Origin: Erysipelotrichia bacterium
Lineage (GTDB): Bacteria; Bacillota_I; Bacilli_A; Erysipelotrichales; Erysipelotrichaceae
Direction: 5' to 3'
DNA: 54,006 nt
Assembly (NCBI GenBank): GCA_018333955.1
Contig: JAGXSD010000044.1
Span: 1-54,006 of the forward strand
Position numbers and translations under genes: made by a program
Notes under the pieces: generated by a model
Told to the model about the DNA's origin: nothing
Seen by the model: only the letters and a program-made list of their open reading frames with translations
The model's database searches: none
Shown: positions 1-54,006 of the stretch, piece after piece
How the letters are laid out: every line of letters starts with the position of its first letter
Numbering within the stretch: the first letter of the stretch is position 1

Positions 1-293
1 TAAAGCTTTCAATCAAGCTCTTTTAAATTATAACACGATTCATTCTATGAGTCGTGCTGCCACACCAACGGATAATCCTATTATGGAAGCCATCAATGGT
101 TGGATGAAGGATGAGTTATACCGTGATTATCATTTGTACCACTCTGATAATGTCATTGAAACAATACATTCATACATTCATCACTTTAATCATGAACGTC
201 CTGCATTTGCTTTGAATTATAAAACCCCAATTCAATATAAACATGATTTGGGGTTCTAATTCTTTTTATAAACTTGTCTACTTTTCCTTTACA
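1..293 (+). mobile_element. IS3-family insertion sequence, right end only
   Basis: The first 293 bases are the distal end of an IS3-type element whose remainder lies outside the window. The transposase stop is at 257-259 and a short untranslated tail follows. The element probably ends at the CA of 292-293, because read from the other strand the tail starts TGTAAAGG, the TG start usual for IS3 termini, and the neighbouring gene loses family similarity exactly there. The duplicated target site cannot be checked because the other end is not in the window. Confidence 0.7.
2..259 (+). CDS. IS3-family transposase OrfB, C-terminal part (5' truncated by window edge)
   Basis: Reading is open from base 2 with no stop before 257, so the gene continues upstream of the window. 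The visible protein holds the last part of the DDE integrase core. The pattern HSMSR..TPTDNPIMEAINGW contains the DN..xE signature in which the glutamate is the third catalytic acid of IS3 OrfB enzymes. The tail (FNHERPAFALNYKTPIQYK) is the usual OrfB ending. OrfB is normally made by frameshift fusion with OrfA, which is not visible. The first methionine in view (47) is internal, not a start. Confidence 0.85.
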   Translation, partial: KAFNQALLNYNTIHSMSRAATPTDNPIMEAINGWMKDELYRDYHLYHSDNVIETIHSYIHHFNHERPAFALNYKTPIQYKHDLGF

Positions 294-649
294 AGTTCAC
301 CCTTTTTTATCTTTTTATTACATAAATGAAGTTGAGCCGCTCCGTGTTGACCAAAACTAGCTTGCCAACCTTGAATGATGTTTACTTTATTTGAGTCATA
401 GATATCAGGATCACAATGACAGTGATATGGCTGTTGACATCGTTTTTCTTTATGCCACAGAGATATTCCTAGACTGTTAATGATTTCATCATAGAGGTAC
501 CCTTGATAGACATAATCATGATAATAAGCAACATCCTCACTAGGTATAGGTAAAGAAATGAGAGATCCATCTTCCCAGATAGGACTAGGTTTGTTGCTGT
601 TGGAGGAGTCTAATCCTTTACGACTTAAAATAAGCTTAAACTCACTCAT
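278..649 (-). pseudogene. Nmad3-like protein, truncated by IS insertion
   Basis: The N-terminus (KLILSRKGLDSSNSNKPSPIW, then SLPIPSEDVAYYHDY) and the later GWQASFGQHGAAQLHL resemble Nmad3, a domain catalogued in studies of DNA hypermodification; its biochemical role is not established. Known members run to about 250 residues, whereas this frame stops at 123. After IKKGEL the family normally continues with a hydrophobic FGWF-like stretch; here VKEK and a stop are supplied by the IS end at 278-293. Native coding is therefore 294-649. It overlaps the start of the flippase-like gene by 8 bases, suggesting coupled translation. Family assignment is from memory of motifs; truncation is seen directly. 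Confidence 0.6.
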
Positions 650-1703
650 CTTTCACCTCAACACTTTGAGCTGTCATGCTCTTCAAGTCTTTAACCTTCA
701 TTCCTCTCATTCTTAAGAAAAAGAATGCTCCCACTAACACCACCACATGAAATGTTGCGAAACGCCATAAGATCATCGTGGATGCCGCCGCAGCCTTTCC
801 AATGACTGTAGAATAGGATAAGACAAACACCCCTTCAGTCACTCCTGAAGCGCCAGGTAAAGGCACAAATGTATTCGCAATCATAACAAAAGCAGAAAGT
901 GCTAATAAATGAGGAAGATCTCTATAAAAGATGTCTAAGCCAAGAATTCTACCAATCATAAAAGGACTCATGAAATACAATAATAATCTTAATGCATTCA
1001 GCCCAAGTAAAATCCCAATCATTTCATTCTTTGTTTTTATTTCATTTAAAGCATCATGAAATCGATGAAGTGAAGCACTCCATTTCTCACGAGCTTTCTC
1101 TTTATCTTTAATCCAAGACAACTTAGTGATCAGATTTAATCCCCAACGAGTAAGCCCAGTGGAGAACTTTTGATTTACCACCATCAACGATAACACGACA
1201 ATAATCCCACTATTCACAACTAAACCAAGTCCAAACAGTAACGTAATTGAAAAGTTTTCAAATGCTTGAATATTAAATATGTACATTAATAGTGTAATCA
1301 CTACAATCGTAATGGTATATAAATAAAAGTCCATCCATACAATGCTTACACCTTGAGATGATCGTAATCCTTGTTTGTGGTAGGTGTTGATTTGTGCTAA
1401 TTGACCTCCTGTACTAGAAGGTGTGATCCCCGACATAAATCCACCCACAAACGCATTAGTAATTCCTTGTTTATAAGTGTAGGTTGGAAGAATTCGCTTA
1501 GCCATGAGGGTAAGACTAACTCCCCATATTAAAGTAGGAGAAATCCCCCAAACAATAATAAAGAAAAGACGAAGTGGATTTAACTCTTTTAAAGATTCAA
1601 AAACCAATTCATAACTATCAAAAAGCGCAATAAATAACCCTACAAATGTAAGTGCAATAATCAAAATGATATTAAACCAAAGATTTCCTTTGACTCGTTT
1701 CAT
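642..1703 (-). CDS. Flippase-like membrane protein (UPF0104 / LPG synthase TM-domain family)
   Basis: A 353-residue protein with about eight hydrophobic segments, matching the polytopic domain of lysylphosphatidylglycerol synthases and of AglD/YbhN-like proteins (PF03706). Family hallmarks are visible: FVGGFMSGITPSSTGGQLAQINTYH in the first third and FVPLPGASGVTEGVF in the last third. The soluble aminoacyltransferase domain of MprF is absent, so lysyl transfer to lipid is not expected; lipid or polyprenol translocation is the family-level guess. No good Shine-Dalgarno precedes the ATG at 1703. It overlaps the truncated Nmad3-like gene, and about 120 bases separate it from the nucleotidyltransferase gene upstream. 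Confidence 0.75.
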   Translation of the reverse strand: MKRVKGNLWFNIILIIALTFVGLFIALFDSYELVFESLKELNPLRLFFIIVWGISPTLIWGVSLTLMAKRILPTYTYKQGITNAFVGGFMSGITPSSTGGQLAQINTYHKQGLRSSQGVSIVWMDFYLYTITIVVITLLMYIFNIQAFENFSITLLFGLGLVVNSGIIVVLSLMVVNQKFSTGLTRWGLNLITKLSWIKDKEKAREKWSASLHRFHDALNEIKTKNEMIGILLGLNALRLLLYFMSPFMIGRILGLDIFYRDLPHLLALSAFVMIANTFVPLPGASGVTEGVFVLSYSTVIGKAAAASTMILWRFATFHVVVLVGAFFFLRMRGMKVKDLKSMTAQSVEVKDE

Positions 1704-1827
1704 GATTGAATTTTATCACACGATGAAGTGGAGGTCATCAACTAATATCATAGTTATGGTTATTGTCTTATTCTTGCGTTTCTATTTCATCGACAGAACG
1801 AGATTTACATAAAATTTCGTTTCTGTC

Positions 1828-2586
1828 TTATTCATCCAAATATACACTTTCAAGAACATTGAGTAGTTCATCAAGAGTGACATTGTTTAACTCAAGATTT
1901 CTTAAATCAATGGCTTCATTTTTTATAAGCTCACAAAAATTGATTATTTCTTGTCTTATCGTAACATTTACTTTAACCCTACTACTAGAACTAACATTCA
2001 CTAGCAGTCTTAATACATCATTCTTATGCTTATTAACATCATTGGATGTTACTTTTTCCCCACGTTCTTTCTTTTCTTTATTATCTAACCAAGCCCTGAT
2101 TTTAAAGACAATTAAAGTCTCAATATCAATGATTGAGACATTTCTTATTTCTCTTTTTCTTTTCATCAAGAGCTCATAATAATCATCATTGAGTAAGATT
2201 GCGGAAAGACTAGTGATTTCATCATTCAGAGGTATTTTGGTACATATTTGATGAAGACTCAATGTTACATTTTCTAGACGTCTACAAAACAGTTCAATTT
2301 GCTTAGGATATGCATGGTTTGTAGGATGTGAAAATCGATAGAACTGATGTTTTAGACCTCCCACTTCCTTTCGAATATATCCTCCCAATGTAATAAATCT
2401 TAAAAAATGAAGATAGAAATCTTCATTGATTGCTTCAATAATTAGCACAATATCTAAATCTTTAGTGGCTCTAAATGTTAAACCAAGTTCATCCATTAAG
2501 ATATCACAAGCAGATCCTCCGATAAGGACATAATGATTTGAATAATGATTAAAGTGTTGTGTAAAAACATCTATCCCGTGTACCAT
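1828..2586 (-). CDS. AbiEii-like nucleotidyltransferase, putative type IV toxin
   Basis: A 252-residue protein with the minimal nucleotidyltransferase core: LIGGSACDIL, the GG-S nucleotide-binding motif, followed by ATKDLDIVLI, which carries the paired metal-binding aspartates. This fits the AbiEii/DUF1814-like superfamily used as toxins in type IV toxin-antitoxin pairs. The basic segment with KIRAWLDNKEKK near residue 165 is also typical. Its ATG lies inside the end of the upstream winged-helix gene (16-base overlap), so the two are translated as a pair with the putative antitoxin first, the standard AbiE order. Toxicity is inferred. A non-toxic housekeeping nucleotidyltransferase role is not excluded. 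Confidence 0.7.
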   Translation of the reverse strand: MVHGIDVFTQHFNHYSNHYVLIGGSACDILMDELGLTFRATKDLDIVLIIEAINEDFYLHFLRFITLGGYIRKEVGGLKHQFYRFSHPTNHAYPKQIELFCRRLENVTLSLHQICTKIPLNDEITSLSAILLNDDYYELLMKRKREIRNVSIIDIETLIVFKIRAWLDNKEKKERGEKVTSNDVNKHKNDVLRLLVNVSSSSRVKVNVTIRQEIINFCELIKNEAIDLRNLELNNVTLDELLNVLESVYLDE

Positions 2587-3548
2587 TCTTCCCCCCGCAA
2601 TACTTCATCAAGAGCTTGCTTCATTCTATCATCACGACTATTTTGTAAAGTTAAATATAATGAAACATGATCTACCCTATTATTTGTAGAAAGCAACCTT
2701 GGATTATAATCCCATAGTTGTATTTCATAACAAAATATGTCATTGATCAAATCTTTATTAGTAACGATGAAATCTGATTTCATATCAAACTCGTTTTTAT
2801 AAATCGCATAGACAGGATGTTTTGGACTATTTAATAAAGTTAATTCAGACAAGACACTTTCTCCCGCAATCAGTGCGTTTTCAGGTGCTTGAGTTGTATA
2901 CACCACTTTTTTATAGGGTCGTCTCAAATATTTCTTTGCTTTGTTAAAGTATTCTGGATTTGATATTCTTTGATACACTTTACTACGATTGGTTTTCCCT
3001 TTAATTTCATAAGATAGTAATGTCGCATCAAAGAGCTCATTCAATGCTCGTGAAGCACTCATGGTGGTGAGCCCAGTTTCTTGTGCAAAATCTGTTGCAC
3101 TAATCTTTGAGTCTTTATGATTGTTGAGATAGATAAATGCTAATTGCGCTACAGGAGAGAACACATCAAATTTGTTTTTATTTAGTTCAGGCCCATAATA
3201 AAGGTTAAGTCCTAAGAAAGGTAAATACATTTGACCATCAGTCATAATGAAAGGTACTCTACTTTTTATTAAACTTTTTCTTCTGTATCGAGTTAACCCA
3301 TCATGATGTAAAACTACAGGATACTCTGTATGATGTTTAATTTGTTGGATATGTTTAATGACTTGATCAACACCAGGTAACTCATTCATGCTTTTCATTA
3401 AAATACATTTTTGATTTAATATAGTCATTTCAAAATAGTCATAGTTGCTTCTCATAAACAGTGTTAACTGATGAACATCGCCCCATGCTTTAATATCACC
3501 ATAATCATCAATATTTTCCTTAATATAATTCAGAAGTTTATTTAACAT
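2571..3548 (-). CDS. Winged-helix regulator paired with nucleotidyltransferase (putative antitoxin)
   Basis: A 325-residue protein. The middle (about residues 130-200) holds a MarR-like winged helix, with SATDFAQETGLTTMSASRALNEL as recognition helices followed by a wing rich in K, N and R. The flanks show no motif I know. It starts at an ATG preceded by GGAGG (spacing 8). The gene heads a two-gene unit with the nucleotidyltransferase, and three copies of one repeat sit on its promoter, so negative autoregulation is likely, as for AbiEi antitoxins. It does not look like a canonical AbiEi; the antitoxin role comes from context. Confidence 0.6.
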   Translation of the reverse strand: MLNKLLNYIKENIDDYGDIKAWGDVHQLTLFMRSNYDYFEMTILNQKCILMKSMNELPGVDQVIKHIQQIKHHTEYPVVLHHDGLTRYRRKSLIKSRVPFIMTDGQMYLPFLGLNLYYGPELNKNKFDVFSPVAQLAFIYLNNHKDSKISATDFAQETGLTTMSASRALNELFDATLLSYEIKGKTNRSKVYQRISNPEYFNKAKKYLRRPYKKVVYTTQAPENALIAGESVLSELTLLNSPKHPVYAIYKNEFDMKSDFIVTNKDLINDIFCYEIQLWDYNPRLLSTNNRVDHVSLYLTLQNSRDDRMKQALDEVLRGEEWYTG

Positions 3549-3583
3549 TTGCTACGCCTCCATAATATGACATTGCCACTTAT

Positions 3584-3628
3584 AATATAACATTATTAGT
3601 GTTATATTACAAATACTAATGTTATATT
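3584..3628 (-). promoter_or_regulatory. Promoter and triple operator of the HTH/nucleotidyltransferase pair
   Basis: On the minus strand a TTGTAA -35 (3607-3612) and TATATT -10 (3584-3589) are separated by 17 bases. The nonamer AATATAACA occurs at 3584-3592 in plus orientation and at 3600-3608 and 3620-3628 inverted. The first two form a perfect inverted repeat with a 7-base spacer lying over the -10 and -35; the third is 20 bases, about two helical turns, further upstream. A bound repressor would block RNA polymerase. Confidence 0.7.
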
Positions 3629-3671
3629 AATGATTATGAGGTTCTATCGATTGATTAGTTTATTCCAACAC

Positions 3672-3698
3672 AAAAAACCCTCCTTTTAATAAGGAGGG
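3672..3698 (-). terminator. Rho-independent terminator of the dehydrogenase/transketolase operon
   Basis: The arms CCCTCCTT (3678-3685) and AAGGAGGG (3691-3698) form an 8-bp stem with a 5-base loop. On the minus strand it is followed by six T. It lies 14 bases past the stop of the last transketolase gene. Confidence 0.9.
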
Positions 3699-3711
3699 CA
3701 TTTACATCTAT

Positions 3712-4647
3712 TTACAGAGTCTTAGAAAACTCTAATACTCTTTCTTTAATCGTGTCTGCACTTAAGCCATACTTCTTAAGTAATGCTCCTGGTGTTCCAC
3801 TTTCTCCGAAGGTGTCATTCACACCAATCATCATCATTTTTGTAGGATGCTCTTGAGCTAAGACTTCCGCGACAGCGCCACCAAGTCCACCTAAGATATT
3901 GTGCTCTTCACAAGTCACAAGTCCTTTATGAGTCTTCGCAAGCTCAACCACCAAGTTTTTATCTAATGGTTTAATGGTGGCCATATTCACTACAGTCACA
4001 TCTAATCCCAATTCTTTCAAAGCTTCTTTCGCAAGCAGGGCTTGTTCAACCATAACACCACAGGCAATAAGCGCAATATCTTTTCCAGAGGATAAGACTT
4101 TTCCTTTTCCTACTTCAAAGACATAATCTTCACTATGCACGGTATTCACAGCCGCACGACCTAAGCGGACATAGAATGGTCCTTTTTGATCGGCCACAGC
4201 ACGAATGACTTGCATCGTTTCAATATCATCCGCCGGCACAATAATACGCATATTCGGCACAGCTCTCATAAGCGCAATATCTTCAATCGCTTGATGGGAT
4301 GCACCATCTTCACCTAAGGTTACGCCAGCATGCGTCGCACAAATCTTCACATTCAGTTTAGGATAGGCAATACTATTACGAACTTGCTCAAACGCACGTC
4401 CCACCGCAAACATAGCGAAGGATGATGCGAAGACTGTGTTACCACCGGTCGCAATCCCTGCCGCAACACCCATCATGTTCGCTTCCGCAATACCCATGTT
4501 GAAGTGACGTGAAGGCATCACGGCCTGTGCATCCGCTGATTTTGTGGATTTTGATAAGTCCGCATCTAAGACAAAGATATCATTTCGTTCTTGAACTAAT
4601 GCTGCTAAAGCTTTACCATAAGCTTCACGTGTTGCCATTTTAGCCAT
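3712..4647 (-). CDS. tktB: Transketolase, C-terminal subunit (split enzyme)
   Basis: A 311-residue protein made of the pyrimidine-binding and C-terminal domains of transketolase, with no diphosphate-binding half. HFNMGIAEANMMGVAAGIA carries the conserved glutamate that activates thiamine diphosphate. CATHAGVTLGEDGASHQAIEDIALMRAVPN is a typical transketolase/DXS signature. Together with the preceding gene, with which it overlaps by 8 bases, it would make one functional enzyme that moves two-carbon units between sugar phosphates. Position at the end of the dehydrogenase operon suggests a catabolic job. Split transketolases also act on unusual ketose phosphates such as apulose 4-phosphate, so the exact substrate is open. 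Confidence 0.88.
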   Translation of the reverse strand: MAKMATREAYGKALAALVQERNDIFVLDADLSKSTKSADAQAVMPSRHFNMGIAEANMMGVAAGIATGGNTVFASSFAMFAVGRAFEQVRNSIAYPKLNVKICATHAGVTLGEDGASHQAIEDIALMRAVPNMRIIVPADDIETMQVIRAVADQKGPFYVRLGRAAVNTVHSEDYVFEVGKGKVLSSGKDIALIACGVMVEQALLAKEALKELGLDVTVVNMATIKPLDKNLVVELAKTHKGLVTCEEHNILGGLGGAVAEVLAQEHPTKMMMIGVNDTFGESGTPGALLKKYGLSADTIKERVLEFSKTL

Positions 4648-5464
4648 GATTCACCTCATTGAGTTGTGCCATTGCACGCTCATATTGTTCTTGATTCGGA
4701 GCCACTCCATGCCAACCATAGTTGTTTTCCATAAAGTCAACGCCTTTTCCTTTGACGGTATGCGCAATGATGGCGGTAGGTTTACCTTTTGTTTCACGTG
4801 CTTCTTTAAAAGCCGCAAAGATTTGATCAAAATCATGACCATCAATATTAATCACATGCCAACCAAAAGCTTCAAATTTTTTATCTAAAGGATTTGGATT
4901 CATGACTTTAGTAATATCGCCATCAATTTGAAGACCATTAAAGTCAAGCATTAAACATAAGTTATCAAGTTTATAATGGGCCGCAGCCATTGCAGCTTCC
5001 CATACCTGACCTTCTTGTGATTCACCATCTCCCACTAAGGTATACACTCTAAAAGGTTTGTCTTTAGCTTTATACGATAATGCCATCCCTACCGCTGCAG
5101 AGATACCTTGACCTAACGATCCAGTGGACATATCCACTCCTTTAATGTATGTCATTGAAGGATGTCCTTGAAGACGTGAATCCACTTTTCTAAAAGTAGG
5201 TAGTTCCTCAACTGGAATGATTCCTTTTTCCACTAAGACACCATATAATAATGGGCTCGCATGGCCTTTAGAAAGGACAAATTTGTCACGTTCTAAATCC
5301 GCAACATTCTCTTTTGTAATATTGGCTTCTTTAAAATACAGTGCAGAAATGAGCTCAGCACCAGAAAATGATCCACCAATATGACCAGAATTAGCCGAGT
5401 ACACCATGTTGAGGACATGTTTGCGAATGTTATTCGCGATAATTTTTAACTCTTTGTGTTCCAT
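4640..5464 (-). CDS. tktA: Transketolase, N-terminal subunit (split enzyme)
   Basis: The thiamine-diphosphate-binding half of transketolase, 274 residues from the chosen start. SGHIGGSFSGAELISALYF is the N-terminal signature. GDGESQEGQVWEAAMAAAHYKLDNLCLMLDFNG is the GDG..N motif that binds the magnesium and diphosphate. I use the ATG at 5464, preceded by GGAGGAAACA, rather than an in-frame ATG 18 bases upstream that overlaps that ribosome-binding site. It lies 40 bases after the E2 gene in the same direction with no terminator between, so it is probably cotranscribed with the dehydrogenase genes. Confidence 0.88.
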   Translation of the reverse strand: MEHKELKIIANNIRKHVLNMVYSANSGHIGGSFSGAELISALYFKEANITKENVADLERDKFVLSKGHASPLLYGVLVEKGIIPVEELPTFRKVDSRLQGHPSMTYIKGVDMSTGSLGQGISAAVGMALSYKAKDKPFRVYTLVGDGESQEGQVWEAAMAAAHYKLDNLCLMLDFNGLQIDGDITKVMNPNPLDKKFEAFGWHVINIDGHDFDQIFAAFKEARETKGKPTAIIAHTVKGKGVDFMENNYGWHGVAPNQEQYERAMAQLNEVNHG

Positions 5465-5504
5465 TGTTTCCTCCAATGTCATTATTATACACTACGAAGG
5501 CTCA

Positions 5505-6737
5505 TTACTGAATCAAAATTACGTGACTTGGTTTCTCACAGACACCTACTAAATCAGTAAGGAAGGCTGCGGCTGGTGACCCATCAATGGCACGATGATC
5601 AAAGGAAAGTGAGAAATTAAACACTGGTACATTCACCACTTGATTGTTTTCTAAACGTAGTTCATCACTGATCGTAGATACTCCTAATATCGCCACTTCA
5701 GGGAAGTTGATGATTGGATTAAAGTGAATCACCTTTGAAGCCCCTAATGATGTAATCGTGAAAGTTCCACCTTTGAGTTGATCTAATGTCAGTTCATTTT
5801 TTCGTGCTTTTGACGCTAATGTCGAGATGGAGTTTGCAAGAGCAGTCAAGTTAAGTTTATCGGCATGATGCACCACAGGCACAATCAGTCCTTCTTCAAG
5901 TGCAGTCGCAATCCCAAGATTAACACTCTTCACAAAGGTAATACCTTCTTCACTGGTTCTTGCATTAAGCCCAGGATGATTTAAAAGTGTACGAGAAGTA
6001 AAGTAGGCAATAAGATGAGTTAAAGTAATCTTTTGAGTTGAACTTGTGAGTTCATCTTTAAGTTTTAAGAGTTCACGAGCATCCACTTTCGCATGGAGTG
6101 TCACATGAGGAATCGTGCTTGCGCTTTTCACCATTTGTTCCTTCACAAGCTTACGAATACCTTTCCAAGGTACGAAGGATGTTTCATCCACACTAGGTGT
6201 AACTACACTAGTTGATGTCACTGGTTGCGATTGTGGCTTTTGATTCATATATTCGACGACATCCGCCACGACTAAGCGTGGACTTGGTTGCATACTCGCA
6301 AAGACTTGGGCTAAATCAAGTCCTTTTTCACGCACTAAACGACGCGCTGCAGGGGTTGCACGCACATCTTTGATATTCACTGGTTTTGAAGGAGTGACTG
6401 GAGTTGGAGTAGGTGTCACTGCTTCAACCTTAATTTCTTCTTTAACTTCCTTTGTTTCTTCTTTTGAAACTGTAGGAGCAGTGGCTTCAATCACTTCACC
6501 AGGCTGCCCAATGTAGGCAATCACAGAGTTCACAGGCACCACTTCATTTTCTTTCACAAGAACTTTAAGAAGTACCCCTTCATCATATGCTTCCACTTCA
6601 ATCGCAATCTTATCCGTCATCACTTCAAAGATCGGATCGCCGACTCTCACTTTATCACCTTCATGTTTAATCCACTCGGTCACATAGCCTGTTTCCATTG
6701 TGGAACTTAACTTAGGCATTAAGACTTCTTTTGCCAT
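5505..6737 (-). CDS. pdhC: Dihydrolipoamide acyltransferase (E2) of a pyruvate/acetoin dehydrogenase complex
   Basis: A 410-residue E2 core protein. A single lipoyl domain fills about residues 1-80, with the modified lysine in MTDKIAIE. A proline/threonine linker follows, then the peripheral-subunit binding domain (TPAARRLVREKGLDL, about 127-160). The catalytic domain ends with SFDHRAIDGSPAA, the HxxxDG acyltransferase motif. The start overlaps nothing, but its ribosome-binding site (GGAAGGGAG) is the last codons of the E1 beta gene. It transfers the acetyl group from lipoamide to CoA. One lipoyl domain is the minimum; many Gram-positive E2 proteins have one or two. Confidence 0.88.
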   Translation of the reverse strand: MAKEVLMPKLSSTMETGYVTEWIKHEGDKVRVGDPIFEVMTDKIAIEVEAYDEGVLLKVLVKENEVVPVNSVIAYIGQPGEVIEATAPTVSKEETKEVKEEIKVEAVTPTPTPVTPSKPVNIKDVRATPAARRLVREKGLDLAQVFASMQPSPRLVVADVVEYMNQKPQSQPVTSTSVVTPSVDETSFVPWKGIRKLVKEQMVKSASTIPHVTLHAKVDARELLKLKDELTSSTQKITLTHLIAYFTSRTLLNHPGLNARTSEEGITFVKSVNLGIATALEEGLIVPVVHHADKLNLTALANSISTLASKARKNELTLDQLKGGTFTITSLGASKVIHFNPIINFPEVAILGVSTISDELRLENNQVVNVPVFNFSLSFDHRAIDGSPAAAFLTDLVGVCEKPSHVILIQ

Positions 6738-6738
6738 A

Positions 6739-7722
6739 TTACTCCCTTCCCATCATCTTACGCACTGCGTCGACAATGTCTTCCACTTGAGGAACTGCTT
6801 TCTTCTCAAGATCTGGTTGATATGGAATTGGCACCTCAGCTCCGGCTAAGCGCACAATTGGATGATCTAAGTAATCAAAACTCACTTCTTCCGCAATGAC
6901 CGCCGCCAGTTCAGCACTAAAGCCACTACGCTTCACAGCCTCAGTCACAATGAGTGCTTTCCCAGTTTTCTTCACAGACTCCACAATGGTTTTCTTATCA
7001 AGTGGTACTAAGGTGCGAGGATCCACGATCTCGACATCAATGCCCTCTTTTTCTAAGACCTCCGCAGCCGCCATGGCTTTATGAACCATAATGCCTGTCG
7101 CCACAATACTCACATCTTTTCCACGACGTTTGTAATCCGCCACCCCAATTGGAATCGTATATTTCCCTTCAGGAACGATTGAAGATGTCTTATAACATAA
7201 CTTATGTTCATAAAACATGACTGGATTATTATTTTCAATCGCGCTATGAAGTAATCCCTTGGCATCATAGGCCGTACTTGGTTGAATCACAATGAGCCCT
7301 GGAATATGAGCAGTCCAGTTTTCTAAGCTTTGGGAGTGTTGTGCTGCCGCTCCAGTCCCTGAACCACCAGGGGTTCTCATAACTAGTGGAACACTCACCG
7401 CTCCCCCATACATATAATGAATCTTTGCAGCTTGGTTGACAATTTGATCTAAAGCAATGGTAATAAAGTCTGAGAATTGAAGTTCAAACACAGGACGCAT
7501 CCCAGTAATGGCTGAACCAACCGCCGCTCCCGCAATCACACTTTCTGAAATTGGAGTGGAGATAATACGCTCTGGTCCAAACTCTTCAATAAGTCCACGA
7601 GTCACCCCAAAGGCTCCTCCATAAACCCCAATATCTTCTCCCATCACATAGACATTGTCATCTTCTTGCATCGCTTCTCTCAGCGCTTCTTTAACTGCTT
7701 CTAAATAGGTAAGTTCTCTCAT
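6739..7722 (-). CDS. pdhB: 2-oxoacid/acetoin dehydrogenase E1 component, beta subunit
   Basis: 327 residues from the ATG at 7722, chosen because TAAGGAGGGA stands 8 bases upstream; the frame extends 22 residues further without a usable site. Transketolase-like pyrimidine and C-terminal domains are clear: [30 protein letters not shown] with the thiamine-activating glutamate, [20 protein letters not shown], and [17 protein letters not shown]. It works as an alpha2beta2 tetramer with the next gene product. The sequence fits both pyruvate dehydrogenase and acetoin dehydrogenase (AcoB); I cannot separate them by eye. It sits 13 bases after the E1 alpha stop. Confidence 0.87.
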
Positions 7723-7735
7723 AAGTGGTCCCTCC

Positions 7736-8725
7736 TTAGTCCGCATACACGTGAGTGTAAAGATCATCAATAGATGCCAACTCTCCACTCAAGCCAAATT
7801 CCACTGCGGCTTCAATACGTGCTTCTGCTTTTGCTTTAATCGCTTGAGCTTCCTCAAGTGTAAAGACTCCTGCCGCAATAAAACGCTCTTGCGCCATCGC
7901 AATCGGATCTTTTAAATGTCGCCACTCTTCTTCCTCTTCACGAGTACGATATTTCTTCGCATCAGACTTAGAATGACCTTTCCAACGATACGTTAACGAT
8001 TCAATTAACGTAGGTCCTTCACCATTGCGTGCTCGTTCCACCGCATCATAGGTCGCATTAATGACTTCAATGAGATCATTTCCATCAATCGTAACTCCAG
8101 GAATTCCATAAGCCGCACTACGCTCTGAAAGGTTCTTAACATTCGTCATCTTTTCAACCGGACCACTCATGCCATATTTATTGTTTTCAATAAAGAAAAT
8201 CACCGGTAAATCCCAAATTGAAGCCATGTTTAACGACTCATGGAAACTTCCTTCATTGGTTGCGCCATCCCCTGCATAACATAAGGTGACTTTTCCATCT
8301 TTCTTTAGTTTAGAAGTTAACGCCGCACCAACCGCAATTGGAAACCCTCCACCTACAATTCCATTGGCCCCAAGGTTTCCAGTGGCCATTTCGGCAATAT
8401 GCATTGATCCACCTTTACCACGGTTCGTACCATTTTGACGACCAAATAATTCAGCCATCATTTGCGGAACATCTGTTCCCTTCGCGATCGTTTGTCCATG
8501 ACCACGATGAGACGCCGTAATCCAATCACTTTGTTTAAGCACCGCTCCAGATCCTGTTGCGGAAGCTTCTTGACCCACAGCTAAGTGAGTTGTTCCATGA
8601 ATCATTCCCTTCGCAAAGAAAAAGTCTACTTTCTCTTCAAAAAGGCGAATCACCCACATCGTTTCAAATAATTCTTTTAATTTTGCATCATCAAAATTCG
8701 CTTTATTAGGAATTGAAATTGGCAT
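7736..8725 (-). CDS. pdhA: 2-oxoacid/acetoin dehydrogenase E1 component, alpha subunit
   Basis: A 329-residue thiamine-diphosphate subunit. [31 protein letters not shown] is the GDG..NN diphosphate-binding motif, and [10 protein letters not shown] and RWKGHSKSD are E1 alpha signatures. [25 protein letters not shown] is especially like acetoin dehydrogenase AcoA, although many Bacillota pyruvate dehydrogenases share it. It decarboxylates the 2-oxoacid (or cleaves acetoin) and transfers the two-carbon unit to lipoyl-E2. The ATG at 8725 has CTGGAGGA upstream. Gene order E3-E1a-E1b-E2 with E3 first differs from the common order in which E3 is last. Confidence 0.87.
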
Positions 8726-8743
8726 ACTTGTGTCCTCCAGTTT

Positions 8744-10126
8744 TTATAAATGTATTGGATATCCCATCGCAAGTTCCGCGTTATCCATAATGGCTTCACT
8801 TAAACTTGGATGAGGGAAAATAGTTAAAGCAATATCTTCAATAGTCAGTGAAGTTTCAATCGCAGTAGTGATTACCGTAATCATTTCACCGGCTTGTTCA
8901 CCAACAATTTGCGCTCCTAAAACGAGTTGTGTCTTTTCATCAAAGACGATTCTTACAAACCCTTCACCACCACCATTAGCGGTCGTTCTTGAATTCGCCA
9001 CCATTGGGAAAGTTGAAGCTTTGGCACTAAATCCTGCTTTTTTCGCTTCTTCTAGTGTAAGACCTGTTGTTGCGACTTCAGGAGTGGTATAGCACACAGC
9101 TGGCATAGCTTTATAATCAATAGCACTCGCATGACCACTAATGACTTCCGCCACAATCTTTGCCTCATAACTTGCTTTATGTGCAAGTGCTAAGCCTGCC
9201 ACGACATCCCCAATGGCGTAGATGTTTTTAACACTTGTTTGACCTAGTTCATTCACTTCAATAAGTCCTGAAGGAGCAACTTTTACCCCAGCCTGTTCAA
9301 GACCTAAAGTTTGTGTATTTGCTTTTCGTCCCACAGACACCATGAGGGTATCCACCACACAAGCTTCACTTTGGCCTTCAATGAAACAATGAAGTTCATC
9401 GCCTTTTTCTTCAACTTTGCTTAGTTTAGCACTGGTCAATATCTTCATGCCTAAAGCATCAAAGGATTTCTTGACTAAAGCACTAATGTCCGCTTCAAAG
9501 CCTGGAAGGATACGATCTGTGCCTTCAATTAAGGTAACTTGTGAACCCATCATCGCAAAGGCTTGCGCAAGTTCAGAGCCAATATAACCTGCCCCAACAA
9601 TCGCTAAACGCTTTGGTAAAGATTCAATATTCAGTAATCCTGTAGAGTCCACGATTCGATTTGATTTCGGTAGGAATGGTAAAACAATCGGTGAAGAGCC
9701 GGTCGCAATAATGCAATGTTTAAAAGAAATTTCTTCACTTCCTGATTCTGTTTTTAAAACGAGGGTGGAAGCATTTTTAAAGCTTGCGACAGCCTGAATG
9801 ACTTCTACACCATTCTTTTTAAGTAAACCCGTAACCCCTAAGCGAAGCTTCTTCACAACACGGTTATTTTTCCATTTTTGTGCACTCGCAAAGTCAAATT
9901 CCACTTCTTTGGTTTTAATGCCTAAGTCTTTATTACCATAGGCTTGTTTTAATTCATGTGCGACATGAAGTAACGCTTTAGAAGGAATACATCCCACATT
10001 TAAACACGTCCCTCCAATATCTCCTTTTTCAATCACTGTAACCTTTTGGCCAAGTTGTGCAGCGCGAATCGCAGCCACATAGCCTCCAGGTCCAGACCCA
10101 ATAATGACTGTATCTAACGTTTTCAT
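8744..10126 (-). CDS. lpdA: Dihydrolipoamide dehydrogenase (E3)
   Basis: A 460-residue flavoprotein that reoxidises dihydrolipoamide with NAD+. The N-terminal FAD fold is IIGSGPGGYVAAIRAAQLG. The redox-active disulfide is GGTCLNVGCIPSK. The NAD fold is AIVGAGYIGSELAQAFAMMG, and the second FAD motif is NIYAIGDV. The C-terminal dimer interface has HPHPSLSEAIMDN-type residues (FPHPSLSEA) with the catalytic His-Glu pair. It has no fused lipoyl domain. Its ATG follows the sorC stop by 6 bases, using a GAGGAG site within the end of that gene, so regulator and complex are one transcript. Confidence 0.93.
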   Translation of the reverse strand: MKTLDTVIIGSGPGGYVAAIRAAQLGQKVTVIEKGDIGGTCLNVGCIPSKALLHVAHELKQAYGNKDLGIKTKEVEFDFASAQKWKNNRVVKKLRLGVTGLLKKNGVEVIQAVASFKNASTLVLKTESGSEEISFKHCIIATGSSPIVLPFLPKSNRIVDSTGLLNIESLPKRLAIVGAGYIGSELAQAFAMMGSQVTLIEGTDRILPGFEADISALVKKSFDALGMKILTSAKLSKVEEKGDELHCFIEGQSEACVVDTLMVSVGRKANTQTLGLEQAGVKVAPSGLIEVNELGQTSVKNIYAIGDVVAGLALAHKASYEAKIVAEVISGHASAIDYKAMPAVCYTTPEVATTGLTLEEAKKAGFSAKASTFPMVANSRTTANGGGEGFVRIVFDEKTQLVLGAQIVGEQAGEMITVITTAIETSLTIEDIALTIFPHPSLSEAIMDNAELAMGYPIHL

Positions 10127-10131
10127 GGTTC

Positions 10132-11079
10132 TTACTCCTCTTTTAGTAATTCCCTAGCGGTATTAATATCTGTAATTAAGACATTGATTAGCTGCCCACG
10201 AAGTGCAGCTCGAATGCCTTCCACCTTTTGAAGGCCTCCCGAAGCCCCAATCACAATCGGAATCTTTTTAATTTCTTCTAAGTCAATCGCCATCACACGA
10301 CGATTCCAATCAGTATCAATGTAGCGACCATATTTATCAAAGAAGTTGTAACAAACATCTCCAGTGACACGCTCTTTGTTTTCAAGGGCCGTAGGATCCA
10401 CTTTATGAAGATAAGCTTTCGTCATCTCATCATACACAGGAGCTCCTCCAATCCCTACTAACGCAATGTCAACACGCTTCATAAGATCAAATGTCTTTTT
10501 AATGAAGTTTTGAGACAAAAGCACTTCTTTGGCCATAGCACTATCCACTAATACCGGAACATGAAGATCCACGGACACACCGCCAGTACGACGCGCAAAA
10601 ATATCACATACCACATTCGCCTGAATGTCAGTATGCTCCTTACCTAATCCTCCAACTAAAGGCACAAACGTTAAATTGTTCATCGTGACATTGAGATACA
10701 TATTCGATGCCACTTCATAAACCGTGGTTCCAGCACTCACACCAATGATGGAATCGGGTTGGATGACTTTAGATAAATACTTAGCAGTGGCATCTCCTAT
10801 ACGCTGTTTTACCTGAGAAGGATCAGCGGCATTCACACACACCACAGCTTCTAAATCGTATTTTTTCTTAAGCTTTTCTTCCAACTGCTTGTAGGGATGA
10901 AACAATTCATCATGCACTCTAATCTCGACAATCCCTAAATCTCGAGCACGAGAAAGGTACTTCGACACTAAGGAGCGTGATATATTAAAACGCTTCGCAA
11001 CATCATCTTGAGTTGCTTGCTCGCCATAATACATCTGTGCAATGTCTATGAGTAGGCGTAAATCATCTTTACTAGTCAT
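10132..11079 (-). CDS. SorC-family sugar-responsive transcriptional regulator
   Basis: A 315-residue protein with an N-terminal helix-turn-helix (about residues 20-50: ATQDDVAKRFNISRSLVSKYLSRARDLGIV) and a C-terminal sugar-phosphate-binding domain of the SorC/DeoR type (SAGTTVYEVASNM, PLVGGLG, VGIGGAP). Members are tetramers whose operator binding responds to a phosphorylated sugar. It is the first gene of the operon that continues into E3, E1, E2 and transketolase. Its promoter is covered by inverted repeats also found at the glucitol-PTS promoter, so it probably senses the phosphorylated PTS substrate or a derivative. Effector and sign of control are unknown. Confidence 0.88.
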   Translation of the reverse strand: MTSKDDLRLLIDIAQMYYGEQATQDDVAKRFNISRSLVSKYLSRARDLGIVEIRVHDELFHPYKQLEEKLKKKYDLEAVVCVNAADPSQVKQRIGDATAKYLSKVIQPDSIIGVSAGTTVYEVASNMYLNVTMNNLTFVPLVGGLGKEHTDIQANVVCDIFARRTGGVSVDLHVPVLVDSAMAKEVLLSQNFIKKTFDLMKRVDIALVGIGGAPVYDEMTKAYLHKVDPTALENKERVTGDVCYNFFDKYGRYIDTDWNRRVMAIDLEEIKKIPIVIGASGGLQKVEGIRAALRGQLINVLITDINTARELLKEE

Positions 11080-11114
11080 ACAGCCTCCATTGTGAAAACA
11101 CCATCTTCGTTCAC

Positions 11115-11143
11115 ATCATAAATCTGATTGTGACAAATGTCAA
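11115..11143 (-). promoter_or_regulatory. Promoter of the sorC-lpd-pdh-tkt operon
   Basis: Minus strand TTGACA (-35, 11138-11143) and TATGAT (-10, 11115-11120) with a 17-base spacer form a near-consensus sigma-A promoter. Transcription would begin near 11108, about 28 bases before the sorC ATG. The repeat TTGTGACAAATGTCAA (11128-11143) covers the -35 and part of the spacer, so a bound regulator would compete with polymerase. Confidence 0.8.
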
Positions 11144-11225
11144 ACTAAAAGGTTTGTGACTAACAAATGTCACAAACCTTATTATTTTTTGTTCTGATTT
11201 CACAAATTGCGTCACATTTGTCACA
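11128..11225. promoter_or_regulatory. Operator cluster with three ACAAATGT elements upstream of sorC
   Basis: ACAAATGT occurs at 11133-11140 and 11163-11170 and inverted at 11214-11221. The first two are exactly 30 bases apart. Wider contexts are TTGTGACAAATGTCAA (11128-11143), TAACAAATGTCACA (11161-11174) and CGTCACATTTGTCACA (11210-11225), each with TGTGA or TCA-type arms. The same core recurs twice at the PTS promoter region. The likely binder is the SorC protein. A Rex-like redox repressor (TTGTGA-N6-TCACAA) is the main alternative, because the first copy matches part of that consensus. Confidence 0.65.
11149..11180 (-). terminator. 12-bp perfect hairpin after lipL (terminator and/or operator)
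   Basis: AAGGTTTGTGAC (11149-11160) pairs perfectly with GTCACAAACCTT (11169-11180) across an 8-base loop that contains an ACAAATG element. Past the stem the minus strand reads TTTTAG, a weak T-run, so it may end lipL transcripts. Its arms match the operator motif, so a regulatory role is equally possible. Confidence 0.5.
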
Positions 11226-11230
11226 TCGTT

Positions 11231-11929
11231 TCACAAACCTTGCACCCATGTTTTAACTGTGCTTTGAATCATTTTCATACATTCATCATTGGTGATGCCT
11301 CTATTTAATGCATCACTGAGTGTCCACATACTTTCAGGATTAATGTTTGGAAAACGTGGATCTTGACTTTGATTTGCGATTTCATAGAATGTTTTCATCA
11401 GAGATCCTCGACACCATTGATGTCCATGGACCATGATGGTGGCCGAGATAATAACTTTATCTTTCATGCGTTTTTGAGCAATTCCACACCATTTCTTATC
11501 GTGCATGACCCCATCATACTTTCCTGGGCAATATGATGCTTCAATCTCATAAAAATATAATTTATGAGGAAATGATGTGAAAGCCTCTTTAAATAACATC
11601 ACCATCGTATCATAAGCTTCATAAAGTCCACTATATGGTTTTAATAACGTAGGAAGGATAATGCTGACATTCAGGACTCCTTCATCCACGACAACACCCA
11701 ATCCTCCTTGTTCGCGAATGGTGGTTGGATAACCTTGGCTATGAAGAAATTCAACTCCTTCTTGAAAGTTTGAACATATTTGATCAAGTTTTCCTAAAAT
11801 AACCCCATGAGTTTCATAGAATCGACATCCGATTTCATTCTCTTTTAAAGTTAATGCGAAAAGCCGATCTTGAGCAACAAGTTCTTCAATGGGACCTTTT
11901 TGATGCATGAATACACAATGATAAGACAT
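11231..11929 (-). CDS. lipL: LipL/LipM-like octanoyl/lipoyl transferase
   Basis: A 232-residue protein of the biotin/lipoyl protein ligase fold (PF03099). REQGGLGVVVDEGVLNVSIILP resembles the substrate-binding RRxxGGG.V.H..G.LN segment. EASYCPGKYDGVMHDKKWCGIAQKR has the cysteine (YCPG-YD) and lysine found in LipM/LipL acyltransferases; LplA ligases differ there. It would move octanoyl or lipoyl groups between GcvH and E2 or onto E2. It lies directly between the PTS genes and the dehydrogenase operon, so it probably serves the single-lipoyl E2. The start has GGAGGTCAC-ATG. The final codons run into a TTTCACAAACC element. Confidence 0.7.
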   Translation of the reverse strand: MSYHCVFMHQKGPIEELVAQDRLFALTLKENEIGCRFYETHGVILGKLDQICSNFQEGVEFLHSQGYPTTIREQGGLGVVVDEGVLNVSIILPTLLKPYSGLYEAYDTMVMLFKEAFTSFPHKLYFYEIEASYCPGKYDGVMHDKKWCGIAQKRMKDKVIISATIMVHGHQWCRGSLMKTFYEIANQSQDPRFPNINPESMWTLSDALNRGITNDECMKMIQSTVKTWVQGL

Positions 11930-11943
11930 GTGACCTCCAAAGG

Positions 11944-11974
11944 AAAAGTAGGTACCTTAATGATACCTACTTTT
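11944..11974 (-). terminator. Hairpin terminator of the glucitol-PTS operon
   Basis: AAAAGTAGGTA (11944-11954) pairs with TACCTACTTTT (11964-11974). On the minus strand the stem runs into TTTTCCTTT. It lies between the srlE stop and the lipL start, so it separates or attenuates the two units. Confidence 0.65.
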
Positions 11975-12010
11975 GATCATTTTTGAAAGATGAAGCGTTG
12001 TTTTAATTGA

Positions 12011-13018
12011 CTAGTATAGTCCGAAGCTGAATAAGTAAGCAATGATAACTGAGATAGGGCCGGTAATTAAACGAGAGAATAATACCGCAGGGACACCCAC
12101 TTCAACAGTCTTAGGTTCTGCTTCCGCAAGTGTTAAACCTACTGGAACGAAGTCAGCACCAACTTGAGCATTGATGGCAAATAATGCAGGAAGAGCCATT
12201 GATGGAGCTAAACGACCAGCACCAATTTCAACCCCTAATAATACCCCAATAACTTGAGCGATAACTGCACCTGGACCTAATACAGGGGATAAGAATGGAA
12301 TTGCCGCTACAAATGATAAGACAACCATACCGAAGATGTTACCAGATAATGGTTTAACTGCTTCAGCGATGACGTTACCAACACCAGTGAATAGAATTAA
12401 ACCGATCATCATGGAAATAAATGCCATGAATGGTAAGACGTTTTTAATCACGATATCAACGGATTCACGTCCTGCTTGGTAGAATGCTCCTACGACTCCA
12501 CCTACAGCACGGCCGATTTTGTTAATTAATGCAGCCACAGGGCTTTGTTTGCTAGCCATTTCTTTTTTGACCTCCTCTTCAACAGCTTTTACATGTGCTT
12601 TTTTCTCTTCTTTAGTTGGAGTCACTGGTAGTGGAGGAGTACTTCCATCCGCCATAGCAATGTTCTCAACCTTAACACCAGACACAAAGTTTTCTTCATT
12701 CATAAACTTCATGAGAGGTCCAGAAGGAGTGATTGGGTGTAAGTCGATGGTGAGAACTCCAAGTTTTGGATAAACACCACAACGAGCAGTACCACCACAG
12801 TCAATAACAGCACAGATCATTTCATCTACTTCAACTTTTGTACTAAAGCCATCTCTGGCTTCAACACCTAATAAGTCAGCGATTCGTTGAGCTACAGGGT
12901 GAATTCCGCCACCAGTGACTGATGCGACAATTTTCTTTTTGTCTGTTTCAGCTAGAAGTAATGGGCCACCCCATCCTTTTTCACCTTTGGTGACTTTGAC
13001 GACTTTTACATCTGCCAT
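12011..13018 (-). CDS. srlE: PTS glucitol/sorbitol-type EIIBC component
   Basis: A 335-residue protein, close to the usual 320-340. The N-terminal B domain (about 1-110) starts with VKVTKGEKGWGGPLLL and carries the candidate phosphocysteine in VIDCGGTARCGVYPKLG. A linker rich in K and E follows, then a membrane domain with several hydrophobic segments from about residue 180 (VLPFMAFISMMIGLILFTGVG). It receives phosphate from EIIA and passes it to the polyol during uptake. It follows srlA by 4 bases. Its ribosome-binding site is weak (AAAGA), suggesting translational coupling. Confidence 0.92.
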   Translation of the reverse strand: MADVKVVKVTKGEKGWGGPLLLAETDKKKIVASVTGGGIHPVAQRIADLLGVEARDGFSTKVEVDEMICAVIDCGGTARCGVYPKLGVLTIDLHPITPSGPLMKFMNEENFVSGVKVENIAMADGSTPPLPVTPTKEEKKAHVKAVEEEVKKEMASKQSPVAALINKIGRAVGGVVGAFYQAGRESVDIVIKNVLPFMAFISMMIGLILFTGVGNVIAEAVKPLSGNIFGMVVLSFVAAIPFLSPVLGPGAVIAQVIGVLLGVEIGAGRLAPSMALPALFAINAQVGADFVPVGLTLAEAEPKTVEVGVPAVLFSRLITGPISVIIAYLFSFGLY

Positions 13019-13022
13019 AATC

Positions 13023-13535
13023 TTAGTCTTTCCACATCATCTTAGTTAGTGTTTCAGTGACGACACCACGAATTAAGATGACGATAACCCCAACAATAAA
13101 GTAACGAAGCGCTAATGGCCCTAAGCTTAGACCTAAAGTTGTTAGACCTGAGGAGATTCCTAACCAAACGAATAATTCACCAGCATTAGCATGTGGGAAT
13201 AATCCAGTAATTGGGTGAACAAATGATACTGCAGCATCATAGAATGCTGGTTTTTGTTTTTCTTCAACGAATTTACCAAATGAATAACACATTGGGTTAG
13301 TTAAGAAGAAAACAGCAAGTACTGGGAATACAGTGTAACGTAAGACGATGTTTTTAGTCATCAAACGAGCAAAATTAGTTACACGTTCTTCACCAATGAG
13401 AGCGATGATTGCGTTAACAAATGTCAACAAGACGATAAGGGTTGGTAAGATACCAGTGACTAGAGATGTTAAAACTCCACCACCTGCGTTAAAAATACCA
13501 ATAAACCCTTCAGCTAATTCAACTAAGAAATCCAT
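13023..13535 (-). CDS. srlA: PTS glucitol/sorbitol-type EIIC component
   Basis: A 170-residue membrane protein (about four to five hydrophobic segments) of the EIIC-GUT family. FTNPMCYSFGKFVEEKQKPAFYDAAVSFVHPITGLFPHANAGELFVWLGI is close to SrlA. It is slightly shorter than the roughly 185 residues of the enterobacterial protein. TAAGGAGGAACATT precedes its ATG. Together with SrlE it forms the membrane channel that imports and phosphorylates the substrate. The class imports D-glucitol in model bacteria, but other polyols are possible here. Confidence 0.92.
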   Translation of the reverse strand: MDFLVELAEGFIGIFNAGGGVLTSLVTGILPTLIVLLTFVNAIIALIGEERVTNFARLMTKNIVLRYTVFPVLAVFFLTNPMCYSFGKFVEEKQKPAFYDAAVSFVHPITGLFPHANAGELFVWLGISSGLTTLGLSLGPLALRYFIVGVIVILIRGVVTETLTKMMWKD

Positions 13536-13557
13536 AATGTTCCTCCTTATATAGGTT

Positions 13558-13971
13558 TTAAACAGCTAACTGCGATAATCCTTGCTTCAATCTTTCACCA
13601 TTGATCTTCTCGATCGCTTGGATAAATGCAAAACTAAGGCGTTTATCTTTCTTCGACGTCATACTCGCCGCAACTTCATGAGGCATCAGACCAATATATT
13701 TTGGGATGCTTTTGAAGCGAGCCATCACGGTGTATCCCGAAAGCAATTGAAACTCAGCGATTCTCCCATCCATATCTGTAATCACGGTCAATATAATTCC
13801 TTTACCTGCATTAAACTTTGCCCGAGATAGTCCTATCCCCATATGACCGACTCGATGCGCTGCTTGAAGTTCAAGAATTTTTCGACTCATTGATCTGCTT
13901 TGAATAAAAGCAAAGATTGATTGGGTCAACCATAGAGCTGCAAAGGCCCAGATGAGTGATGCATAATCCAA
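13558..13971 (-). CDS. gutM: GutM-type glucitol operon activator
   Basis: A 137-residue protein with one N-terminal hydrophobic segment (about residues 2-22), then QSRSMSRKILELQAAHRVGHMGIGLSRAKFNAGKGIILTV, matching GutM (PF06923). It is annotated as an operon activator in enterobacteria, but its mechanism is poorly defined. The best start is an unusual TTG at 13971, with AGAGGTG seven bases upstream; no in-frame ATG exists before the conserved region. It is the first gene of gutM-srlA-srlE. Confidence 0.85.
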   Translation of the reverse strand: MDYASLIWAFAALWLTQSIFAFIQSRSMSRKILELQAAHRVGHMGIGLSRAKFNAGKGIILTVITDMDGRIAEFQLLSGYTVMARFKSIPKYIGLMPHEVAASMTSKKDKRLSFAFIQAIEKINGERLKQGLSQLAV

Positions 13972-13995
13972 ACAACAACACCTCTCTTTCCCCTT

Positions 13996-14009
13996 TGAAA
14001 GCGCTTAAA
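13996..14009. promoter_or_regulatory. Near-consensus cre site upstream of gutM
   Basis: TGAAAGCGCTTAAA matches the CcpA consensus TGWNANCGNTNWCA at all fixed positions but one (A for C at position 13). It lies just upstream of the gutM ribosome-binding site, where CcpA binding would act as a roadblock. It is also part of a 7-bp inverted repeat, TTGAAAG (13995-14001) with CTTTCAA (14011-14017). Confidence 0.55.
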
Positions 14010-14051
14010 TCTTTCAAGTTACTTTAAGTTTAGTTTTTTTTCACAATATCC

Positions 14052-14159
14052 TGTCAACAAATGCGCCATAAATCTTGTCACCATTCACAAATGTGAAAAA
14101 AACGGGTTTTCTATCATGTGATTATCACACATTTTCTCACAATTGTGTAACAAATGTCA
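14052..14159. promoter_or_regulatory. Divergent control region with two ACAAATGT operators (gutM / COG4091)
   Basis: The region contains TTCACAAATGTGAA (14084-14097), TGTGATTATCACA (14117-14129), CACAATTGTG (14138-14147) and TAACAAATGTCA (14148-14159), the last a 12-base exact match to the element at 11161. A minus-strand TTGACA stands at 14052-14057, but no convincing -10 lies at normal spacing for either direction. The density of TGTGA/TCACA arms suggests several dimers binding between the divergent genes. Confidence 0.6.
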
Positions 14160-14235
14160 TCTTTGCTCATTAATCTTGATTTTTGTTCACGAGTTGACTT
14201 AAACTCAAATTGTAAAACGCCATCAAGGAGGTCAT

Positions 14236-15477
14236 ATGAGTATATATACACAGTTACTAGAACGTGAACAAGCCAAGAACCCTATTCGTGTAGGAGTAAT
14301 TGGTGCAGGACAAATGGGCTTTGGAATGATCGCACAAATTGCATCCATTCCTGGAATGGTTGTCGCGGGCATATCCGATATTAATATGGACAACGCACTG
14401 AAAGCTAAGAAAGCTTTTGATGAAAAAGCAACCTTACCGTATGAAGTGTTCTTATCCACAAACTTTAAAGACGTGGTGAATCATCCACAAGTAGAAGTCT
14501 TAGTCGATGCGACCGGCGTTCCTGAAGTAGGAGCAAAACTTGCATTAGAATGTTTGATGGCTAAGAAACATTTAGTCTTACTTAATGTGGAAATTGATAT
14601 TACTGTAGGGCCACTCCTTCATAAACTCTTCTCAGCGGCTGGACTCATGTATACTGGTAGTGATGGTGATGAACCTGCATCAACCTTTGAACTCTATGAA
14701 TTTGCGAAAACCATGGGCTTTGAAGTGCTGGTCTTAGGTAAAGGTAAAAACAATAAACTTCGTCCTGAAGCAAATCCAACCAGTGTGGGTCAAGAAGCTA
14801 AGGAAAGAAATATGTCAGCTCATATGCTTGCATCCTTCGCAGATGGCACTAAGACCATGGCTGAAATGACATTACTTTCTAATGCGACCGGTTACGTTGC
14901 GGATGTCACGGGTATGCATGGAACGAAAGGACATTTAGAAGAAACTGTAGCACAACTTCGATTAAAATCAGAAGGTGGCGTTCTAAATCAATATGGTGTT
15001 GTCGAGTATGTGGATGGTTTAGCCCCAGGAGTATTTGTAATTGTGAAAGCACAATCACAAGGTGTTGCGGAAACCATGAATTACATGATGAAAGTGGATC
15101 GTGATCATCACATCCTTTATCGTCCATACCACTTAGCAAGTCTTGAAACCCCAGTGACGATTGCACGTGCTTTACTGAATAAACAAGCCGCCATCACTCC
15201 AATTGGGCAAATCTCTGATACCGTGGCGGTGGCGAAGAAAGATATTAAAGCTGGAGAAAGACTCGATGGTATTGGGGGATACTGCGTACGTGGTGTTATT
15301 GAATCCCATCAAGTCACTAAAGAAAAAGGATTAATTCCAATTGGATTAATCGCAGGAAATTGCGTCGCAAAACGTGATATTCCTAATGGTACATTTGTAA
15401 GTCTAGAGGATGTTGCTCTTGATACCACCACCACCGTGTGGAAACTTCGTCAACTTCAGGAGGAACTCTTAGGATGA
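14236..15477 (+). CDS. COG4091 NAD(P)-dependent oxidoreductase with C-terminal SAF domain
   Basis: A 413-residue protein. A Rossmann fold begins at residue 18 (VGVIGAGQMGFGMIAQIA), a homoserine-dehydrogenase-like catalytic region follows (GKGKNNKLRPEANP), and a C-terminal SAF domain ends it (VAKKDIKAGERLDGIGGYCVRG, then NCVAKRDIPNGTFVSLEDV). This is COG4091, predicted homoserine dehydrogenase. The best-studied relative is, as I recall, the Brucella DXP reductoisomerase-like enzyme DRL; others are uncharacterised. AAGGAGGTCAT precedes the ATG. Sitting with srlB opposite the other PTS genes, it probably acts on the imported polyol phosphate, in place of the usual SDR-type sorbitol-6-phosphate dehydrogenase, which is absent here. 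Confidence 0.8.
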   Translation: MSIYTQLLEREQAKNPIRVGVIGAGQMGFGMIAQIASIPGMVVAGISDINMDNALKAKKAFDEKATLPYEVFLSTNFKDVVNHPQVEVLVDATGVPEVGAKLALECLMAKKHLVLLNVEIDITVGPLLHKLFSAAGLMYTGSDGDEPASTFELYEFAKTMGFEVLVLGKGKNNKLRPEANPTSVGQEAKERNMSAHMLASFADGTKTMAEMTLLSNATGYVADVTGMHGTKGHLEETVAQLRLKSEGGVLNQYGVVEYVDGLAPGVFVIVKAQSQGVAETMNYMMKVDRDHHILYRPYHLASLETPVTIARALLNKQAAITPIGQISDTVAVAKKDIKAGERLDGIGGYCVRGVIESHQVTKEKGLIPIGLIAGNCVAKRDIPNGTFVSLEDVALDTTTTVWKLRQLQEELLG

Positions 15478-15839
15478 GTATGATTTCGTCAAAAATTGTT
15501 GAGATAGGGGAATTAGCTATCTCTGAGGAATATCCCATTTTAATCTTATTTAATACGACAGCCCCTGCTGAGTTTAAAGAGATCTCAGTGATTCATGAAT
15601 TTAAGGACGCTCCTCAAAAAGACATGCTAAAAAAAGGATCAAAGATTATGTTTGGTAACACAACTTATACCGTAGAGGATATTGGCTATGTTGCGAATCA
15701 AACACTGTATGATCTTGGTCATATCTCACTTTACTTTGGCCTAGAAGAGGGTACAAACATTCTTCCAGGCAGTGCCGTATTGACCCCTTACAAACTTCCA
15801 GAAGTCAAAGTGGGCGATACTATTCGCTTTATAAAGTAG
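15474..15839 (+). CDS. srlB: PTS glucitol/sorbitol-type EIIA component
   Basis: 121 residues from the ATG at 15474, which overlaps the upstream stop (ATGA) and has AGGAGG 10 bases before it; the frame stays open 12 codons further upstream inside the COG4091 gene. The EIIA-GUT fold is clear: TTAPAEFKEISVIHEF, with the likely phospho-histidine, KGSKIMFGNTTYTVEDIG and LGHISLYFG. It takes phosphate from HPr and passes it to SrlE. HPr is encoded at 42.5 kb; enzyme I is not in the window. Splitting IIA from IIBC across a divergent promoter is unusual, since srlA-srlE-srlB normally form one operon. Confidence 0.9.
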   Translation: MSMISSKIVEIGELAISEEYPILILFNTTAPAEFKEISVIHEFKDAPQKDMLKKGSKIMFGNTTYTVEDIGYVANQTLYDLGHISLYFGLEEGTNILPGSAVLTPYKLPEVKVGDTIRFIK

Positions 15840-15850
15840 CCCCCATTCAC

Positions 15851-15881
15851 AAAGGACTTAGCATCACTAAGTCCTTTTTTT
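15851..15881 (+). terminator. Rho-independent terminator after srlB
   Basis: AAAGGACTTAG (15851-15861) and CTAAGTCCTTT (15867-15877) form an 11-bp stem with a 5-base loop, followed by a run of T through 15881. Confidence 0.93.
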
Positions 15882-15946
15882 CATCACAAGATTTCATCAT
15901 CACGACCTGAGTTATGGTAAAATGAGAATGAAAGGGAATGTACACT

Positions 15947-18052
15947 ATGAGTTATTTAAAGAAAGTCTCTGCAGCTTTAGCTGCCCAAGAAAAGAAACAT
16001 AAAACGGTATTTAATTACACGATTCCTGATTTATGGGATCATGAGGATGTTTGTGTGGATCAAAAGATCAACGTCAATGATGGCAATGTGATTGTGAATC
16101 CATTTCAGTTCTATAAAGAAATCATCACCCATGTCATCCTCAAACAAGGACAATCCAAAGTGGATTACCATGCCCCTTATTTCTTAGGTCAACCTAAAAA
16201 ACTTCCTCAAGGTTTAGGTCATGGGGATTGGATTCGCCAAAGTATGGCCTATTCCATGATGATTCGCTCCTCTGCAAGTTATGATCATGATCGCTCAGGT
16301 CACTTAGAACATGAAAATCTTTATGGATTAAAGGAAACAGGAACTTTTGTGAAGGCCATTGCGATACTTCCATATCTTAAACGTATGGGGATTGATGTGG
16401 TTTATATGCTTCCCATTTCAAAGTATTCGCTTAAAGATAAAAAAGGGGAATTAGGTTCTCCTTATGGCGTGTCAAACTTCTTTAAACTTGATGAAGGATT
16501 AAAAGATCCAATGACTGGAGATTCACTCACTGTTGAGGATGAATTCAAGGCCTTTGTGGAAGCATGTCATCGTCTAGATATGAAAGTCATTATTGATATC
16601 ATTCCAAGAACAAACTCAGTGAACTCAGATTTGATTGTGGATCATCCTGAATGGTTCTATTGGATTAAACATGAAGATTTAGCGGATTATAAGCCCCCTC
16701 TTGTACCTACCCTTGCGAGTGTCCTTCCTGCTAAGGCAGTATACTTAGAAGAAGTATTCAAGAGTGAAGAAGTCATTGCACATATTAAAAAGTTTCAACC
16801 AAATCCTAAATCCACTCATCCACAGCAATGGGAAAAATGTGTCCAAGCATGGCATGAAGCCCAAGGCAACGTTGAAATCTTGGATTTAGTTCAAGAAATG
16901 TTTGGTTTAACCATTGCCCCTGCATTTTCGGATGGGATTAATGATCCACAACCAGCATGGAGTGATGTCACCTTCTTTAGACTATTCTTAGATCATCCAT
17001 TAAATTCTCAACCATATCTAGAGAAGATTGGACATGTGGAGCCATATATTCTTTTTGATGTCGCGAAGTCATCCTATAATCCTGGTAGTGTAGTCAATGA
17101 ACCGCTATGGGATACCCTCACTAACATCATTCCATTCTTTCAAAAGGAATTTGGGATTGATGGAGCTCGTATTGATATGGGTCACGCCTTACCAGAACCA
17201 TTAGTGGCGATGATTTTAGATAAGGCTCGTAGCATTGATCCTAACTTCTGCTTTATTGCGGAAGAACTTGATGTGGAGAATGCGAAAGCCTCCATGGAAA
17301 AAGGCTACAACATGATTATCGGAGATGGCTTTATTCGCTTACCACGTGTTCGTGAAGGCTTCTTCAATAACTTTGTGTATTCATCCATGAATATGGAGTC
17401 TCCACTGTTTGCGGTGGGAGAAACTCATGATACTCCTCGTCTTGCGGCTCGTGAAGGTGGTGAGAAACTTGCGAAGATGGTGACTTTATACTCACTCTTT
17501 ATTCCCAACACCATTCCATTCATTAATAGTGGCCAAGAAGTATTTGAGCGTCAACCAATGAATACTGGGCTTGATTGTCGTCCTGATGAAGCCTATCAAT
17601 TGAGTGAAGATGATCCATTCTATGGTAAACTTGCCCTCTTTGATAAATATGCTTTCCATATGAATCACAAACAACGTTTTATGATTCCAACTTTGCTTGA
17701 AAGTGCAAGTGAACTTCGTGCTCGCTATGTGGATGCGATCATTTCAAAAGAACATACGTATCCTCTTGGTTTCTCGGCCCCATGGGATCCTGCAGCGGGG
17801 ATGGGATATGTGAAAGGCAATAAGGCTTTAATTGCGGTGGTCAATACTGATGTTTATACTCATCAGACTCATACTGTAAAACTAGATTCTTTACCAAATG
17901 AATTCTTTGCTAAGAATGTCACCTGCACATTAAAATTCTCATCAGAGCACAACCCTCACCTTCATGCCCATATCAATGAACATAAGGTCCTTATGATTCA
18001 TTGTGCCCCTGGTGAAGTTGTGTGCTTTGAACTTGAGATTCAATCAACATGA
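15947..18052 (+). CDS. GH13 family enzyme, maltosyltransferase-like
   Basis: 701 residues from the ATG at 15947, preferred to 15938 because AAAGGG then has proper spacing. All three GH13 catalytic residues are visible: nucleophile D410 in GARIDMGHA, acid/base E439 in FIAEELD and D495 in ETHDTPR. The barrel also shows HPEWFYWI and an insertion of about 100 residues after KPPLVP. Size and motifs recall the Thermotoga-type maltosyltransferase and, more distantly, GlgE; this is from memory, not alignment. No signal peptide, so it is cytoplasmic. A TAAAAT extended -10 lies at 15918-15923. It overlaps the next gene by 4 bases. Confidence 0.7.
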   Translation: MSYLKKVSAALAAQEKKHKTVFNYTIPDLWDHEDVCVDQKINVNDGNVIVNPFQFYKEIITHVILKQGQSKVDYHAPYFLGQPKKLPQGLGHGDWIRQSMAYSMMIRSSASYDHDRSGHLEHENLYGLKETGTFVKAIAILPYLKRMGIDVVYMLPISKYSLKDKKGELGSPYGVSNFFKLDEGLKDPMTGDSLTVEDEFKAFVEACHRLDMKVIIDIIPRTNSVNSDLIVDHPEWFYWIKHEDLADYKPPLVPTLASVLPAKAVYLEEVFKSEEVIAHIKKFQPNPKSTHPQQWEKCVQAWHEAQGNVEILDLVQEMFGLTIAPAFSDGINDPQPAWSDVTFFRLFLDHPLNSQPYLEKIGHVEPYILFDVAKSSYNPGSVVNEPLWDTLTNIIPFFQKEFGIDGARIDMGHALPEPLVAMILDKARSIDPNFCFIAEELDVENAKASMEKGYNMIIGDGFIRLPRVREGFFNNFVYSSMNMESPLFAVGETHDTPRLAAREGGEKLAKMVTLYSLFIPNTIPFINSGQEVFERQPMNTGLDCRPDEAYQLSEDDPFYGKLALFDKYAFHMNHKQRFMIPTLLESASELRARYVDAIISKEHTYPLGFSAPWDPAAGMGYVKGNKALIAVVNTDVYTHQTHTVKLDSLPNEFFAKNVTCTLKFSSEHNPHLHAHINEHKVLMIHCAPGEVVCFELEIQST

Positions 18053-18618
18053 ATGAAGAATCAATCGCACAACGTCAACTTAATCAACAACTCAAAGCCA
18101 TCTTAACCTTGGCCAATGCTTTAAAGCAGATCAATCAAGAACTTAAAGATGATGATTTTGGGTCTGCGATTATTATTGAATACAATGTGATTGAACATAC
18201 TGTCTATAAAATGCTTTGTATGGTTCCTGAAGTGAAGAAACTTCGTTTCATTAAAGAACCTGATCGTTTTGGTTTATTTAAAGAACTAGAGGCTTTAATA
18301 CGAGCCATCAAAAAAGATCATGTGTTATTTCAAGAATGTGATGTGTCACTCTATGAGTCTATTAAAACATGGATCATTGAGCGAAATACACTCACCCATG
18401 AACTGCTTGAAGAGGATAGATTGATTGATTTTGATGAAAAGTCAAAAGAACTTGCACTTCAAGGCAAAGCTATTGTGAAGAAGTTAATCACTGACTTAAG
18501 AGCTATTCGTGCACGGGCACGTCACTTAGATCATATTCAATACGTCCATCAAACCTATCTGTTCTCAAGTATTATGTTGAGATTCGAGCGGGATTTATAC
18601 TTAAATAAGAAAGGCTGA
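18049..18618 (+). CDS. Unknown all-helical protein with HEPN-like RX4H motif
   Basis: I do not recognise a named family for this 189-residue protein. It looks entirely helical, soluble and charged. The segment TWIIERNTLTHELLEED places R112 and H117 in the R-x4-H spacing of HEPN nucleases, a fold otherwise known from toxins, CRISPR effectors and Abi proteins. Its start overlaps the GH13 stop (ATGA), so the two are translationally coupled. No second domain and no adjacent nucleotidyltransferase partner are present. A benign helical scaffold is equally possible. Confidence 0.6.
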   Translation: MNEESIAQRQLNQQLKAILTLANALKQINQELKDDDFGSAIIIEYNVIEHTVYKMLCMVPEVKKLRFIKEPDRFGLFKELEALIRAIKKDHVLFQECDVSLYESIKTWIIERNTLTHELLEEDRLIDFDEKSKELALQGKAIVKKLITDLRAIRARARHLDHIQYVHQTYLFSSIMLRFERDLYLNKKG

Positions 18619-18639
18619 TGCAATGCATCAGCCTCTTTC
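18612..18639. terminator. Terminator between convergent genes
   Basis: AGGCTGATGC (18612-18621) and GCATCAGCCT (18625-18634) form a perfect 10-bp stem with a 3-base loop. It is followed by CTTTCTTT on the plus strand and TTTCTTA on the minus strand, so it may work in both directions. The stop of the upstream gene lies inside the stem. Confidence 0.88.
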
Positions 18640-18640
18640 T

Positions 18641-19930
18641 TTACATTTTATGAATAATAATAGGATTTGTGCCTAAGCGAACTTTTCCTGCAGATACTCT
18701 CACAAGTGTGCCATCAAATTCATTCGCATATTCACCATCTTTTAAGTCGACCTTCACATCATCTTTGATTTGACCAACATTACAGATGGAAATAAGGACT
18801 TCATCATCTTTCTTGTAGGTTATATGGAAGATATCCAGGCCAGTGTCTTCTAAGATGTATTTTTGATACGTTGAGAAGATTGGACGTTTTTTAAGCTCCA
18901 CAAGATTTGTAATTTCAGAAACCCACTTCGAATCAAGTTGACTCCAAGGTATTGGGTCTTTATCAAATAGATCAGGAAGGACATCGGTAAGGGTTTCTAT
19001 CCCATTAAAGAGAAATCCCATGCCTTTTAAGGTCATGATGGCCGCAACCCAGTTTTTGGTCTTAGCGACACTTCCCGTTCTTTTCATTAGACGAGGAACA
19101 TCATGGTTTTCATAGGAGCGAGCTTTGAGGTAGTTCGCAGGGTAAATCATCTCTTGAAGATTGAGTTGTCCAATAAATGCACTGAGTGGTTTCTTACCTT
19201 CCCAATACGCTTCCGCATCATGAATAATATCGTAATCGTATAGCACATCAAAGGCTTGATACATCTCGGCATCACTATGACAGATAAATCCTTCATCACG
19301 CATGACTTTTAAGAATGAGCGATGCACAGATTCTGAAAACCAGATAATGTGTGGGTTTAAGGTATTGATGACTTTTCGCGCATCCAACCAGAATTCAAGT
19401 GGTACAAATGGCGCCACATCACATCTAAACCCATCAAATCCAAATAGAGCCCACCCTTTAAGAATATCAATCATTTCTTCCCAAAGTGGTTTATAGTTGT
19501 AGTTTAAATCGCAGATATCAGACCAATCACCGACTTTATTCGCAAATTGACCATCACGATAGTAGTAGTAATCAGGATACTGTTTCATCCAAGGATTATC
19601 ACGAGATGTGTGATTAAAGACAATGTCCATCATCACTTTTAAACCAAGTTCATGGGCACGATCAATCAAGGCTTTTAAATCATCTTTTGTGCCGAGTTCA
19701 GGATTAACTTTACGAAAATCTTGAATGGAATAAGGACTTCCTAATTTTCCTTTGCGAGCTACTACTCCAATTGGATGAATTGGAAGTAAATAAACAATAT
19801 CGACCCCTAAAGCTTTAATGCGATCAAGATCTTGAGTTACAGCCTTAAGTGTTCCCGCCTCACTATAATTGCGAGGATACACTTGATAAATAGTTTGATG
19901 TGAAAGAGATTTAGGTGTTAAGACAGCCAT
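18641..19930 (-). CDS. Cytoplasmic alpha-amylase-type GH13 enzyme
   Basis: A 429-residue protein lacking a signal peptide. Barrel motifs are in order: DIVFNHTS (region I), GFDGFRCDVAP with the nucleophile (II), IIWFSESVH with the acid/base (III) and SYENHDVPR (IV). The N-terminal IYQVYPRNYSEAGTLKAVTQDLDRIKALGVDIVYLLPIHP is typical of small intracellular amylases. A short beta domain ends the protein and no extra starch-binding module is present. It is 2 bases downstream of the ABC ATPase gene. Substrate is likely imported maltodextrin; exact specificity is open. Confidence 0.85.
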   Translation of the reverse strand: MAVLTPKSLSHQTIYQVYPRNYSEAGTLKAVTQDLDRIKALGVDIVYLLPIHPIGVVARKGKLGSPYSIQDFRKVNPELGTKDDLKALIDRAHELGLKVMMDIVFNHTSRDNPWMKQYPDYYYYRDGQFANKVGDWSDICDLNYNYKPLWEEMIDILKGWALFGFDGFRCDVAPFVPLEFWLDARKVINTLNPHIIWFSESVHRSFLKVMRDEGFICHSDAEMYQAFDVLYDYDIIHDAEAYWEGKKPLSAFIGQLNLQEMIYPANYLKARSYENHDVPRLMKRTGSVAKTKNWVAAIMTLKGMGFLFNGIETLTDVLPDLFDKDPIPWSQLDSKWVSEITNLVELKKRPIFSTYQKYILEDTGLDIFHITYKKDDEVLISICNVGQIKDDVKVDLKDGEYANEFDGTLVRVSAGKVRLGTNPIIIHKM

Positions 19931-19931
19931 A

Positions 19932-21026
19932 TTATTTAGTGATAACCCATTGTGTTTCTTTGTCGAAGAAATGAAGTTTAGTCATTTCCATGGCTAGAGG
20001 AATTACGGTGTGGGCTTTCACATCAACACGAGCTGATACTTTAGCTAAGATTTTTTGGCCAGCAAATTGACCATGAAGAATGAATTCATGTCCTAATAAT
20101 TCCGCAACTTCAACTTCGAAATTAAATGGTGTTTCTGGGAATGTTTGCGCAACAATCCCTTCGTAATGAATATCTTCAGGACGAATGCCTAATACGACTG
20201 CTTTACCATCATACGGTTTTAAATCCGCATGATACATTTCAGGTACACCAAATGATTTACCATTCACTTCAAAACGACCTTTTGAATACGTACCATGAAT
20301 AAAGTTCATTGCTGGGGCACCAATAAAGTTTGCTACAAACATATTGACTGGTTTGTTATACACTTGTTTTGGAGTTCCGATTTGTTGAATGTAACCATCT
20401 TTCATGATAACGATACGATCAGCCATGGTCATCGCTTCAGTTTGGTCATGGGTAACATAGATGGTTGTTGCACCAATACGTTCATGAAGTTTAATGATTT
20501 CAGAACGCATGTTAACACGTAACTTCGCATCGAGGTTTGATAAAGGCTCATCCATAAGGAATACTTTCGCATTACGAACAATCGCACGTCCTAACGCCAC
20601 ACGTTGACGTTGACCACCGGATAATGCTTTGGGTTTACGATCAAGATACTGTTCGATTTCAAGAATCTTCGCTGCATCCTTAACACGTTTTTCAATTTCT
20701 TGTTTAGGCATTTTACGAAGTTTTAAACCGAAAGCCATGTTGTCATAGACTGACATATGTGGGTAAAGTGCATAGGATTGGAACACCATCGCGATGTCAC
20801 GATCTTTAGGCTGAACATTGTTCATACGTTTGCCATCAATAATAAGATCGCCACTCGTGATTTCTTCAAGACCAGCCACCATACGTAGGGTTGTGGATTT
20901 TCCACATCCTGATGGACCAACTAATACAATAAACTCTTTATCTTCAATTTCAAGATTAAAATCAAAGACTGCTTGGACGTTGTTGTCGTAAATCTTATTA
21001 ATATTTTTAAGTGATAGATTTGCCAT
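19932..21026 (-). CDS. msmX: Multi-sugar ABC transporter ATP-binding protein (MsmX/MsmK/UgpC type)
   Basis: A 364-residue ATPase with all motifs: Walker A GPSGCGKST, Q-loop MVFQSYALYPH, signature LSGGQRQRVALGRAIVR, Walker B VFLMDEPLSNLDA and switch THDQTEAM. The C-terminal TOBE/MalK-type regulatory domain contains VLGIRPEDIHYEG. It would power MalF-MalG encoded 7 kb away, and such ATPases often serve several importers. CAAAGGAG precedes the ATG. It has its own promoter with a TGCACA palindrome and is separated from the PucR-type gene by a strong terminator. Confidence 0.92.
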   Translation of the reverse strand: MANLSLKNINKIYDNNVQAVFDFNLEIEDKEFIVLVGPSGCGKSTTLRMVAGLEEITSGDLIIDGKRMNNVQPKDRDIAMVFQSYALYPHMSVYDNMAFGLKLRKMPKQEIEKRVKDAAKILEIEQYLDRKPKALSGGQRQRVALGRAIVRNAKVFLMDEPLSNLDAKLRVNMRSEIIKLHERIGATTIYVTHDQTEAMTMADRIVIMKDGYIQQIGTPKQVYNKPVNMFVANFIGAPAMNFIHGTYSKGRFEVNGKSFGVPEMYHADLKPYDGKAVVLGIRPEDIHYEGIVAQTFPETPFNFEVEVAELLGHEFILHGQFAGQKILAKVSARVDVKAHTVIPLAMEMTKLHFFDKETQWVITK

Positions 21027-21046
21027 AGTAAATCTCCTTTGACACT

Positions 21047-21090
21047 ATTATATAATGACTACACACACTAAAATTGTGCATAGTGCACAA
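21047..21090 (-). promoter_or_regulatory. msmX promoter -10 and TTGTGCA palindrome
   Basis: Minus strand TATAAT at 21047-21052 is a consensus -10; the hexamer 17 bases upstream (AATTTT) is poor. The palindrome TTGTGCA-TAG-TGCACAA (21074-21090) lies just upstream of the -35 position, as expected for an activator or repressor site. The bound protein is unknown; the adjacent PucR-type regulator is a candidate. Confidence 0.6.
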
Positions 21091-21113
21091 AAAAGATAAC
21101 CGGAGGTTATCTT
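21087..21113 (-). terminator. Terminator after the PucR-type regulator gene
   Basis: AAGATAACC (21093-21101) pairs with GGTTATCTT (21105-21113) across a 3-base loop. The minus strand continues with six T. The stop of the regulator gene (21107) is in the stem. Confidence 0.88.
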
Positions 21114-21667
21114 AATGTTTCTAATGTGAAATAGAGTTGAAGTAATAGTGCGAAAGGTTGAATCTTAATATTAATCCCACTCGCATCAATAGCCTTATTC
21201 AATCGATAATTAAACGTATTACGATGAACATACAAAGCATCCGCCGCAAGTAAAGCATTCATGTGATATTCTAGATACATTTTAAAAGTCAATCGATCAT
21301 CATGATCTAATGCTTCCATCTTTAGTTTTAATTCTTCACTCATGACTTGGGTATGATGTTTACATTCATGAAGTAAAATGTGGTAAAGATGCACACATTC
21401 ATGATCATAATGTTCTTGAGCCACTTCACTAGCTTTTTGCAGGACACGATCATGCGCATAACCAATGACCATACTTAAATGAAGTCCTTGAGTTTGACAT
21501 GATGCGAATAAAGATGTGATAAGTTCACTTGCGCTCACATCAAAATGAACCACCATATGATAAGGATCTAAGCGATCACACACATCCTCTTCAAGCAATG
21601 CATACGTTGCTTTAGTAAACTCATCAAGATGAGATGGATGAGGTGAGCTTACTCGCCCAACCATCAT
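21107..21667 (-). CDS. PucR/CdaR-type helix-turn-helix regulator
   Basis: A 186-residue protein. The C-terminal ALLAADALYVHRNTFNYRLNKAIDASG (about residues 140-166) is the PucR-family helix-turn-helix (PF13556). The N-terminal 90 residues are diverged with no motif I can name, so this is a short version of a family that is often over 350 residues. Its start overlaps the amylase lipoprotein gene by 4 bases, making it the last gene of the maltodextrin operon. It may report maltodextrin status. The TTGTGCA palindrome just downstream of its terminator is a possible site. Confidence 0.75.
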   Translation of the reverse strand: MMVGRVSSPHPSHLDEFTKATYALLEEDVCDRLDPYHMVVHFDVSASELITSLFASCQTQGLHLSMVIGYAHDRVLQKASEVAQEHYDHECVHLYHILLHECKHHTQVMSEELKLKMEALDHDDRLTFKMYLEYHMNALLAADALYVHRNTFNYRLNKAIDASGINIKIQPFALLLQLYFTLETLR

Positions 21668-23274
21668 GGTTTTATGCGCCCAATCACATAACCCCGTGGG
21701 CCTAAGGTAAACACATTGTTTTCTAACATGTTAAATGATTCATATGAAGATAAGATTTCTAGATCTTGTAGTATTCCATCTCGATCTTGGCCTTCTAAAG
21801 TACCATTGTATAAATTGACTAAAACGATGACTTTCTCCCCTTCAAATTCTCGTGTATAGGCTACAATGGAAGAATTAAACATACTGACCACTTCTGTGCT
21901 CCCAAAACGAAGTGCAGGGGTCGCATGTCTTAAATGAATGAGACGACGATAATGATTCAGTAGGCTATTTGGATCCACATCTTGTTCTTCGACGGTTGGT
22001 GTATCCCAATTATATTGCCACTGAGTCCAGTAAGCCACTTCCGAACCAATCGTGTTATTCCAACGCATTGGCTCACGAATTCGCTCATCTGGTTTAACAC
22101 CTTTCATGCCTAGTTCTTCACCGTAATAAATGAAAGGAACACCTTCTTGAGTGAGTAAGAAAACCGAAGCTAAACGCATCTTATTAATATCGAAACCTAA
22201 TTCATTGAAAATTCGTGGTTGGTCATGATTTTTTAAGAATGGCGCATCCACATAATTTGGATTACGACTTCTGAGTCCTTCTAGATTACGAATTTGCGTG
22301 GCCATAAAGTTTGATGCGACTCCGGAATTAAGTGCGTTCACCACCATATCCCCAAAATCAAAGTTAAATAAAGCATCATAAGCTTGCGCATACGGTTGCA
22401 TCGCTAAGTTGGTATCCCACATTTCTGCCACCACAAAGGCATTAGGATTAATCGTCTTCGCATGAAGTTGAAGTGTCATCCAAAATTGTAAATTCTTTTG
22501 TAATGTTGGGGTTCCCTCTGGCCATTCACGACGATCATATCCATGTTTGACGGCGTCATAGCGAATTCCGCTCACACCCATTTCAAGCCAGAACGTAATA
22601 ATATTTTTGAATTCTTCTCGTACACGTGGACTATCTAAGTTAAATTCTGGCATGCGATCCCAAAATCCACCATAGTAATACACTCCAGAGGTTTGATGCC
22701 AACCTGTTTTGTTTGGAAATTGTTCTGAAGGCAATGATTTCTCAATTCGATAATACTCATTATAAGGTTCAACACCACGTAAAGCTTGCCTAAACCATGG
22801 ATGGTCAAAAGCACTATGATTAAACACCATGTCCATGATGATTTTAATCCCACGCTCATTGGCCTTTTCGACAAGTTCTTTGAAATCATCAAGTGTTCCA
22901 AACTTAGGATCAATTTGATAATAATCTAAAACATCATACTTATGATAGGTGTTTGAAGGGTGAATCGGATTTAACCAAATGGCTGTAATGCCTAAATCTG
23001 TGGTGGTATTAGGATCCCCATCATTAAGATAATCTAGTTTATTAATAATCCCACGAATATCACCATGATTATTCCCCGTGCTGTCCGCAAAGGCAATTGG
23101 GAAAATATTGTAGGCCACTGAAACTTCACTTAGAAATTCACGTGCGTGAGTTTCCTTTAATAATTCCCTTAACTCATCAACACTTAAATCTTTGGGATCT
23201 TCAGTGGTTGGTGCTTGGATACAACCACTGAGTAAGACTAGTAATATAAGTGTACTAAGTAAAATTCGTTTCAT
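21664..23274 (-). CDS. Surface alpha-amylase lipoprotein (GH13)
   Basis: A 536-residue protein. Residues 1-18 are a lipoprotein signal ending in the lipobox LLSGC, so C18 would be lipidated and the enzyme anchored outside the membrane. GH13 motifs are complete: DMVFNHS, GVSGIRYDAVKH with the nucleophile, VVAEMWD with the acid/base and FLKNHDQPR. Region V is MPEFN. It would release maltodextrins beside the MalE receptor. It follows malL by 9 bases, and AAGGAGGCATT precedes the ATG. It is the only secreted glycosidase among the GH13 enzymes here. Confidence 0.9.
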   Translation of the reverse strand: MKRILLSTLILLVLLSGCIQAPTTEDPKDLSVDELRELLKETHAREFLSEVSVAYNIFPIAFADSTGNNHGDIRGIINKLDYLNDGDPNTTTDLGITAIWLNPIHPSNTYHKYDVLDYYQIDPKFGTLDDFKELVEKANERGIKIIMDMVFNHSAFDHPWFRQALRGVEPYNEYYRIEKSLPSEQFPNKTGWHQTSGVYYYGGFWDRMPEFNLDSPRVREEFKNIITFWLEMGVSGIRYDAVKHGYDRREWPEGTPTLQKNLQFWMTLQLHAKTINPNAFVVAEMWDTNLAMQPYAQAYDALFNFDFGDMVVNALNSGVASNFMATQIRNLEGLRSRNPNYVDAPFLKNHDQPRIFNELGFDINKMRLASVFLLTQEGVPFIYYGEELGMKGVKPDERIREPMRWNNTIGSEVAYWTQWQYNWDTPTVEEQDVDPNSLLNHYRRLIHLRHATPALRFGSTEVVSMFNSSIVAYTREFEGEKVIVLVNLYNGTLEGQDRDGILQDLEILSSYESFNMLENNVFTLGPRGYVIGRIKP

Positions 23275-23283
23275 AATGCCTCC

Positions 23284-24963
23284 TTAGACTTCAATAAGAC
23301 AAGCTTGATATGGTTTTAAGATGTGAGTGAATGTTGAATAGTTATTAATAATAAGATGACCACTGATATTTAAAGATGAAATATCTTTTTCGTGATCACT
23401 GAAGTTCGCAATAAAGACCAAGTTTCTATCATAATTTCTCTTAAATGCATAGAGTTCTGTATCTAACGCTTCAATAAGTTCAAAATCGCCATAAACTAAT
23501 GTATCAGTATAGTCACTATCCTTACGAAGTTGAATCATGGCTTTATAGAAACTGAATATTGAGGTACGGTCATGTTGTTGAGATGCCACATTAATCCAAG
23601 TATAATTACTGACTGATTTTTGATGTGGCACACCTTGAGTAAAACCTCCATGAGGTTGTGCATTCCATTGCATTGGAGTACGAGCATTATCTCGAGAAGT
23701 ACGACGTAAATGATTCATGATTTGTTCATATGAATGACGTTTTACAGCTTCTTGCATGAATGTTTTAATCCATACATCTCTAAAATCATTCACATCCTCA
23801 TAATCCACATTAGTCATGCCAATTTCTTCACCATTGTAAATAAAAGGTGTTCCAGGTAATGATAATAACAACATCCCTAACATGCTTCCTGATTCGCGAT
23901 GATATCGTTCTGGATCTCCATATTGAGACATAACTCGTGGATGATCATGATTGAGCCAATAATGAGGAATCCACATTTCATTTTCAGAACCTTTAATCCA
24001 ATGATTCATACGCTTCTTCAATCCAACAACATCCACAGGCAGTTTCCCTTTGGTTCTTCCAAAGTCATCCCATGCGCCATTGTACCAACAATGATCAAAA
24101 TTAAAGACCATATTAAAGCCTTTAGTGTTGTAGGATGCATAGTTTTTCGCATCCTCAACATCAGCTCCACCACCCACTTCACCAACCGTGACGATATCAT
24201 AATGAGTGAGTACTTTATCATGAAACTCCGCAAGATATTCAAAGAGTCTAGGTCGGTTTGAAAATTTCTTCCAATCAGGAGCAACCCCATCTTCATTGAG
24301 TTCCATCTCAGAGTCTTCAAAAGTTAAGTCTTTCGCCAGATGGGCAATCGCATCAATTCTAAACCCATCCACCCCACAATCAAGCCAAAACTTTGCCATA
24401 TCATACATCGCTTCGCGCATGGCTTCATTTTCCCAGTTTAAATCTGGCATCTTATTAGAAAATATCTTCATGTAGTATTGAGAAGTTCGCTCATCATAAT
24501 TCCAGCATGAACCTCCAAAGAAAGAAGCCCAATTATTTGGAGGCGCAATACTTCCATCCTCATTAAGTTTAGGATCTTGCCATATGTAGAAATCACGCTT
24601 TGGATTATCTTTACTAGAGCGTGATTCAATAAACCAAGGATGTTCATCTGACGTTTGATTCATGACTAAATCGAGAATAATTCGTATACCTCGCTCTTTA
24701 GCTTTTTCAATAAGTTCTTTCGCATCATCAAATGATCCAAAAAGAGGGTCCACTTGATAATAATCACTGACATCATAACCGTTGTCATCCATAGGAGACT
24801 TATAGAACGGACATATCCAGAGTAGATTCACTCCAAGGTCACTTAAATAATCAAGTTTTTCAATGATGCCGCGTAAATCACCAACACCATCATGATTTGA
24901 GTCATAAAATGATCGTGGATAAATTTGATATCCAACACTTGTATGCCACCACGTTTTTTCCAT
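23284..24963 (-). CDS. malL: Alpha-glucosidase (GH13, oligo-1,6-glucosidase group)
   Basis: A 559-residue cytoplasmic enzyme that starts WWHTSVGYQIYPRSFYDSNHDGVGDLRGIIEKLDYL, the signature of MalL/TreA-type glucosidases. The calcium-loop DSNHDGVGD, nucleophile (GFRIDAIAHL), acid/base (TVGEVGG) and LNHDHPR are all present. Region II reads DAIAH; from published work, A at that place favours alpha-1,4 bonds while V (DVIN) favours alpha-1,6, so maltooligosaccharides are the likelier substrate. Region V is MPDLN instead of the usual QPDLN. It lies downstream of malE after an attenuator-like hairpin. Confidence 0.88.
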   Translation of the reverse strand: MEKTWWHTSVGYQIYPRSFYDSNHDGVGDLRGIIEKLDYLSDLGVNLLWICPFYKSPMDDNGYDVSDYYQVDPLFGSFDDAKELIEKAKERGIRIILDLVMNQTSDEHPWFIESRSSKDNPKRDFYIWQDPKLNEDGSIAPPNNWASFFGGSCWNYDERTSQYYMKIFSNKMPDLNWENEAMREAMYDMAKFWLDCGVDGFRIDAIAHLAKDLTFEDSEMELNEDGVAPDWKKFSNRPRLFEYLAEFHDKVLTHYDIVTVGEVGGGADVEDAKNYASYNTKGFNMVFNFDHCWYNGAWDDFGRTKGKLPVDVVGLKKRMNHWIKGSENEMWIPHYWLNHDHPRVMSQYGDPERYHRESGSMLGMLLLSLPGTPFIYNGEEIGMTNVDYEDVNDFRDVWIKTFMQEAVKRHSYEQIMNHLRRTSRDNARTPMQWNAQPHGGFTQGVPHQKSVSNYTWINVASQQHDRTSIFSFYKAMIQLRKDSDYTDTLVYGDFELIEALDTELYAFKRNYDRNLVFIANFSDHEKDISSLNISGHLIINNYSTFTHILKPYQACLIEV

Positions 24964-24974
24964 AGTTCTCCTTT

Positions 24975-25001
24975 AAAAATGAGCATCTTGCGATGCTCAT
25001 T
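24975..25001 (-). terminator. Intra-operon hairpin between malE and malL
   Basis: AATGAGCATC (24978-24987) and GATGCTCATT (24992-25001) form a 10-bp stem with a 4-base loop, followed on the minus strand by TTTTTAAAGGAG, which contains the malL ribosome-binding site. It would terminate part of the transcripts, leaving more malE than downstream mRNA, and also stabilise the malE 3' end. Confidence 0.85.
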
Positions 25002-25026
25002 ATGATTATAAATTGTATGCTAGATT

Positions 25027-26427
25027 TTATTGATTTTCTAGAGCAATTTTTTCGTTTGAATCCGCAATGATTTCAGCAACAGCTTCAGCCACTGTGAGTT
25101 CTCCATCCCAAACAGCTTGTAGAATTGGGCTCATGAATGGGTAGTAAGCAGCATCCATAGCTTTCATTTGTGGGTTGTTAGGAAGTAATAATGCTGGTTC
25201 TGGATAGTTATTAACGAAACCAGTCATGAATTGCGCTTGAACTGAACCTTCAGCTAAAGTAGGAACTAATGCTGATCCATCAACTAGTGAAGGAGCATAT
25301 GAAGAACTATCAACCATAGCTTGGAAGCCTGCTTGGCTATAAACTAAACGTAATAATTCAGTAGCAGCAGAACGATTTTGAGTGTAAGCATTGATTACGA
25401 AACCTTTAGTTTTAACGAAAGGACGTAATGGGTTGCCATTCCATGTAGGCATTGGAGTAATTGCGAAGTTAGCGCCGTTATTAGCAACTGCACCAGCAAC
25501 GTTCATCCAAGTTCCAACTAAACCGAAAGGAGCAGTTTCATCATTTAGAACTGGATCCCATCTCCATCCCATTGCTGAACCAGGAGTAACTTCTCCGGAC
25601 TCTTCAACAGAAACTTGAGCAGCTTTAGCAGCAAGAACGAATTCTAAACCAGCAGCAAATTTAGGATCATCATAACCAGGTTTTGTAGCATCGCCTGTAG
25701 GGAATAATGACCAACCACCAGCTGTTAATGAAGAATATCCAGACCAAGGCTCACCTAATGACATAGGGAATACGATATTAACCGCTTTTCCTTTGTAAGT
25801 AGGACGGTTGCCAATCCAAGAAGTTGAAAGAGCAAAGATTTCTTCAAAAGTATCAACAGCATCAGGAAGTCCATCGCCGTCTGAATCAACTGTGCTAATG
25901 CCTAATGCTTCTAACATAGATAGGTTAACTAAGAAAGCCATACCATCATAAGTCATTGGAGCATAGTGAGTAGCTGTAGCTAAGCTGTTACCAGCTTGGT
26001 AGAATGATTGAATTGAGTTAGCTTTAATAATGTTAGCTAATGCTGAATGAATAGGAAGAATATGAGTATTATTACGAGGAACTTCTCCATCAATAACCAT
26101 GAACACATCTGGATATTCACCTTGTTGTTCTGCTAAAGCGTCAGCAGATCCTTGTGAACCGTTGTTAACGAATTGCACTTTTCCAGCATGTTCTGGATAA
26201 GTTGCATCCCATAACGCGACAATCGCATTACCGAAATCGTCATTGTCAGCACCAAAACGAAGTACTGCATCTTTTTCGATGGCAAAGCGGCCAGTCGTTT
26301 CATCAAAACACACTGTGGTTCCATCTAATTTGTCAACATCACAAGTGTTTTCTGTAGTTCTCGGCGCACATGCTGCTAATGAGCCAGCAACCAATCCTAC
26401 AGCGAGAAGACTAATAAACTTCTTCAT
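25027..26427 (-). CDS. malE: Maltodextrin ABC transporter substrate-binding lipoprotein
   Basis: A 466-residue binding protein. The signal ends in the lipobox LAAC with C20 as lipid anchor. The fold matches family 1 solute-binding proteins: PDVFMVIDG, DGMAFLVNLSMLEALG, and late TKGFVINAYTQNRSAATELL. Residues 181-190 read DSDGDGLPDA, a D-x-D-x-D-G calcium-loop motif rare in well-studied MalE proteins. GGAGGGAAATTTTAC precedes the ATG. It has its own strong promoter inside the operon and a hairpin at its end, consistent with higher expression than the permeases. Confidence 0.9.
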   Translation of the reverse strand: MKKFISLLAVGLVAGSLAACAPRTTENTCDVDKLDGTTVCFDETTGRFAIEKDAVLRFGADNDDFGNAIVALWDATYPEHAGKVQFVNNGSQGSADALAEQQGEYPDVFMVIDGEVPRNNTHILPIHSALANIIKANSIQSFYQAGNSLATATHYAPMTYDGMAFLVNLSMLEALGISTVDSDGDGLPDAVDTFEEIFALSTSWIGNRPTYKGKAVNIVFPMSLGEPWSGYSSLTAGGWSLFPTGDATKPGYDDPKFAAGLEFVLAAKAAQVSVEESGEVTPGSAMGWRWDPVLNDETAPFGLVGTWMNVAGAVANNGANFAITPMPTWNGNPLRPFVKTKGFVINAYTQNRSAATELLRLVYSQAGFQAMVDSSSYAPSLVDGSALVPTLAEGSVQAQFMTGFVNNYPEPALLLPNNPQMKAMDAAYYPFMSPILQAVWDGELTVAEAVAEIIADSNEKIALENQ

Positions 26428-26455
26428 GTAAAATTTCCCTCCTGAAATTTTTCTA

Positions 26456-26473
26456 CTTAATTCGTGAATTAAG
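26456..26473 (-). promoter_or_regulatory. Palindrome in the malE 5' untranslated region
   Basis: CTTAATTC-GT-GAATTAAG is a perfect 8-bp inverted repeat just downstream of the predicted malE start site (near 26474). At the mRNA 5' end it would fold into a hairpin that could protect the transcript from decay; as DNA it could be an operator. Confidence 0.5.
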
Positions 26474-26480
26474 CAAAGAC

Positions 26481-26517
26481 ACTATATCACAAAAATTTCA
26501 CTTTGTAAACGGTTACA
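26481..26517 (-). promoter_or_regulatory. malE promoter with overlapping cre site
   Basis: Minus strand TTTACA (-35, 26504-26509) and TATAGT (-10, 26481-26486) are 17 bases apart. TGTAAACGGTTACA (26504-26517) matches the cre consensus at every fixed position and is nearly palindromic. It covers the -35, so CcpA with HPr-Ser-P, or a LacI-type maltose repressor, would block initiation. The site also includes the stop codon of the DUF1189 gene. Confidence 0.85.
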
Positions 26518-27328
26518 CCTGAATTTGGCGTGTCAGCTTCGTGTACATAAAGATGATTCTTGTAACATACCCAATCGTAAACATGACACTCGCAAGCACA
26601 GAGATGAAGAAGCCTAAAACAGCTGTTGGAAGGGCTGTCCAAAACATAATCATGATCAACATGCCTGTGATTTCTTTAAAAGGAAGCCTAATTCCGCCTT
26701 TGCGCGAGTATAACCACCATATAAGCAAACTAATGATTGATAAATACATCATATATTGAATCGTAATACTCGAATAGATGAACCAAATGTCAGTCGGTAA
26801 TGCCATTAAATCCATGTTTCTTAAGATATTAAGGGCATAAGCTTTAGGGGTAATGTCAAACTCAGGGTTATTCATATCAAGTAAGATTTGATCGAATGAT
26901 TTCTCCCCAAAAATATAACTTCCTTCTAATGTTTGTTCTGGACTTAATGTTACTCGTAGTGAGTCATTAAAGAAAACTATGGATTCGCGATTAAACACTC
27001 TATTTTCATGAGGAAGTAAATAAATCGTATATCGCTCACCTTGAATGACTTGATCCTGGATGGGACATGTCAACACTAAGATAAGATCATCCTCTGAAAC
27101 AAAGGTACAATCACTAGAATTTAAAGCTAAAACAAAGTCTTGAGTGAAGTCTGGAAAATTCGCATCTAAGTATTCTTGATTCACATTAAATCTTCCCACA
27201 ATAAAAGGGAATGCTATCATAATCAAAGAAAAGAATAGTAATATGATTTGCCACCACAATGAAACCGATCGATGCTCAATGATCGATCGGTTCGAAGTAG
27301 CGCTTGAAATAAACGCTTTTAATTTCAT
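26513..27328 (-). CDS. DUF1189 membrane protein of maltodextrin operons (YvdJ-like)
   Basis: A 271-residue protein with one hydrophobic segment near residues 27-45 (WQIILLFFSLIMIAFPFIVG), an extracytoplasmic region of about 110 residues and three more membrane segments at the end. This layout and its place after malG fit DUF1189, whose Bacillus member YvdJ lies in the maltodextrin operon. Function is unknown. Its ATG overlaps the malG stop by one base (TAATG). A role in transporter assembly or transport control is only suggested by gene neighbourhood. Confidence 0.65.
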   Translation of the reverse strand: MKLKAFISSATSNRSIIEHRSVSLWWQIILLFFSLIMIAFPFIVGRFNVNQEYLDANFPDFTQDFVLALNSSDCTFVSEDDLILVLTCPIQDQVIQGERYTIYLLPHENRVFNRESIVFFNDSLRVTLSPEQTLEGSYIFGEKSFDQILLDMNNPEFDITPKAYALNILRNMDLMALPTDIWFIYSSITIQYMMYLSIISLLIWWLYSRKGGIRLPFKEITGMLIMIMFWTALPTAVLGFFISVLASVMFTIGYVTRIIFMYTKLTRQIQV

Positions 27329-28242
27329 TATCCTTTTTCTGCTCCTGAAGTTAAACCATAGACGAGATACTTCTGCATGAAGAATTGAATCACCATAATT
27401 GGAATCGCAATGAGTAATGCACCGGCCATGAATCGTAATGGATTATAGAATAACGTATTAAATGGATCTGTTGTTCTAAAGAGCCATACCGAGACCGTGA
27501 TGTTCTCTGGTTGTAAGAAGCGAGCTTGAAGAATGAAATCTAACCATGGACCCATAAATGCCCCCACAGCTAGGAAACCGATAATAGGTACGATGAGTGG
27601 GAATAAAATTATACGTAAGATTTGCAGTGGCGAAGCGCCATCGATTGCAGCAGCCTCATCAAGTGATTTTGGAATATTACGCATAAATCCACGAACTAAG
27701 AACGTATTGTAAGGAATTGAACCTGCAATATAAATAAGCGCAAGATAATTAGGTCTATTTAAGAATCCAAAGGTTCTAAATAATAGGAATAATGCCACCA
27801 TACCCATAAATGATGGGAACATTTGTAAGACCATCATAGTGAGTAACATCGCTTTTTTACCTTTAAATCGTAAACGAGCAAAAGCATACCCGGTAATTAC
27901 TGAGAATATGGTTACCCCAATGGTATTAAGCACCGCTATTTGGAATGTTCTCACAAAAGCACCTGGGAAATCCGCCATCGCTTGGGCAGGATTTGAGCGA
28001 TACGTGAAGATAAACTCAAAGTTTGCCAATGACCATTTTGATGGATCTGGAATGAGTGGTACTGAAGTTAATAAGTTCCCACGTGTTAAAGCTGCTGAAA
28101 TCATCCAAATGACAGGGACAAGTACTACAGCACTCGCCGCAATGAGCCATAGGTATGAAAGAACTCCGAGTAAAAAATTCGTCACAACATGAATATTTTC
28201 CTTAATAAACTCCACAACTTTCTTAATGTATGCACTCATCAT
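27328..28242 (-). CDS. malG: Maltodextrin ABC transporter permease MalG
   Basis: An importer permease with six predicted membrane segments and the EAA loop DEAAAIDGASPLQILRIILFPLI that docks on the ATPase. The frame begins 5 codons earlier, but GGAGGAGGA lies inside that stretch, so the start is at 28242 (overlapping the malF stop as TAATG) or the adjacent ATG at 28239. RHS ends with the usual VYGLTSGAEKG tail. It pairs with MalF and the MsmX-type ATPase. Confidence 0.92.
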   Translation of the reverse strand: MMSAYIKKVVEFIKENIHVVTNFLLGVLSYLWLIAASAVVLVPVIWMISAALTRGNLLTSVPLIPDPSKWSLANFEFIFTYRSNPAQAMADFPGAFVRTFQIAVLNTIGVTIFSVITGYAFARLRFKGKKAMLLTMMVLQMFPSFMGMVALFLLFRTFGFLNRPNYLALIYIAGSIPYNTFLVRGFMRNIPKSLDEAAAIDGASPLQILRIILFPLIVPIIGFLAVGAFMGPWLDFILQARFLQPENITVSVWLFRTTDPFNTLFYNPLRFMAGALLIAIPIMVIQFFMQKYLVYGLTSGAEKG

Positions 28243-29840
28243 TAATCCTCCTCCCATAAGTTCTTAGATCGGGCTAAGTTAAATACTGAAATCGATCCAA
28301 TAAATAAGAAGATGAGAATTGAGTATACCGAAGCAATGTTATATAACTGAGCATTACTTGCGAATGACAAGTTATAAATCCACGAAATCAGAATATCTGT
28401 TTGCCCTGGCACACCCCCCATAATTCTCATGGACTGTGGAATCGCATCACGAGCAAAGGCTGGTCCCCCTCCTGTAAGGAAGTAAATCGCTCCAAAGTTA
28501 TTAAAGTTAAATGTGAATGTCATGACAATCGCTGGTAATGTTGCTCGCAAAATCAATGGTAATGTAATGCGTTTAAACTGTTGGAAACGCGTTGCGCCAT
28601 CGATTGCCGCAGCTTCATATAAATCCTTTGGTAAGGTTGTTAATACCCCGGTTATAAGCATCATAAAGTATGGAGAACCTAACCATAAGTTCACCGCAAG
28701 CACGACAAACTTCGCTAAGTTACCATTATAATTCGCTGTTAACCAGAAAATGGGATTATCAAGTCGACCTTGAAGTCCAATACTATAAAGGAACGTAGAG
28801 ACTGATTGCATTGAACCTGTCGCATAGAGAAGTTGGTTGGCTAAACCATTAGTATCAAACACGTTTTTGAACACCATGAGTGAAATCATAGCTGGTATCG
28901 CCCATGGCATAATTAAAATTGTTCGCCAGAACTTCTTGCCCTTAACAAATTTACTCTCAATGATAATCGCTTGAATCAAGCCTAAAACATAGACTGTAAA
29001 TGAAGACATGATGGCATACAAGAATGTCCAAGATAGAACACTTAAAAACATTCTTAACCAACCTGGATCACCAACAATTAACTTGAATGTGTCAAAGCCA
29101 ACCCAACGAATAAGTACGTTTGGAATTTGTAAACGATATGTGTAGTTTGTAAATGCAAGTAAGAATGAGAATAAGAATGGCACCAGTGTGAAAAACATAA
29201 TCATCACAAGTGATGGTACTAAAATAATGAAAGGGAACATATCTGTCCAAAGACGTTTGAAATATTTAACCCCTGTTTCAACTTCAGCCCCTGCATTAAT
29301 CTCTTTACGGGTATTGTATGCATCCACAATATTATAGATATAGAATCCTAAAACCACTAAACTAATCACTAAAACAATGAGACCACGTCCAAGTAGAGTC
29401 ACTGAGTTATCTGCACTAAGCCATGGAATATTTCTGTTGAACGTTTCCACAAACTGTCCACGATAAATGCTTTGCCCTACAACTTGACCTAAAGTAAATA
29501 GACCCCATAGTCCATATGAAAAGAATCCACCATAATCTCGAATAAAATAAATCGTTCCCCCTTGATCTGCTGGGAAACGTGCCATTTCATCCAACGCGAA
29601 GAAGTAACCTCCCGTGAATACTTCTACTAGTAAAACAAATAAAAAGATTCCTAAGAATATACTTCCTTTCACCTTTTGTTTGTTTCTAAATTGACCTGCT
29701 CCCATGAAAATCATGGAAAGTATTGCTGACTTCAAGGCATCGGGATGTTTCTTGATATCAATAAGTACTTCCTTAACTACCCTGAAGGGGGTCGATAGAA
29801 AGGTCAATAACTTCGAACTAAGTCGCTTGGAATTCGCCAT
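28242..29840 (-). CDS. malF: Maltodextrin ABC transporter permease MalF, long form
   Basis: 532 residues from the ATG at 29840, which has TAGGAGGAATAAGGTAC upstream; an in-frame start 17 codons earlier would place that site inside the gene. About 200 N-terminal residues with extra hydrophobic segments precede the core permease, as in Gram-positive MalF proteins. The EAA loop reads YEAAAIDGATRFQQFKRITLPLIL. It heads malF-malG-DUF1189-malE and is divergent from the neopullulanase gene. Confidence 0.9.
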   Translation of the reverse strand: MANSKRLSSKLLTFLSTPFRVVKEVLIDIKKHPDALKSAILSMIFMGAGQFRNKQKVKGSIFLGIFLFVLLVEVFTGGYFFALDEMARFPADQGGTIYFIRDYGGFFSYGLWGLFTLGQVVGQSIYRGQFVETFNRNIPWLSADNSVTLLGRGLIVLVISLVVLGFYIYNIVDAYNTRKEINAGAEVETGVKYFKRLWTDMFPFIILVPSLVMIMFFTLVPFLFSFLLAFTNYTYRLQIPNVLIRWVGFDTFKLIVGDPGWLRMFLSVLSWTFLYAIMSSFTVYVLGLIQAIIIESKFVKGKKFWRTILIMPWAIPAMISLMVFKNVFDTNGLANQLLYATGSMQSVSTFLYSIGLQGRLDNPIFWLTANYNGNLAKFVVLAVNLWLGSPYFMMLITGVLTTLPKDLYEAAAIDGATRFQQFKRITLPLILRATLPAIVMTFTFNFNNFGAIYFLTGGGPAFARDAIPQSMRIMGGVPGQTDILISWIYNLSFASNAQLYNIASVYSILIFLFIGSISVFNLARSKNLWEED

Positions 29841-29862
29841 GTACCTTATTCCTCCTAGATTA

Positions 29863-29911
29863 ATTATGACAGTTTCACCAGTTTTTTTCAATTCATTTGT
29901 TAGCGTTTACA
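29863..29911 (-). promoter_or_regulatory. malF promoter and cre site in the divergent region
   Basis: Minus strand TTGAAA (-35, 29886-29891) and CATAAT (-10, 29863-29868) with 17-base spacing serve malF. TGTTAGCGTTTACA (29898-29911) read on the minus strand is TGTAAACGCTAACA, a perfect cre match, just upstream of the -35. It could also affect the divergent gene at 29971, for which TTGACA at 29924-29929 is a possible -35 without a clear -10. Confidence 0.8.
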
Positions 29912-29970
29912 TTCTCAAAGCAATTGACAATTTTCTTATTCTTCTTCACAATAGGGGACGGAGAACAAAT

Positions 29971-31650
29971 ATGAATCAAAGTGCTATTATCCATACAAAT
30001 TCATCCCATATGCAATGTGTCCTTCACAACCGTGATGTCATGCTTAGACTTATGACAGGCAAAGACATTACCCGTGCTCATTGTATTTATGGTGACCCTC
30101 ATGCATGGGTCAAAACAAGTGAAGGACATCGTTGGGAACATGATGTGATTGAAATGGAAAAGGTGGCCGAAACCGCAACCCATTTTATCTTTCAAGTCAC
30201 ATTTACCCCTAAGAATTTCCGTGTTAAATATCATTTCATCGTCTGTGATGAACTTGAATGTGTTCAGTTTGGCGAAGATGGGTTTACTCCAATGAGTGAA
30301 GAAGTCGGTTTATGGAATAATTTTTTCATTCCCTATGTCCACTCTTCAATGGCAGTGAATTCACCCTCATGGGTTAAAGATACAATTTGGTATCAAATTT
30401 TCCCAGATCGCTTTCATAATGGTGAACCTAGTAATGATCCTCCCGAGGTTGTTGATTGGGGAAGTGGCCCTGTCAATAACAAAGTTTCATTCGGAGGAGA
30501 TTTGAAAGGAATAACACTAAAATTAGATTATCTTAAAGATTTAGGTTTTAATGGGATTTACTTAACGCCTATCTTTTCATCCCCTTCAGCTCATAAGTAT
30601 GACACCATTGACTACTTTGAAATTGATCCTTGGTTTGGAACTAAAGAAGATTTAAAAGAACTTGGTTCACAAGCTCATAAACGTGGCATTAAAATCATGC
30701 TTGATGCGGTCTTTAATCACACAGGTCGTCATTTCTTTGCCTTTGACGATGTATTAAAACACAAAGAGAATTCGATTTATAAAGATTGGTTTCATATTAC
30801 TTCATTTGACCCTTTTGAATATGAAACTTTCGCAAGTGCGAAAAACATGCCTAAGATCAACATGTTGAATCAAGAAGCAAGGGATTATTTTGTCTCGGTC
30901 GCGACCTATTGGGTCAAAGAATTTGAGATTGATGGATGGCGATTTGATGTGGCGAATGAAATTGATATGTCATTTTTAAAGGAAGTTCATACCCAAACAC
31001 GCGCACTTAATCCTAATTTGTACCTTTTAGGTGAAATTTGGCATGATGCAACACCATGGCTTAATAATGATGTCTTTGATGGAGTGATGAATTATCCTAC
31101 AGGTCGAGCAATTCTTGATTTCTCGGCAGGTGAACTGGATGCCTTAACCTTTACACAACGCTATTTAAAGACACAAAATAGTGTTCATCCAAATATTCTA
31201 GAGAATATGTTTACCCTTCTTGATTCTCATGATACTCCAAGATTATTTCATCAATTGAAACATGATGAAGTCAAAGTGAAACTCGCATTAAGTTTACTGT
31301 ATTGTTCACCTGGATCAATCTGTGTCTACTATGGTAGTGAAACTCTACTCGATGGAGCACATGATCCAGATAATCGTCGTCCAATGCCTTGGCATGCACT
31401 TAATCATGACTTCATTGACTTCATGACCTCACTTGCCTCTATTCGAAAAAACTATCCTACTATCACACAAGCTCAAGCTTTTGAGTTCGTGTTTGAAGAT
31501 GATTTATTAAAACTGCGCTTTAAACATGAACCGATAGAAGCATGGATAAATATCCAATCCAAGCCAACCTTTGTGAGTGTGGATGATTTGATTACACAAT
31601 CCTTTGTGATTACGTTACCCCCATTAGGAATACTAATTACCCAAGTATAA
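29971..31650 (+). CDS. Neopullulanase / cyclomaltodextrinase / maltogenic amylase (GH13_20 type)
   Basis: 559 residues from the ATG at 29971, preceded by AGGGGACGGAG; the frame is open a further 89 codons upstream but that would run into malF. About 110 N-terminal residues form a CBM34-like domain (VMLRLMTGKDITRAHCIYGD). The barrel has DAVFNHTG, EIDGWRFDVANEID with the nucleophile, YLLGEIWHD with the acid/base and LLDSHDTPR. Region V reads MPKIN, as in the neopullulanase subfamily (MPKLN). It should cut cyclodextrins, pullulan or short maltodextrins in the cytoplasm. Confidence 0.88.
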   Translation: MNQSAIIHTNSSHMQCVLHNRDVMLRLMTGKDITRAHCIYGDPHAWVKTSEGHRWEHDVIEMEKVAETATHFIFQVTFTPKNFRVKYHFIVCDELECVQFGEDGFTPMSEEVGLWNNFFIPYVHSSMAVNSPSWVKDTIWYQIFPDRFHNGEPSNDPPEVVDWGSGPVNNKVSFGGDLKGITLKLDYLKDLGFNGIYLTPIFSSPSAHKYDTIDYFEIDPWFGTKEDLKELGSQAHKRGIKIMLDAVFNHTGRHFFAFDDVLKHKENSIYKDWFHITSFDPFEYETFASAKNMPKINMLNQEARDYFVSVATYWVKEFEIDGWRFDVANEIDMSFLKEVHTQTRALNPNLYLLGEIWHDATPWLNNDVFDGVMNYPTGRAILDFSAGELDALTFTQRYLKTQNSVHPNILENMFTLLDSHDTPRLFHQLKHDEVKVKLALSLLYCSPGSICVYYGSETLLDGAHDPDNRRPMPWHALNHDFIDFMTSLASIRKNYPTITQAQAFEFVFEDDLLKLRFKHEPIEAWINIQSKPTFVSVDDLITQSFVITLPPLGILITQV

Positions 31651-31656
31651 TAAAAG

Positions 31657-31687
31657 AACCTGTTCACACTATTGAGAACAGGTTTTT
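31657..31687. terminator. Terminator between convergent neopullulanase and HD-GYP genes
   Basis: AACCTGTTC (31657-31665) pairs with GAACAGGTT (31676-31684), followed by TTTTT on the plus strand. On the other strand the stem is followed by CTTTTATT, so it may be bidirectional. Confidence 0.9.
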
Positions 31688-31697
31688 GTTTAGTTCA

Positions 31698-33092
31698 CTA
31701 TTTCTTATCAAATTCGAAACCATCGTCTTGAATGACACTTAAACATGCCTCCACAACCATAGCGTCATACTTGATTCCTTTATATCTAATAATTTCATCA
31801 AGAGCAACTTCTATTCCTAATGCTGGTCGATAAGGTCGATGCGATGATATCGCTTCAACCACATCCGCAACGGCTAGGATCTTACTTTCAAGAATGATTT
31901 CATGGTCCTTTAGTCCAAAAGGATAGCCACTCCCATCAAGACGTTCATGGTGTTGAAGAATCATTAATGAAACTTCATGGGGTAAACCAATATCTTTAAT
32001 AATCTCATGCCCTTTTTGTGGATGGGTTTTTACTATCCCCATTTCATATTCATTCAAAACATCGGGTTTACTTAAAATCTCATATGGGATATAAATCTTG
32101 CCAATATCATGAATAATGGATCCCATGTGAATGATCTCCAGTAACTCATGATTAAGTTGCATTTTCTTTGCGATTGCAAGAGCTAATTGATCCACACGTC
32201 GTTGATGCCCTGCGGTATACAAGTCTCTTAGTTCACCGATTTTTGAAATAGCTTGAATTGATTTCATGAGTTGATCAAAAATGCGTTGATTTGCAACAAT
32301 AAGTTTTTCTTGATATTCAATCGTTTCTGTGACATCTTTTGAGATAACCATAATCACTGGTTTTTCGCTAAATTGAACAACTTGAACCTTAAAATCTAGG
32401 ATAGCCTCCCCCACAAAAGAAGGTCTTCGAAACTGGATTTGCTTCTTTTCTAAAACTTCGTTAAATTGAGTATGCCACCATTCTTTCTGCTCTAAAGTGA
32501 GATGCTTCGATTGCATTATGTCTTCATCACTACTGTGATACATACGTCGAATAAAATCAATGGAAGCTTGATTACGATAGATAATATTAAAGTTGGGCAC
32601 ATCGACCATATAAATATGATCACTTGTATTATCCATTACGGCTTTAAACTTCTCATACTCTTCTTGTTTTTGTTTCTGAGATTCAATTAGATTACTTAAA
32701 TCACTGAAAAGGATGATGATTTCGATAATTTTCCCCTCAACAAACATTGGTTTCATGGTAACCCTTAAATGATGTTGTGTGATGGGTGAATCCGTTACAA
32801 ATGTTATTTCCCCTTCTCTTTTTACTCTTTCAAACATGGATATCCAATATTGAGATTGTTGCTTATGCGTAGGAAAAGCATTTTCAACCTTTAACCCTTC
32901 AAATATCTCTATTTGAAAATTTTCTTGAAAGAAAGTTTTTGAATCCTCTCCAAAAGAAGTAAAAAAGTAATCATTCGCATCCACTGTAAATATCGCAACT
33001 TCATTAAAAGTTAGTAATGTCTTGAATCGAATACTGTCTACATTCATAATACTTTGTTTGTTTCTAATAGACTCATTGCTAAAAGTTGTCAT
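31698..33092 (-). CDS. PAS sensor with HD-GYP phosphodiesterase domain
   Basis: 464 residues from the ATG at 33092, which has AGAGGTG upstream; a GTG three codons earlier overlaps that site. The N-terminal half shows two PAS-like segments (FKTLLTFNEVAIFTVDANDYFF and KFKAVMDNTSDHIYMVDVPNFNIIYRN). A coiled coil, QKQKQEEYEKF, precedes the second. The C-terminal half is a full HD-GYP domain: HDIGKIYIP, THPQKGHEII, LQHHERLDGSGYP and ADVVEAISSHRPYRP. HD-GYP enzymes hydrolyse cyclic di-GMP. No membrane segments are visible. No GGDEF cyclase is in the window. Confidence 0.88.
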   Translation of the reverse strand: MTTFSNESIRNKQSIMNVDSIRFKTLLTFNEVAIFTVDANDYFFTSFGEDSKTFFQENFQIEIFEGLKVENAFPTHKQQSQYWISMFERVKREGEITFVTDSPITQHHLRVTMKPMFVEGKIIEIIILFSDLSNLIESQKQKQEEYEKFKAVMDNTSDHIYMVDVPNFNIIYRNQASIDFIRRMYHSSDEDIMQSKHLTLEQKEWWHTQFNEVLEKKQIQFRRPSFVGEAILDFKVQVVQFSEKPVIMVISKDVTETIEYQEKLIVANQRIFDQLMKSIQAISKIGELRDLYTAGHQRRVDQLALAIAKKMQLNHELLEIIHMGSIIHDIGKIYIPYEILSKPDVLNEYEMGIVKTHPQKGHEIIKDIGLPHEVSLMILQHHERLDGSGYPFGLKDHEIILESKILAVADVVEAISSHRPYRPALGIEVALDEIIRYKGIKYDAMVVEACLSVIQDDGFEFDKK

Positions 33093-33110
33093 CCAAAACA
33101 CCTCTAGTCT

Positions 33111-33139
33111 ATAGTACTGAGCGAACCTTAAAATGACAA
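33111..33139 (-). promoter_or_regulatory. Promoter of the PAS/HD-GYP gene
   Basis: Minus strand TTGTCA (-35, 33134-33139) and TACTAT (-10, 33111-33116) have a 17-base spacer. It begins just downstream of the pullulanase terminator, so the gene is transcribed independently. Confidence 0.7.
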
Positions 33140-33159
33140 TGAAATGTCATTTTTTAATA

Positions 33160-33185
33160 AAAAAGCACTGATTCTTATCAGTGCT
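33160..33185 (-). terminator. Terminator of the pullulanase gene
   Basis: AGCACTGAT (33164-33172) and ATCAGTGCT (33177-33185) form a 9-bp stem, followed by T-rich sequence on the minus strand. Confidence 0.9.
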
Positions 33186-35323
33186 TACTTCGCCACAACC
33201 ACAATGGTATGTGGATTAATGGTTAGACTTTGAACTGGAATGTTCCCAATCAATCCTGCTTCATTCGCAAGGAGTTGATAATAATCTTCTAAGCGATGAT
33301 ACATCACCGTTCCAGTAGGATTAAAGAAAATTTTGATATGCTCATATTCACCATATGCTCTCACATCTTTAAACTCCATCAGTAGTATGGAATTTTGAAG
33401 ATCAGTGAAACTGACATGCTTTTGAATCAGCTTCACATCATTAAAGCGTAGCACAGCTAATGACTTTCGCAATTTAATCATATCTTGGGTATATGCTACG
33501 ATATCACTATAGCGATCTTTTCTTTGCCAATCGATTTGATTAATTAAATCAGAAGAACGATAGGTGTTGTGCGCTCCATTTTTGGTACGGGCAAATTCTT
33601 GACCACTATGAAGGAATGGAATGCCCATTGAAAGCAAGATGGAGCCAATAAGCATTTTGTGCTTCTTAATTCTTACTTCCTTGGAATCTTCTTTACAACA
33701 CTCTTTAAGTTTGTCCCAAGACGTTGCATTATCATGACATTCCACATAGTTAATGGATTGAGTCGGTGATTGAAATAACTTCACAAACGGAAAATCATAG
33801 GTGTTTCCCACTAAAGCCATTTTCATTGCTTCTTTATAATTAACATCCCCAGCCACATACCCCTTTACCGAAGATTCATTTTCACTCGTTTTCCCCTTAA
33901 CATGATCTCGATAGAAATCATTAAAGTGTCCAATATCTGGCATCATATGTTGATTAAACATCGCTGCTTTTAGACTATCATCAAGCATGGTTGGCATATT
34001 CCATCCTTCACCATACACCATAATATCAGGTTTAATTGCTTTTAATGTGCTTTCAACTAGGTTCATGGTCTGAACATCTAAAATACCCATAAGATCAAAT
34101 CTAAATCCATCAACACCGTAATGTTTAACCCACATGGATACTGAATCCACGATATATTTTCGTGCCATAGCCCGTGTGGAATCAAAATCATTACCACAGA
34201 AAGAACCATTTGAAATAGCCCCGTTATCACCACGGCGGAAATAATAATATGGTACGACCTTTTCAAATGAAGACTCATCCATATCGAAAACATGGTTATA
34301 GACTACATCCATGACCACTCTCATGCCATCTTGATGAAGTTGTGAGACTAGTTGCTTAAACTCAACAATTCGGGCACATGGTTTATTCGCATCAGTTGAA
34401 TAACTTCCTTCAGGTACATTATACTGATGAGGATCATACCCCCAGTTATAAAAGGTTTTAACGTTGTGTTCATCCACAGTATAAAAATCATAGACCGGAA
34501 GTAACTGGACATGCGTAACTCCTAAAGTCTTTAAATAATCATATCCTGTTAAGGTGCCTTGATCAGTCGTCGTTTTGGGGGTAATAAATCCTTTAAAGGT
34601 TCCAGGATAAGGATTGTTTCCCGCGGGATCCATCGTGAAATCACGAATGGATGCTTCATAAATAATCGCATCAGTTTTTTGTTTTAAGGCAGGAAGTTTG
34701 TCTTCATGTAACTCTACATGACATGTTTGATGATCAATAACAACACTAACTTCTCCATTCGCATTTGAGGAGCTTCCATAAGGATCGATGGTTTCAATCC
34801 ATCGTCCATTTCTATTCACTAGATATGTATAATGCGCTAAATGCAAATTATGATCTATTTTAAAGGAATAGACGCCTCGCTCATTTCTAACACACGAAAA
34901 TGTGCCTTCAAGTTGAGGATGTTTGATGTTTATTTTGACTTCCCAAGCGGTCGGTGCCCATAGTTTAAAGATGGTCTGATGCTCACTTACACGAACCCCT
35001 AAATCATTCCCCTCATAGGCATACATCTCATCAAAAGCATCTTTTTTGACAACTAATCCTATTTGAAGTGGAGTGGCTAAGCTATGTTCTTCGATAATTT
35101 CAATTCGCTCTCCGATAGGAATAGAGGTATGATGACTTAAAACATATTTTGTATAGTCATGAGATGTATTTTCTACTGTCTTTAAAGTCAACTTCTGAAG
35201 TTGGCCAGAAGCATCTTTTAAATAGAAAAAGTCACTTTTTCCTTGATAGTATTGTTTTGATAAATAGATTGTAATGAGATTGAAGTCATCTAGATGAGCT
35301 TCAAAACGTTTCACTTTTCTCAT
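33185..35323 (-). CDS. pulA: Type I pullulanase (GH13_14 type)
   Basis: 712 residues from the ATG at 35323 (AAGGTG upstream); a GTG three codons earlier is less likely. The type I signature YNWGYDP is present. An N-terminal domain of about 100 residues precedes a CBM48-like module (GVRVSEHQTIFKLWAPTAWEVKI). Barrel motifs are DVVYNHVFD, GVDGFRFDLMGI with the nucleophile, MVYGEGWNMP with the acid/base and YVECHDNATSWDKL. It has no signal peptide, so it would debranch imported or stored glucan. An extended -10 (TGG-TATGAT) lies at 35345-35350. Confidence 0.93.
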   Translation of the reverse strand: MRKVKRFEAHLDDFNLITIYLSKQYYQGKSDFFYLKDASGQLQKLTLKTVENTSHDYTKYVLSHHTSIPIGERIEIIEEHSLATPLQIGLVVKKDAFDEMYAYEGNDLGVRVSEHQTIFKLWAPTAWEVKINIKHPQLEGTFSCVRNERGVYSFKIDHNLHLAHYTYLVNRNGRWIETIDPYGSSSNANGEVSVVIDHQTCHVELHEDKLPALKQKTDAIIYEASIRDFTMDPAGNNPYPGTFKGFITPKTTTDQGTLTGYDYLKTLGVTHVQLLPVYDFYTVDEHNVKTFYNWGYDPHQYNVPEGSYSTDANKPCARIVEFKQLVSQLHQDGMRVVMDVVYNHVFDMDESSFEKVVPYYYFRRGDNGAISNGSFCGNDFDSTRAMARKYIVDSVSMWVKHYGVDGFRFDLMGILDVQTMNLVESTLKAIKPDIMVYGEGWNMPTMLDDSLKAAMFNQHMMPDIGHFNDFYRDHVKGKTSENESSVKGYVAGDVNYKEAMKMALVGNTYDFPFVKLFQSPTQSINYVECHDNATSWDKLKECCKEDSKEVRIKKHKMLIGSILLSMGIPFLHSGQEFARTKNGAHNTYRSSDLINQIDWQRKDRYSDIVAYTQDMIKLRKSLAVLRFNDVKLIQKHVSFTDLQNSILLMEFKDVRAYGEYEHIKIFFNPTGTVMYHRLEDYYQLLANEAGLIGNIPVQSLTINPHTIVVVAK

Positions 35324-35390
35324 AAATTTCACCTTGCGTGAATAATCATACCATAAAAGTCATTCATCAAGACAGTATTTTAAACATTAC

Positions 35391-35417
35391 AAAAACAAGG
35401 CTATGATTTAGCCTTGT
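35391..35417 (-). terminator. Terminator of the LPxTA protein gene
   Basis: ACAAGGCTA (35395-35403) pairs with TAGCCTTGT (35409-35417), followed by TTTTTG on the minus strand. Confidence 0.9.
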
Positions 35418-36261
35418 CTTTAGAAAGTGATAATAAACCTAAACCTAATAGGAGCATCCAACCAAAATATGCCCTAGTGTCAGCTGTTTGAGGAAGTTCT
35501 TCTTCGACGTCATCATTGTTATTCTCTTCCACAATATCTTGTTGAGTTTGAGAATACTTTGTGATGTTTGAGAATAAAATATGGATATCAGAATTTTCAG
35601 AGTTAAAATCAAAAACATTCACATCCACAAATAACATTAAACTACCATTGCCTAGGGGTTGCTCAAGGATGACAGGATTGCCTGCTGTATCCGCAACAAT
35701 AATTGTAGCTGGTTCATCGTATTCTACAATCGGAATATAATTATAACCAATTTTAGTGACATTCTCGCCCACAGGGTGTTCAATATTTACACCACCATTG
35801 TCAATTGTGGCCATTGTGCCTTCATAAGCATTGTTATCGGTGATTGTAAATGAAACTCCTAGAGCTGAAGCAAGAGCTTGTAAGCGTTGGTTCACCTCAT
35901 AAACCCAGTTATTTTCACCATACAATAACACTACTCCACCGCGATTAATGTACTCTGTCACCACTGCGATTTCTTCAGTAGTAATATCTCGTTGTGGAAA
36001 ATACAAAGCTAATAGACTAATTCCTGTAATGTCTTCTAAGGTTAGAAATTCACCTGTTGTCTCTATAAATGTTGCGCCAGTAGATTCAAAGGTACCTTTA
36101 AACAAATCATAATAATATGAAACTTCACTATCCACAAAATTCCCTGTTCTCCACGATAAAACTGTAAATGGTTCAGTGTCTTCAACTGCAAATACTACCA
36201 CACCCGCTGAAAAATTAAACATTAATCCAATCAATAACGCGATCTTTAGGATTGTTTTCAT
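35401..36261 (-). CDS. LPxTA sortase-anchored surface protein, GATase-like fold
   Basis: A 286-residue exported protein of unknown role. A signal peptide covers about residues 1-25 (LKIALLIGLMFNFSAGVVVFA). The C-terminus has a complete sortase signal: LPQTA at 256-260, a hydrophobic stretch and the tail SKDKAKS. An acidic linker (EENNNDDVEEE) precedes it. The middle has alternating beta/alpha segments such as VVTEYINRGGVVLLYGENN, as in DUF4350 or ThuA-like glutamine-amidotransferase folds. No catalytic triad can be assigned. It lies between glycogen phosphorylase and pullulanase with its own terminator; a glucan-binding role is conceivable but unsupported. Confidence 0.75.
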   Translation of the reverse strand: MKTILKIALLIGLMFNFSAGVVVFAVEDTEPFTVLSWRTGNFVDSEVSYYYDLFKGTFESTGATFIETTGEFLTLEDITGISLLALYFPQRDITTEEIAVVTEYINRGGVVLLYGENNWVYEVNQRLQALASALGVSFTITDNNAYEGTMATIDNGGVNIEHPVGENVTKIGYNYIPIVEYDEPATIIVADTAGNPVILEQPLGNGSLMLFVDVNVFDFNSENSDIHILFSNITKYSQTQQDIVEENNNDDVEEELPQTADTRAYFGWMLLLGLGLLSLSKDKAKS

Positions 36262-36352
36262 ACTTTCCCTCCTATGTATTATTCTACTCCTTTGTTTTGT
36301 GAAAACAATATCAAAAGAAACTAAATTCTTAAAAGGTCATTTTCTAACCAAG

Positions 36353-36377
36353 AAAAACCTTGTCTTTAAGACAAGGT
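36353..36377 (-). terminator. Terminator of glycogen phosphorylase gene
   Basis: ACCTTGTCT (36357-36365) pairs with AGACAAGGT (36369-36377); five T follow on the minus strand. Confidence 0.9.
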
Positions 36378-36383
36378 CATAAT

Positions 36384-38783
36384 TTAATGAATTGGTTTAA
36401 TCTTCCAAATCTCTTTCGCATACTGTGCAATGGTACGATCTGATGAGAAGAATCCACTCTTCGCAATATTGACTAAGCACATTTCAGCCCAATACTTCTT
36501 ATCAAGATAACGTCGTTCAACTTCAAGTTGAGCTAAGCGATATGATTCAAAATCTGCCGCTAAGAAGTACTCATCATTTCGATACATGACTTCATCATAG
36601 ATTGGTCTAAACTCATCCACATGATCACTCCAGAAGTTAGAGAGTAAGCTTTCCATCACTTGTTTAAGTTTTGGTTGTTTATTCACTTCTTCAAAGGCAT
36701 TGTATCCACCTTTTTTAAGTAGATTCACTTCCTCAACAGTTAATCCAAAGATAACGGTGTAATCACGTCCTACTAATTCATCAATCTCAACATTCGCACC
36801 ATCTAAGGTCCCAAGAGTGAGGGCCCCATTCATCATAAACTTCATATTTCCTGTTCCTGAAGCTTCTTTACCTGCCGTTGAGATCTGTTCTGATACATCC
36901 GCACCATTCATAAGATACTCTGCTACCGACACATTATAGTTAGGAATAAAGACCACTTTGAAGAATTTGTTGTATTTAGGGTTGTTGTTGACTTTATCTG
37001 CCACCGCATGAATGAGGCGAATCACTTTCTTCGCAAAATAATATCCAGGAGCAGCTTTAGCCGCAAAGATAAAGGTACGAGGATGCATACTAAAGTCAGG
37101 ATTTTGATCAATCTCAAATACTAAGTTCATAATATTTAAAACATTGAGAAGTTGACGCTTATAGGCGTGAAGACGCTTCGCCTGAACATCAAAGATTGAA
37201 TGTGGATCCACATCCACTCCAGTCCATTCCTTAATCTTCTTCGCTAAGATCTCTTTACGCTCTTGTTTTACTTTTAAGAATTTCTTTTGAACTGTTGCTT
37301 TCTTCGCAAATGGAAGCAGTTTTTCAAGTTCACTTGGCGCATACACATATTGATCTCCAATAAGTTCAGTAATTAACTCATGAAGTTGAGGATTAGTGTA
37401 AGTCAACCAACGACGATGGGTAATCCCATTGGTTTTGTTGTTGAATTTTGAAGGATAGACTTCATAAAACTCTTTCATGACATCATTTTTTAAGATTTCA
37501 GTATGTAAACGCGCCACCCCATTCACTGAGAATGACGACACTACGCCTAAATGAGCCATATGTATTTGACCATCTTTAATAATGGCTAATTGATAGACTA
37601 ATCCATCATTATTTGGTCTAAGAGCTCTTAACTCATGGATAAAGCGATTATTGATTTCTTCAATAATCATGTAAATGCGTGGTAATAACTGTTGCACAAA
37701 ACTAACTGGCCATTTTTCTAATGCTTCCGCCAATACGGTGTGGTTAGTATAAGCCACTGTATTGGAGGTAATATGCCATGCATCTTCCCATGAATACTCG
37801 AATTGATCCATTAAAATTCTCATGAGTTCTGGAATCACAAGAATCGGATGAGTATCATTCATTTGAATCGCAATTTTCTCATGGAAATTTGAAAGATTTG
37901 GATACACACGCAAATGAGCTTTAATTAAAGCTTGTAATCCAGCAGACACAAAGAAATACTGCTGTTTTAAGCGTAAGAAACGTCCATGCTCCGTAGAGTC
38001 ATCGGGATACACGTTTTGAGTAATTTCATTCACTTCATTAATATAAATTCTAAAGTCTTTATTTTTTGGTAAGATGTCACTTGCTTCTGCACCCCACAAA
38101 CGTAAGGTGTTAGTGGTCTGTGTATCTTTACCCACCACAGGCATATCATATGGTACTGCACGAACATGCTCTGCATCCACATGATCAAAGATCACACGAC
38201 CTTTTTCATTTTTCCGCATTTCCACTCGTCCCCAAAACTTCACGTCAACCGCATGTTTTGGTTTACGAATTTCCCACACGTTTCCTAGTTTCATCCATTG
38301 ATCAGGAACTTCAACTTGTGCCCCATTCACAATAAGTTGTTTAAAAAGACCATATTCATATCGTAAACACACCCCATGACCCGGAAGAGCCATGGATGCT
38401 AATGAATCTAAAAAACATGCCGCCAAACGTCCTAAGCCACCATTCCCAAGACCCGCATCAGACTCAAGCAGTTCTAATTCATGCAAGTTAATTCCTAAAT
38501 CAGCTAAGCCATCTTTCACCGTGTTATAGATACCTAGATTTTGTAAGTTATTGGTCATTAATCTTCCAATGAGGAATTCCATTGAAAAATAGTACATTTG
38601 TTTATCGCCGTGTTGAGCTATTTCTTCTTTATTACCCTTCCAATGAATGGAAGCATAATCACGAACCATATCACCAAGGATCATGTATCGCTCACTCGCA
38701 TGTGATTGTTCTACAGAGCGGCCAAATTTTTCTTCAACGCGCTTTGTAAAGTCACGCTTAAAATCGGTTTTGTTTTGAAACAT
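36384..38783 (-). CDS. glgP: Glycogen/maltodextrin phosphorylase
   Basis: A 799-residue GT35 enzyme, close to the usual length of about 800. The pyridoxal-phosphate site is KEASGTGNMKFMMNGALTLGTLDGANVEI, and ESDAGLGNGGLGRLAACFLDS is the N-terminal signature. MNDTHPILVIPELMR and YTNHTVLAEALEKW are also diagnostic. It releases glucose 1-phosphate from alpha-glucan chains, which the phosphoglucomutase encoded 2 kb upstream converts to glucose 6-phosphate. GAGGAAATT precedes the ATG. It follows glgB by about 60 bases and ends at a strong terminator. Confidence 0.96.
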   Translation of the reverse strand: MFQNKTDFKRDFTKRVEEKFGRSVEQSHASERYMILGDMVRDYASIHWKGNKEEIAQHGDKQMYYFSMEFLIGRLMTNNLQNLGIYNTVKDGLADLGINLHELELLESDAGLGNGGLGRLAACFLDSLASMALPGHGVCLRYEYGLFKQLIVNGAQVEVPDQWMKLGNVWEIRKPKHAVDVKFWGRVEMRKNEKGRVIFDHVDAEHVRAVPYDMPVVGKDTQTTNTLRLWGAEASDILPKNKDFRIYINEVNEITQNVYPDDSTEHGRFLRLKQQYFFVSAGLQALIKAHLRVYPNLSNFHEKIAIQMNDTHPILVIPELMRILMDQFEYSWEDAWHITSNTVAYTNHTVLAEALEKWPVSFVQQLLPRIYMIIEEINNRFIHELRALRPNNDGLVYQLAIIKDGQIHMAHLGVVSSFSVNGVARLHTEILKNDVMKEFYEVYPSKFNNKTNGITHRRWLTYTNPQLHELITELIGDQYVYAPSELEKLLPFAKKATVQKKFLKVKQERKEILAKKIKEWTGVDVDPHSIFDVQAKRLHAYKRQLLNVLNIMNLVFEIDQNPDFSMHPRTFIFAAKAAPGYYFAKKVIRLIHAVADKVNNNPKYNKFFKVVFIPNYNVSVAEYLMNGADVSEQISTAGKEASGTGNMKFMMNGALTLGTLDGANVEIDELVGRDYTVIFGLTVEEVNLLKKGGYNAFEEVNKQPKLKQVMESLLSNFWSDHVDEFRPIYDEVMYRNDEYFLAADFESYRLAQLEVERRYLDKKYWAEMCLVNIAKSGFFSSDRTIAQYAKEIWKIKPIH

Positions 38784-38844
38784 AATTTCCTCCTCTAAAC
38801 CTTTGCTATCATATCAAATTATTGCTTTGGATACAAATATTTGT

Positions 38845-40677
38845 TTACTTCTTAACCTCAAAGTATATCGCCGCAAAAGGAGCAATTCTGATATGAATTG
38901 AATACGGTTGTTGATGAACACTCATGTTTTGACTCATGACTGGAGTGAAATTACACATGTTGCAACCATCATAAATATCTTTCTCTGAGTTCATGATTTC
39001 AATATATTCACCAAGGTAAGGAACTCCAATATCATAATGATCATATGCTGTAGGTGTCATATTAAGTATGATAATCATGGCACTCACTTCATCTTCACGT
39101 ATAAATGAATAAATTGATTGTGATGCATTATCCGCATCAATCCATTTAAATCCTTGTGGATCATAATCATATCTGAATAAACAGGAATGATGAAGGTAAA
39201 CTTTATTTAAATCATTAAAATATCGATTAAATGAATAATGACGTGAGTATTGAAGTAAATGCCAATCAAGTTCCTTATTTTCATCCCATTCTCTAAAATG
39301 TGCAAGTTCATTCCCCATGAAGTTAAGTTTCTTACCAGGATGAGCCATCATGTATCCATAACAATTTTTAACCTGGGCAAATTTTTGTTCATAATTTCCC
39401 CACATCTTATTAATGATAGTGCCTTTACCATGAACCACCTCATCATGAGAAAGAGGTAGTAAGAAGCGCTCTGAAAAGAAATACGCCATTGAGAATGTCA
39501 ATTGATGATGATGGTACTGACGATAAACAGGATCTAATGCATAATATTTAAGCGTGTCATTCATCCACCCTAAATCCCATTTATAGTCAAACCCTAAACC
39601 ATGGTATAAGGTAGGTGTGGTAACCCCTTGGAAATCAGATGAATCTTCCGCAATAAGCATTAAGCTAGGATAGCGCTCATGAAGTAAATAATTCATACGT
39701 TTGATAAACGCAAGAGCACCTTCATTAGCACCACGTTGTTTATTACCTTCCCAAAACAATAGATTCGCAATCGCATCAAAGCGAATTCCATCAATATGAT
39801 ATGTTTCACACCAAAACGAAACTGCCGAAAGAAGGAAGCTACGCACATCATCTTTCCACACATCAAACATCATGGTACCCCATTGTGAATAAGCATCTTC
39901 AGGTTTTGGATACTCATAGAGTGGCGTTCCATCAAACTGAATCAATCCAAACCCATCACGAACAAAATGGGCGGGCACAAAGTCCACAATAACCCCAATA
40001 TCATGAAGATGTAACTCATTAATTAAGGACATAAGTTGTTTTGGTGAACCATATCGTGACGTAGCTGAGTAGTAACCGGTAGCTTGATATCCCCACGATC
40101 CATCAAAAGGATGTTCATTCAGTGGCATAATCTCCACATGGGTGTATCCTCCATGTTTAAGATAAGGAATTAAATCATTCGCAATCTCTTCATAGTTCAT
40201 CCAATCATAACCATATTTTTTTCGCCATGATCCTAAATGAATTTCATAGATATTCATGGGTTTATTCAGATTCTTTTCTCGTCGAGCCATCCAAGTCATA
40301 TCTCCCCAAGAAAAATCTTTAAGATTGACGACTAAATTACCCCATTTAGGGCGCATTTCAGTATGGAATGCATACGGATCTGCTTTCTCAACCCAATGAC
40401 CATAAATCGTTTGAATATTGAGTTTGTATAAATCCCATTCCACAATATTTGGCACAAACAAAGACCACACCCCACGCTCATCAATCTTCTCACAATAATG
40501 GGAAGATCCATTCCAATGATTGAAGTTACCTAGTATTTGAACTGCGCGAGCACTAGGTGCATAGATTGTAAAGCGAACACCACTAATGCCCTCGTAGGCA
40601 AAATGTGCTCCAAATACTTTATGTGCATCTAGACAATGCCCTGAGAAGAAACTATCGAGTACAGTGCTTTTATTCAT
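38845..40677 (-). CDS. glgB: 1,4-alpha-glucan branching enzyme
   Basis: A 610-residue enzyme. The N-terminal CBM48 module is visible (GVRFTIYAPSARAVQILGNFNHWNG). The barrel carries DFVPAHFVRD, HIDGIRFDAIANLLFW with the nucleophile, LMLIAEDSSDF with the acid/base and LPLSHDEVVHGKGT. It forms alpha-1,6 branches in glycogen. AGGAGGCACTC precedes the ATG. Glycogen synthase (GlgA) and ADP-glucose pyrophosphorylase (GlgC/D), its usual operon partners, are missing from the window. Confidence 0.95.
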   Translation of the reverse strand: MNKSTVLDSFFSGHCLDAHKVFGAHFAYEGISGVRFTIYAPSARAVQILGNFNHWNGSSHYCEKIDERGVWSLFVPNIVEWDLYKLNIQTIYGHWVEKADPYAFHTEMRPKWGNLVVNLKDFSWGDMTWMARREKNLNKPMNIYEIHLGSWRKKYGYDWMNYEEIANDLIPYLKHGGYTHVEIMPLNEHPFDGSWGYQATGYYSATSRYGSPKQLMSLINELHLHDIGVIVDFVPAHFVRDGFGLIQFDGTPLYEYPKPEDAYSQWGTMMFDVWKDDVRSFLLSAVSFWCETYHIDGIRFDAIANLLFWEGNKQRGANEGALAFIKRMNYLLHERYPSLMLIAEDSSDFQGVTTPTLYHGLGFDYKWDLGWMNDTLKYYALDPVYRQYHHHQLTFSMAYFFSERFLLPLSHDEVVHGKGTIINKMWGNYEQKFAQVKNCYGYMMAHPGKKLNFMGNELAHFREWDENKELDWHLLQYSRHYSFNRYFNDLNKVYLHHSCLFRYDYDPQGFKWIDADNASQSIYSFIREDEVSAMIIILNMTPTAYDHYDIGVPYLGEYIEIMNSEKDIYDGCNMCNFTPVMSQNMSVHQQPYSIHIRIAPFAAIYFEVKK

Positions 40678-40699
40678 TGAGTGCCTCCTGTTTGATTAT

Positions 40700-40726
40700 A
40701 AAAAACACAAGGGAAAACCTTGTGTT
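40700..40726 (-). terminator. Terminator/attenuator between phosphoglucomutase and glgB
   Basis: AACACAAGG (40704-40712) pairs with CCTTGTGTT (40718-40726), followed by TTTTTATAAT on the minus strand. Only 22 bases separate it from the glgB start, too short for a separate promoter and leader, so it probably attenuates rather than fully ends transcription. Confidence 0.85.
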
Positions 40727-42416
40727 ATGAAACCACTGATGCCATGGTGGATTGACATTGTTCAAAGAGTTCTTCTGCCTCACGTTGTGTGTCCCCCTTA
40801 ACACAGTAATAAAACTTGCATTTTGGTTCTGTGCCTGATGGTCTTACAGCCACCCATGATCCGTTTTCTAAGAAATACTTTAATACATCCGCATTCACAA
40901 ATCCTTTAAGAGGAGTCTTAACTCCATCAATAGTTTCAATGAGTGAATCATAGTCTTGTTGTTTTATGACTTTTAGTGGACCAATGTGAGTCAGTGGATG
41001 ATCTCTAAGTCCCTTCATAATAGCCTTAATCTTTGCACTACCTTCAATACCTTTTAAGGTTAAAGAGGTTTGTGTATCATAGTAATAACCATGACGTTTA
41101 GTAAGCATGTCTAAGACATCCACTAGTGTTTGTTGTTTTGATGCATAATAGGCTGCAGCTTCCGCAAGTAGTAAACATGCTTGAACTGCATCTTTATCTC
41201 TCACAAACGACTCAACGAGATATCCATAACTTTCTTCAAAACCTAACACGAAATGTTTCTCTTTAGTTTTTGAATACTCCTCAATTTTCTCACCAATAAA
41301 CTTAAATCCAGTGAGGGTCTTTTCAACCTCAACCCCATAATGCTCTGCAACTTTTTCAGGTAAATCTGAAGTCACAATCGTATTAAAGATAACACTCTTC
41401 TCTTTAAGAAGATGCTTTTCTTTTAAAGTACTCAGTAAGTACTCAATAATGATTGCTCCGGTTTGATTTCCACTAAGAAGTTGATAATTACCTTGATGTT
41501 TGACCACGACCCCCATACGATCCGCATCTGGATCTGTACATAGTAAAATGTGCGCATCATGTTCTAATCCCACTTCAATCGCACGCTCATACGCTATAGC
41601 TTCTTCAGGATTTGGAGATTTAGTATTGGAGAACAATGGATCATGAATGATTTGATCTTCCACATTGATTACGTGATAACCACTGGTTGTTAAAACATCA
41701 GGTACAACTGGATATCCAGCACCATGCACGGAGGTGAATACAATCTTTATATCCTTATTCACTTCTGGTCTTAACGCGATATCAATAACTTTCTTTTGGT
41801 AAAGTTTATCCACACTTGGATCAACTTTACGAATGAGTGGGCTTAGATAATGATGATCCGCGACCACTATAGCTAATTCATCTTGAATATTTCCAATCGC
41901 TTTAATGACTTGATCAATATCTTTAGGAACAAGTTGACATCCTGTTTTATCATAAACTTTAAACCCATTGTATTCCTTAGGATTATGAGAGGCCGTAATC
42001 ATAATACCCCCAGCACATTTTAATTCACGGACAGTAAAAGAAAGTTGAGGTGTGCTTCGTAAGGATTCATAGACATAGGAGGTAATCCCATAAGATGCCA
42101 GCGTAGCTGCTGATTCATAGGCAAACTCACGTGACATGGTGCGATTATCATAGGCAATCGCAACCCCAGATAGGGATTCATCATCCTCTTGAATACGTTT
42201 GATATAAGAAACAAACCCCACGGTTGCCTTACGAATGGTGACTAGATTTAATCGATTCGGTCCTGGTCCAAGTAATCCTCTCATCCCTGCAGTACCAAAT
42301 TCAACGTGTGCTCCAAAACATTCTTCAATTTCTGAAGGAGTTAAATTAAGTAATTGTGACTGTGTGTGAGAGTCTAAAACCGCATGTGTCTTCCATGCTT
42401 CATAACGATGATTCAT
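40725..42416 (-). CDS. pgcA: Phosphoglucomutase / phosphomannomutase
   Basis: A 563-residue alpha-D-phosphohexomutase of the PgcA type. The catalytic phosphoserine loop is GGIMITASHNPKEYNGFKVY. The metal-binding loop is TDPDADRMGV, the sugar-binding loop is GFEESYGYL and the phosphate-binding loop is VAVRPSGTEPKCKFY. It interconverts glucose 1-phosphate and glucose 6-phosphate, linking glycogen phosphorylase to glycolysis. AGGTAAGGT precedes the ATG. It starts just past the ptsH terminator. Confidence 0.94.
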   Translation of the reverse strand: MNHRYEAWKTHAVLDSHTQSQLLNLTPSEIEECFGAHVEFGTAGMRGLLGPGPNRLNLVTIRKATVGFVSYIKRIQEDDESLSGVAIAYDNRTMSREFAYESAATLASYGITSYVYESLRSTPQLSFTVRELKCAGGIMITASHNPKEYNGFKVYDKTGCQLVPKDIDQVIKAIGNIQDELAIVVADHHYLSPLIRKVDPSVDKLYQKKVIDIALRPEVNKDIKIVFTSVHGAGYPVVPDVLTTSGYHVINVEDQIIHDPLFSNTKSPNPEEAIAYERAIEVGLEHDAHILLCTDPDADRMGVVVKHQGNYQLLSGNQTGAIIIEYLLSTLKEKHLLKEKSVIFNTIVTSDLPEKVAEHYGVEVEKTLTGFKFIGEKIEEYSKTKEKHFVLGFEESYGYLVESFVRDKDAVQACLLLAEAAAYYASKQQTLVDVLDMLTKRHGYYYDTQTSLTLKGIEGSAKIKAIMKGLRDHPLTHIGPLKVIKQQDYDSLIETIDGVKTPLKGFVNADVLKYFLENGSWVAVRPSGTEPKCKFYYCVKGDTQREAEELFEQCQSTMASVVS

Positions 42417-42440
42417 ACCTTACCTGCCTTTTGTAGTTTT

Positions 42441-42465
42441 AAAAAAAAGAAGATGAAACATCTTC
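42441..42465 (-). terminator. Terminator of ptsH
   Basis: GAAGATG (42449-42455) pairs with CATCTTC (42459-42465) with a 3-base loop; eight T follow on the minus strand. Confidence 0.92.
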
Positions 42466-42479
42466 AATTTTATGCACGC

Positions 42480-42746
42480 TTATTGGATGACGTTTTGTGT
42501 ACGTAAAACATCAACGATGGTTGCGAGAGCGTGTTCTTCATCCTCACCATCGCACGTAATTGTGATTTCAGATTGTGTAGGGATGCCAAGTGACATTACA
42601 CCCATAATTGATTTCATATTCACAGAGCGACCTTTAAATGATACTTTTACCTCACATTTGAACTTGCTTGCTGCGTTAACTGCAACAGTGGCAGGTCTAG
42701 CGTGAAGTCCTACTGGATCAACGATTAATACTACGGCTTCTTTCAT
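42480..42746 (-). CDS. ptsH: Phosphocarrier protein HPr
   Basis: 88 residues from the ATG at 42746, which has GGAGGTAGAGAC upstream; an in-frame start 18 codons earlier would exceed HPr length. VGLHARPATV has the active-site histidine phosphorylated by enzyme I. GRSVNMKSIMGVMSLGI contains the regulatory serine used by HPr kinase in Bacillota, making HPr-Ser-P the co-effector of CcpA. That fits the cre sites at the mal and gut promoters. Enzyme I (ptsI), normally the next gene, is not here; the gene is transcribed alone. Confidence 0.96.
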   Translation of the reverse strand: MKEAVVLIVDPVGLHARPATVAVNAASKFKCEVKVSFKGRSVNMKSIMGVMSLGIPTQSEITITCDGEDEEHALATIVDVLRTQNVIQ

Positions 42747-42771
42747 GTCTCTACCTCCGACTTGTAACTTC

Positions 42772-42800
42772 ATTTTACTTGATTTTTTCACATAATACAA
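42772..42800 (-). promoter_or_regulatory. ptsH promoter
   Basis: Minus strand TTGTAT (-35, 42795-42800) and TAAAAT (-10, 42772-42777) with a 17-base spacer. The predicted start lies about 20 bases upstream of the ptsH ATG. Confidence 0.7.
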
Positions 42801-42891
42801 GAAACTAATGTCCCTTAAAAAAGCGAAATGATGATCGATTGTGATTGTGTGAATAATCTTGTGATATACTACTTAAAAGGAGACTCATTTT

Positions 42892-43293
42892 ATGGCACTT
42901 CGCAAATACTCATTATTCATCGCCTTGTTCTTTTTAATCACGACTATTACGCTCATGAGCTTTGGTGTATTCACATTAAGCCAACGCCCATTTGAGTTAG
43001 AAATCCTTTATTCATATGTTGTATTAGGAGTTATTCATGGGGTCATTGCCTTAGGATTCGCATACTTTAAAAAAGCTGTAGGATTAAGTATTTATTTCCT
43101 GGGTTATGCTTCTGGTTTCTATATATTATTGACTGGATTATCAAAACCTAATGATGGTTTCCTTCAATTGGCTAACTTGTTTGCAGCCTTTACACTCACA
43201 ATCATTGGAATCTTTGTTGGCATTATCGTCGAATTAATACTTTGGATTGTTCGTAAAAAGAAAAAACCAGAAGAGGATCCTCACTTATCATAA
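42892..43293 (+). CDS. Small four-helix membrane protein of unknown function
   Basis: I do not recognise this 133-residue protein. It has four hydrophobic segments (about residues 8-28, 41-60, 63-83 and 93-120) and a charged cytoplasmic tail, RKKKKPEEDPHLS. AAAAGGAGAC precedes the ATG, and an extended -10 (TGA-TATACT, 42865-42870) lies 20 bases upstream, so it is a real gene with its own promoter. It converges on rlmH and their coding ends overlap by 13 bases. No signal peptide or enzyme motif is visible. Confidence 0.75.
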   Translation: MALRKYSLFIALFFLITTITLMSFGVFTLSQRPFELEILYSYVVLGVIHGVIALGFAYFKKAVGLSIYFLGYASGFYILLTGLSKPNDGFLQLANLFAAFTLTIIGIFVGIIVELILWIVRKKKKPEEDPHLS

Positions 43294-43739
43294 GGAATAT
43301 TCTGGTATAACGTATATGAACGATAGATTTGCTCAATGAGTAATGCTCTCACCATTTGATGTGGAAAGGTCATGCGTGACATTGAGAAACGAACATTGGC
43401 TCTTTGTCTTACAGCTTGATTAAAGCCATGAGAACCACCTATCACAAATACACAGTGTTTTGCTTGATTAAAACTTGCTTCGATGACTTTATGAAAATCT
43501 TGGGTCGATCCTAAAGTTCCCCAAATATCCAACGCAACCACATAATCACTGGGTTGAATTTGATTCATTATCATTTCACTTTCATCATCCACGCTTAATG
43601 CGGGATGATTTTTATGTTTTGATTCTTTAAGTTCGATAATCGCAAGTTGATACGGTGTCCGTAGTCGTTTGACATACTCATCAATCATCGCTTGAGTAAA
43701 TTTCTCTTTAATCGTGCCCACACAAATAATCTTAATCAT
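43281..43739 (-). CDS. rlmH: 23S rRNA pseudouridine-1915 N3-methyltransferase RlmH
   Basis: A 152-residue SPOUT methyltransferase, slightly shorter than the usual 155-159. FVIGGSHGF is the SAM-binding trefoil knot, and SMSRMTFPHQMVRALLIEQIYRSYTL is the RlmH signature. It methylates the pseudouridine in helix 69 of 23S rRNA. The C-terminus reads IPYDK, while family members normally end PYHK or PYHR; the codon is GAT, so the aspartate is real in this sequence. Its start overlaps the walJ stop by 4 bases. Confidence 0.95.
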   Translation of the reverse strand: MIKIICVGTIKEKFTQAMIDEYVKRLRTPYQLAIIELKESKHKNHPALSVDDESEMIMNQIQPSDYVVALDIWGTLGSTQDFHKVIEASFNQAKHCVFVIGGSHGFNQAVRQRANVRFSMSRMTFPHQMVRALLIEQIYRSYTLYQNIPYDK

Positions 43740-44476
43740 ATTTTCCCCCCTACGGTAACTTCAAATTGTTTTGCGCAAGTTAAGCGAATATGTGGATGTT
43801 CATCAAACCATGCTTTCGCATGCGCAAGCAGTGCCAACGAAAATGTATTCGCATCTTCTGAAATATGTCCTAACATCACTTCTTGAGTTTTAGGCCCAAT
43901 CAACGCTTTCATATATCGAGCTGAATCTTCATTTGAAAGATGTCCACTATCTGAAATTGTTCTTATTTTAACTAAATGAGGTCTTTTAGAAAGCATAAGC
44001 AGCGTTGGCTCATAATTACTTTCAAAGTAATAAAAATCCGCATTATGAAGTAAAGCAAGTTCATCCTGCCGTAAATATCCGGTATCACTAACACAAACAA
44101 TTTTACATAGTCGAGTATGAATCATATAACCAACATTATCAATGTCATGAGATACGCTAAAGGGTATGATGACACATTCATTTACCACTATTTTCTCGAG
44201 TGGTTGAATGATGTGAGCCGCAACATGGGTGATCTCTTGACATGAATATAGTGGACGCTTTGAAAAAGTCTTGATTTGTTGGATGTGATCACTGTGTTGG
44301 TGAGTAATAAAACATGCATCAATATCTTCAACGTCAATATGGTGTTGCGCTAATCCATCGAGTAGTGCTTTTTTGGGTCCACCACAGTCAATCATAATGG
44401 TGGTTTCATCAGTTTGAATAATAAGTGAGTTTCCTTTCGACCCACTCATGAGCGATATAAATTTAAAATCTAGCAT
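43736..44476 (-). CDS. walJ: Metallo-beta-lactamase fold hydrolase WalJ (YycJ)
   Basis: 246 residues from the ATG at 44476, which overlaps the end of the M23 gene; a GTG five codons earlier also exists and neither has a clear ribosome-binding site, suggesting coupled translation. MSGSKGNSLII and the zinc motif THQHSDHI identify the YycJ/WalJ family, a likely 5'-3' exonuclease or DNA-end processing hydrolase. It usually lies with walRK and htrA; here only rlmH keeps its place and walRK, yycH and yycI are absent. Confidence 0.9.
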   Translation of the reverse strand: MLDFKFISLMSGSKGNSLIIQTDETTIMIDCGGPKKALLDGLAQHHIDVEDIDACFITHQHSDHIQQIKTFSKRPLYSCQEITHVAAHIIQPLEKIVVNECVIIPFSVSHDIDNVGYMIHTRLCKIVCVSDTGYLRQDELALLHNADFYYFESNYEPTLLMLSKRPHLVKIRTISDSGHLSNEDSARYMKALIGPKTQEVMLGHISEDANTFSLALLAHAKAWFDEHPHIRLTCAKQFEVTVGGKI

Positions 44477-45972
44477 TTTAGTCTTGAACACGGATTAATG
44501 GCAGACCCATTATATGTAATCGCAAAGTGCACATGAGGTCCAGTTGTTCTTCCTGTCATCCCAATTCTTCCAATACGCTCACCTTTTTCAACCGCAACAC
44601 CCGGTGGGAAGTACGCCATCGCATCAAGATGCGCATAGAACGTAGTATATCCATTATTATGATTAATTCTAATCCAGTAACCTGAGCGGATAGGGTCATA
44701 TCCACGGGATTGAACAACCCCACGATCCGCAGCATAGATATAACCATATCTCATATATCGATCCACTAAATCAATAGCTTGATGATTTGTATAACACATC
44801 CAGCCGCATGAAATTCTGTAATTATCCACAGGCATTCTAAACGTTCCACTACCAATTCCTGGAATGACTCGCGTTCCATACATGATAACTTCTCGAACTG
44901 GTTCTTTAGTGACACTGGATTTAATTTCCTGTCCACCCATAAGCACACCATTCACATAAGTTTCCAGGTAAAGGACATCCTTAGTTCCGGTTTTTTCTTT
45001 ATTCGCTACACGAGACATCCCTTCACGAATCGTTGGATCAGGCAAGTACAGTGTTCGTTGAGGATAAACAATCTCTTCCACGAGGCGTTCCTTAATCACA
45101 ACGACTTTTATGGGTGAATTAAAGTATGTTACATTTAGTTTCATCCCTGGTTCAAGTATTTGATTAATTGACTTTATTTTATCCGCATTAATAGAGAGAA
45201 CTTGCTGTGCAGTTAGGCCGTTAAAGTATGCGACTGCTTCTACTGTGTCATACGGTCTTACTTCATAGGTTTTGATTTCAGAGTTAAATCCATAACTAAA
45301 GAAGTATACTATTTCATTCACATTCTTTAGAATTTCATCAGCCTGAGCTCGTCCTTTAGAGACCTTGATTGTTTCAGAAACAATAAGATTTATATCACGA
45401 TATCCATAGCCTTGTAATGGTGGAGCTTCTTCTTTTCGAACAATTCGATCATAAGATTCCTTATTGATAAAGTTTAAAAGATATTGTTCGCGTGCAACTT
45501 CAAAGTCTTCAAGTCGATTCACAAAGATAGTGTATCCACTTGAAAAGTCGATTCGTATGACTTCAATTGAATATAATTCATTCGCTTCGATAAAGCTCAC
45601 AATGTCTTGGTCGATATTGGATACTTTGAACTGAATTAAGTCTTCAACTAACATAATGTCTTCATTGAGAAGTAGTTGAGCTTCTGGAAAGTCTTGCGCA
45701 TAAATCAGATTGTAAGTATTCTCAAGTAATGCTTGTATTCCTGAAGTATCTTCCATAATCCCAACAAGTTTATCCTTATAATAAACTTTTGTCACAAGCA
45801 TCGGACTAGACAAGCGATATTCGATGGTTTGATTAATAAACGCATTAGAAAGTTCTAATTGAGCCAAGCGAAAATCCTGATGTGGAATAATTCTCACACC
45901 AGTGATGGTTAAGGTTAGTACTAATGAAAGTGCACCCATCAAAACTATGGTTGCGATTCTCTTAATCATCAT
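44470..45972 (-). CDS. M23 peptidoglycan endopeptidase with LysM and G5 domains
   Basis: A 500-residue exported protein. A hydrophobic N-terminus (about residues 5-27) is a signal anchor. About 200 residues of unknown type follow, then a LysM-like module (YEVRPYDTVEAVAYFNGLTAQQVLSIN), a G5 domain (ERLVEEIVYPQRTLYLPDPTIREG) and an M23 zinc peptidase. The peptidase shows HQAIDLV (first His and Asp ligands), TTFYAHLD and GPHVHFAI (H-x-H). It probably cuts cell-wall crossbridges. It lies 6 bases after dnaB, between replication and walJ genes, so it probably acts in growth-linked wall turnover. Confidence 0.88.
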   Translation of the reverse strand: MMIKRIATIVLMGALSLVLTLTITGVRIIPHQDFRLAQLELSNAFINQTIEYRLSSPMLVTKVYYKDKLVGIMEDTSGIQALLENTYNLIYAQDFPEAQLLLNEDIMLVEDLIQFKVSNIDQDIVSFIEANELYSIEVIRIDFSSGYTIFVNRLEDFEVAREQYLLNFINKESYDRIVRKEEAPPLQGYGYRDINLIVSETIKVSKGRAQADEILKNVNEIVYFFSYGFNSEIKTYEVRPYDTVEAVAYFNGLTAQQVLSINADKIKSINQILEPGMKLNVTYFNSPIKVVVIKERLVEEIVYPQRTLYLPDPTIREGMSRVANKEKTGTKDVLYLETYVNGVLMGGQEIKSSVTKEPVREVIMYGTRVIPGIGSGTFRMPVDNYRISCGWMCYTNHQAIDLVDRYMRYGYIYAADRGVVQSRGYDPIRSGYWIRINHNNGYTTFYAHLDAMAYFPPGVAVEKGERIGRIGMTGRTTGPHVHFAITYNGSAINPCSRLKC

Positions 45973-45978
45973 GATCTC

Positions 45979-47307
45979 CTACTCTACAAGATTATAGAAT
46001 GCATTGATATGCTTACTGAAAGCTAACTTAATGACTTTAGTTGGACCATTTCGATGCTTCGCTACATCAACTTCAACGACTTCTTGAAGGGGCTCAACTT
46101 CACTCTTATTATAATATTCATCTCGATACAACATCATAACGATATCCGCATCCTGTTCAATGGCACCCGATTCACGTAAATCTGATAAAATTGGGCGTTT
46201 ATTATCACGACGCTCGACCAAACGGGATAACTGCGATAAAGCAATGACTGGAACTTTCATTTCACGCGCAAGTCCTTTTAAAGCCCGTGAGATTTCAGAT
46301 ATTTCTTGTTGGCGATTATCACTTGTTTTTGATGAGGAAGCGTTAATAAGCTGGATATAGTCAATCACAACCATCCCTAAACCTTGTTCTGCTTTGAGTT
46401 TACGACATTTAGAGAAAATTTCCGAAACCTTAAGTCCTGGGGTATCATCAATGTAGATCGGAAGCATCCGCAAATCATTTGCTGCTTCATTAAGTTTATT
46501 CCATTCAGCGCCATTGAGATATCCAGATCTTAATTGATTGCCTGGAATAGCTGCGTTTGATGAAAGCATACGTGTAATAAGTTGTTCTGCAGGCATTTCT
46601 AAAGAGAAGATTGCAACGGGTTCTTGATTGTGTCGTGCAACTTGCAGTCCTAAATTCAGTGCAAAAGCTGTTTTACCCATCGAAGGACGAGCTGCCAAGA
46701 TAATTAAATCTCCTTTTTGAAGGCCATTAGTAACCCCGTCTAAGTCAGAAAAGGATGTTTTAAGTCCAGTGATTCTACTTTTGTTGGCCGACATCCGTGA
46801 AATTGTATCCATAACCTCATTAACAACTTCTCTAGGATTACGAAAATCTGTAGCACGACGATTCCGTGTCACTTGCATGATAAGTTTTTCCGCATAATCT
46901 AAAACATCATCAAGTTCTTCTTCTTGTCTAAATCCTTTAGAGGCAATATCTTCTGCTGTTAAGATGAGTGAGCGAAGCATCGCTTTATCAAGAATAATCT
47001 GTGCATAATACTTAATATTCGCATTCGAAGTAGAACTCTCTAGTAGTGAAGAAATAGTTTCTACACCCCCAATACGACCTAACATTTTTAAGTCATCCAA
47101 GCGAGAAATGAGGGTTGTCGCATCCACATTTTTACCAGACTCAATCACATCATTCATCGCCTTAAAGATTATTCCATGAGTCTCTAAAAAGAATGAATTT
47201 GGTAATATTCCTAATTCATTAACTGTTTTTAAAGATTGTGGATAAACAAGCAGTGAACCTAGTAAAGCCTTTTCTGCATCTAAATTATGTGGAAGCGTTT
47301 GATTCAT
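45979..47307 (-). CDS. dnaB: Replicative DNA helicase DnaB
   Basis: A 442-residue hexameric helicase. The N-terminal domain starts LPHNLDAEKALLGSLL. The RecA-like core has Walker A ARPSMGKTAF, FSLEMPAEQL, Walker B VVIDYIQL and the RLVERRDNKRPILSDLRESGAIEQDAD motif. It unwinds DNA at the replication fork. No intein is present. AGAGGAATAATT precedes the ATG, 2 bases after rplI. In Bacillus nomenclature the gene is dnaC. Confidence 0.97.
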   Translation of the reverse strand: MNQTLPHNLDAEKALLGSLLVYPQSLKTVNELGILPNSFFLETHGIIFKAMNDVIESGKNVDATTLISRLDDLKMLGRIGGVETISSLLESSTSNANIKYYAQIILDKAMLRSLILTAEDIASKGFRQEEELDDVLDYAEKLIMQVTRNRRATDFRNPREVVNEVMDTISRMSANKSRITGLKTSFSDLDGVTNGLQKGDLIILAARPSMGKTAFALNLGLQVARHNQEPVAIFSLEMPAEQLITRMLSSNAAIPGNQLRSGYLNGAEWNKLNEAANDLRMLPIYIDDTPGLKVSEIFSKCRKLKAEQGLGMVVIDYIQLINASSSKTSDNRQQEISEISRALKGLAREMKVPVIALSQLSRLVERRDNKRPILSDLRESGAIEQDADIVMMLYRDEYYNKSEVEPLQEVVEVDVAKHRNGPTKVIKLAFSKHINAFYNLVE

Positions 47308-47309
47308 AA

Positions 47310-47750
47310 TTATTCCTCTTTTACAGCCACGTTAATGGTCACAATAACTTCCTTATGAAGTTCAATATTAACTTTATGCATTCCTAAGGATGCAATGACT
47401 TCACTTGTAATCTTACGTTTATCAATCTTATATCCCAGTTGATCTAAAGCTTCAGAAATTTGTTTATTTGAAATTGATCCAAATGTCTTACCTTCTTTAC
47501 CCGTCTTAAGTGTAAACGTTAAAGAGACATGCTCCATCTTTTTCTTAAGCTCTACTGCTTCGGCTTTAAGGGCATCAAGACGTGCTTTCTCCTGATTTTG
47601 ATTTTCTTTTAAATCATCAAGTGATTTTGAACTTGCAATCACTGCTAAGTTCTGACGAAACAAGAAGTTGCGTGCATATCCATCAGATACCTCAACCACT
47701 TGATCTTTTTTACCAACATTCTTAACATCTTTTAATAAGATGACTTTCAT
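47310..47750 (-). CDS. rplI: 50S ribosomal protein L9
   Basis: A 146-residue protein. The N-terminal domain has MKVILLKDVKNVGKKDQVVEVSDGYARNFLFRQNLA, the L9 signature, followed by a long helix and a C-terminal RNA-binding domain (KTFGSISNKQISEALDQLGYKIDKRKI). The gene starts inside the gdpP stop (4-base overlap) and is followed by dnaB, the standard Bacillota order. Confidence 0.97.
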   Translation of the reverse strand: MKVILLKDVKNVGKKDQVVEVSDGYARNFLFRQNLAVIASSKSLDDLKENQNQEKARLDALKAEAVELKKKMEHVSLTFTLKTGKEGKTFGSISNKQISEALDQLGYKIDKRKITSEVIASLGMHKVNIELHKEVIVTINVAVKEE

Positions 47751-49699
47751 GCGTTACCTCCCGTTTCAATATATTTATTAATCTCTTCAATACATAGCTG
47801 CGCTAAATCATGAACACTCATGTGTTCTTTTTGAACAGCAGCGGCGGTGAAATGTCCACCCCCTCCTAATTTTTCTAGAATAAACTGGACATTAAACTTA
47901 CCCCGTGAGCGAGCTGAAACTGCTACTTGATGTTCACTTACACGAGCCACCACAAAACTTGCTTCAATATCAGAAATACCTAGCAGTTGATCAGCGACCA
48001 TAGACATGGTTGGACGTTGTAAGATATCCTCATCATAAGGCACTAAAACAACGCCATAATCTAAATAACGAGCTTGGTGCAATACTTTTGTTTTTAATTC
48101 AAATTCATCAAAACTTTCCTTTAGGAATGCATCCGCATCAGAAGGTTCAGCCCCAATAGAGCGCAAATATGCTGCGGCCTCATAGGTCCGTGAGCTTGTT
48201 TTAAGTCTAAAGCGATTGGTATCCACCATCATCCCTGTAAGCATAATTGTTGCTTCAATCGGTGACAAGAAATTACGAATGCCCATATATTGCATAAGTT
48301 CACTAATTAACTCCACAACACTTGATGACCATGATTCGATATAAACTAATGTAGGATCAAACGTGAAATCTTTCCCTCGGCGATGATGATCAATCACGCA
48401 TATATGTTTAGCCTTCTTAATGATGTTTTCTCCATTTGAATGTTCTGCTAAGTGATGATCCATCATAATGACTAAGGTGTTCTCGTTCAAAGAACTTAAC
48501 GCCTGTGACTCACTCACAAACGTATGACGGCCTTGAAGATGCTCTTGGTGTTGATCAAAGGCGGTTTTCATCATTTTCTCAATACCACCTGATGTCACAA
48601 TATTTGAGGCTTTATGATGAGCACTACAGATTCGCGACATAGCCAAAGCTGAACCCATGCAATCAAAATCCATTTCCTTATGGCCCACAATAATCACATT
48701 AGAAGACTTCACAATAAGTTCTTTTAATGATTGTGCCATGACACGCACTTTAACTTTATTGCGTTTTTCATTTGAAACTAAAGTTCCACCATAATATTGA
48801 GTTTGTTTGCCCACTTGTTTAATTGCAACTTGGTCACCACCACGATTTTGCGCAAGTTCTAAAGCTTGGTTTGCAAGTTCTTCCAGTTCATTAAAGTCAC
48901 TGGTCCCTTTTGCGAAAGCCATAGAAAGAGAGATTGCTAAATCAAGTTTAGTGGAACCTTCACGAATATGATTTAGAATTTCAAAACGTTCTTCTAAAAT
49001 GGTTTTAAAGATTTTTTCGTTTAAAACAACCAAGAAACGATCTGCTTTAACTCGTCTTAAAAACATACCTTTTTTCTTAGCCCATTCAATCACAGGTTGA
49101 CGAATTGAAGCATCAATACTTGCAATCGTATGTTCTTCTTGATATTGAGTTGATTCTTCATAATTATCAAAATGAATATATCCAATCACCACTGCATTAT
49201 CATGAAGCTCTTTTTGAATGACTTGAAGATCACTGATATCTTTGAAAAATAATGTGTTGTTTACTCTTTTAATCTCATACGTCGCATCCTCAAGATCAAT
49301 GACCAGTGATTTCACTTCTCCACTTAAGATTTGACCGAGTTGAGGATGAATACTCGTAACACGTTGACCAATCCAATCAAAGTCAAACTCATCAAAAAAC
49401 TCACTGGTGTAATCTACGGTATATTGTTCATCAAAGGATAAAAAGCCAACACGACCAATATCAAGAGCATATTTAATATTTGAACCCACTACGCGAGTTA
49501 AATGAAGCATCCGCTCCTTAATCCCACGCGTTAATACAATCATGAGCGTCACAATTAAGACAAAGTTTAGTACACCAATGACGGATAGGATTAGTAGTAA
49601 CCATTGGTCAAAGAAGAACAACACAAAAAGTGAGAGAATAAACTCCCCAGTTAATAAATACACCAACTGAAGTTTTAGCTCTTCAATACGCTCAAGCAT
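47747..49699 (-). CDS. gdpP: Cyclic di-AMP phosphodiesterase GdpP
   Basis: A 650-residue membrane enzyme. Two membrane segments (about 10-55), a PAS-like domain (about 60-155), a degenerate GGDEF domain (about 170-300), then DHH and DHHA1 domains. The DHH active-site motifs are VGHKEMDFDCMGSAL, MMDHHLAEHS and LTGMMVDTNRF, and the DHHA1 end is GGGGHFTAAA. The domain order matches GdpP (YybT), which hydrolyses c-di-AMP to pApA. GGAGCTTAAC precedes the ATG. Confidence 0.95.
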   Translation of the reverse strand: MLERIEELKLQLVYLLTGEFILSLFVLFFFDQWLLLILSVIGVLNFVLIVTLMIVLTRGIKERMLHLTRVVGSNIKYALDIGRVGFLSFDEQYTVDYTSEFFDEFDFDWIGQRVTSIHPQLGQILSGEVKSLVIDLEDATYEIKRVNNTLFFKDISDLQVIQKELHDNAVVIGYIHFDNYEESTQYQEEHTIASIDASIRQPVIEWAKKKGMFLRRVKADRFLVVLNEKIFKTILEERFEILNHIREGSTKLDLAISLSMAFAKGTSDFNELEELANQALELAQNRGGDQVAIKQVGKQTQYYGGTLVSNEKRNKVKVRVMAQSLKELIVKSSNVIIVGHKEMDFDCMGSALAMSRICSAHHKASNIVTSGGIEKMMKTAFDQHQEHLQGRHTFVSESQALSSLNENTLVIMMDHHLAEHSNGENIIKKAKHICVIDHHRRGKDFTFDPTLVYIESWSSSVVELISELMQYMGIRNFLSPIEATIMLTGMMVDTNRFRLKTSSRTYEAAAYLRSIGAEPSDADAFLKESFDEFELKTKVLHQARYLDYGVVLVPYDEDILQRPTMSMVADQLLGISDIEASFVVARVSEHQVAVSARSRGKFNVQFILEKLGGGGHFTAAAVQKEHMSVHDLAQLCIEEINKYIETGGNA

Positions 49700-49700
49700 G

Positions 49701-50612
49701 TTAAGCTCCTAACCATCGCTGTCTTAGATTGACAAAACTATCCAATAATCCAACGATTAACATGGCATCCAACCAGATTGATGGAACAAGCAATAATAAA
49801 AGGATTAAGAATAAATAAAAGTATTTAATCTTAAGGGTTCTTTTTAGTATTATAACAAAATTCAAAGCATTATACACTATCACGATGACACCACTCACAT
49901 ATAAAGAAATCGCCGGAATAAGAAATGTTTCAGATTGGGTCACCACTAAATATGGATATGGAATAAGCAAAATTAACGCAATGACTCCTGCCCATTTGGG
50001 GAGTTGAAAACGCTGAGTTGATCTAGTTGGTAATTCATAAATCTTAAGTCTTTTTACTAAGATGATAGCCATTAAATACACAAGCCAGCCTTCACTAATC
50101 ACCACAATTACATAACTTATAATCATGGAAATGATGGTGATTCGACCAAGATCTAGACCACTAGGAATGGTGACTCCTGTCGCCGTTAACATATTGGTCA
50201 GTTGAGTCAGTACGGTTTGATACTCACCTATTAAATCATAGCCAAATAGGCTTGAAAATATACCAACACTAAATAAGGTCACCAGTAACATACTGCCCAT
50301 TGAACTTAAGAACAACTGTTGTCGAGACCATTTAAGGTAAAGTCCTATACCAAATAATGCTCCATGGAGAAAGTAAAACATGAAATATAGATTACTTGGA
50401 AAAGGAGAAATAAGAAATGATAAGATGAGGGTAGAAAAGAACACCACCCATAACTGAGAAGGTTTAAATCTTGCTCCATACATGACTAAAGGAAGTGGCA
50501 AAAGCCACGCAACAAAAACATCGAGTGCCGTCCCAAATTGACGGGCTATAAGTAATAAGGATGCAGATAAGGCAATAGTTAAAGCACCTTGTGTGATTGA
50601 ACGTGTGGTCAT
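49701..50612 (-). CDS. yybS: YybS-like DUF2232 membrane protein
   Basis: A 303-residue protein with about eight hydrophobic segments, matching DUF2232 (YybS), which resembles ECF transporter substrate components and is nearly always next to gdpP. The N-terminal TQGALTIALSASLLLIARQFGTALD and PSNLYFMFYFLHGALFGIGLYL are characteristic. Function is unknown. It begins just past the rpsR terminator and ends one base before gdpP. Confidence 0.88.
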   Translation of the reverse strand: MTTRSITQGALTIALSASLLLIARQFGTALDVFVAWLLPLPLVMYGARFKPSQLWVVFFSTLILSFLISPFPSNLYFMFYFLHGALFGIGLYLKWSRQQLFLSSMGSMLLVTLFSVGIFSSLFGYDLIGEYQTVLTQLTNMLTATGVTIPSGLDLGRITIISMIISYVIVVISEGWLVYLMAIILVKRLKIYELPTRSTQRFQLPKWAGVIALILLIPYPYLVVTQSETFLIPAISLYVSGVIVIVYNALNFVIILKRTLKIKYFYLFLILLLLLVPSIWLDAMLIVGLLDSFVNLRQRWLGA

Positions 50613-50623
50613 GATTGTCCTTT

Positions 50624-50648
50624 AAAAAAACTCCGCATAGCGGAGTTT
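50624..50648 (-). terminator. Terminator between rpsR and yybS
   Basis: AAACTCCGC (50628-50636) pairs with GCGGAGTTT (50640-50648) with a 3-base loop; the minus strand continues with seven T. It separates rpsF-ssb-rpsR from yybS-gdpP-rplI-dnaB. Confidence 0.92.
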
Positions 50649-50655
50649 ACATTGT

Positions 50656-50886
50656 TTAGTCGGCTACGTATGGAATTAAAGCCATTTGACGAGCGCGTTT
50701 GATTGCGGTCGCAAGCATACGTTGGTATTTCGCATTTGTCCCTGTCACACGTCTAGGGATAATTTTACCATTGGCTGAAATGAAACGTTTTAATAATTCG
50801 ACGTCTTTATAGTCAATTGTGGTAATGTTGTTTTTAGTGAAATAACAAACTTTTTTGCGAGCAACACGTTGTTTTTTAAATGCCAT
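50656..50886 (-). CDS. rpsR: 30S ribosomal protein S18
   Basis: A 76-residue protein with the S18 signature [50 protein letters not shown]. No cysteine pair of the zinc-binding type is present except a lone C near the N-terminus, so it is the zinc-independent form. GAAAGGAGAG precedes the ATG. It is the last gene of the rpsF-ssb-rpsR unit. Confidence 0.97.
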
Positions 50887-50906
50887 GTTTCTCTCCTTTC
50901 AGATGA

Positions 50907-51389
50907 CTAGAACGGTAAGTCATCACTTGATATATCTAATAATGGTCCATCTGAGTCGTCACTGGATGCAAAGTCCGCATAAGGATCTGACACAGTATAA
51001 CTGCTTTGTGGTTGAGAATAGGATGGCGAATAGCCTTGCTGATTATATGATTGTTGCGGTGCAGATTGTGTGGAAGATGTACGTGATTCTAAGAAGTTAA
51101 AGTTTTCCACTAACACTTCTTGAACATACACTTTCTTACCATCACGATCATCATAGCTACGTGAGACAGTACGTCCTTCAACTTGGATGAGTGAACCTTT
51201 TTTCATATACTGAGCAATAATTTCTGCCCCTTTTTCCCAAACAATACAATTGATGTAGTCAACTTGCTCATTACCACCGTATTTACGACTACTTGCGAGT
51301 GAAAAGTTCAAAACAGATTTCCCATTTTGAGTTTTTCTTAATTCAGGATCGCGAGTAAATCGTCCGATGATGATTGATTTATTGAGCAT
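50907..51389 (-). CDS. ssb: Single-stranded DNA-binding protein
   Basis: A 160-residue protein. The OB fold (about 1-110) begins MLNKSIIIGRFTRDPELRKTQNGKSVLNFSLA. A glutamine/serine-rich linker follows, and the acidic tip is DISSDDLPF, the partner-binding tail of bacterial SSB. AAGGAGACAACC precedes the ATG. It stands between rpsF and rpsR as in most Bacillota. Confidence 0.97.
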   Translation of the reverse strand: MLNKSIIIGRFTRDPELRKTQNGKSVLNFSLASSRKYGGNEQVDYINCIVWEKGAEIIAQYMKKGSLIQVEGRTVSRSYDDRDGKKVYVQEVLVENFNFLESRTSSTQSAPQQSYNQQGYSPSYSQPQSSYTVSDPYADFASSDDSDGPLLDISSDDLPF

Positions 51390-51399
51390 GGTTGTCTCC

Positions 51400-51690
51400 T
51401 TATTTGTCTTCTAAGTTAACGATTAAGAAACGGACTAAATTCGCATTGATACGATTTAAACGATCAAGTTCTTTTACCGTGTCTTGGTCTGCTTCGAAGT
51501 TCATTAATACATAGTAACCTTTTGTCATATGATTAATTTCATATGCAAACTCGCGCATTCCCCATTCAGTGACTTCAGAAACAACACCGTTACCTGTAGT
51601 AACAATGTTCTTCATGTTATCAATGACTTCTTGGCGTGCGGCTTCTTCAACAGAAGCGTTAATAATGTACAGAATTTCATACTTACGCAT
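51400..51690 (-). CDS. rpsF: 30S ribosomal protein S6
   Basis: 96 residues from the ATG at 51690, which has AGGAGGTGTACAC upstream; an in-frame ATG 13 codons earlier places that site inside the coding region. MRKYEILYIINASVEEAARQEVIDNMKNIV and WGMREFAYEINHMTKGYYVLMNFEAD are S6 signatures. It pairs with S18 in the 30S platform. The S6:S18 complex binds rpsF leaders in many bacteria. Confidence 0.96.
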   Translation of the reverse strand: MRKYEILYIINASVEEAARQEVIDNMKNIVTTGNGVVSEVTEWGMREFAYEINHMTKGYYVLMNFEADQDTVKELDRLNRINANLVRFLIVNLEDK

Positions 51691-51755
51691 GTGTACACCT
51701 CCTTTTGGTCTATTGGCCTTTTCAGGCAAGGAGTAAATAGTTCATATCTACTCGT
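51691..51755 (-). ncRNA. rpsF 5' leader with two hairpins, possible S6:S18 autoregulatory element
   Basis: The leader contains GAGTAGATA-TGAAC-TATTTACTC, a 9-bp stem with one G-U pair (51731-51753), and then GCCTGAAAAGGC (51718-51729), close to the ribosome-binding site. An S6:S18-binding leader is common in front of rpsF, but I cannot match the exact bulge consensus by eye. Confidence 0.4.
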
Positions 51756-51761
51756 CTAATT

Positions 51762-51790
51762 AGGATATCAGAAATACACTTAAAAGTAAA
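51762..51790 (-). promoter_or_regulatory. rpsF operon promoter
   Basis: Minus strand TTTACT (-35, 51785-51790) and TATCCT (-10, 51762-51767) with a 17-base spacer, giving a leader of about 65 bases. Confidence 0.65.
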
Positions 51791-51842
51791 GAACTCCTCA
51801 TATTAAATCAAAGGAAACTATGTAGTGTTTTTATCGTTATGA

Positions 51843-51848
51843 TATAAT
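51843..51848 (+). promoter_or_regulatory. Extended -10 promoter of the ligase/racemase pair
   Basis: TATAAT preceded by TGA (51840-51842) makes an extended -10. No good -35 is visible. The start site would be about 12 bases before the ATG at 51867. Confidence 0.6.
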
Positions 51849-51866
51849 GCTTATCGAGGTGACACT

Positions 51867-53054
51867 ATGCATAAAGCGGTTGTTCTTGGTTCAAATTATT
51901 ATATTGCCTTATCTGTCTTTCGATCACTCAAAGCCCATGGTGTCGCAACAGTGGCTGCAGACTATGATATTGATTCATGTTATGCCCATGTTTCTAATAC
52001 ATGTGATGAGTATGTTCACGTAAGAGACTACAAAATCGATGAAGAAGGATTCATTGATGATTTGGTAAGTTATGCTTCTAAACAGATGTTGAAGCCCGTT
52101 CTTTTCCCATGTGCAGATCCATATGTTGAACTCATTGATACTCATTATGCGCGACTATCTCAAGTCTTCCTATTAACCTATCGTACTCCTGGCTTAGCCA
52201 CTCAAGTTTTAGATAAAAGTAGTGTTGATGCCCTGGCGCTAAAACATAACCTCAAGATTCCTGTAACCTTCCATCAAGACGATCTTGAGCTTATCAGAAA
52301 GGTATCAGAAGTTGGATATCCATTTGTCATGAAGGGAGCTATCTCTTCAGAGTTTGTGAAGAATTTTAGAGTTAAACTTTTTGTGATTAAGAATCAAGAA
52401 GAACTCCTCGCTTATCTTAAACTTGCGAAAGAAAAACAAGTGGATGTGATTATCCAACAAATGATTCCAGGTTTTGATGATCATATGTATACTTACGATG
52501 CATACGTCGATAAAGATGGACAAGTGATTGCAGCCACATCCTGTCAAAAGCTAAGACAATATCCCATTAACTATGGAGCATCCGTCTATACTAAACACTT
52601 CGTTGAACCAAAACTTCATGAAATTGGGGCACCATTCTTAAGTGCGATTGGATGGAGTGGTTTTGCGGAAATTGAATTTAAGAAGCATCGTGAAACTGGT
52701 GAGTTCTATATGATTGAAGTCAATGTGAGAACCACCAATCTTAATGAACTATTAAGAAAAGTGGGGATTAACTTTCCTTACTTAGGATATGCGGAAGCAA
52801 TTGGACTTCCACTTGAACCTGTTGAAATAACTCAAACCCAACCTTATGTCTTTTGGTATATGTATGAAGATGGTTTAGCCATTTTGAACTACATTAAAAC
52901 AAAACAACTCACACTTAAAGATGTTCTAAAAACATGGAATCTTAAGAAGGTTGAATCCATCTTTAGTTGGCGTGATCTTCGACCATTCTTTCGTTTCTTA
53001 AGGCTTTTACTTCGTAAAATTCTTAAATCCTTAAAAAGGAGGATTTTTAAATGA
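51867..53054 (+). CDS. ATP-grasp ligase, probable D-aspartate ligase
   Basis: A 395-residue ATP-grasp enzyme. The N-terminal domain begins KAVVLGSNYYIALSVFRSLKAHGVATVAADYD. The ATP-binding region contains YPFVMKG and FAEIEFKKHRETGEFYMIEVNVRTTN, which has the glutamate/asparagine metal site. The C-terminus is very basic (RRIFK). The related Enterococcus enzyme Asl(fm) adds D-aspartate to the lysine of the peptidoglycan stem and lies beside an aspartate racemase gene; the same pairing is seen here, with a 4-base overlap. Another carboxylate-amine ligase role cannot be excluded. Confidence 0.7.
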   Translation: MHKAVVLGSNYYIALSVFRSLKAHGVATVAADYDIDSCYAHVSNTCDEYVHVRDYKIDEEGFIDDLVSYASKQMLKPVLFPCADPYVELIDTHYARLSQVFLLTYRTPGLATQVLDKSSVDALALKHNLKIPVTFHQDDLELIRKVSEVGYPFVMKGAISSEFVKNFRVKLFVIKNQEELLAYLKLAKEKQVDVIIQQMIPGFDDHMYTYDAYVDKDGQVIAATSCQKLRQYPINYGASVYTKHFVEPKLHEIGAPFLSAIGWSGFAEIEFKKHRETGEFYMIEVNVRTTNLNELLRKVGINFPYLGYAEAIGLPLEPVEITQTQPYVFWYMYEDGLAILNYIKTKQLTLKDVLKTWNLKKVESIFSWRDLRPFFRFLRLLLRKILKSLKRRIFK

Positions 53055-53734
53055 AACGTATTGGTATTGTAGGCGGAATGGGGCCTCTCGCAAGTTTATT
53101 CTATGCCCAACAACTCATTCTTAAACATCCTGTTTCAAAAGATCAAGAGCAGTTTCATATTGTTCTTGATTCAAACTCAACGATTCCTGATCGTACCCTC
53201 GCCTTACTCAATCAAGGAGAAAGCCCTGTCAAAGCAATTTCAAAAAGCTTAGACATGCTTTCTGATGCTCAGGTTGACATTGGATTTATCACGTGTTTTA
53301 CTTCGCATGCTTTCTTTAATGAATTTAAAGATCATGCCCATTTTAAACTACTCAATGTCTTTGAACTACTTTCTTCCTCAAAACAATTAGAAGGACATAA
53401 AGTAGGACTACTTGCGACAAGTGGTACACTAAATACACAACTGTTTCAACATGCACTTCCTCACATTGATTTTCTTGTACCAAATAAAGATGTTCAAGAG
53501 AATCTAGTCATGAAAGGAATCTATGATCCTCATGAAGGGATTAAATCAAATCACATTGAAGCTGGTGCTCAATATCTACTTCAAGCTTGTGATCATCTAG
53601 TGAAGGAAGGAGCAACCTTAATTTTAGCTGGATGCACCGAAGTGGGGTTAGCTCTATTTGATAAAAACACTCCTGTACCCCTCATTGATCCAATGATGGA
53701 TATGGTTGAAGCCATCATCAATCAGGCACAATAA
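53051..53734 (+). CDS. Aspartate racemase family protein
   Basis: A 227-residue cofactor-independent racemase of the Asp/Glu racemase superfamily. KRIGIVGGMGPLASLFYAQQL is the start signature. The two catalytic cysteines are in GFITCFTSHAF (about residue 79) and LILAGCTEVGL (about residue 195). GGAGGATTTTTAA precedes the ATG and the gene is coupled to the ligase (ATGA). It would supply D-aspartate for crossbridge formation. Glutamate racemase is less likely, as MurI has different flanking residues. Confidence 0.85.
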   Translation: MKRIGIVGGMGPLASLFYAQQLILKHPVSKDQEQFHIVLDSNSTIPDRTLALLNQGESPVKAISKSLDMLSDAQVDIGFITCFTSHAFFNEFKDHAHFKLLNVFELLSSSKQLEGHKVGLLATSGTLNTQLFQHALPHIDFLVPNKDVQENLVMKGIYDPHEGIKSNHIEAGAQYLLQACDHLVKEGATLILAGCTEVGLALFDKNTPVPLIDPMMDMVEAIINQAQ

Positions 53735-53756
53735 AAGACTCCGAGGAAGATAATCC

Positions 53757-54006
53757 CTTAAAACGGACACAATAAATAAAAGGCTTAATAGAGAGCTAAT
53801 GCACGATATTGAATCGGTGTTAGCTCTTTTAATTGTTCTTGTAATCTATGCTGATTGTAATAAATAACATACTCAGATACAAGTTGTTTAGCCTGGTTTC
53901 TCGTGCTGATGTGGTGGAGTTTTAAAGATTCACACTTTAGTAGTGAAAACCACGATTCAATCGGCACATTATCGACACAACTTCCTTGATATGAAACACT
54001 ATGCCT
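53757..54006 (-). mobile_element. IS3-family insertion sequence, right end (partial)
   Basis: The window closes inside another IS3-type element running on the minus strand. Its end is probably near 53757, where minus-strand GTGTCCGTTTTAAG follows the transposase stop. The exact boundary is uncertain because there is no inverted partner in view. Its protein differs from the element at the left edge. Confidence 0.55.
53785..54006 (-). CDS. IS3-family transposase OrfB, C-terminal part (cut by window edge)
   Basis: Open without a stop to base 54006, so it continues outside. The visible part reads HSVSYQGSCVDNVPIESWFS, with the IS3 DN..xE signature and the third catalytic glutamate, then the usual tail YYNQHRLQEQLKELTPIQYR. 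It resembles the IS3/IS150 groups. Tail and signature differ from the left-edge transposase, so these are two different elements. Confidence 0.85.
   Translation of the reverse strand, partial: RHSVSYQGSCVDNVPIESWFSLLKCESLKLHHISTRNQAKQLVSEYVIYYNQHRLQEQLKELTPIQYRALALY

Follow-up and report, generated by a model that had tools for sequence, protein, structure and literature searches.

A putative four-half-site operator at the promoter of a presumed MenT/AbiEii-like toxin–antitoxin pair

Two overlapping genes on the minus strand of an Erysipelotrichia contig, lying behind a gap of 163 nt, are preceded by a repeated nine-base word, and the locus raises the question of what reads this word, how its copies act together and what the two gene products do. 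The DNA analysed, hereafter the window, is the whole stretch of 54,006 bases. A first-pass annotation of the same DNA had proposed three phased operators on a 'type IV TA-like' promoter and suggested cooperative autorepression by the winged-helix partner of the pair.

The gene pair and its presumed products

The first gene (2571-3548, minus strand) encodes a 325-residue winged-helix protein, the presumed autorepressor and antitoxin, and the second (1828-2586, minus strand), which overlaps it by 16 nt, a 252-residue MenT/AbiEii-like nucleotidyltransferase, the presumed toxin. With the presumed antitoxin first and the presumed toxin second in a putative bicistronic operon, the locus resembles a type IV-like TA pair; the earlier label holds for an AbiE/MenAT-like gene pair when 'type IV' is meant loosely; in the strict sense, in which toxin and antitoxin do not touch, the pair is at most a candidate. 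A terminator scan placed an intrinsic terminator-like site 3' of the upstream gene (3677-3699, minus strand; 4 such sites in the stretch against 0.7 expected). The pair therefore probably needs a promoter of its own. A consensus match identified a promoter-like site at 3584-3612 (minus strand; TTGTAA-17-TATATT, with TG before the -10); because the stretch holds 9 promoter-like sites against 12.2 expected, with no excess over shuffles, this call is weak by itself. GGAGG at 3557-3561 (minus strand) was read from the sequence as the probable Shine-Dalgarno sequence.

Elsewhere around the pair, the contig starts with a fragment of a transposase-type integrase core (47-259; rve_3, rve_2), and positions 278-649 encode a 123-aa protein matching just the first 107 of the 247 positions of Nmad3 (nucleotide modification associated domain 3), adjoined by a gene for a lysylphosphatidylglycerol-synthase-like membrane protein (642-1703). 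No type II TA genes were seen in the 163-nt gap of the window. In two congeneric genomes the space between the upstream-gene homologue and the pair is occupied, by a Gp49 gene with an HTH_3 gene, of the type II TA kind (L002:678-1344; here and below, L numbers designate homologous loci), and by an HTH_3 gene (L003:2618-2947). The Gp49 family is HigB-like. Set against the empty gap of the window, these genes suggest that the spot may collect type II TA pairs.

The structure model of the 325-residue protein was confident within domains (pLDDT 92, pTM 0.63) and comprised three of them, all encoded on the minus strand: an N-terminal alpha/beta domain (residues 1-117; 3198-3548), whose best Pfam match, at E 0.068, fell below cut-off; the winged helix announced by the first-pass annotation, predicted at residues 130-194 (2967-3161); and a C-terminal domain (residues 199-325; 2574-2954), whose beginning can be weakly aligned with that of the C-terminal domain of AbiEi. 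The predicted recognition helix covers residues 162-174 (3027-3065), residue 162 being its first. The best structural match of the winged helix was 3r0a_A (Z 10.7, rmsd 2.0, 80 aligned). Among the 50 structural matches listed, solved relatives were found for the winged helix alone, many of them mutually unrelated; the structures of AbiEi and Rv2827c were not among these 50, which the winged helix fills and which are uninformative on the other domains. Profile comparison with 23 canonical AbiEi proteins of the same order gave a weak match (probability 19%, E 0.0012) spanning the winged helix into the C-terminal stretch (SGESALSxxSxLNxP against SxxTALxxxGLSDRxP), the AbiEi and AbiEii alignments being drawn from 23 of 30 control loci. 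We cautiously regard the protein as a putative AbiEi-like core with an added N-terminal domain.

Curated models did not place the 325-residue protein. It scored 16.1 bits with Pfam MarR_2, against a cut-off of 27 (a distant homologue, L157, reached 31.4 bits); in Pfam and NCBIfam it gave helix-turn-helix models below their cut-offs or chance-level matches, and in PADLOC one weak match, to the winged helix. Across the family, NCBIfam returned helix-turn-helix models of other regulators, PADLOC assigned 1 of 42 regulators to AbiEi (E 7.8e-5), and PHROGs linked the winged helix to replication initiation proteins (best E 1.2e-4) and the enzyme to nothing of weight. Pfam AbiEi_2 (PF09952), which presumably stands for COG4861, matched none of the 42 family members at E 0.01 and nothing in the 245 genomes searched from the phylum; of 14 control genomes, that of Corynebacterium glutamicum alone was positive. 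Membership of AbiE by sequence was dropped, as no curated antitoxin model was matched by the window protein. The 20 plasmid homologues listed are labelled 'MarR family transcriptional regulator', 'helix-turn-helix domain-containing protein' or 'hypothetical protein', or are unannotated, and a phage record from human faecal samples (MT835494.1, 21308-22243) encodes a relative with 26% identity over 97% of the protein.

The model of the 252-residue protein (pLDDT 84) matched best a fungal protein, 5uvd (Z 11.7). Behind it came a series of MenT3/TglT entries, at Z 10.4-11.0 over about 200 aligned residues with an rmsd of about 4, and MenT1 entries (Z 8.6-10.4); 6j7r matched at Z 11.0 (rmsd 4.0, 203 aligned), and aminoglycoside and lincosamide nucleotidyltransferases were also among the matches. 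The nucleotidyltransferase motifs GG and RxTxDxD were found, with GG, R, T, D and D invariant in 25 of 25 aligned members. Against canonical AbiEii the profile matched over the motif alone (probability 51%, E 1.5e-4). The score with Pfam AbiEii (PF08843) was 15.0 bits, below the cut-off of 22.5; 5 of 25 family members reached E 0.01 (best 0.0015), and two PADLOC models of AbiEii each picked out a single enzyme of the 25 (E 0.001 and 0.0069).

These matches bear on whether the pair is a TA pair at all. The repressor and its operator could be as we describe them and the enzyme could modify a small molecule or tRNA, in physiology or defence, with the upstream gene merely its regulator; the top rank of the fungal protein and the presence of the antibiotic nucleotidyltransferases besides MenT toxins speak for this, as do 9 of 47 homologous loci with no toxin similarity downstream (two of them with little sequence there). 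The MenT3/TglT run directly behind 5uvd argues the other way. The order of regulator then enzyme, the gene overlap, and an enzyme broken or cut short beside an open regulator gene in several loci (for example L002, L015 and L054) fit TA logic; toxin similarity lay downstream on the same strand in the other 38 of the 47 loci. We regard a non-TA role as the less probable reading, at something like one chance in a handful. A congeneric genome carries a second, decayed copy of the pair (L016, G004:C18), with a 200-aa antitoxin fragment and toxin similarity in two frames.

Four half-sites around one dyad

The word AATATAACA occurs exactly three times in the window, and all three copies, at 3584-3592 (+), 3600-3608 (-) and 3620-3628 (-), lie at this promoter, where the first-pass annotation had seen them. 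A fourth copy with one mismatch, AATATGACA, absent from that description, is found at 3564-3572 (+). Read in the sense of the genes, A (3628-3620) comes first, then B (3608-3600), inverted C (3592-3584) and inverted D (3572-3564), with spacings of 20, 16 and 20 bp, two copies in each orientation and a centre of symmetry at 3596, in the spacer between -35 and -10. Half-site A, the outer upstream one, lies 20 bp upstream of B and above the -35; D, its symmetric partner, lies 20 bp from C and 2 nt from the GGAGG sequence. The inner half-sites B (3600) and C (3584) make up a perfect inverted repeat, with 7 nt between the arms, and sit on the -35 and -10 as had been noted, C over the -10 and B sharing the last two bases of the -35 hexamer. 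Within this repeat, TAAC-N9-GTTA (3588-3604, minus strand, dyad at 3596) is the core kept in homologous promoters.

The four copies look like one symmetric operator with four half-sites. Three independent operators were dropped as a description, since the fourth site completes the symmetry and the same array is found in most homologues; the repeats and the 20-bp offset of the earlier proposal stand, its count of operators does not. That the outermost copy lies on the same face of the helix likewise fits the 20 bp seen in the window, but homologues use 18 to 21 bp and the face is not strictly kept.

Homologous promoters were collected in two sets. Relatives found by protein or profile were present in 14 of 60 near genomes (E 0.001) and in 104 of 315 genomes of the order at E 0.001, many as winged-helix-only matches; at E 1e-15 they turned up in 14 of the 395 class-level genomes and 13 of the 392 phylum-level ones. 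After fragments with no usable gene start and order-level winged-helix-only matches were left out, 47 loci formed the first set, each represented by the 150 nt before the gene start and the first 50 nt of the gene. A blind grid of 3840 combinations of three spacings, in which no word was assumed, had its best mean over the 47 promoters at 20-16-20, and the next three optima (20-14-20, 20-18-20 and 20-12-20) had identical outer spacings. Both outer spacings fell within 18-21 in 35 of 47 best fits, compared with 2 of 29 promoters of canonical AbiEi genes of the same order and 6% of the grid; the two outer spacings agreed within 1 in 37 of 47 homologous and 5 of 29 canonical AbiEi promoters. For this spacing test 29 of the 30 control promoters were used (one reads N), and since control gene starts are longest-ORF starts, some control regions may miss the true promoter. 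When the controls were extended to -200 to +130, the core was seen in 1 of 30 and the core with outer copies in 0 of 30.

Of the 47 promoters, 24 had the exact core TAAC-N9-GTTA and 38 had it with no more than one mismatch; control promoters gave 1 of 30, and shuffles 147 of 940. A near-exact core was absent from the remaining 9. TTG at the -35 position accompanied it in 21 of the 38, and a TANNNT -10 in 33. Thirty-five promoters were usable for the outer sites: L016, L056, L057 and L058 were taken out manually, and others because their core had mismatches or their sequence was too short; L036 and L059 were among these losses although the array is present there in the spacing grid. By the loose rule, 25 of these 35 promoters with a core had the outer sites and 10 failed, against 13.3% of flank shuffles; each outer copy was within one mismatch in 22 of 35. 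The homologous promoter regions were the check proposed along with the earlier annotation, under which repeats missing from all of them would have spoken against it; the array was found at most of these loci.

Individual loci depart from the common layout. An apparent variant is seen by eye in L050, some 40 nt before the gene: its downstream outer half-site is 11 bp (one turn), not about 20, away from the inner one, and its upstream outer half-site is at 20. The distant homologues L056, L057 and L058 have half-sites containing TTATCA at best spacings of 19-15-19 or 19-9-19, do not keep TAAC-N9-GTTA, and carry Tyr instead of Ser/Thr at residue 166 of the regulator. L008 has four perfect half-sites, and no toxin remnant was found downstream of it.

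The second set was retrieved by searching named genomes with the toxin alignment, a contig search with the antitoxin alone having returned no relative. The best 80 of 561 relatives were kept, from 13 named phyla (37 loci from Bacillota, 2 unassigned), and a relative of the 325-residue protein was present at 80 of these 80 toxin loci. Seventy-two were used: L130, L140 and L145 are cut at the 5' end, L094, L100 and L102 were already in the first set, and L112 and L147 are duplicates; near-duplicates such as L138, L144 and L152 were retained. In this set, drawn from the best 80 of 561, the core was found within one mismatch in 61 of 72 promoters (51 exact), against 7.3% of shuffles. Core and outer sites together were found by the loose rule, here up to 2 mismatches over the 8 TAAC bases of the outer copies, in 45 of 72 promoters against 0.65% of shuffles (45 of 61 given the core, against 7.9%; 27 of 72 fail), a rule that admits one poor outer copy in L124, L141, L142, L159 and L165. 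By the strict rule, each outer copy within one mismatch, the figures were 40 of 72, or 40 of the 61 with a core, against 5.3% of flank shuffles, and 32 of 72 failed. Outer spacings from 15 to 26 were permitted; all 45 loose-rule promoters lay at 18-21, most often at 19 (28 promoters). Ten named phyla are represented among these 45 and nine among the 40 strict ones; of the latter, 23 are from Bacillota, and four phyla contribute a single promoter each. Many second-set loci are metagenome bins, and the single-promoter phyla depend on correct binning.

The inner inverted repeat could by itself be the operator, bound by one dimer, with the outer copies as remnants of a promoter duplication or weak accessory sites. 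One group, L011, L013, L038 and L044, keeps just the inner pair, so the outer sites are not always needed, and across the second set the core alone is better kept than the core with both outer copies by either rule. Against this stand the excess of outer copies over flank shuffles in promoters with a core, their confinement to 18-21 bp, and the sequence of the outer sites, which follows that of the inner ones. The half-sites differ among lineages (ATATTAACA, ATCTTAACT, TTTGTAACA and ACGATAACA), and over 25 promoters the outer flanks matched their own inner flanks at 3.41 of 5 bases, compared with 2.43 +/- 0.13 for permuted promoters, the observed agreement being reached in 0 of 10,000 permutations. 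We consider an operator made of the inner repeat alone improbable and retain the reading with four half-sites.

Residue 162 and the probable reader of the half-sites

Covariation between the regulator and its sites points to the protein that binds them. A locus was called G-type when G precedes TAAC in at least 75% of its sites. A rule formed on the first set, Lys or Arg at residue 162 in G-type loci, held in 9 of 9 G-type loci against 2 of 26 others there. The second set, on which the rule had not been based, gave 7 of 7 against 4 of 54; L047 and L052, which lack residue 162, were scored as 'not Lys/Arg' in these counts. Pooled, Lys/Arg162 was present in 16 of 16 G-type loci and 6 of 80 others (p 1e-13, the best of all alignment columns; next 7e-6), and when well-filled columns were scanned against the five half-site positions that vary, residue 162 and the base before TAAC were the top pair (z 10.8; next 8.3); these Fisher and column-scan values ignore descent and keep near-identical loci, 94 loci weighing about 61.

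On a tree, dependent evolution of the two traits was preferred over independent evolution (LRT 33.1, p 1.1e-6, a rough value with some rates at bounds and a quick tree), and the parsimony minimum was 8 changes of the base before TAAC and 10 of residue 162. Independent tree pairs, too few for a sign test, changed the same way in 2.4 of 6 and the other way in none. For the whole recognition helix against the half-site, a partial Mantel test gave a weak relation (r 0.17; 23 of 5000 permutations; 29 of 500 random column sets as good). The exceptions are L049, L054, L110 and L115, with Arg162 and no G-rich sites, and L097 and L099, Lys162 loci with G at just half of their sites. In the window, residue 162 is Thr and the base before TAAC is A. 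A second pairing is suggestive: T follows TAAC in 30 of 41 loci with Gln at residue 171, against 9 of 50 with Glu or Asp.

Because Lys/Arg162 goes with G before TAAC, the 325-residue protein very probably reads the sites itself. This is indirect evidence, drawn from sequence covariation, and to that extent it bears out the earlier proposal that the winged-helix partner would bind the repeats. The sites could instead belong to a different host regulator, not a product of the operon: MarR-type winged helices are common, the window protein matches MarR_2 below its cut-off, and the covariation is the one line of evidence tying the operon's own protein to the sites. That very covariation, between a residue of this protein and a base of its half-sites, speaks against an outside regulator, as does the array shared by homologous loci in nine phyla. 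A scan of the organism's own genome found no second full operator either; besides the operator there were four places with 3 mismatches, against two for a reversed control pattern. We hold regulation by another host protein to be very unlikely. A regulon beyond the pair's own promoter was dropped on the same counts.

A proposed model of autorepression and its relation to known systems

Chance was assessed in the window and in the homologues. No other 9-mer occurs three times without overlap inside 45 nt anywhere in the window, and in 0 of 60 dinucleotide-shuffled windows was any 9-mer found three times inside 45 nt. The four-site score of the window promoter was 51, compared with 34.9 +/- 2.1 in dinucleotide shuffles (0 of 200 reach it; z 7.8, the search over symmetric spacings included); the shuffles behind the core and outer-copy counts of both promoter sets kept single-base content only. 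Of the 47 first-set promoters, 28 had scores that no more than 1 of their own 200 shuffles reached, 33 had scores that no more than 10 reached, and 14 were unexceptional. Although the region is A+T-rich and the word with one mismatch is no commoner than chance across the whole window (22 against 32 expected), the idea that the repeats are a by-product of A+T-rich promoter sequence has next to no chance of being right, since the cluster and its score are reached by none of the shuffles and the core is kept amid G+C-rich flanking DNA, for example in L113, L157 and L163.

We propose, with a probability of about 0.8, that the 325-residue protein, the presumed antitoxin, represses its own MenT/AbiEii-like operon, its winged helix reading a TAAC core at four half-sites arranged with two-fold symmetry, the inner pair blocking polymerase and the outer pair strengthening or tuning the block. 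Autorepression of the pair's promoter by this protein is well supported but indirect. Residues 130-194, through the helix at 162-174, would read each half-site. The inner inverted pair lies inside the -35/-10 spacer, and the outer copies would flank the promoter, one above the -35 and the other over the leader, directly ahead of the Shine-Dalgarno sequence. Because all four half-sites carry the same word, four protomers would be bound: an isologous pair held by two-fold contacts on the inner repeat, and one more placed head-to-tail on each side. The outer copies are direct repeats relative to the inner ones, at 18-21 bp or about two helical turns, and would need a second, head-to-tail contact. 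A filled inner pair would exclude RNA polymerase from the overlapping promoter-like site and filled outer sites would strengthen or tune this block; when repressor is low, the operon would be transcribed and the levels of both proteins restored. The model is supported by the operator's symmetry and conservation, by the promoter-like site overlapping it and, through the covariation, by probable recognition by this helix; from these we infer binding itself, repression, occupancy by four protomers and the activities of toxin and antitoxin.

Two studied AbiE-type systems offer a comparison. In the cited part of the work on AbiE of Streptococcus agalactiae (PMC3985639), the winged helix of AbiEi is N-terminal, and the protein is proposed to bind a pair of 23-bp repeats separated by 3 bp, with a single monomer on each. 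AbiE as described there and the pair in the window have in common a regulator followed by a nucleotidyltransferase, a winged-helix regulator with a C-terminal domain, inverted repeats at the promoter and presumed negative autoregulation. Unlike AbiEi, the window regulator has a domain of about 117 residues before its winged helix, and its operator consists of four 9-bp copies at 20-16-20 instead of a 23-3-23 inverted repeat. Canonical AbiEi promoters of the same order do not show the 20-16-20 layout as a set, and the proteins encoded upstream of canonical AbiEii genes in the order measure 192-231 aa (longest ORF). Since the winged helix is not N-terminal, the Pfam scores lie below cut-off and the operator is not of the 23-3-23 type, we did not file the pair as AbiE.

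For Rv2827c-Rv2826c (MenAT4) of Mycobacterium tuberculosis, the cited part of PMC7319586 describes four promoter sites, all bound by the antitoxin, with negative cooperativity; they are 23-bp repeats in two inverted pairs, with a 13-bp gap within a pair and 4 bp between pairs. The window locus likewise has four sites over the promoter of a DUF1814-type pair, but its sites are 9-bp words nested about a single dyad. As far as these portions of the two sources go, the two antitoxins differ in operator geometry and are opposite in cooperativity (PMC7319586, PMC3985639), the very property that the first-pass annotation had suggested for the window. The predicted fold of the 252-residue protein resembles MenT3/TglT (Rv1045) and MenT1, at an identity of about 15%. 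MenT toxins are reported to make additions to the 3' ends of tRNAs. The winged helix (here 127-210) resembles MarR, MepR and SarA at Z 9-10.7, a range in which many unrelated winged helices score alike; in contrast to the MarR family, the protein has 325 residues, a domain on each side of the winged helix and a score under the MarR_2 cut-off. The pair would work like AbiE/MenAT, with a MenT-like nucleotidyltransferase behind a winged-helix repressor. In a limited search of open papers, the parts covered (including part of PMC11375011) held no description of this antitoxin type or of the four-half-site geometry.

We put at even odds the wider reading that these loci form an unnamed, widespread family of autoregulated nucleotidyltransferase TA pairs, with a three-domain antitoxin, four 9-bp words about one dyad, four protomers and a code readable from sequence (Lys or Arg at 162 for G, otherwise mostly A or T before TAAC), in which each pair would be insulated from its relatives by repressor and operator changing together. 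With such a family recognised, homologues that currently go by 'MarR family' or 'hypothetical protein' could be named. The loci come with about 60 natural operators that have both outer copies (22 of 35 in the first set and 40 of 72 in the second, the latter from the best 80 of 561) and with natural variants at hand: operators with the inner pair only, outer spacings from 18 to 21 bp and a single asymmetric case. They also come with a rule linking residue and base, from which binding can be predicted. With these, it becomes testable how many protomers are needed to shut the promoter, what the outer sites contribute and how related pairs avoid cross-talk.
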